Below, one piece after another: positions 1 to 22,108 of a stretch of DNA of 22,108 nucleotides. Where the stretch lies: IMG/VR virus record IMGVR_UViG_3300025418_000854, positions 1-22,108 of that record; one strand, given 5' to 3'. Position 1 is the first letter of the stretch; each line of letters begins with the position of its first letter. The notes under the pieces were generated by a model that saw only the letters and a program-made list of their open reading frames with translations, was not told the DNA's origin and made no database searches. This DNA is from a virus. Made by a program: the position numbers and the translations under genes.

Positions 1-146
1 AATGTTTGCATTGTTTGGCCAAGAATCCAATTATTATTGGAATCCTTATTGCCCACTAAAAACCTGACGCAAACGCCTGGTATCTCTTGAATGTCGTTGA
101 TATCCTCAGTGACTGAGGTCAATGGAATTGTGATTGTTCTGCTCAT
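1..146 (-). CDS. Hypothetical protein downstream of tail tip gene (5' part only)
   Basis: The start codon at 146 overlaps the TAA stop of the 993-aa tip protein by one base (TAATG), which suggests translational coupling. The first 48 codons are open and run off the left edge, so the C-terminus is not seen. The visible part begins MSRTITIPLTSVTEDINDIQ and has a mostly polar, beta-like composition without signal peptide or membrane segment. I do not recognise the family. Its position directly after the tail-tip/fibre gene suggests a late structural or accessory protein, such as a fibre-associated protein, but this is inferred from context only. Confidence 0.7.
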   Translation of the reverse strand, partial: MSRTITIPLTSVTEDINDIQEIPGVCVRFLVGNKDSNNNWILGQTMQT

Positions 147-3127
147 TATGATGCCCACACTGGTATTTGATAAGATGATCCGTTGATGATAACTTCAATC
201 CAGGTATTGCTGCCACTTGTTAAGCCTGGTTTATTTGCTGGATTAAATGTCGCTGTACTGGCTCCAGTTGTTGGCCCAGTTTGAAAATAAAGCAATGTGC
301 CACTTCCTTGGCCAACTAAATTTTGAGTATATTGAGAATACAAATTATTGACAAATGCTGTGCTTGATGTGCCAAATGCAGTTGTAGAGTAAACACCATA
401 AGTCCCTGAGCCTTGTATTCCATTTCCTGAAATGGAAACCCCTTTTACTCCAGCTCCATAGACTGAATCTCCTTCAACTCCAGAGCCTGATGAAGAATTC
501 CCATAAACGCCAATTCCTGAACTATTTGCAACTCCTTGAATGCCTGTTCCTCCACCATAGTTATATCCATAAATGGCTGGAGAATATGGATTTGAATTTT
601 GGCCAAATACACCATAAGAATAATATGAACTGGTGTTTGAGTTATATCCAAAAACTCCAGCTGAATTACCAGCTGCATTGGCAGTCCCATAAAGACCATA
701 ATTTTGAATATTAGACAAATTGCCGACCACCGCAGCATATCCAGACACTGAAATGCCTGATGCAGTATTTTGACCATCAAATCTGGCCACGCCTTGGCCA
801 TAAATACTGTTTAAATACATATTGCCAGTATTTTTTTGAATGTAATAACCTGGTGAGGCAATCGGTGCAAATGGACCAGTTGTTGGTGGAGTACCACCAG
901 TCCAATTATCTGACTCAATGTCTTGAAATATTGATGCAGCCACTGGCCCAGTCCATGCCGTTGAATTGGCTGGTACTCCACCATAAGATACTGAATTGGA
1001 ATTGTATTGGCCCATCAAATACCAAACCACTTGGCCAACTGTGGCCGTTGGTGCAGTCAATGACCATCCGCTTGGTGCAGTTGCTCCCGATGTGGGTGTT
1101 GAATATGTTGGTGGGGTTAATGTTTGACTTTGTAGTTTGTATGCAGTGATGGCAGCCAAACCATTTTGGCCAGTTGCACCAGTTACGCTTGCTCCAGTCG
1201 GCCCAGTGCTGCCAGTTGGTCCAGTATTGCCTGTTGGCCCTGTCGGCCCAGTAGCTCCAGTAGACAATGGAACCCAAACAAATGCAGTAGATATTGGACT
1301 TAATGTTGATGATGTTTTATCGTTGCCGACTGTATAAGCAAAATAATATGTTGCAGCTGGTAAAACCAAATCAGAAAACACATAATAACTATTATTTGGA
1401 ACTGTTTGATTATTTGATGTGGTTGATGTAATCCAAGTATTCCAATCCGATGGTGATGGAGTTGATACTGTTGTATAAAACAATGTGCCAGTGGTAATTC
1501 TTCCCACCATTGGAATATAAACTTGCACATCAAAATTGGGTTGAGTGGCCGATTCATGGTGCGCTGAAATTGTTGGTGCAGCCAATGCGCTGAAATAGGT
1601 GGGTGATGCCAATCCCGAATTGGGTGTTGGATGATATTGAGTAATGTCTCCAGTGGCATAAACATTTGCATCATAAGCAATCAGCTGCACTGCTGCACCA
1701 AGATTTCCGTCTGGCAATGATGATTCCTTAACTTGCATCACTCTGAATTGCTGATTTGTCCAGCCATAACTTGAATTGGTCACTGTGACCACATCGCCAG
1801 CATTGACCTGAATTCCAGTGTAATTGGTGGAAAAACTGACAATCAAATCAAGTCGATTTTGCTCAAGTGTCCGATTGGCTAAGTATTGAGCTGTAACCGA
1901 ATTGTTGATCAAATCATATGAAACAGTGAATTTGTTAACTGGCTCGTTTTGATATATCAAATTGGCTGGGGTTTGTAGATTCACATAACCAGCCTGATCC
2001 CTATTTGTTGAATCATTAAATTTGGCCTCAATCTGATTCACCATTTGGGTGATATCCAGCTCCCCCACTGTGATTGATCCAACAATATTATTATCATCAA
2101 ATGCGAATGATGGTGAAATAGCTTTATTGATTACCACTTGCCAATATCCAGTGGCTGCCTGATATGCTTGCCATGAATCACAGCAAGTCATCATCAAATC
2201 GATATTTGACAATACAGTCTGGCCAGTATCCAAAACACCATTAAATCTATATCTGGCCTGTGATGCTGTGCCACCTCCTGCTGGTGTATAGGTGATCAAT
2301 TCATCTGAATAAGCATTCAGAGCTGCGCCCGAGGCAGAGCTGACAAATGATGGATCAATGGCACCGCCATAAATCGGATTGGTAATGTAGTCATACCAAA
2401 CATCGCCTGGCTTGGCACATCCAGCTCCATTCAAATAATGGCTCACATAAAATGTAACTGGCTGCAATGAAGTTGTGCCAGGTGCATTTTGGTTATACAC
2501 CAACTGCACAATGGCAAACGCCAATCCATTCATATTTCGATTAGTGCTGGCCCATTGCTGTCCTGATGGACAAGTATTTTCATCGCCAGAATCATATTTC
2601 ATTATTTCCCATGGCATATAAGTTGTATTGATCGGTGTGATCGTGCCAGTAGGGGAAGATGTGTACAAATAGATATACAGTTGATTTGCAAATGGAGTTA
2701 CATTGTTTGCACCATCGGTCAAAGTAGATACCATGGCTGGATATAAAGCATCAAATGTAATGATCTGATCTTGATAGTAAAAATTGGATGGATTGCCTGG
2801 TGTCGGCAAATTGTAAATAAATTGGCCATTTGGGCTAATGTTTGAAATCACCATCACATAAAACATTTGCTTTTGATTTTGTGATAAAACCGCATCACAA
2901 AACCGACCGCCAGTGTATGCATCACCATAAACCAATGGAATGCCAGCTGTTGGATCTGGTGGCACCTGCTGCCTAACATTGTTTTGTTGGGCCTGTGGCA
3001 CATTGGGTGCAAATATCCTCGATGCAACTACTGAAATGGCAAATGTCACTGCCATTTGTGTTGCTATCCCAGCCGTGGCATACCATGCAGAGAATGCCTC
3101 ATACGCTGCAATTGCTGATTCAATCAT
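146..3127 (-). CDS. Tail tip attachment protein (J-like) with collagen-like and glycine-repeat fibre region
   Basis: 993 aa, the last large tail gene. The N-terminus is Ala-rich and hydrophobic to about residue 40, followed by a conserved-looking IPLVYGDAYTGGRF segment as in phage tip proteins. Residues about 350-490 resemble the lambda gpJ/baseplate-hub module: QMVNQIEAKFND, then YLANRTLEQNRLDL, then GDVVTVTNSSYGW. Residues about 621-655 form collagen-like G-X-Y triplets (GPTGPTGNTGPTG). Residues about 805-910 are a glycine-rich repeat of GVFGYNS/GVYGNSS type, and the protein ends in a Trp-containing beta-like tail (YQIPVW). Known family role: the hub part closes the tail tip, while the distal part contacts the host surface. 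No S74-type self-cleaving chaperone is evident. I infer that hub and fibre are fused in one polypeptide. Start ATG 3127 lies 3 nt after the upstream stop. Confidence 0.85.
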   Translation of the reverse strand: MIESAIAAYEAFSAWYATAGIATQMAVTFAISVVASRIFAPNVPQAQQNNVRQQVPPDPTAGIPLVYGDAYTGGRFCDAVLSQNQKQMFYVMVISNISPNGQFIYNLPTPGNPSNFYYQDQIITFDALYPAMVSTLTDGANNVTPFANQLYIYLYTSSPTGTITPINTTYMPWEIMKYDSGDENTCPSGQQWASTNRNMNGLAFAIVQLVYNQNAPGTTSLQPVTFYVSHYLNGAGCAKPGDVWYDYITNPIYGGAIDPSFVSSASGAALNAYSDELITYTPAGGGTASQARYRFNGVLDTGQTVLSNIDLMMTCCDSWQAYQAATGYWQVVINKAISPSFAFDDNNIVGSITVGELDITQMVNQIEAKFNDSTNRDQAGYVNLQTPANLIYQNEPVNKFTVSYDLINNSVTAQYLANRTLEQNRLDLIVSFSTNYTGIQVNAGDVVTVTNSSYGWTNQQFRVMQVKESSLPDGNLGAAVQLIAYDANVYATGDITQYHPTPNSGLASPTYFSALAAPTISAHHESATQPNFDVQVYIPMVGRITTGTLFYTTVSTPSPSDWNTWITSTTSNNQTVPNNSYYVFSDLVLPAATYYFAYTVGNDKTSSTLSPISTAFVWVPLSTGATGPTGPTGNTGPTGSTGPTGASVTGATGQNGLAAITAYKLQSQTLTPPTYSTPTSGATAPSGWSLTAPTATVGQVVWYLMGQYNSNSVSYGGVPANSTAWTGPVAASIFQDIESDNWTGGTPPTTGPFAPIASPGYYIQKNTGNMYLNSIYGQGVARFDGQNTASGISVSGYAAVVGNLSNIQNYGLYGTANAAGNSAGVFGYNSNTSSYYSYGVFGQNSNPYSPAIYGYNYGGGTGIQGVANSSGIGVYGNSSSGSGVEGDSVYGAGVKGVSISGNGIQGSGTYGVYSTTAFGTSSTAFVNNLYSQYTQNLVGQGSGTLLYFQTGPTTGASTATFNPANKPGLTSGSNTWIEVIINGSSYQIPVWAS

Positions 3128-3130
3128 GTT

Positions 3131-3577
3131 TTATTCTCTGAAAAAAGTTGTATGCAATTGTTTGAATCCACGTTTTGAATAATCAATGCTTGGACTGTTG
3201 GCCATAAGTGATGTCATCACTACATCGATGCGCTTTTCATCCAATAATTTTTGAGCCTGTTTGTTAAATTCTAGCCATAATTTGCCACCAAGCAAACCAT
3301 TCCTTTTTTCTGGAGCCACCCACCATGCCAGCTCATTGAGTTGATTTGATTTTGGACACCAAATATTTGGTGTAATCATGGCAATGATCATTCCATTCAA
3401 ATCCTCGTCAATAACAATAAAACCTCGACCCAAAATCAAACTGTAAAGCAAATTCCCCACATATTTTTTATCCCACAATGTTTGATCTTTGTATTTTTGA
3501 ATCAATGTTTCTCTTGAGAATTCCTCAATCATTGCAATCAAAATTGGAATATCAAATTTGTTTGCCAGTCTAATCAT
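3131..3577 (-). CDS. GNAT-family N-acetyltransferase in the tail module
   Basis: 148 aa, full length for a single GNAT domain. An N-terminal helix pair (residues about 6-35) is followed by strands GFIVIDEDLNGMIIAMITP, then NELAWWVAPEKRNGLLGGKL (residues 81-100), which matches GNAT motif A where the R/K-x-x-G-x-G/A loop binds acetyl-CoA pyrophosphate. The C-terminal YSKRGFKQLHTTFFRE is the usual GNAT ending. The ATG overlaps the preceding tail gene by 4 nt (ATGA), so it is part of the tail operon. The substrate is unknown. Acetylation of a tail or fibre component, or of a host target, is a guess. The family assignment is firm, the role is not. Confidence 0.85.
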   Translation of the reverse strand: MIRLANKFDIPILIAMIEEFSRETLIQKYKDQTLWDKKYVGNLLYSLILGRGFIVIDEDLNGMIIAMITPNIWCPKSNQLNELAWWVAPEKRNGLLGGKLWLEFNKQAQKLLDEKRIDVVMTSLMANSPSIDYSKRGFKQLHTTFFRE

Positions 3578-4380
3578 GAATTTTTTGAAAATGCGACCAG
3601 TGCTGCTGGATTGGTTTGAGTGGATCCGACCACTTTGGTGGCCGAGCCTGGTATTGGGTTTTGGCCAAAATTAAAATAAGTCGATGCAATCACTGGCACT
3701 CGATCCATGCTGGTGTCGTTGGGATACAAAAACCGCCAATTGGATGGATTGGTCTTAATTCCAGCCAGCCTTGAATCCAGCACCAATCGCATCGATGCAC
3801 AAGACACAATACAAACAACAGTGCGCTGCCTTTTTTGATCATCAAAATTTTCATTGATGGCCACATTGTTGATGATGCCTTGGTATCTTTGGAAAAACTG
3901 CTGTACACCGCCAATGGTTTCAATTTGATTGTTGGCATCGAGAAATCCACGCCAAATTTTTACAGTGCTGCCTTTGACTGGTGATGCCAATATCAGTGAA
4001 ACCACATTGATATCTAGTCCAGACAAAGATAACTTTATATCCACACTACTGGCTTTCATATCTTGCTGAATTTCACTCACGCCAAGATATGTGCCATAAC
4101 CAGCATATCTGATCCCATTGATTGTGACTGGGCCAGCTGCATTACAGAATGTAAATATCTGCTGCGCTTTACCTGTTCCTGATCCCACGCCAGTGGCCGT
4201 GAATGTCACTCCGACTGTATTGGATGATGCACCGATAGCTGTAAAATCAGTCGTGCCAACAACAAAAATAGTATAAGTGCTGCCAACAATAAATTCTCCA
4301 GCATAAACTGTAAGAATCAATTCGACAAATTCAGCATATCGAATTGAACTGGATCCAAGTGCTGCAATTGCTGTTGACAT
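3574..4380 (-). CDS. Tail tip/baseplate-associated protein with inserted 40-residue beta module
   Basis: 268 aa, between the tape measure and the J-like tip gene, where lambda-type phages encode tip-assembly proteins. The body (residues about 75-235) has the pattern GVSEIQQDMKASSVDIKLSL, then KIWRGFLD, RYQGIINNVAI and DTSMDRVPVIASTYFNFG. I associate this with phage tail proteins near the distal tip, but I cannot name a Pfam family with certainty. Residues about 31-72 (TYTIFVVGTTDFTAIGASSN, then a Gly/Thr-rich stretch ending GTGKA) look like a separate repeated phage module inserted into the N-terminal region. It overlaps the GNAT gene by 4 nt. Structural role inferred from position. Confidence 0.7.
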   Translation of the reverse strand: MSTAIAALGSSSIRYAEFVELILTVYAGEFIVGSTYTIFVVGTTDFTAIGASSNTVGVTFTATGVGSGTGKAQQIFTFCNAAGPVTINGIRYAGYGTYLGVSEIQQDMKASSVDIKLSLSGLDINVVSLILASPVKGSTVKIWRGFLDANNQIETIGGVQQFFQRYQGIINNVAINENFDDQKRQRTVVCIVSCASMRLVLDSRLAGIKTNPSNWRFLYPNDTSMDRVPVIASTYFNFGQNPIPGSATKVVGSTQTNPAALVAFSKNS

Positions 4381-4382
4381 AA

Positions 4383-4985
4383 TTATCCTGTAATGTATTC
4401 ACGAAATACAAATGGCCCAGACCATTCCACAAATGCCCCATTGGTCATTGGTGTCAATGAGTATGTTGGGCATTGCTCGGCCACCACATAAAACGAACAC
4501 GCATTGCCCAATAGCACTGGTGCCGATGATGTTGGTGCGCCAATCAATGGCCGATTAATGTAAATTAATGATCCAGTTGAATCATTGGTAATCTTGTAAA
4601 CATAACCATTGATGGATATGAAATCCCCAGCTTTATAGTTGCCATTTGAGGACAAATTGATCGCCTGGCTGTTTGGGGTTGGTGTACCGCTTAAAGTGGC
4701 TGCTGTGGCCGTTCCTTGGTTTTGTGTAAACCATGACAGCTGGCTCGATGCAAATGTGATGTAGTCTGGCAGCTGCCGATCCAAATTATCAATGGCTTGA
4801 ATAATGTCTCTGACCTGTGGGTAATACAAAAAATTATGTGGGACTACTGTAAAAACCCATGGTACTGAAGTCAAATATTGAGCCACTGTGACTTGTCCTG
4901 ATCGTGACACTTGTTGGCCAATCATCCTACGATTATTTACTGTCATCTTTTGTTGAATATCAACAATGTTTTGGAAACCAGCCAT
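4383..4985 (-). CDS. Tail protein directly downstream of tape measure (distal-tail-like, tentative)
   Basis: 200 aa. The ATG at 4985 overlaps the tape-measure stop by one base (TAATG), so the two are coupled. The N-terminal half has NNRRMIGQQVSRSGQ and a long segment PWVFTVVPHNFLYYPQVRDI. The middle (about residues 95-165) is a beta-rich SNGNYKAGDFISINGYVYKI stretch, possibly a small beta-barrel insert. The end is GPFVFREYITG. The first gene after the tape measure usually encodes the distal tail or tip-initiator protein (Dit or lambda gpM-like), which is why I call it tail; the specific family is not proven from sequence. Confidence 0.6.
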   Translation of the reverse strand: MAGFQNIVDIQQKMTVNNRRMIGQQVSRSGQVTVAQYLTSVPWVFTVVPHNFLYYPQVRDIIQAIDNLDRQLPDYITFASSQLSWFTQNQGTATAATLSGTPTPNSQAINLSSNGNYKAGDFISINGYVYKITNDSTGSLIYINRPLIGAPTSSAPVLLGNACSFYVVAEQCPTYSLTPMTNGAFVEWSGPFVFREYITG

Positions 4986-6922
4986 TATGTTCTGCTCCTC
5001 GTTGTGGCAATGTTTTTGGTAGCATATTGGTTAGCTGCCCAAATTGCTCCAGAGCTGCCATATAGCCGATCCTCAAATGATTTGGTATCAATTGCATTGA
5101 TGTAATTGTTGGTGATATTTTGATTTGTTCCACCCATCCCCATTAATTTATTGTTGGGAATCACAGTACCTGATCCTTTAGGGACAATCAATTCTGGGCC
5201 TTGTTCTCCCACCAAATATGGTGTTCCACCAGATACATCACCACCAGCTGCTTTAGGCCCACCAAAATAACTGGAAATGCTCATTGTGCCTTCACCTGGT
5301 ACTGACACATTACTTGATTGAAATGCACTACTAAATATACTTCCACCCAAACTACTAAATAATTGAGTTGCTTGAGCTTTGATTTGAATGGCAATCAAAT
5401 CTTTAATAATACTAGCAGCCAAACTAGCAAAACTGATTTTTCCAGTTTTTGCAAAATTCTCCAATGCTGTTGACATTGAATCCACAATTGTATTGAATGA
5501 CTTTCTGCCAGCATCGGCCATGGTTTCGGCATTTTCTTTATATTGAGCAAATGCCTCATTCCAGCCAGTGCTGAATTTTGTTCTGGCCTCTTGATTGGCT
5601 GCCACCACTTTTTTAGTTTCACCAATATAGTAATCGGTGGATATCTGAACCAATGTTTTTTGTCTGTCCAATTCAGCAGCCATTTGGCTGGCCCCTGGTT
5701 TATTTTTGTCAATTAGATTTTTCTTTTTATCAATATCGTCAATTGTTCTTTGCTGCTCATTCAAGACGTTATTAATTGCGTCTTGCATTTCTTTTTCGTT
5801 TTTGGTTATCTCTTTGTCTTTTTCTTTTTGTTTGAGCATTTCCAAATTCAAATCTGATCGTTTCTTGTAAGAATTAAACAATTCTTTTTCTGCCAATAGC
5901 TGGCCAGAATAGCTGGCCACCACTGTTCTGTTTATATTGTCTTCAGGTTTTTTAGGTGCGACTTTGTTGTTGGCCTCCTCAATTTTCTTGAGTGATGCAA
6001 CATAATCGTCAGAATCCTTGGCCCATTCTGTGGTGAATTGATTCAGATTATCTGTGAGCTGCTTGAAAAATGTGCCTTGGGTATAGCTTCGAATATCAAA
6101 AAGAGTGTATAAATCCTTGGCCAGCAATTTAATGATGCTGCCAAAATGCTGAAATGCTGTGACAGCTGCCTCAACAAAATCGCCAATTGCCTGGGCACCA
6201 ATCTTGAGCCAGCCAAAAAACATTTCCATCATGGTGCCAGTTTTATGAAAACTATCATAGACAGCATTCATTGTCGGAATAAATGCGTTGGTAAACTGCA
6301 ATGATAGGTTTCTGCTGGCAGCCTCAAGTTTAAGTGACAATTCATGGGCTTGTTCAATAGAATTGGCATACTTGTCCATGGTGCCTTTGCTTTCGGCCAT
6401 AGTGGCTGCCAAGCCTTTTAGATCCACTCCCCTAATTGATTTCCCCAATGTTTCAAATGCAAGGCCATTTCTCTCGGCTGAATCCTTCATATTACCAAGA
6501 GCTGATACAGTCTTTTCAAATAAATCCTGTTCAGACAAATGCCTTAAATCATTAAGGGAAACCCCTAATTTCTCAAATGATGTCTGAGCCTTGGCATTGC
6601 CCTGGACTGCTGACTCTAGCTTGGATGTGAATCCAGAATAGATTTTGCTGGTGGCATCAGCTGAACCACCATTTTCCTCAAGAGCCTTGGCCAGCTCCAA
6701 AACCGATGCTGTGGCCACATCATTGGCTTTGGCAGTTTCCACAATCTTATTTGAAAATTCCATGGCTGCCCTGGTCATTTCAGCAAATGCAGCCACCGAC
6801 AATATTTCTGGGATATATTCTTTTAAATCTTTGAGTGAGTTTTTGGCCTCAGAAATTCCTTTTCTGAATTCGGTGGTATCTAGCCCCAGTTGGGCACCTA
6901 AACCAGCAATAATATTGGCCAT
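4985..6922 (-). CDS. Tail tape measure protein
   Basis: 645 aa, largest gene of the tail core and directly after the chaperone. Helical throughout, with a small-residue-rich N-terminus (LGLDTTEFRKGISEAKNSLK) typical of tape-measure proteins, coiled-coil-prone Lys/Glu/Gln-rich segments at about residues 355-430, a lambda gpH-like C-terminal helix (KISFASLAASIIKDLIAIQI, about 494-513), then the common ending GGTPYLVGEQGPELIVPKGS (about 563-582). It sets tail length during assembly and is ejected with the DNA. At about 1.5 angstrom per residue (the family rule) it predicts a tail of roughly 95 nm, consistent with a siphovirus. The start overlaps the chaperone extension stop (TAATG). The protein is on the short side. 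Confidence 0.93.
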   Translation of the reverse strand: MANIIAGLGAQLGLDTTEFRKGISEAKNSLKDLKEYIPEILSVAAFAEMTRAAMEFSNKIVETAKANDVATASVLELAKALEENGGSADATSKIYSGFTSKLESAVQGNAKAQTSFEKLGVSLNDLRHLSEQDLFEKTVSALGNMKDSAERNGLAFETLGKSIRGVDLKGLAATMAESKGTMDKYANSIEQAHELSLKLEAASRNLSLQFTNAFIPTMNAVYDSFHKTGTMMEMFFGWLKIGAQAIGDFVEAAVTAFQHFGSIIKLLAKDLYTLFDIRSYTQGTFFKQLTDNLNQFTTEWAKDSDDYVASLKKIEEANNKVAPKKPEDNINRTVVASYSGQLLAEKELFNSYKKRSDLNLEMLKQKEKDKEITKNEKEMQDAINNVLNEQQRTIDDIDKKKNLIDKNKPGASQMAAELDRQKTLVQISTDYYIGETKKVVAANQEARTKFSTGWNEAFAQYKENAETMADAGRKSFNTIVDSMSTALENFAKTGKISFASLAASIIKDLIAIQIKAQATQLFSSLGGSIFSSAFQSSNVSVPGEGTMSISSYFGGPKAAGGDVSGGTPYLVGEQGPELIVPKGSGTVIPNNKLMGMGGTNQNITNNYINAIDTKSFEDRLYGSSGAIWAANQYATKNIATTRSRT

Positions 6923-7757
6923 TATTTAACCTCAAATAAATGTGTTGGGCAGTTTGGTGCCATCATCACAAACGCCAAAAGCCTCTGATTCACCAATTCC
7001 TGTTTGTCCACTTCGTTTAATGGTGGGAAAATGTAGTCATAAGCCCTTGGAATTATATCCTCGAGTGTATAGGGTGACTTGCCTTTCGACAACATTTTAT
7101 TAAATTGACCAGCTGTAAGGTTCCCCAAAACCTCCAAAATCCCACGATTGCCAATTAAGCCATCGGCATACATGATGGCAATGTCATTGAATGTGCCCTC
7201 ATCAATTGCTGCTGGATCGGCCCCATGGGCTGTGATGTAGGCTTTGACTTGCCTACGAACCGATCCTGTTATTTTCCCTTGGTGGCCGAATAATTGGGTG
7301 AAATCACATTATTGATTTGATCGATCAATTCCATCTGGATCGAAAATGGAAATAATTCCTCGATGTCAGCATAAGTGATCGAGGCCATGTCAAAGTCTTT
7401 ATTCTCTGGCACCAGCAGCCGTACCAGCTCAGTGATCCTGTTTTGTGTCAAAACCTTGTTTCTCGATGTCTCTTTGATCGATGTTTCCTTGACCTCGATG
7501 TCATTCTCAAGGTATTTAATATCTGGATCATTCTCATATTTGACCCGATTATCAATAAACTCCTTGGACATTTCCTGATAAAACTGATCGGCCTTGGCCT
7601 CATCAATGATCTTGACTCGCTCAAACATGGCATCAGTTTCAGCTGTCAATGGGACTTTGACTCTAAATGTGTGGCCATTCAATTCAAATGATTTGATCCT
7701 GAGTGAGTCTTTATTTTCGGCAAATTTGGAGCCAAAAGCATTTGCAAGTTGATTCAT
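6922..7757 (-). CDS. Tail assembly chaperone G-T fusion made by -1 frameshift
   Basis: Predicted product of join(6922..7272, 7272..7757) on the minus strand: 162 residues in the first frame followed by 116 residues in the -1 frame, 278 aa in total. The shift occurs on GGGAAAA (7278-7272), immediately before the TAA at 7271-7269. The second frame is open from the heptamer to 6922 and encodes KITGSVRRQVKAYITAHGAD and onwards through MYADGLIGNRG. The downstream part has no convincing start codon or Shine-Dalgarno of its own, so an independent 83-aa protein starting at 7173 is less likely. In lambda the G and G-T proteins, in unequal amounts, chaperone the tape measure. Position immediately upstream of the tape measure fits exactly. 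Confidence 0.85.
7214..7278 (-). promoter_or_regulatory. Programmed -1 ribosomal frameshift signal
   Basis: Heptamer GGGAAAA at 7278-7272 is read G GGA AAA in the zero frame, the X-XXY-YYZ form used for -1 slippage. A 5-nt spacer (TAACA, containing the stop codon) leads to the stem GGATCGG (7266-7260), which pairs perfectly with CCGATCC (7220-7214). It can extend through T-G, T-G and C-G pairs to ten base pairs. Inside it, GTAGGC (7256-7251) and GCCTAC form a second perfect hairpin with an 8-nt loop. Heptamer, spacer length and structured stimulator are all where they should be for lambda-type G/G-T expression. Confidence 0.88.
7269..7757 (-). CDS. Tail assembly chaperone, short form (lambda gpG-like)
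   Basis: 162 aa, the product when no frameshift occurs. Composition is acidic and Lys-rich, with KSFELNGHTFRVKVPLTAET at the N-terminus (about 23-42) and a helical C-terminal half ending NNVISPNYSATKGK. The family is highly divergent, and the call rests mainly on synteny (between head-tail genes and tape measure) plus the frameshift signal at its 3' end. It would bind the tape-measure protein and recruit tail tube subunits during assembly. The ATG at 7757 overlaps the gp10-like gene by 4 nt. Confidence 0.82.
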   Translation of the reverse strand: MNQLANAFGSKFAENKDSLRIKSFELNGHTFRVKVPLTAETDAMFERVKIIDEAKADQFYQEMSKEFIDNRVKYENDPDIKYLENDIEVKETSIKETSRNKVLTQNRITELVRLLVPENKDFDMASITYADIEELFPFSIQMELIDQINNVISPNYSATKGK

Positions 7758-8317
7758 TTTTTTGTTCCCATGTGTTTTGATTTGTATTTTATTAATGCGT
7801 CTTTTAAATCACCAGCCAATGAATTGGTGACTTGAATTGCATTGCTTTCTAGAGCTGGTCGAATGAATGGACTGCCCTCGCCCTTGAGCCATCTGGCCGT
7901 TCCAAACTCGATGGCAAATGCTCGGCCATCACTGTGCATATGCTGAGTTTGTTTGGTTTTAACATTCTTGAATTTTTTGGACAATTGTTTGTGATCGCCA
8001 TCATCTGCCACAAATTTATTGCCTGGTGCCACTGTGACCCGAGAAATCATAATTGTGGTCGGTGTGGTATATATTGAATGTTTATCCTTGGCCGTTGGTT
8101 TTCTTGCCTCGATTTGGAGTGATGCTCTGAGCTGGCCAGTGTCGATGTGTGTTGTTAATAATGCCTTGGCCGTTTCCAATACTGGTTTCATGGCCGATCT
8201 GCAAGCATTTCTCAAAATGTTTCTGGTGTCTTTTTCGCTGAATTCATCATCAATTTGATTCAGCAAATCATCAAATTCTTTGAATCCACTCCATTGAATT
8301 TTGATTTCGGTGGACAT
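7754..8317 (-). CDS. HK97 gp10-like head-tail/tail completion protein
   Basis: 187 aa. The pattern matches the HK97 gp10-like family: WSGFKEFDDLLNQI near residues 9-22, a helical region with RNACRSAMKPVLETAKALLT and HIDTGQLRASLQIEAR (about 35-72), and a C-terminal FAIEFGTARWLKGEGSPFIR (about 133-152) corresponding to the E-x-G-T-x-x-x-x-x-x-P-F-x-R-P signature. Family members act at the head-tail interface or tail completion in phage assembly. It overlaps the chaperone gene by 4 nt and follows an unrecognised 76-aa gene without a gap. Its place after the tail tube gene, rather than before it, is unusual. Confidence 0.8.
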   Translation of the reverse strand: MSTEIKIQWSGFKEFDDLLNQIDDEFSEKDTRNILRNACRSAMKPVLETAKALLTTHIDTGQLRASLQIEARKPTAKDKHSIYTTPTTIMISRVTVAPGNKFVADDGDHKQLSKKFKNVKTKQTQHMHSDGRAFAIEFGTARWLKGEGSPFIRPALESNAIQVTNSLAGDLKDALIKYKSKHMGTKK

Positions 8318-8548
8318 TTAATTGAGCTTTCCAATGATGATTTTCTTGAAAATCATACTATTGAGCTGGATGACGTAATCAACCACCTCCTCTGGAGTCA
8401 TCGAGTCGGCATGGTTTTTGGCAATATCAAACGCCAAATTGATGCCAGTGATTTTTTGTTGGGAAAAACCAAACCAGTCCTTTTTACCAGACTCGGCTTG
8501 GTTTATTAAATATCCCAAAAGATCATTATTGTTTTGTATTGTTGTCAT
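8318..8548 (-). CDS. Small hypothetical protein in tail operon
   Basis: 76 aa, MTTIQNNNDLLGYLINQAES onwards, mixed helical and charged, no cysteines or membrane segment. It contains DSMTPEEVVDYVIQLNSMIF (about residues 48-67), a helix-friendly stretch. It sits 6 nt after the 45-aa gene and directly against the gp10-like gene, so it is almost certainly co-translated with the late tail operon. The ribosome-binding site is weak, consistent with coupling to the upstream gene. I do not recognise the family. A role in tail completion is possible from position only. Confidence 0.65.
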   Translation of the reverse strand: MTTIQNNNDLLGYLINQAESGKKDWFGFSQQKITGINLAFDIAKNHADSMTPEEVVDYVIQLNSMIFKKIIIGKLN

Positions 8549-8554
8549 TGTGTT

Positions 8555-8692
8555 TTATTCTGTTTTTGTTTCTGGTGTTTCAACAATAATGGGTCTGAAT
8601 GGGTCATCCCCAGCAGCCAGGCATTTGGCAATAGCCTCATCAATATCTTCCACTTGATAGGTTTTGCCATTTGCAAATTGAACTGTAATCAT
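8555..8692 (-). CDS. 45-aa hypothetical protein after tail tube gene
   Basis: Short ORF starting ATG at 8692: MITVQFANGKTYQVEDIDEA, then a Cys-containing helix (AIAKCLAAGDDPFRPIIVE) and an acidic Thr/Glu tail. It fills the gap between the tail tube stop (8705) and the 76-aa gene, with a weak AGG-type binding site 7 nt upstream. The compact beta-hairpin-plus-helix look and exact fit into the operon support it as a real gene. Its function is unknown. Confidence 0.6.
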   Translation of the reverse strand: MITVQFANGKTYQVEDIDEAIAKCLAAGDDPFRPIIVETPETKTE

Positions 8693-8704
8693 GGTTTTGC
8701 CTGA

Positions 8705-9226
8705 TTATGTATTGTTAGACCAGCCGTATAGGTTGCCCCTTGGATGAATGCTAAATGTGCATTTTGCCTCGGCCTTAGTGTTTGTCTCAATTTTGAATTC
8801 AGACACTCGGCCATTAAAAGCATAAGCCACAGTATTTGCACCAGCCACTGCTGCAATCACAAAAGTACGATCAATCACGCCAGAATAGGCATCAGCACGC
8901 ATCAAAAGCAAACCAGCATCTGATGGGTTCCATGCTGCCACAATCGTCATCGATGTGGGTTTTGATTGAGTTGGGATGATGTCTGACTGTCTCGATCCAG
9001 CAACCCCGAAATTGGCCGATGCGTCATCTTGGCCAAATGCTGGGATGTCTTCAACATACAATTGCTGTGCAGTAGAGCCAGTGCCATTGGCAATGGTGCC
9101 GACAATGCCAGCGACTTGGCCAGTCCAAGTGGACAATTGAGTCAATGTCAATGCTGTGGGTGATGCTCCAGTTTGGCACCAGAGTGACGCTGCAAAGCCT
9201 GGTAAGACTTGATTTGGTAATGCCAT
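8705..9226 (-). CDS. Major tail tube protein
   Basis: 173 aa, the usual size range for siphophage tube proteins. Strong binding site AAAGGA upstream of ATG 9226, as expected for a highly expressed gene. The sequence is beta-rich and begins MALPNQVLPGFAASLWCQTG. The middle has DIPAFGQDDASANFGVAGSR and the C-terminal half has FNGRVSEFKIETNTKAEAKC followed by TFSIHPRGNLYGW. This is the common pattern of phage tail tube subunits, which polymerise into the hexameric tube around the tape measure. Position between completion proteins and chaperone/tape measure supports this. Three short stretches of Ala/Thr/Gly-rich sequence are typical of such proteins. Confidence 0.82.
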   Translation of the reverse strand: MALPNQVLPGFAASLWCQTGASPTALTLTQLSTWTGQVAGIVGTIANGTGSTAQQLYVEDIPAFGQDDASANFGVAGSRQSDIIPTQSKPTSMTIVAAWNPSDAGLLLMRADAYSGVIDRTFVIAAVAGANTVAYAFNGRVSEFKIETNTKAEAKCTFSIHPRGNLYGWSNNT

Positions 9227-9269
9227 GATTAAATCCTTTGAGAAAAATTAAACGAATTGTTTTGTTTTA

Positions 9270-9695
9270 TCAACATGGGATGTCCATCCGACAATCCAAG
9301 ATTATTTGGTTTAATTTTACATTGTCATCATAGGTATTGTATAGCATCGATATATCAATTTTCGACACAAAAATACCAGCAAACGACCCTTTCACACCAA
9401 AAAATCCTGAGAATCCATGCAATGCCTGAAGTATCTGATTGGTCATGCTAAAACAATTGTTCATGTCTGAGGCAAAAACCGATGTCTGGAAAATTGGTGT
9501 GTCAATCCCTTTGTTGGATTGACTCGGCCCTGTATAAACTGGCTGGTGGACATTCCGCAGCTGCCAAACCAAAAACTGGGTTTGCTCTGCAAAATTCCTG
9601 TTGAAGTTTGCATACACTGGCACTGGTGAAACAGTGGCAGCCAGTTGATTTTGAATCGCCTGGGCATAGTTGATGACATTTTGCTGGGTGGTCAT
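9270..9695 (-). CDS. Tail terminator/completion protein (gpU/DUF3168-like position)
   Basis: 141 aa from ATG 9695, chosen because it overlaps the preceding stop as ATGA; an upstream in-frame start at 9725 would add ten residues and overlap more. The body (NVINYAQAIQNQLAATVSPV, then QTQFLVWQLRNVHQPVYTGP and later MLYNTYDDNVKLNQIILDCR) is an alpha/beta fold of the size of tail terminators that cap the tube at the head-proximal end. Family identity is inferred mainly from gene order between head-closure and tube genes. Confidence 0.65.
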   Translation of the reverse strand: MTTQQNVINYAQAIQNQLAATVSPVPVYANFNRNFAEQTQFLVWQLRNVHQPVYTGPSQSNKGIDTPIFQTSVFASDMNNCFSMTNQILQALHGFSGFFGVKGSFAGIFVSKIDISMLYNTYDDNVKLNQIILDCRMDIPC

Positions 9696-10036
9696 ACTGA
9701 TGTAATCGGATCGTTGCGATAACAAACAAAAGTCACATTCATACGATCATTGGATTCCAAAACATCCATGACCCGATAATCCTTGTTTCTCCAATTGATA
9801 GAATATTGATATTGATTCAATGAAACCGCCAATGTGTTTGGAGTGAAATTTAAGACAAAACGAACTTGCTTGGTATAGGCTCGATCATCTTTGGATGCCA
9901 CCATTGAGTCTCTGACATCCTGAACCAATGCTCGAGTCGAAAATGCCAATGTGATGGTCGTTGTCTGCTGGCCAATAGAATCCACGCCAGCTGTGACATT
10001 GTTGACATTGATATTTTCGTATCTTGCAATGGCCAT
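9692..10036 (-). CDS. Head closure / head-tail joining protein
   Basis: 114 aa, size and position of the head-closure (stopper) family. Beta-rich: GQQTTTITLAFSTRALVQDV (residues about 22-41), then QVRFVLNFTPNTLAVSLNQY, then DYRVMDVLESNDRMNVTFVC near the end. The last stretch resembles the 'x-Y-x-V-x-x-V-x-x-x-x-x-x-x-x-x-x-x' strand ending common in SPP1 gp16-like and HK97 gp7-like proteins. It begins directly after the gp6-like connector stop and overlaps the next gene by 4 nt. It would sit between connector and tail. Confidence 0.62.
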   Translation of the reverse strand: MAIARYENINVNNVTAGVDSIGQQTTTITLAFSTRALVQDVRDSMVASKDDRAYTKQVRFVLNFTPNTLAVSLNQYQYSINWRNKDYRVMDVLESNDRMNVTFVCYRNDPITSV

Positions 10037-10696
10037 TTATAGCACCAATGGTTTATAGGGTCTGAGCAATGCAGCAGCTCCCATGGGAATCTGTTTTAAA
10101 CTGGTTGATGTAGTATCTGAACGATTATTGTATAAATGCGTCAAAATCATCAATCCAGCCTGTTGAATCACTGGGTATGCTGCATATGTGCTGGCTGCCG
10201 TTGTGTATAAAGCCACAATCGGATTGGTAATCACTTGATTGATCTCGCTGGGCATACCAGTCACAATGATTTTGTTGCCAGTTGGATCGTAGAAATAATT
10301 GGTCGATGCCAATGTGGTAAATGTCGGTGGATTGGTGGTTGTCCAATAGCCCACAGAATTGATTGTCACGCCAGTTGAGCCTTGGGTAACCTCGGGCAAA
10401 TCCAAGCACACTGAAGTGCCACTCATGCCATTCCATGCCCCATAATAGACTCGATATTGGGTGGAAAATATGCTCATGCCCAAAAAGTCTTCCACCATCA
10501 TTCTGGTGGCCACTTCTAATCCAGACAAATAATCATCTTGGCTGGTGTCATTGTATAAATTGAGCTGATTGGTGATCTGTGTCAATGTCAACCAAGGAGT
10601 TGACACATCCCGAGTGACTTGCTCGATCTTCTCATAGGAAAATGGATTCCTACTTGTTCCCAAGTATGGGCCATTGACGTAGCTGTCGAGTGCCAT
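10037..10696 (-). CDS. Head-tail connector, HK97 gp6-like adaptor
   Basis: 219 aa, in line with gp6-like connectors. N-terminal helices include WLTLTQITNQLNLYNDTSQD and DYLSGLEVATRMMVEDFLGM, typical of the family's helical bundle (residues about 35-75). A beta insert follows (QYRVYYGAWN to TGMPSEINQVITNPIVALYT), and a C-terminal helix VIQQAGLMILTHLYNNRSDT (about 174-193). It binds below the portal as a dodecameric ring in the family. Binding site AAAGG 7 nt upstream of ATG 10696, 9 nt after the second capsid gene's stop. Confidence 0.8.
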   Translation of the reverse strand: MALDSYVNGPYLGTSRNPFSYEKIEQVTRDVSTPWLTLTQITNQLNLYNDTSQDDYLSGLEVATRMMVEDFLGMSIFSTQYRVYYGAWNGMSGTSVCLDLPEVTQGSTGVTINSVGYWTTTNPPTFTTLASTNYFYDPTGNKIIVTGMPSEINQVITNPIVALYTTAASTYAAYPVIQQAGLMILTHLYNNRSDTTSTSLKQIPMGAAALLRPYKPLVL

Positions 10697-10705
10697 TTTG
10701 AGCCT

Positions 10706-11734
10706 TTAAGTTGAAAGTCTCACGCCAGCATATACGTCACGAATTGTGCTGCAAACACGCTTTTCAGCATATAGCACCATTGAGCCTGGTGTTGTTTGAT
10801 CAAACCATTGGAATGACATTTCTTCATTGTCAGCAATAGTTACAAATAATTCCCATGCGCCCAAATAAATTGGCAGCTTACTCGATCCAATTTGATCCAT
10901 GAATGGATTGGGAATCACTCGATGGCCAAAAATATTGCCGACTGAATAGCCGTCTTTATCGCCAATCTCAAGAAATAATGGCAAACCACCAGAGTCTTTT
11001 AGCTCACGCAAATAAGCAATAGTATTGGGGTGCATCATCCAGCAAGTGGATGGCATATTGTAGTATTGGGGTGGCAATGCAGCATTGAGTGCAGCAATGT
11101 CGTTATAAACGATTGCACCGCCAGTGGTGGATGCCACTGTCAACACTGTGTGAATTCCATTGGTAATGGCCGATCCATTTGATCCAAATGCAGCTGCTGA
11201 TCCTGATGTGTAGTAATTCAAACCACGCAATCCCTGAGTGCCGCCATAAGTTGTGGTGGTCGAGCCAGACTGGTCATTGTTCAGCATCATTGACAATGCC
11301 TCTTGCTGTGAAAATTCCAAACCGACATCAGAAATGATGGTTTCATTAAGTGCATTAATGTCACTCAAAACTGCTGTCCTGACTGGGACTTGAGCAGAAA
11401 CCACTCTCACTGGCAATTGCCAAAATGATGTGGCTGTATTGGGTGTTCCCACATTGGGTGTGAATGTATAGCCCCATGGGTTTGTCGCATTGGTCACATT
11501 ACCAGTTTTAACCACAAACGCCTCATCCGATCCAATCGTTTGGATCACGCGTGCGCCAGCTGCACGAATAGGATTGGCCAAACGCAATGATGCAAACGCA
11601 TCATCATAAATAACACGACCACCGACATTACTACCTGAGCCAGTGAGTGCCGATGCCTCTTTCAAATTGACAGTCACTCGTTTTTGCTTAACCAGTGATT
11701 TGTGGATGGCCTCAAGAATAATGTTGGTGCTCAT
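10706..11734 (-). CDS. Second HK97-fold major capsid protein paralogue (short form)
   Basis: 342 aa from ATG 11734. An earlier in-frame start at 11827 would place 31 residues inside the upstream gene and across the hairpin, so I reject it. The body aligns along its length with the upstream capsid protein: SALTGSGSNVGGRVIYDDAF against SSLTGGGYNVGGRTAYDPVF, EFSQQEALSMMLNNDQ against EFSQVEGQSMIQNNDQ, and TYGGTQGLRGLNYY against TYGGTQGLRGLNQY. The C-terminal GSMVLYAEKRVCSTIRDVYA is typical of HK97-fold proteins. It lacks the roughly 110-residue N-terminal scaffold/delta region of its neighbour. It could form part of the shell, vertices, or a minor shell component. A weak binding site and the hairpin at 11758-11785 suggest lower expression. 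Confidence 0.88.
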   Translation of the reverse strand: MSTNIILEAIHKSLVKQKRVTVNLKEASALTGSGSNVGGRVIYDDAFASLRLANPIRAAGARVIQTIGSDEAFVVKTGNVTNATNPWGYTFTPNVGTPNTATSFWQLPVRVVSAQVPVRTAVLSDINALNETIISDVGLEFSQQEALSMMLNNDQSGSTTTTYGGTQGLRGLNYYTSGSAAAFGSNGSAITNGIHTVLTVASTTGGAIVYNDIAALNAALPPQYYNMPSTCWMMHPNTIAYLRELKDSGGLPLFLEIGDKDGYSVGNIFGHRVIPNPFMDQIGSSKLPIYLGAWELFVTIADNEEMSFQWFDQTTPGSMVLYAEKRVCSTIRDVYAGVRLST

Positions 11735-11757
11735 AAATAATCCCAAAAAATTTAATG

Positions 11758-11785
11758 ATAAAAAGGTAGGGGAGCAATGCTCCCC
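11758..11785 (-). terminator. Terminator/attenuator-like hairpin between the two capsid genes
   Basis: On the minus strand, 8 nt past the first capsid gene's stop, GGGGAGC-ATT-GCTCCCC (11785-11769) forms a perfect seven-base-pair GC-rich stem, followed by TACC and five T (11764-11760). It resembles an intrinsic terminator, weakened by the 4-nt gap before a short T-run. Since the second capsid gene starts 24 nt later with no obvious promoter in between, partial read-through is likely. It could equally protect the 3' end of the capsid mRNA. Confidence 0.65.
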
Positions 11786-11792
11786 CACACTT

Positions 11793-13154
11793 TTAGTTTG
11801 CTGCCGTAGCAGTTGAACGATAAGCAATAATGCTCAATGGATCGACATTGGATGCAGCCAAACGCTTCTCACCGAAGAATGTGATATAGCCTGGCAATGT
11901 CTGATCGTATCTGCGTAGGATCATGTTCAAACGATCCACAATGGTGTGGCCACGTTGCCAGTCCCCAAAGTACATTGGGAACTTGTTCAATGTACCAGCT
12001 GATGCTGTGGTGGTTTGTGAGGGATTATCAAGATACTTGTTGACCACCACATCAAAACCAAGCATTGTGCCCACGATGCCAGTGCCTGGGCCATCGTTCA
12101 ATGGGTGCATACGCTCGAAAATTGGTGTTCCGTTGGAGTCTTTCAAACCACGAATTTGAGACAACATGAATGGATTGACCAAGAATTTTGCGCTTGGAGT
12201 CCAGTATTGTTGTGGCAATGCGTAGATGAAATTGACCACATCGGTATACGTCACATTGGCTGCACCGACTGTATTGCTATTGGTGGTCAGCTGGTCATAA
12301 ACAGCCAAACTATTCAAACCATTGCTGGTTGAAATGCCTGATGTGCCGAATGCGCCAGTTGTGATTGCACCGCCAGTATATGTGGCTGCTGCACCAGCAT
12401 TTGCATATTGATTCAAACCACGCAAACCTTGAGTACCACCATATGTATTGGGACTATCAGTTTGGTCATTATTTTGGATCATGGATTGACCTTCGACCTG
12501 GCTGAATTCCATCAACATATCATCGACCACATTGGCCTCTAAACCATCGATGTCATCGAGTGCAGCTGTACGAATTGGGAATTGCACATTCAAGTCTTGC
12601 AAAACCAATTGCCAAATGTTGGTCGCTTCAGTTGTTGCTGAACCATTGTTTTGAATGGAATAGCCCCAAGTTGCACCAGCATTGCCGACTTTAGCTCTGA
12701 ACTGATAGGTTGAACCTTCAGTGGTCACGTTTCTGGACAAACCACGCATGGGGTTGATCAAACGCAATGTGTGGAATACTGGATCGTATGCTGTCCGACC
12801 GCCGACATTGTAGCCGCCACCAGTCAAAGATGAACTCTCACGCAAATATGCTTGATACTGGTCATCAGACTCAAACAATTTGATTTCTTTTTCCATTTTG
12901 CCTTTTTTGGCAAAATGCTTGAGCTGCTCACGCACCATCTTATTCACTTCACCTTTGATGGTTTTCGCTGGCTTGATGATTGATGGAGCTGTGTTGATTT
13001 CAGACAATTTGGCCTCGATGGCTGCCAATTTCTCTGTGGTTGCAACAGAAATTTCTTCTACTTTGGCCAGAGTTTGAGTTTTTACTTCCTCAATCTTTGC
13101 CAAATTTGATGCCTCAATGGCATCGACTTTTTCTAGAATTTTATCGACTGACAT
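11793..13154 (-). CDS. Major capsid protein, HK97 fold with N-terminal delta domain
   Basis: 453 aa. Residues 1-52 are strongly coiled-coil (repeated KIEEVK/KVEEIS/IEAKLSEI), followed by a basic helix region to about 105. This is the expected scaffolding delta domain, removed by the prohead protease in HK97-like phages. The capsid body starts near residue 108 (SSLTGGGYNVGGR) and ends with PGYITFFGEKRLAASNVDPL. AAGGA binding site 7 nt before ATG 13154, 14 nt after the protease gene, and a hairpin after its stop: all consistent with high expression. The exact cleavage site cannot be read from the sequence, but the junction near residues 90-107 is a reasonable place to look. Confidence 0.92.
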   Translation of the reverse strand: MSVDKILEKVDAIEASNLAKIEEVKTQTLAKVEEISVATTEKLAAIEAKLSEINTAPSIIKPAKTIKGEVNKMVREQLKHFAKKGKMEKEIKLFESDDQYQAYLRESSSLTGGGYNVGGRTAYDPVFHTLRLINPMRGLSRNVTTEGSTYQFRAKVGNAGATWGYSIQNNGSATTEATNIWQLVLQDLNVQFPIRTAALDDIDGLEANVVDDMLMEFSQVEGQSMIQNNDQTDSPNTYGGTQGLRGLNQYANAGAAATYTGGAITTGAFGTSGISTSNGLNSLAVYDQLTTNSNTVGAANVTYTDVVNFIYALPQQYWTPSAKFLVNPFMLSQIRGLKDSNGTPIFERMHPLNDGPGTGIVGTMLGFDVVVNKYLDNPSQTTTASAGTLNKFPMYFGDWQRGHTIVDRLNMILRRYDQTLPGYITFFGEKRLAASNVDPLSIIAYRSTATAAN

Positions 13155-13168
13155 GATGTGTTCCTTGA

Positions 13169-13960
13169 TTAAAGACGCTTGGATAATGCTTTCAACAATT
13201 CTCTGTGCGTTAACGCCTCAAGAATTGAATCGGCCTCGTTGACCACCGCATCCGATTCGCTCGGCTTTGGGGTTTCCTGAATAGTTTGCTTGGCGGCATC
13301 ACGCTGCTCAAGTATTTTCTTCAGTATTGAAGATGCAGTGGTCGCATCTTTTCGTGAAAATCCTGCATCACGCAGAGTTTTCTCGATCATTCTTGGATTC
13401 GCCTGGCCATTGCCATCGAAATACTCAAGATTCATTACTTCCGCTTTTGGATTGTTTGGGTACATAACGACAGACACCTCACGCAAACCGCCTTTGGTGA
13501 TCTGGAAATATGATTCTTCATCGTCATCATCGCATGGATTGCCATCGGCATCCACCATCATGGCCTCGTCAGCATATGCACCGACAGACACGCCACCAAA
13601 CATATTGGGTGATTCTTTTAAGACGTTGTATAAGTCGGAACCACCGACAGTGCTTAAATATAATTTGCCTTCAGCACACATTCCATCATCATCAAATTGG
13701 AATGAATCCCATTGGCCGACTGGCATTCCCATGTCGTTGTGATTCAAAAACATTGGCAATGGTTTGCCAGATTTTGCAAATTCATTGGCCCAGTCCATGA
13801 ATCCCTCGGGCTGGTAATTGAATTTTCTGCCGTCTTCGCCATCCCTTGGTCCCCAGGTGGTGACTTTGGCTGCAATTTTTCCACTAGGTGAGTTTTTTTG
13901 GTCTGCCTCTTTTTTTAGACTGACCTTCGCCTCGCAAATTAAATTCAATGTTTGCTTCAT
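13169..13960 (-). CDS. Prohead protease, HK97 S78 family
   Basis: 263 aa. The family core runs from about residue 27 to 175: KIAAKVTTWGPRDG, PLPMFLNHNDMGMPVGQW with candidate catalytic His74, GGVSVGAYADEA with candidate Ser125, and GGLREVSVVMYPNNPKAEV with Glu161 as candidate third residue. The acidic DDDDEES stretch at 144-150 is a loop insertion. The C-terminal 80 residues are helical and charged, as in self-cleaved tails. It would remove the capsid delta domain during maturation. ATG 13960 lies inside the preceding small ORF (77-nt overlap) with a GGGG binding site 6 nt upstream; no other ATG is available before the core. Confidence 0.9.
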   Translation of the reverse strand: MKQTLNLICEAKVSLKKEADQKNSPSGKIAAKVTTWGPRDGEDGRKFNYQPEGFMDWANEFAKSGKPLPMFLNHNDMGMPVGQWDSFQFDDDGMCAEGKLYLSTVGGSDLYNVLKESPNMFGGVSVGAYADEAMMVDADGNPCDDDDEESYFQITKGGLREVSVVMYPNNPKAEVMNLEYFDGNGQANPRMIEKTLRDAGFSRKDATTASSILKKILEQRDAAKQTIQETPKPSESDAVVNEADSILEALTHRELLKALSKRL

Positions 13961-14093
13961 TGATTACCCCATTATGTATAGACTGATTATTATCTTGTAT
14001 TGTAGGGGTTTTCTCGGGAATTTGTGGTAGTTTAACACTAGCCACTTTGGTTTGTGAAGTCAAAACCCGAATTATTTTTTTTGTATTGTTCAT
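13884..14093 (-). CDS. Small basic protein with RGRP (AT-hook-like) C-terminus
   Basis: 69 aa. The ATG at 14093 overlaps the portal stop by one base (TAATG), so it is likely to be translated by coupling. The sequence is mostly polar and disorder-like (PQIPEKTPTIQDNNQSIHNG) and ends GQSKKRGRPKKLT, where RGRP flanked by lysines is the core of an AT-hook DNA-binding motif. Its last 77 nt overlap the protease gene in another frame. It may be a real DNA-binding or head-associated small protein, or simply a coupled leader that brings ribosomes to the protease start. I do not recognise a family. Confidence 0.5.
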   Translation of the reverse strand: MNNTKKIIRVLTSQTKVASVKLPQIPEKTPTIQDNNQSIHNGVINEANIEFNLRGEGQSKKRGRPKKLT

Positions 14094-15538
14094 TATTTGG
14101 CTGTATTGATGGCCGATTTTGGAGCCGTTGAACCACCTCCACCGCCAGTGTCCTGTGGACTGGACCCAGCAATTGGATCGATTTTGGCCACTGGTTTACC
14201 AGAAATTGGCACATTGGTTTTGGAAATGCCAGCTGGATTCAGTGCTGGCAATTCATCCCCGCCATCGACCTTGGCCATATTCAAATATTCTCTGGCCTCA
14301 TTGGGTGTGAATATTCCAGCTGAAACACCAGCAGTGACAAAATTCATTTGATCGAGTGCAGCACCTTTTAAAAAGTCCTTGGTATCGAATCTCATGCAAA
14401 GATTTGGGTATCCCCTGAATAATTGCTTGTTGAATTTTTGCTCAATGTTAATGATCATCGGATACATTGTCGTTTTGTAGAATTCATCGAGCAATGTTTG
14501 CGTGTTGTTGTATTTGCCCATTTCAAGGCCCAGCAGCTGTGCTGGCACACCAAACAATGCACAAATGCGTTTGGTGGTCTGGTCTTTTAATCTGGCTGCA
14601 TCAGCATCTTGCAAGGTCAGCATTTTGACTGTTTCAAATGTCATGCCCTGATCGAGCAGCATTCCTTGGCCTGGCTTGCTCAAGTCGGTATCCTTGGATC
14701 CAGTCATCGATGCCCACGCCTCTTTTAGCCTGGCTGCAATCTCTTTGTACTTCATGTCTGGAATGACCTGATCTGTCTTAAATAGACCACTGGGCTTGGC
14801 CCCATTTTGCATAATGTAGTTGGCATATAGGTCAATGTCAGTATCAAGTGCCACCAGCTCGGTGGCCAAAATACCTTTATTGAAACCAGCCGAGCCTTGC
14901 CACGCTGCCTCAGTGATATGAATCACCTGGTATGGTAGCAATGGCTCATCCATGTTGAAACCATACGTTGGAGTGGACATCCGATAGCTTGGATACCGCA
15001 AATTGGTCATTTGAACTGTGATCAATGTGGCATCGAGGTTATACATCTCGATTGGGGTCTGCATCGAGTCTTTATTATCTTTTCTCAAAAGCAATGTAAA
15101 GCATTCGCCAGCCAAGTCTTGCCACATCGACCATTGATACCAAAATTCATATGCGTTTTGGAAATTGTTGGGGTCTTGAATCAATCCCAATACTTGTTTG
15201 GCCTTGGCTTTGTCCCTTGCACCAGGCAGATCGGATTTGATGGCATCCACAAATGTGCCATCATCACATTTGTACATCACACTGATTCCGCATTGGGCCA
15301 ATGCTCTGGCTTTGACTCCCACGCATGACATGATCGTACTGTTGCGTGACAGCACCGACATATCCACAATTCGGCCAGCATTGGTGACGCTCGATGTGGT
15401 GACGTAAAGTAATTGGAATGCCGAGCCTTGCTGGCCATTCTGATTTGTCCTGACAATCTGGTTTCCCAGCTGTGTTTGGCCAAATAAAGTATTCGATTCT
15501 TTGGTCGTTTTACTCTTGAAAATATCTAATATTCCCAT
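14093..15538 (-). CDS. Portal protein, HK97 type
   Basis: 481 aa, normal size. The N-terminus is MGILDIFKSKTTK. The core has the family pattern: VLSRNSTIMSCVGVKARALA (about residues 62-81), a wing domain with ECFTLLLRKDN, and the stem/crown region ADAARLKDQTTKRICALFGV followed by PAQLLGLEMGKYNNTQTLLD (about 311-350). The C-terminal 60 residues are low complexity (SPQDTGGGGGSTAPKSA) and probably disordered. It forms the dodecameric ring through which DNA is packaged and ejected. GGGGG binding site upstream of ATG 15538, 31 nt after the large terminase stop. Confidence 0.93.
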   Translation of the reverse strand: MGILDIFKSKTTKESNTLFGQTQLGNQIVRTNQNGQQGSAFQLLYVTTSSVTNAGRIVDMSVLSRNSTIMSCVGVKARALAQCGISVMYKCDDGTFVDAIKSDLPGARDKAKAKQVLGLIQDPNNFQNAYEFWYQWSMWQDLAGECFTLLLRKDNKDSMQTPIEMYNLDATLITVQMTNLRYPSYRMSTPTYGFNMDEPLLPYQVIHITEAAWQGSAGFNKGILATELVALDTDIDLYANYIMQNGAKPSGLFKTDQVIPDMKYKEIAARLKEAWASMTGSKDTDLSKPGQGMLLDQGMTFETVKMLTLQDADAARLKDQTTKRICALFGVPAQLLGLEMGKYNNTQTLLDEFYKTTMYPMIINIEQKFNKQLFRGYPNLCMRFDTKDFLKGAALDQMNFVTAGVSAGIFTPNEAREYLNMAKVDGGDELPALNPAGISKTNVPISGKPVAKIDPIAGSSPQDTGGGGGSTAPKSAINTAK

Positions 15539-15569
15539 GTTTTACCCCCATTTTGATCACATAGTATCA

Positions 15570-17231
15570 TTAAAACGAACGAAATCCAAACGAACTCGAT
15601 ACATAAGGGTTGTCCAAACTGCAATGGGCTGCAATGATCATTGCAATAATTCCATCGACCTTGGCCGCTTTGTCGGCCTCGTTTTTTCTGACTTTGATGT
15701 TGCCATTGACATCCTCGTAAACCTCGCAATTGGACAATTGCCATCCTAAAAATGGATTGCCATCATGTTTGATTTGCTTATTTAATACCAATTTTTCCAC
15801 ATATTTCGATGGATTTGATAACACGCCCATGCCCTGACCCACTTTTTTGACTGGAATGCCAGCCTCATGCAATCTGGCCACCAGGCTTGATGCGTTGTAT
15901 GCGTCATATCCTACTTCCTTAACTTCATATTTTGCACATTCTGATTTAATGTAATCGCTCACTTCCCGATCATCCATCACATTGCCCTCGGTAATCTTGA
16001 GAATGCCAGTCCGCACCGCCACTCTGAAAATGTCGGCATAGTGTTTGGGTATCAGCTCCAGCCCAGCCTCAGGCAAAAAGAATTTAAACTCGGCTCGGTA
16101 GTCCAGCTCCCCATATCGCTTTAAAGTGCAAACTGCATTCAAATCTCGGGTGGCTGCCAAATCAAACCCAATGAAAACTGCATCGGGCACTCGGTCATCC
16201 ACCACTTGGGTGGCCTCATCCCAGAATGTCCGATCCAGCCACGCACTCTGTGCCGACACAAATATATTCAAAGTCTTGCACAAAAACTCATTGAGTGCAG
16301 CTGGTTTGTGCTTGGCCTCCTCGGCTCGCTGGGCAATGGCCTCCTCAAAAATCGATATTCCATGCATTGGGTTGGCCTTGGCCCAGACTATCGGATCACG
16401 CCAATCATCGTTTTGATCTAATGAATACAGCAGCCCAAACCACCTTGGATTGTCTGTGGCCTCGCCATATAGCATCGATTGGTACATCGAGAAATCTTCA
16501 TAAAATTTGGTGTCTTTTGTAAAACTGGCAGTGGTGATGTAAATCCTGAGTGGATTCTGTCTGGCCACCATACCCGAGTGCAGCACCTCGATCGAGTTTC
16601 TGTCCACAATCTGGGCGGCCTCATCAATGATCACGCATGATGGGTTTTTGCCATCCCCTGTTTTTTTGGTGTCTCGACTCAGGGCCTTAAACATCGATTG
16701 CGAATCCCCAGCCTTTTTGACCTCATATTTGCTGGGATTAAAACAATCAGCCAGCTCCTTGGGCATATTCTCAATAAACCCTTTGGCCGAATCAAAAACA
16801 ATAGTGGCCTGTTCCCTGTTGGTGGCCAGAGTAAATACCTCGGCTCCAGCCTCGCCAAATTGCAGCTCATATAAAGCAATGATGGCCGTGAGTGTTGACT
16901 TGCCAGCTTTCCTTGGAATGTAAACAATCACATCAGTGACCATGCGCTTGGTGTGATTCTTTTTTGCCCTGAACCCATAAATTGCCGTAATCAGCAAAAT
17001 CTGAAATGGCTCGAGGACAATTGGATCGCCAGCATTTGGCCCCTTGGTATGTTTCAAGGTAGCCGCAAAATTTAAAACGTGCTGTGGATAGTCTGGATCA
17101 AAAACCCATTCCCATGTCTTGTTTTCATATTGATCGATAAATCTTTGACACGCCAGTTGCACATCCCGACAAACATTGATTTCGCCTTTGGTGACTTGGA
17201 TGGCATACAAAATGCCGTCTTGATAATTCAT
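15570..17231 (-). CDS. terL: Terminase large subunit, HK97 type
   Basis: 553 aa, full length. N-terminal ATPase: adenine-binding region DPIVLEPFQILLITAIYGFR, Walker A-type IPRKAGKST (residues 105-113), Walker B CVIIDEAA (199-206), coupling motif YITTAS (231-236). C-terminal RNase H-like nuclease: Asp357 in VFIGFDLAATRDLN, Asp443 in EVGYDAYNA and Asp526 in AAKVDGIIAMI are candidate metal ligands. It cuts concatemeric DNA and pumps it into the prohead. Its ATG overlaps the small-subunit stop by 4 nt. Together with the nearby HNH gene it suggests an HK97-like cos-type packaging system, though the cos site itself is not proven. Confidence 0.95.
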   Translation of the reverse strand: MNYQDGILYAIQVTKGEINVCRDVQLACQRFIDQYENKTWEWVFDPDYPQHVLNFAATLKHTKGPNAGDPIVLEPFQILLITAIYGFRAKKNHTKRMVTDVIVYIPRKAGKSTLTAIIALYELQFGEAGAEVFTLATNREQATIVFDSAKGFIENMPKELADCFNPSKYEVKKAGDSQSMFKALSRDTKKTGDGKNPSCVIIDEAAQIVDRNSIEVLHSGMVARQNPLRIYITTASFTKDTKFYEDFSMYQSMLYGEATDNPRWFGLLYSLDQNDDWRDPIVWAKANPMHGISIFEEAIAQRAEEAKHKPAALNEFLCKTLNIFVSAQSAWLDRTFWDEATQVVDDRVPDAVFIGFDLAATRDLNAVCTLKRYGELDYRAEFKFFLPEAGLELIPKHYADIFRVAVRTGILKITEGNVMDDREVSDYIKSECAKYEVKEVGYDAYNASSLVARLHEAGIPVKKVGQGMGVLSNPSKYVEKLVLNKQIKHDGNPFLGWQLSNCEVYEDVNGNIKVRKNEADKAAKVDGIIAMIIAAHCSLDNPYVSSSFGFRSF

Positions 17232-17698
17232 GCAGCCTTTGGCCCTTTGAGCAGTGAATCAATATTATTGGTTTTTTCTGTTTTTTGTCCAGCCAGCCTG
17301 GCTTTGGGTGTGAGGCCCAATTCGCCCATTAGCCTAATGCACTGCTCCAATGCCTTGGCTCGAATATTAACCAATGGATTAATGGCTGCCGTTTTGCCAT
17401 CGTTGTGCCAAATCATTAGCCTATCATTTGTGAGCTGCATATTGCAATTGACGTACATTTCCATGGTGTCGGCCAGCATCCCCAATGTGTGCCGATTTTG
17501 ATTATCGCCAATCCCATAAACATCAAACAAAAAATCTGATGCCTCTTTGACAAATTTCTTTTTATCAAACTGCTCTGGATGATCATGCCATTCCGCAAAT
17601 GGCATTCTGTTTTTCAGCTCGGCTGGAATGGCTGCTGGTTTTAATTTGCTGCGTGTTTTGGTGCCATCGACCATGTGCAGCTCTAATGGCTTTTTCAT
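17228..17698 (-). CDS. terS: Terminase small subunit, P27 family
   Basis: 156 aa. The C-terminal signature NPLVNIRAKALEQCIRLMGE followed by LGLTPKARLAG (about residues 107-137) is characteristic of P27-type small subunits. The N-terminal part (AAIPAELKNRMPFAEWHDHP, then a helical region) also fits. It recognises the packaging initiation site and hands DNA to the large subunit. AGGAG binding site about 8 nt before ATG 17698, preceded by a structured 100-nt non-coding stretch. It overlaps the large subunit gene by 4 nt. Confidence 0.88.
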   Translation of the reverse strand: MKKPLELHMVDGTKTRSKLKPAAIPAELKNRMPFAEWHDHPEQFDKKKFVKEASDFLFDVYGIGDNQNRHTLGMLADTMEMYVNCNMQLTNDRLMIWHNDGKTAAINPLVNIRAKALEQCIRLMGELGLTPKARLAGQKTEKTNNIDSLLKGPKAA

Positions 17699-17806
17699 TT
17701 TGACCTCTCCTAAGGGTTTTCCCTAAACCATCTATACCCCCAAACCGATTTTGCAGAAAATTGGGGGCCGCGCTTGCTTGTTTGTCTTCGGGCAAAATTT
17801 AAGTTT
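17699..17806 (-). promoter_or_regulatory. Structured non-coding region between HNH and terS genes (cos candidate)
   Basis: No convincing gene is present. On the minus strand a hairpin of CCCCCA/TGGGGG arms (17767-17737) encloses an internal ATTTT-CTGC-AAAAT stem, and a second small inverted repeat GGGAAAACCC lies directly before the terS binding site. Neither is followed by a T-run, so they are not terminators. In HK97-like phages the cos region often lies next to terS and the HNH gene, which makes this stretch a reasonable candidate, but no known cos consensus is visible. Confidence 0.35.
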
Positions 17807-18295
17807 TCATAGGATTTCGCCCATCCCATGCGACTCTGAGCTGGTTGCTGAGTCCATCGAGGCAATCCCAAGCACTGACTGGTAGTCCTCGATGCTGTAA
17901 TCCATCTCCTTGCCATTGTAGTGACGATAGACACCATCACGCTCGAGCTGGGTCTTGTCACTGTGGCATCCATGGCACAAGCATTGAAACACATTGCGAT
18001 AGAACGCCATCTCCCCAATGGCACTCCAAGCAAATAGGTGATCGACTTGTGATGCTGGTGAAACCACGCCTCGGATCAAACACGCCTGGCACATCGGCTG
18101 CATCGATAGCTTGGCCTGTCTTAACTTCTTCCATGATCCCTTGTCATACATTGAATTGAACTTCTTGCGTTCAATGGATCGTCTTGCGACATAAGTATCT
18201 CGACCGCCATGAGCCAAACAAAATGTAGATAATCTCGATCGATTATCTGGGCATCCAAGTGATGCACATTTATTATTGGATGGCAGTGTTGGCAT
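17807..18295 (-). CDS. HNH endonuclease of the packaging module
   Basis: 162 aa. A treble-clef-like zinc pattern in the N-terminus (Cys10, Cys15, Cys26, His29) is followed by the HNH core: Cys69-x2-Cys72, VDHLFAW with His86, Asn101, and Cys107-x2-Cys110-His111. In HK97-like phages an HNH protein beside the terminase genes is required for specific cos cleavage, which I take as the likely role. Non-packaging roles such as homing cannot be excluded, but a mobile homing element would rarely be so well integrated. The ATG overlaps the HAD-like gene stop by one base (TAATG). Confidence 0.9.
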   Translation of the reverse strand: MPTLPSNNKCASLGCPDNRSRLSTFCLAHGGRDTYVARRSIERKKFNSMYDKGSWKKLRQAKLSMQPMCQACLIRGVVSPASQVDHLFAWSAIGEMAFYRNVFQCLCHGCHSDKTQLERDGVYRHYNGKEMDYSIEDYQSVLGIASMDSATSSESHGMGEIL

Positions 18296-18732
18296 TATGG
18301 TTTATTAATAATATGCTCTGGATTATTATCAATCCATACATCAATATCAATTCCATGTTCATCACAATATGGTTTCTTTGCAGCACCATCAGTCAATACC
18401 ACATTATCTTTGCCGATTATCTTGCCAATTGATTTGTATAAATCATCGATCTCATCTGGATCGGTGGCATGAGAAACGCAAAGTAATTTGTCTTTGCGTA
18501 GATAAACCAATTGAATAAACACATTCCAAAATTTTGGATCGGCTGAATATGTTTTGTGATAATCCAGCGCAAACGTCAGTTTGCCCGCTTTCTTTTCTTT
18601 GACAATGGCAGTTTCGCCATCCTCTGCACCAGCTGCATGAGCTGCTTGGCCGACTTGGACAGCCTTTTGCTTGGTATCAAATGGGCCTTTTGATCCCCAA
18701 TACCAGCCATCGGCTTTTTTCATAATTGGCAT
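18295..18732 (-). CDS. HAD-like protein with short N-terminal WYWGSKGPF module
   Basis: 145 aa. Residues about 8-36 (DGWYWGSKGPFDTKQKAVQV, then GQAAHAAG) form a small separate module of a kind I recall from other phage proteins. From residue 50 the layout is that of a short HAD-type hydrolase: motif I FALDYHKTYSADPKFW (Asp57-x-His59-x-Thr61), motif II CVSHAT (Ser87), a Lys pair at 119-120, and motif IV DVWIDNNP (Asp135-Asn136). The canonical second Asp of motif I and second acidic residue of motif IV are replaced, so activity may be altered. AAGG binding site 7 nt before ATG 18732. Function unknown; nucleotidase or DNA-end processing would be guesses. Confidence 0.65.
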   Translation of the reverse strand: MPIMKKADGWYWGSKGPFDTKQKAVQVGQAAHAAGAEDGETAIVKEKKAGKLTFALDYHKTYSADPKFWNVFIQLVYLRKDKLLCVSHATDPDEIDDLYKSIGKIIGKDNVVLTDGAAKKPYCDEHGIDIDVWIDNNPEHIINKP

Positions 18733-18741
18733 AATAAAACC

Positions 18742-18849
18742 TTATTTGCTTAAACCATAAACCATCAATAGTGCTATTACCACACCAATGACAATGGCTG
18801 CTGATACATCAAGAATTGTCACTTTTTGCTCGTCTGTAAGTTTAAACAT
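18742..18849 (-). CDS. 35-aa single-span membrane peptide
   Basis: Short ORF with a strong AAGGAG site (18863-18858) 8 nt before ATG 18849. The product begins MFKLTDEQKVTILDVS and continues into one hydrophobic segment AAIVIGVVIALLMVYGL (residues 17-33), then SK. N-in/C-out or the reverse cannot be decided. The stop codon overlaps the binding site of the HAD-like gene, so the two are coupled. It may be a minimal holin-like or superinfection-type membrane peptide, but it has no recognisable family and there is no endolysin beside it. Confidence 0.7.
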   Translation of the reverse strand: MFKLTDEQKVTILDVSAAIVIGVVIALLMVYGLSK

Positions 18850-18919
18850 TTTTTCAGCTCCTTAGTTAATTTCCATCACTCTAGCATAATTTCATTAAAT
18901 TTTGTGAATATTTGTGAAA
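18850..18919 (-). other. Short AT-rich leader before membrane peptide gene
   Basis: Seventy AT-rich bases between the nuclease stop and the peptide start. Apart from the strong AAGGAG site I see no clear hairpin or promoter hexamers at good spacing. A promoter here is possible but not supported. Confidence 0.3.
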
Positions 18920-19261
18920 TTAAGACAAATAATCCTCAATGATCTCGATGGCCGTTTCGCTGGATCTGGCCACATAGACTAAGTAGTTTCGTTCATTGAG
19001 CATCAGTCTGATTCGCTTTTGATCATGGGATTCCAAGCCTTCTTGGGTCTTCATTTCAACAAATAAACCATTGAATCCATGCCTGGCCTCGGCCAAGAAT
19101 AGATCTGGTACACCAGCTGTCAATCCTTCCAAAAACAAATTAATTCGATTTTTGGCCGATGTTGCTGCACCATTCGGTATCGAGAAAATGAGCGCATTGG
19201 GCCAAAAAGTCCGAATGTGTTGGATGACTTTGACTTGAATGGTGTGTTCTTTTATTCCCAA
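18920..19261 (-). CDS. VRR-NUC domain nuclease
   Basis: 113 aa from TTG 19261. I prefer this start because it has AGGAG at 5 nt spacing, whereas an ATG at 19324 has no good site and would overlap the upstream gene by 73 nt. The domain is complete: KEHTIQVKVIQHIRTFWPNA, SIPNGAATSAKNR, then the catalytic region GLTAGVPDLFLAE (Asp), GLFVEMKTQEG (Glu-x-Lys) and SHDQKRIRLMLNERNYLVYV (Gln). VRR-NUC proteins are PD-(D/E)XK-type nucleases, in phages often beside helicases, where they may act on branched or replicating DNA. Position just after the replication gene fits. Confidence 0.88.
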   Translation of the reverse strand: MGIKEHTIQVKVIQHIRTFWPNALIFSIPNGAATSAKNRINLFLEGLTAGVPDLFLAEARHGFNGLFVEMKTQEGLESHDQKRIRLMLNERNYLVYVARSSETAIEIIEDYLS

Positions 19262-19467
19262 AATTTCTCCTGAGGTTCCCAAAATTTGTCTGACTTTGGT
19301 TTTTTCTGTATATAAATTGTGCATCTATTTTTGATTCCAAGCAAATAAGTCTGACCAGCCAAGCATTTGTATTGCCAATTCTGTGGCCCCAAATGCTGGC
19401 ATTCATCACAAAAAATCCGATCATCATCGATAAATTCAAAACTGGGCCTTGGGTTTTCTTTTTCCAT
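19252..19467 (-). CDS. Small four-cysteine (putative zinc-binding) protein
   Basis: 71 aa from ATG 19467, which has AAGGA at 7 nt spacing; an in-frame ATG at 19497 lies inside the repeat array and lacks a site. Cysteines at 20, 23, 35 and 49 (FCDECQHL, QYKCLAG, KNRCTIY) suit a zinc knuckle or ribbon. The C-terminus is Lys/Trp-rich (KFWEPQEKFW) and contains a 12-bp direct repeat at DNA level. It ends overlapping the nuclease start by about 10 nt. It could be a DNA-binding accessory or regulator. No family recognised. Confidence 0.65.
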   Translation of the reverse strand: MEKENPRPSFEFIDDDRIFCDECQHLGPQNWQYKCLAGQTYLLGIKNRCTIYIQKKPKSDKFWEPQEKFWE

Positions 19468-19485
19468 TGTTAATCCTTTTTTATT

Positions 19486-19666
19486 ATTGGTTCCCATTGG
19501 TTCCCATTGGTTCCCAGTTTTCTGGAACTTATACCAATAGTGCTACTCAAGCACTATTGGTTCCCTGTTTTTTTCCTAAGGGGAACCGATCAATCGGGAA
19601 CCAATTGAAATGAATCCTTTTCACTTAAATGGGTTTTCTATTGGTTCCCGAAAATTGGGAACCAAT
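19486..19666. repeat. Array of eight 10-bp ATTGGTTCCC-type repeats
   Basis: Forward copies (ATTGGTTCCC) at 19486, 19496 and 19506 in direct tandem, at 19556 and at 19640. Reverse copies (GGGAACCAAT) at 19596 and 19657, plus GGGAACCGAT at 19581 with one change. The 19640/19657 pair is a perfect inverted repeat with a 7-nt spacer, lying within the end of the primase-helicase gene. An additional 11-bp inverted repeat CCAATAGTGCT/AGCACTATTGG lies at 19534-19560. The tandem three have a 10-bp period, about one helical turn. This resembles iterons of a replication origin or multiple operators. It also covers the leader of the zinc-protein gene. Confidence 0.85.
19534..19560. repeat. Perfect 11-bp inverted repeat inside the repeat array
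   Basis: CCAATAGTGCT (19534-19544), 5-nt loop, AGCACTATTGG (19550-19560). The stem can be prolonged by GGAA (19524-19527) and TTCC (19561-19564) across a bulge. No T-run follows on either strand, so it is not a simple terminator. It may be a protein binding site or a cruciform element of an origin. Confidence 0.75.
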
Positions 19667-21684
19667 GATGTGCGTTTTGCACCGACTTTTAACTCAGCTG
19701 GCAAGTCCACTTCCAGTATGGATTCATCCTCAATCAAACCATCAATGATGGACATGACCTCCTCGGTTCGACCAGGCACCAATTGCCTAACGGATCGTTT
19801 GGATGGATATCGGCCAGCTGCAATTTCTTTTTGGATCACATCGATGATTTCAGCTTTTCTGGATTGTTTAATAGATTCGTACTTTTCTTCCTTGGCCAAT
19901 TCCTTGGCCTCAATGCGCTTGGATTCCATCGACTTGGATGGAATGGCCCAGCGCACCGAAATCTCGATCGGGCCACGCAGCTGGTCGGTGACGAACTCGG
20001 CATAAATATTGGACTCAAACGCCACTTCATCAAAATCCGATTGATATCGATGTTTTCCAAGTTTGAGAAATCGTTCTTCGAGTCCATCCTCTTGGAATAG
20101 GTACGCCACGCAATTGGCATCACCTTCCCAGGCACCAGCTCCCCTGGCACTAAAATCCCGTACATCAGCTCGTTTTAAAGCCTTGGGTGTATGGGTAACC
20201 ACCCAGACTGGATATCCACGCCCAATCAGCCCTTCTTTGATGGCTGAAATGTACTTGGCAATCTCAGCGTTATCGTTCTCAGAATCCACGTTAAATGATG
20301 CGCTGGCCGTATCAATCACAATGAGTGGCTTGATCTCCACCAGCTCGCCATCGATGTCTGGGAAATGGCTTACATTCTTAGCTGCCAAAATGGCCAATTT
20401 GGCTATATCTGAGGCACTGGATCGCTTGGTGGCCACGACTTTGAACCAATCTGATATCTCTGGCCATTCAATGGGCAAATCGGCCTCTGTGCGCTTTAAA
20501 CGCTTTTGCAAAGCATACTGAATCCGCTGCACTTGGCCAGTATCCTCGCTCAGGTAAATCACTTTGCGTCTGATCTTGATACTGACATTGGAGAAATGGC
20601 TGTAAAACCCAGCCACTTGCATGGCCAATGGCAAAATGGCACTTGTTTTGCCGACTCCTGGTGCCCCAGCAATCAAAGTCAAACCATCGGCCAAAAATCC
20701 ATCGATCACCCAATTCGGACTGGTGAGCACTGTCATTGGCTCGATTATTCGGCTTTCCCAAATATCTTTAACCAAAATCTCGCCAGTGTCAGGATCAATA
20801 ATATTTGAAAATACTGAATCAGCATTATCAATATTAAAATCTTCTTCAGGATTATTAAAACTATTAATCTGGCCTTGAAACTGGCCTTGAAACCCATATT
20901 TTTTAGATAATCGGATTAATTGCCTAATTCCGATTCCATCTTCCTTTTTAAATGAATCCCATTTCTGAGACATAATAAATGGATCATATTTGGGTGATTT
21001 TCTCGACCACTGATCCCATAATTCAAACCCCAATTCTGATAATTCTTTTTTGAGTATCATGCCCACCGATATCCATTCCTGATAATCCTCGGCCTCGATG
21101 CAAGATAATAATAATTTCACATCATCGGCTTTGGAATTGGATGGCAGATAATCCATGACATTGATCTCTTTCAATACACCAGTGAAATCCCAATCGGTCA
21201 AAAGTATGTTTTTTTTCTGGCCAGAAAATCCACTAAAAAACTCGATTTGCCTGTTCTCTGGCAATGTGATGCATTTCGGTATTTTGTCCTTGGGCATCAA
21301 AACCCAATAATGGGCACCATGGCCAGACAGTGATGTCTCGTATGCTGCACCGACTTTGTTGAGGTAGGTCATCAGCTGCATTTGCTGTGGATGTGGCTGG
21401 TAATCGGCTGCATTTTTCCAATCCAGATCGATGCACACCAGGTATAAATCGGGTTCCAGCATTAATGGGTGCAGCAGTGACAATCCAACATATGGGTGCT
21501 GGATGGACTTGGCTTGGTGGTAGGTGCCAAGTCGGCCAGTGGTGGCAGCCTCGGCAATGCCCATGATGCCATCGATGCCGACTGGCCGTTTCATGTCGGT
21601 GAATCCACAAAAAATTGGGAATTCTTTTAATTCATACCAAAATGGATATTTGGAGTCGGTTTCGCTTACAATTATATTTGCCAT
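19621..21684 (-). CDS. Primase-polymerase fused to RepA-type helicase
   Basis: 687 aa. N-terminal archaeo-eukaryotic primase-type domain: Asp86 and Asp88 in LYLVCIDLDWKN, then SLSGHGAHYWVLMP (118-131) as the sGxH motif. Residues about 185-265 resemble the PriCT-type linker (EDYQEWISVGMILKK, ELWDQWSRKSPKYD). The ATPase part has Walker A GAPGVGKT (340-347), Walker B LIVIDTA (454-460), VVTHTPK (495-501) and RGAGAWEGDANCVAY (514-528), as in RepA/RecA-like hexameric helicases. It would unwind and prime phage DNA at the origin. The C-terminal 80 residues are basic and linker-like. AGGA binding site before ATG 21684. The 3' end overlaps the repeat array. Confidence 0.9.
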   Translation of the reverse strand: MANIIVSETDSKYPFWYELKEFPIFCGFTDMKRPVGIDGIMGIAEAATTGRLGTYHQAKSIQHPYVGLSLLHPLMLEPDLYLVCIDLDWKNAADYQPHPQQMQLMTYLNKVGAAYETSLSGHGAHYWVLMPKDKIPKCITLPENRQIEFFSGFSGQKKNILLTDWDFTGVLKEINVMDYLPSNSKADDVKLLLSCIEAEDYQEWISVGMILKKELSELGFELWDQWSRKSPKYDPFIMSQKWDSFKKEDGIGIRQLIRLSKKYGFQGQFQGQINSFNNPEEDFNIDNADSVFSNIIDPDTGEILVKDIWESRIIEPMTVLTSPNWVIDGFLADGLTLIAGAPGVGKTSAILPLAMQVAGFYSHFSNVSIKIRRKVIYLSEDTGQVQRIQYALQKRLKRTEADLPIEWPEISDWFKVVATKRSSASDIAKLAILAAKNVSHFPDIDGELVEIKPLIVIDTASASFNVDSENDNAEIAKYISAIKEGLIGRGYPVWVVTHTPKALKRADVRDFSARGAGAWEGDANCVAYLFQEDGLEERFLKLGKHRYQSDFDEVAFESNIYAEFVTDQLRGPIEISVRWAIPSKSMESKRIEAKELAKEEKYESIKQSRKAEIIDVIQKEIAAGRYPSKRSVRQLVPGRTEEVMSIIDGLIEDESILEVDLPAELKVGAKRTSLVPNFREPIENPFK

Positions 21685-21706
21685 CTTTGTCCTAGTTCGG
21701 GATTGT

Positions 21707-21736
21707 GGGCAGCTCTCACCAGCTGCCCATTTTTTT
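21707..21736 (+). terminator. Intrinsic terminator-like hairpin reading rightward, copy 1
   Basis: GGGCAGCT, loop CTCACC, AGCTGCCC (8-bp perfect stem) followed by A and seven T on the plus strand. That orientation opposes all genes. On the minus strand the same hairpin lies in the leader of the primase-helicase gene without a T-run. Confidence 0.7.
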
Positions 21737-21791
21737 ATTGTCGGTTTCGCTTACAATTATATTTGCCATCTTTGTCCTAGTTCGGGATTGT

Positions 21792-21821
21792 GGGCAGCTC
21801 TCACCAGCTGCCCATTTTTTT
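21792..21821 (+). terminator. Intrinsic terminator-like hairpin reading rightward, copy 2
   Basis: Identical to the 21707 hairpin, 85 bp away, by duplication. It lies 3 nt from the end of the methyltransferase-like gene. Confidence 0.7.
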
Positions 21822-21823
21822 AT

Positions 21824-22108
21824 TTAAAATTTTCCATGCTGTTGCTGCCACAAGTGGAACTTGTCCATTTCCAATGGCTTTAAGTCTGTCCACCCTACTG
21901 GCCACCCCATGAGCCACTCGACCCATTCTGGGTTCAACGGCCCACCAACCTGTGCCGCTAGGGGTATCTCGTTCCTGTCGTATTCCGATGGACTTGCGTT
22001 GTCTTTGTACATTCTCTGAACTGGTGTTGGCCATAGCCTTGGATTGTTCACTTGATCTTGTAACCTTATCTGAATTAAATGGCCGCTCGCTCGATGATTC
22101 TTGCCCTC
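21824..22108 (-). CDS. DNA (cytosine-C5) methyltransferase, C-terminal part only
   Basis: The frame is open from the right edge to the TAA at 21824, about 94 codons. An internal GTG at 22051 is not taken as the start because the frame continues without interruption upstream. The end NPRLWPTPVQRM, then GGPLNPEWVEWLMGWPVGWT and DKFHLWQQQHGKF is the typical C-terminal tail of phage C5-methyltransferase-like proteins (the LNPEWVEWLMGWP segment especially). The catalytic PCQ and ENV motifs lie outside the window, so activity cannot be judged. A role in self-modification against restriction is the usual one. The gene is immediately upstream of the primase-helicase gene. Confidence 0.7.
   Translation of the reverse strand, partial: EGKNHRASGHLIQIRLQDQVNNPRLWPTPVQRMYKDNASPSEYDRNEIPLAAQVGGPLNPEWVEWLMGWPVGWTDLKPLEMDKFHLWQQQHGKF

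Follow-up and report, generated by a model that had tools for sequence, protein, structure and literature searches.

The window analysed in this study, a contig of 22,108 bp that constitutes the whole IMG/VR record, carries a primase-helicase gene and, beside it, an array of 10-bp repeats located directly upstream of the zinc-protein, VRR-NUC and terminase genes on the same strand. The following features were mapped at this locus:

18920..19324, minus strand: VRR-NUC nuclease (PF08774).
19252..19467, minus strand: the next gene after the array, a small protein of 71 aa with CxxC pairs (zinc protein); no match in Pfam.
19486..19515, plus strand: three tandem 10-bp iterons, ATTGGTTCCC three times, identical in position and orientation in relatives.
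19524..19538, minus strand: split ninth iteron copy, ATTGGTataaGTTCC, the ATTGGT part of which begins one hairpin arm.
19533..19561, no strand: hairpin with a 12-bp perfect stem and a 5-nt loop, in the gap separating the iteron blocks.
19556..19565, plus strand: iteron (motif scan).
19575..19585, minus strand: TTCCCCTTAGG, flanked by two facing iterons; a weak feature, with a related element in some relatives.
19581..19590, minus strand: iteron carrying a single mismatch (ATCGGTTCCC); the copies in L008 and L037 are exact.
19596..19605, minus strand: iteron (motif scan).
19640..19649, plus strand: iteron in the 3' end of the primase-helicase gene (motif scan and gene map).
19657..19666, minus strand: iteron in the 3' end of the primase-helicase gene, the sole copy unchanged in L010/L035.
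19657..19869, minus strand: region coding for the predicted winged-helix domain at the C-terminus, about residues 606-676 (AlphaFold2 and co-variation in relatives).
19621..21684, minus strand: primase-helicase gene (AEP-type primase, PriCT-2, RepA-like helicase, C-terminal winged helix).

A scan of the 22,108-bp contig for ATTGGTTCCC detected seven exact sites and one single-mismatch site within 181 bp (19486-19666), on the plus strand at 19486, 19496, 19506, 19556 and 19640 and on the minus strand at 19581 (the mismatched copy), 19596 and 19657. The sole other match with at most one mismatch was at position 6193, and 100 dinucleotide shuffles yielded a mean of 2.5 such matches and never 9. 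The preliminary description of this DNA had reported the same eight sites, three of them in direct 10-bp tandem (19486, 19496 and 19506) and others in inverted pairs, one with perfect arms (19640-19649/19657-19666), and the recount agreed on each of these points. It had also placed the array across non-coding DNA and the last codons of a gene, which was borne out, since the primase-helicase gene ends at 19621 and the sites at 19640 and 19657 therefore lie within it. The central inverted repeat that it mentioned was present as well, with arms of 12 bp (19533-19544/19550-19561) rather than 11 bp, and the split ninth copy, which reads ATTGGTatcGGTTCC or ATTGGTataGGTTCC in relatives, was a site absent from its list. 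A CCTWAGG-like element in the arrays was dropped as a candidate because the pattern was too loose to support a claim.

In the primase-helicase, Pfam recognised PriCT_2 and an AAA_25 helicase, and Foldseek matched the N-terminus to the NrS-1 primase-polymerase (best PDB entries 6a9w and 6jop) and the middle part to RSF1010 RepA; no match specific to the C-terminal domain was returned by Foldseek. For the C-terminus of the window protein, AlphaFold2 predicted a winged-helix-like order of helix-helix-helix-strand-strand, and a related strand/helix arrangement was predicted for the C-terminus of the L083 protein.

The array was found at the same place, as far as the contigs reach, in relatives whose primase-helicases share 79-97% protein identity. 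The preliminary description, which read the array as a possible replication origin or operator cluster, had named two observations that would speak against it, namely scattered copies of the 10-mer and loss of the array from close relatives. Neither was made: the array was present wherever a contig passes the gene end, and ATTGGTTCCC occurred nowhere else in the 36.8-kb relative G002, nor did the changed motif occur elsewhere in the 37.7-kb relative G001. In L010 and L035 (88% identical), seven of the eight sites have switched in concert to AATGGTTCCC, with the GGTTCCC part constant between the two motifs, and the one site that retains the old ATTGGTTCCC is the first site inside the primase-helicase gene. 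This copy is read in frame as TCA TTG GTT CCC, in which T-to-A would change Leu to Met, and this is perhaps why the copy stayed behind. The stem of the hairpin is retained in relatives though its sequence differs. Moreover, L035, which bears the other motif, shared 90.8% identity with the window in residues 1-600 and 70.0% in the winged helix, and L037, which shares the motif of the window, had values of 80.2% and 77.1%, so that L035 is nearer to the window than L037 in the core and farther in the winged helix. In the bacterial genomes searched with the alignment of the window's clade, no relative was found.

More distant relatives were retrieved with an alignment that included phage MW202879.1, and this survey was based on the best 80 of 297 relatives. 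Among these best 80 of 297, about 65 distant loci (28-38% identity) were listed, and more than 60 distant relatives had an array directly after the stop codon of the primase-helicase gene, composed of other motifs of about 10 bp, including CTGCAATCT, CCGCATTAG, CCGGTTTAC, ACACATTCAA and GTCGACCGGAC and, further, GTCGAAGGGAC, CAAGGGGTGT, CCAACGTC and CGAAGATACC. In 67 of 72 loci, the best 8-mer of the flank surpassed that of every one of 100 dinucleotide-shuffled versions. In the largest clade, hereafter clade X (53 loci among the matches listed, again the best 80 of 297), the sites keep near-fixed positions in two blocks, at about -4 to 47 bp and at about 133-176 bp, and most loci have one further site inside the zinc-protein gene that follows. 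The conservation of site positions, which the preliminary description had proposed as a check, was thus evident in clade X as well as in the close relatives. A change of motif in clade X hits nearly all sites of a locus together, and in ten near-complete genomes most or all motif matches were in a single array, some of these genomes having a few copies scattered elsewhere. Two related loci were observed in contigs assigned to bacteria. In the Methylophilales bacterium LSUCC0135 (contig MCAW01000004.1, 3222-7700), an integrase is followed by a related primase-helicase and then by the repeats TTGGGAACGTA and ATTGGAAT and a hairpin, as an integrated relative in a bacterial genome. A contig binned in an Acidimicrobium MAG, which is probably a phage contig within that bin, encodes a clade-X-like primase-helicase (61% identity) and has an array of its own (TAATCCGGT) together with DnaA boxes.

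The variation of the motif in clade X indicated which protein is associated with it, the 53 loci of this set being mutually related and not independent. Of the 68 columns that vary within the C-terminal 95 residues of the primase-helicase, 22, 7 and 6 separated perfectly by motif positions 1, 6 and 10, respectively, and none of the 401 columns in the rest of the enzyme tracked in this way; position 6 required at least five changes on the tree of the rest of the enzyme. In addition, pairwise identity of the C-terminus predicted a shared motif class with an AUC of 0.993, as compared with 0.84 for the rest of the enzyme, 0.738 for the zinc protein and 0.535 for VRR-NUC. In L083, several of the tracking residues (686-697) are located on and just before a late helix. 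The C-terminal codons physically adjoin the array, and shared recombination could therefore explain part of the association. However, most of the tracking nucleotides fell on the first or second codon position and no column tracked by synonymous changes only, which makes hitch-hiking of these codons alone appear less likely. The specificity of the repeat sequence for the DNA-binding domain of the initiator was seen as co-variation only. Together, the predicted fold and the co-variation suggest that the C-terminal winged-helix domain is the likely reader of the iterons.

The small zinc protein had been offered in the preliminary description as another reader, and this fared poorly. A role of this protein, or of VRR-NUC, in binding the array for regulation or DNA processing would fit their place as the next genes and the further site inside the clade-X zinc-protein gene, but none of the 69 variable columns of the zinc protein and none of the 81 of VRR-NUC in clade X tracked the motif. 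The natural chimera L090 pointed the same way, as it resembles L093 (motif GTCCGGTCGAC) most closely in core, zinc protein and VRR-NUC, whereas its C-terminus is nearest to that of L074 and it bears the L074 motif. Furthermore, L019 has the iterons of the window beside a zinc protein that begins like that of L035, so that this N-terminus was swapped while the iterons stayed the same. The zinc protein was accordingly rejected as iteron reader by co-variation and chimeras and VRR-NUC by co-variation; the sequence comparisons do not support the small CxxC protein in this role, and we regard an array bound by either protein as very improbable. The exchange of the zinc-protein N-terminus itself (MEKENPRPSFEF versus MDKIDLLNDPRF; window 19440-19480, L019 and L035) lies directly next to the array, and the exchange site is likely a recombination point.

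Several features that would be expected of an origin accompany the array in the distant relatives. The blocks are usually separated by a hairpin, with a mean perfect stem of 10.3 bp versus 4.8 bp in coding controls; it was longer than every coding control in 66 of 72 loci, and its sequence differs from clade to clade. In 53 of 59 distant loci, at least two perfect DnaA boxes were located after the gene, as compared with one in 116 kb of sequence upstream. Host DnaA boxes near iterons are common at iteron origins, though not universal, and none was found near the array in the window's own clade. A second perfect pair of DnaA boxes, inverted and with GTGGATAAGTCG twice nearby, was also observed about 1.4 kb past the array in L094 (6380-6444) and at equivalent places in many clade-X loci. 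The preliminary description had suggested GC skew as a check, and the outcome was divided: in nine of nine near-complete clade-X genomes the array and the minimum of the detrended cumulative skew were 38-243 bp apart, and in MW202879 they were 322 bp apart, but in the window's clade the distance was 16 kb for G002 and about 1.6 kb for G001. The skew of the window contig itself was uninformative for an origin because the contig is a 22-kb fragment. The genes adjoining the array on either side are on one strand, third-position skew showed no clear switch at the array, and the place of the array is also a module boundary; for the latter two reasons the minimum is support and not proof of an origin.

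These data bear on whether the array acts mainly in transcription. The same protein or complex might chiefly repress or time the transcription of the zinc-protein, VRR-NUC and terminase genes, with replication beginning elsewhere, and the location of the array just upstream of this gene set, on its strand, would suit such an operator cluster, as would the lack of DnaA boxes and of a skew signal in the window's clade. For many initiators, the iterons are also sites of transcriptional control. Nevertheless, the apparent reader is the primase-helicase and not a dedicated repressor, sites lie within both flanking genes, and the distant relatives join the array with DnaA boxes, a hairpin and a skew minimum, so that we consider a mainly regulatory array unlikely; auto-regulation may proceed through the same iteron sites.

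Also considered were a packaging site (pac/cos) and a structured RNA element within the transcript. The strand is strongly foldable (z = -8.1), and HNH and terminase genes lie 1-2 kb downstream of the array. On the other hand, direct tandem copies change in concert just as inverted ones do, which pairing would not require, and the motif tracks the C-terminus of the primase-helicase rather than the downstream genes tested. An Rfam search gave no match, and the RNA element was rejected on this ground and on the co-change of the tandem copies. Either possibility therefore seems remote.

Taken together, the array is, with good probability, an iteron replication origin bound by the C-terminal winged helix of the adjacent primase-helicase. 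Computation directly shows the array and its conserved place, the change of the motif in concert, the C-terminal co-variation and the hairpin; the support from DnaA boxes and from a GC-skew minimum at the array comes from the distant relatives only. The suggestion in the preliminary description of an origin recognised by the primase-helicase was strongly supported by the conserved position and the co-variation, and in the distant relatives by the features described above; judged from sequence, the array very probably functions as an origin. The winged-helix domain would bind the 10-bp iterons in either orientation, and this binding would put the RepA-like hexameric helicase onto the DNA at the blocks of sites flanking the hairpin. 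After melting, the fused AEP-type primase would begin synthesis there, possibly at the exposed hairpin.

The proposed arrangement combines elements of several known systems. The P4 alpha protein unites priming, unwinding and a C-terminal winged helix acting on origin repeats (PMC4234260), and the single protein predicted here is similar in these respects; the C-terminal winged helix is supported by predicted fold and co-variation. However, P4 alpha has a Toprim primase, whereas the N-terminus here matches the NrS-1 AEP primase-polymerase and the helicase is RSF1010 RepA-like. The pRN1 protein ORF904 comprises an AEP primase, an SF3 helicase and a winged helix, and its origin is one stem-loop of about 100 bp without iterons (PMC4234260). 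The likeness extends to an origin just downstream of the protein's own gene and containing a stem-loop, and the present system differs in its AAA_25/RepA/DnaB-like helicase and its iterons. In RSF1010, iteron binding (RepC), unwinding (RepA) and priming (RepB') are divided over three proteins (PMC4234260), in contrast to one fused protein here, although the helicase fold and an origin with iterons and short hairpins are shared. Because the motif tracks the fused C-terminal domain, a separate RepC-like reader would not be needed, as judged from a window that is a fragment. NrS-1 shares the N-terminal primase fold, but its helicase domain is of the SF3 type, and in place of an iteron array its genome contains two copies of an 8-nt priming signal (PMC7102993). 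The best reading is an iteron origin that would be bound by the primase-helicase itself, similar to P4 in logic but with an NrS-1-like primase and an RSF1010-RepA-like helicase as its parts. No paper on the origin of this phage group was found in the literature, most subscription journals lying outside the search.

In the PLE satellites of Vibrio cholerae, the specificity domain of the initiator varies together with the iterons, and the two are exchanged as one cognate module (PMC8263062). A cognate, swappable pair is likewise indicated here, with sites of about 10 bp and a C-terminal primase-helicase domain versus the RepA_N initiator and semi-palindromic iterons of about 30 bp of the satellites, and the present findings would extend this principle to a fused primase-helicase. 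On the sequence comparisons, the unusual part is the speed at which the iteron and its presumed reading domain change together. We tentatively propose, at slightly less than even chances, that the winged-helix domain and the iterons form an exchangeable cassette which defines the identity of the origin, diversifies more quickly than the remainder of the replication module and is swapped as one unit from lineage to lineage. If this is true, the diversity of origin cassettes perhaps lets phages escape replicon cross-talk, satellites or origin-directed nucleases when hosts are co-infected. The analysis predicts a replication origin and its reading domain for a widespread, almost uncultured (freshwater/lake) phage group, and the dozens of natural winged-helix/iteron pairs are a source for reading a recognition code.

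Other genes of the window were also noted. Two adjacent, visibly similar proteins (10706-11827 and 11793-13154, both with TYGGTQGLRGLN) resemble duplicated major capsid genes, and a 993-aa protein with a collagen-like GPTGPTG stretch (146-3127) is, from its sequence, probably a tail or receptor-contact protein. A C-terminal piece of a DNA cytosine methyltransferase (21801-22034) is located at the contig end.
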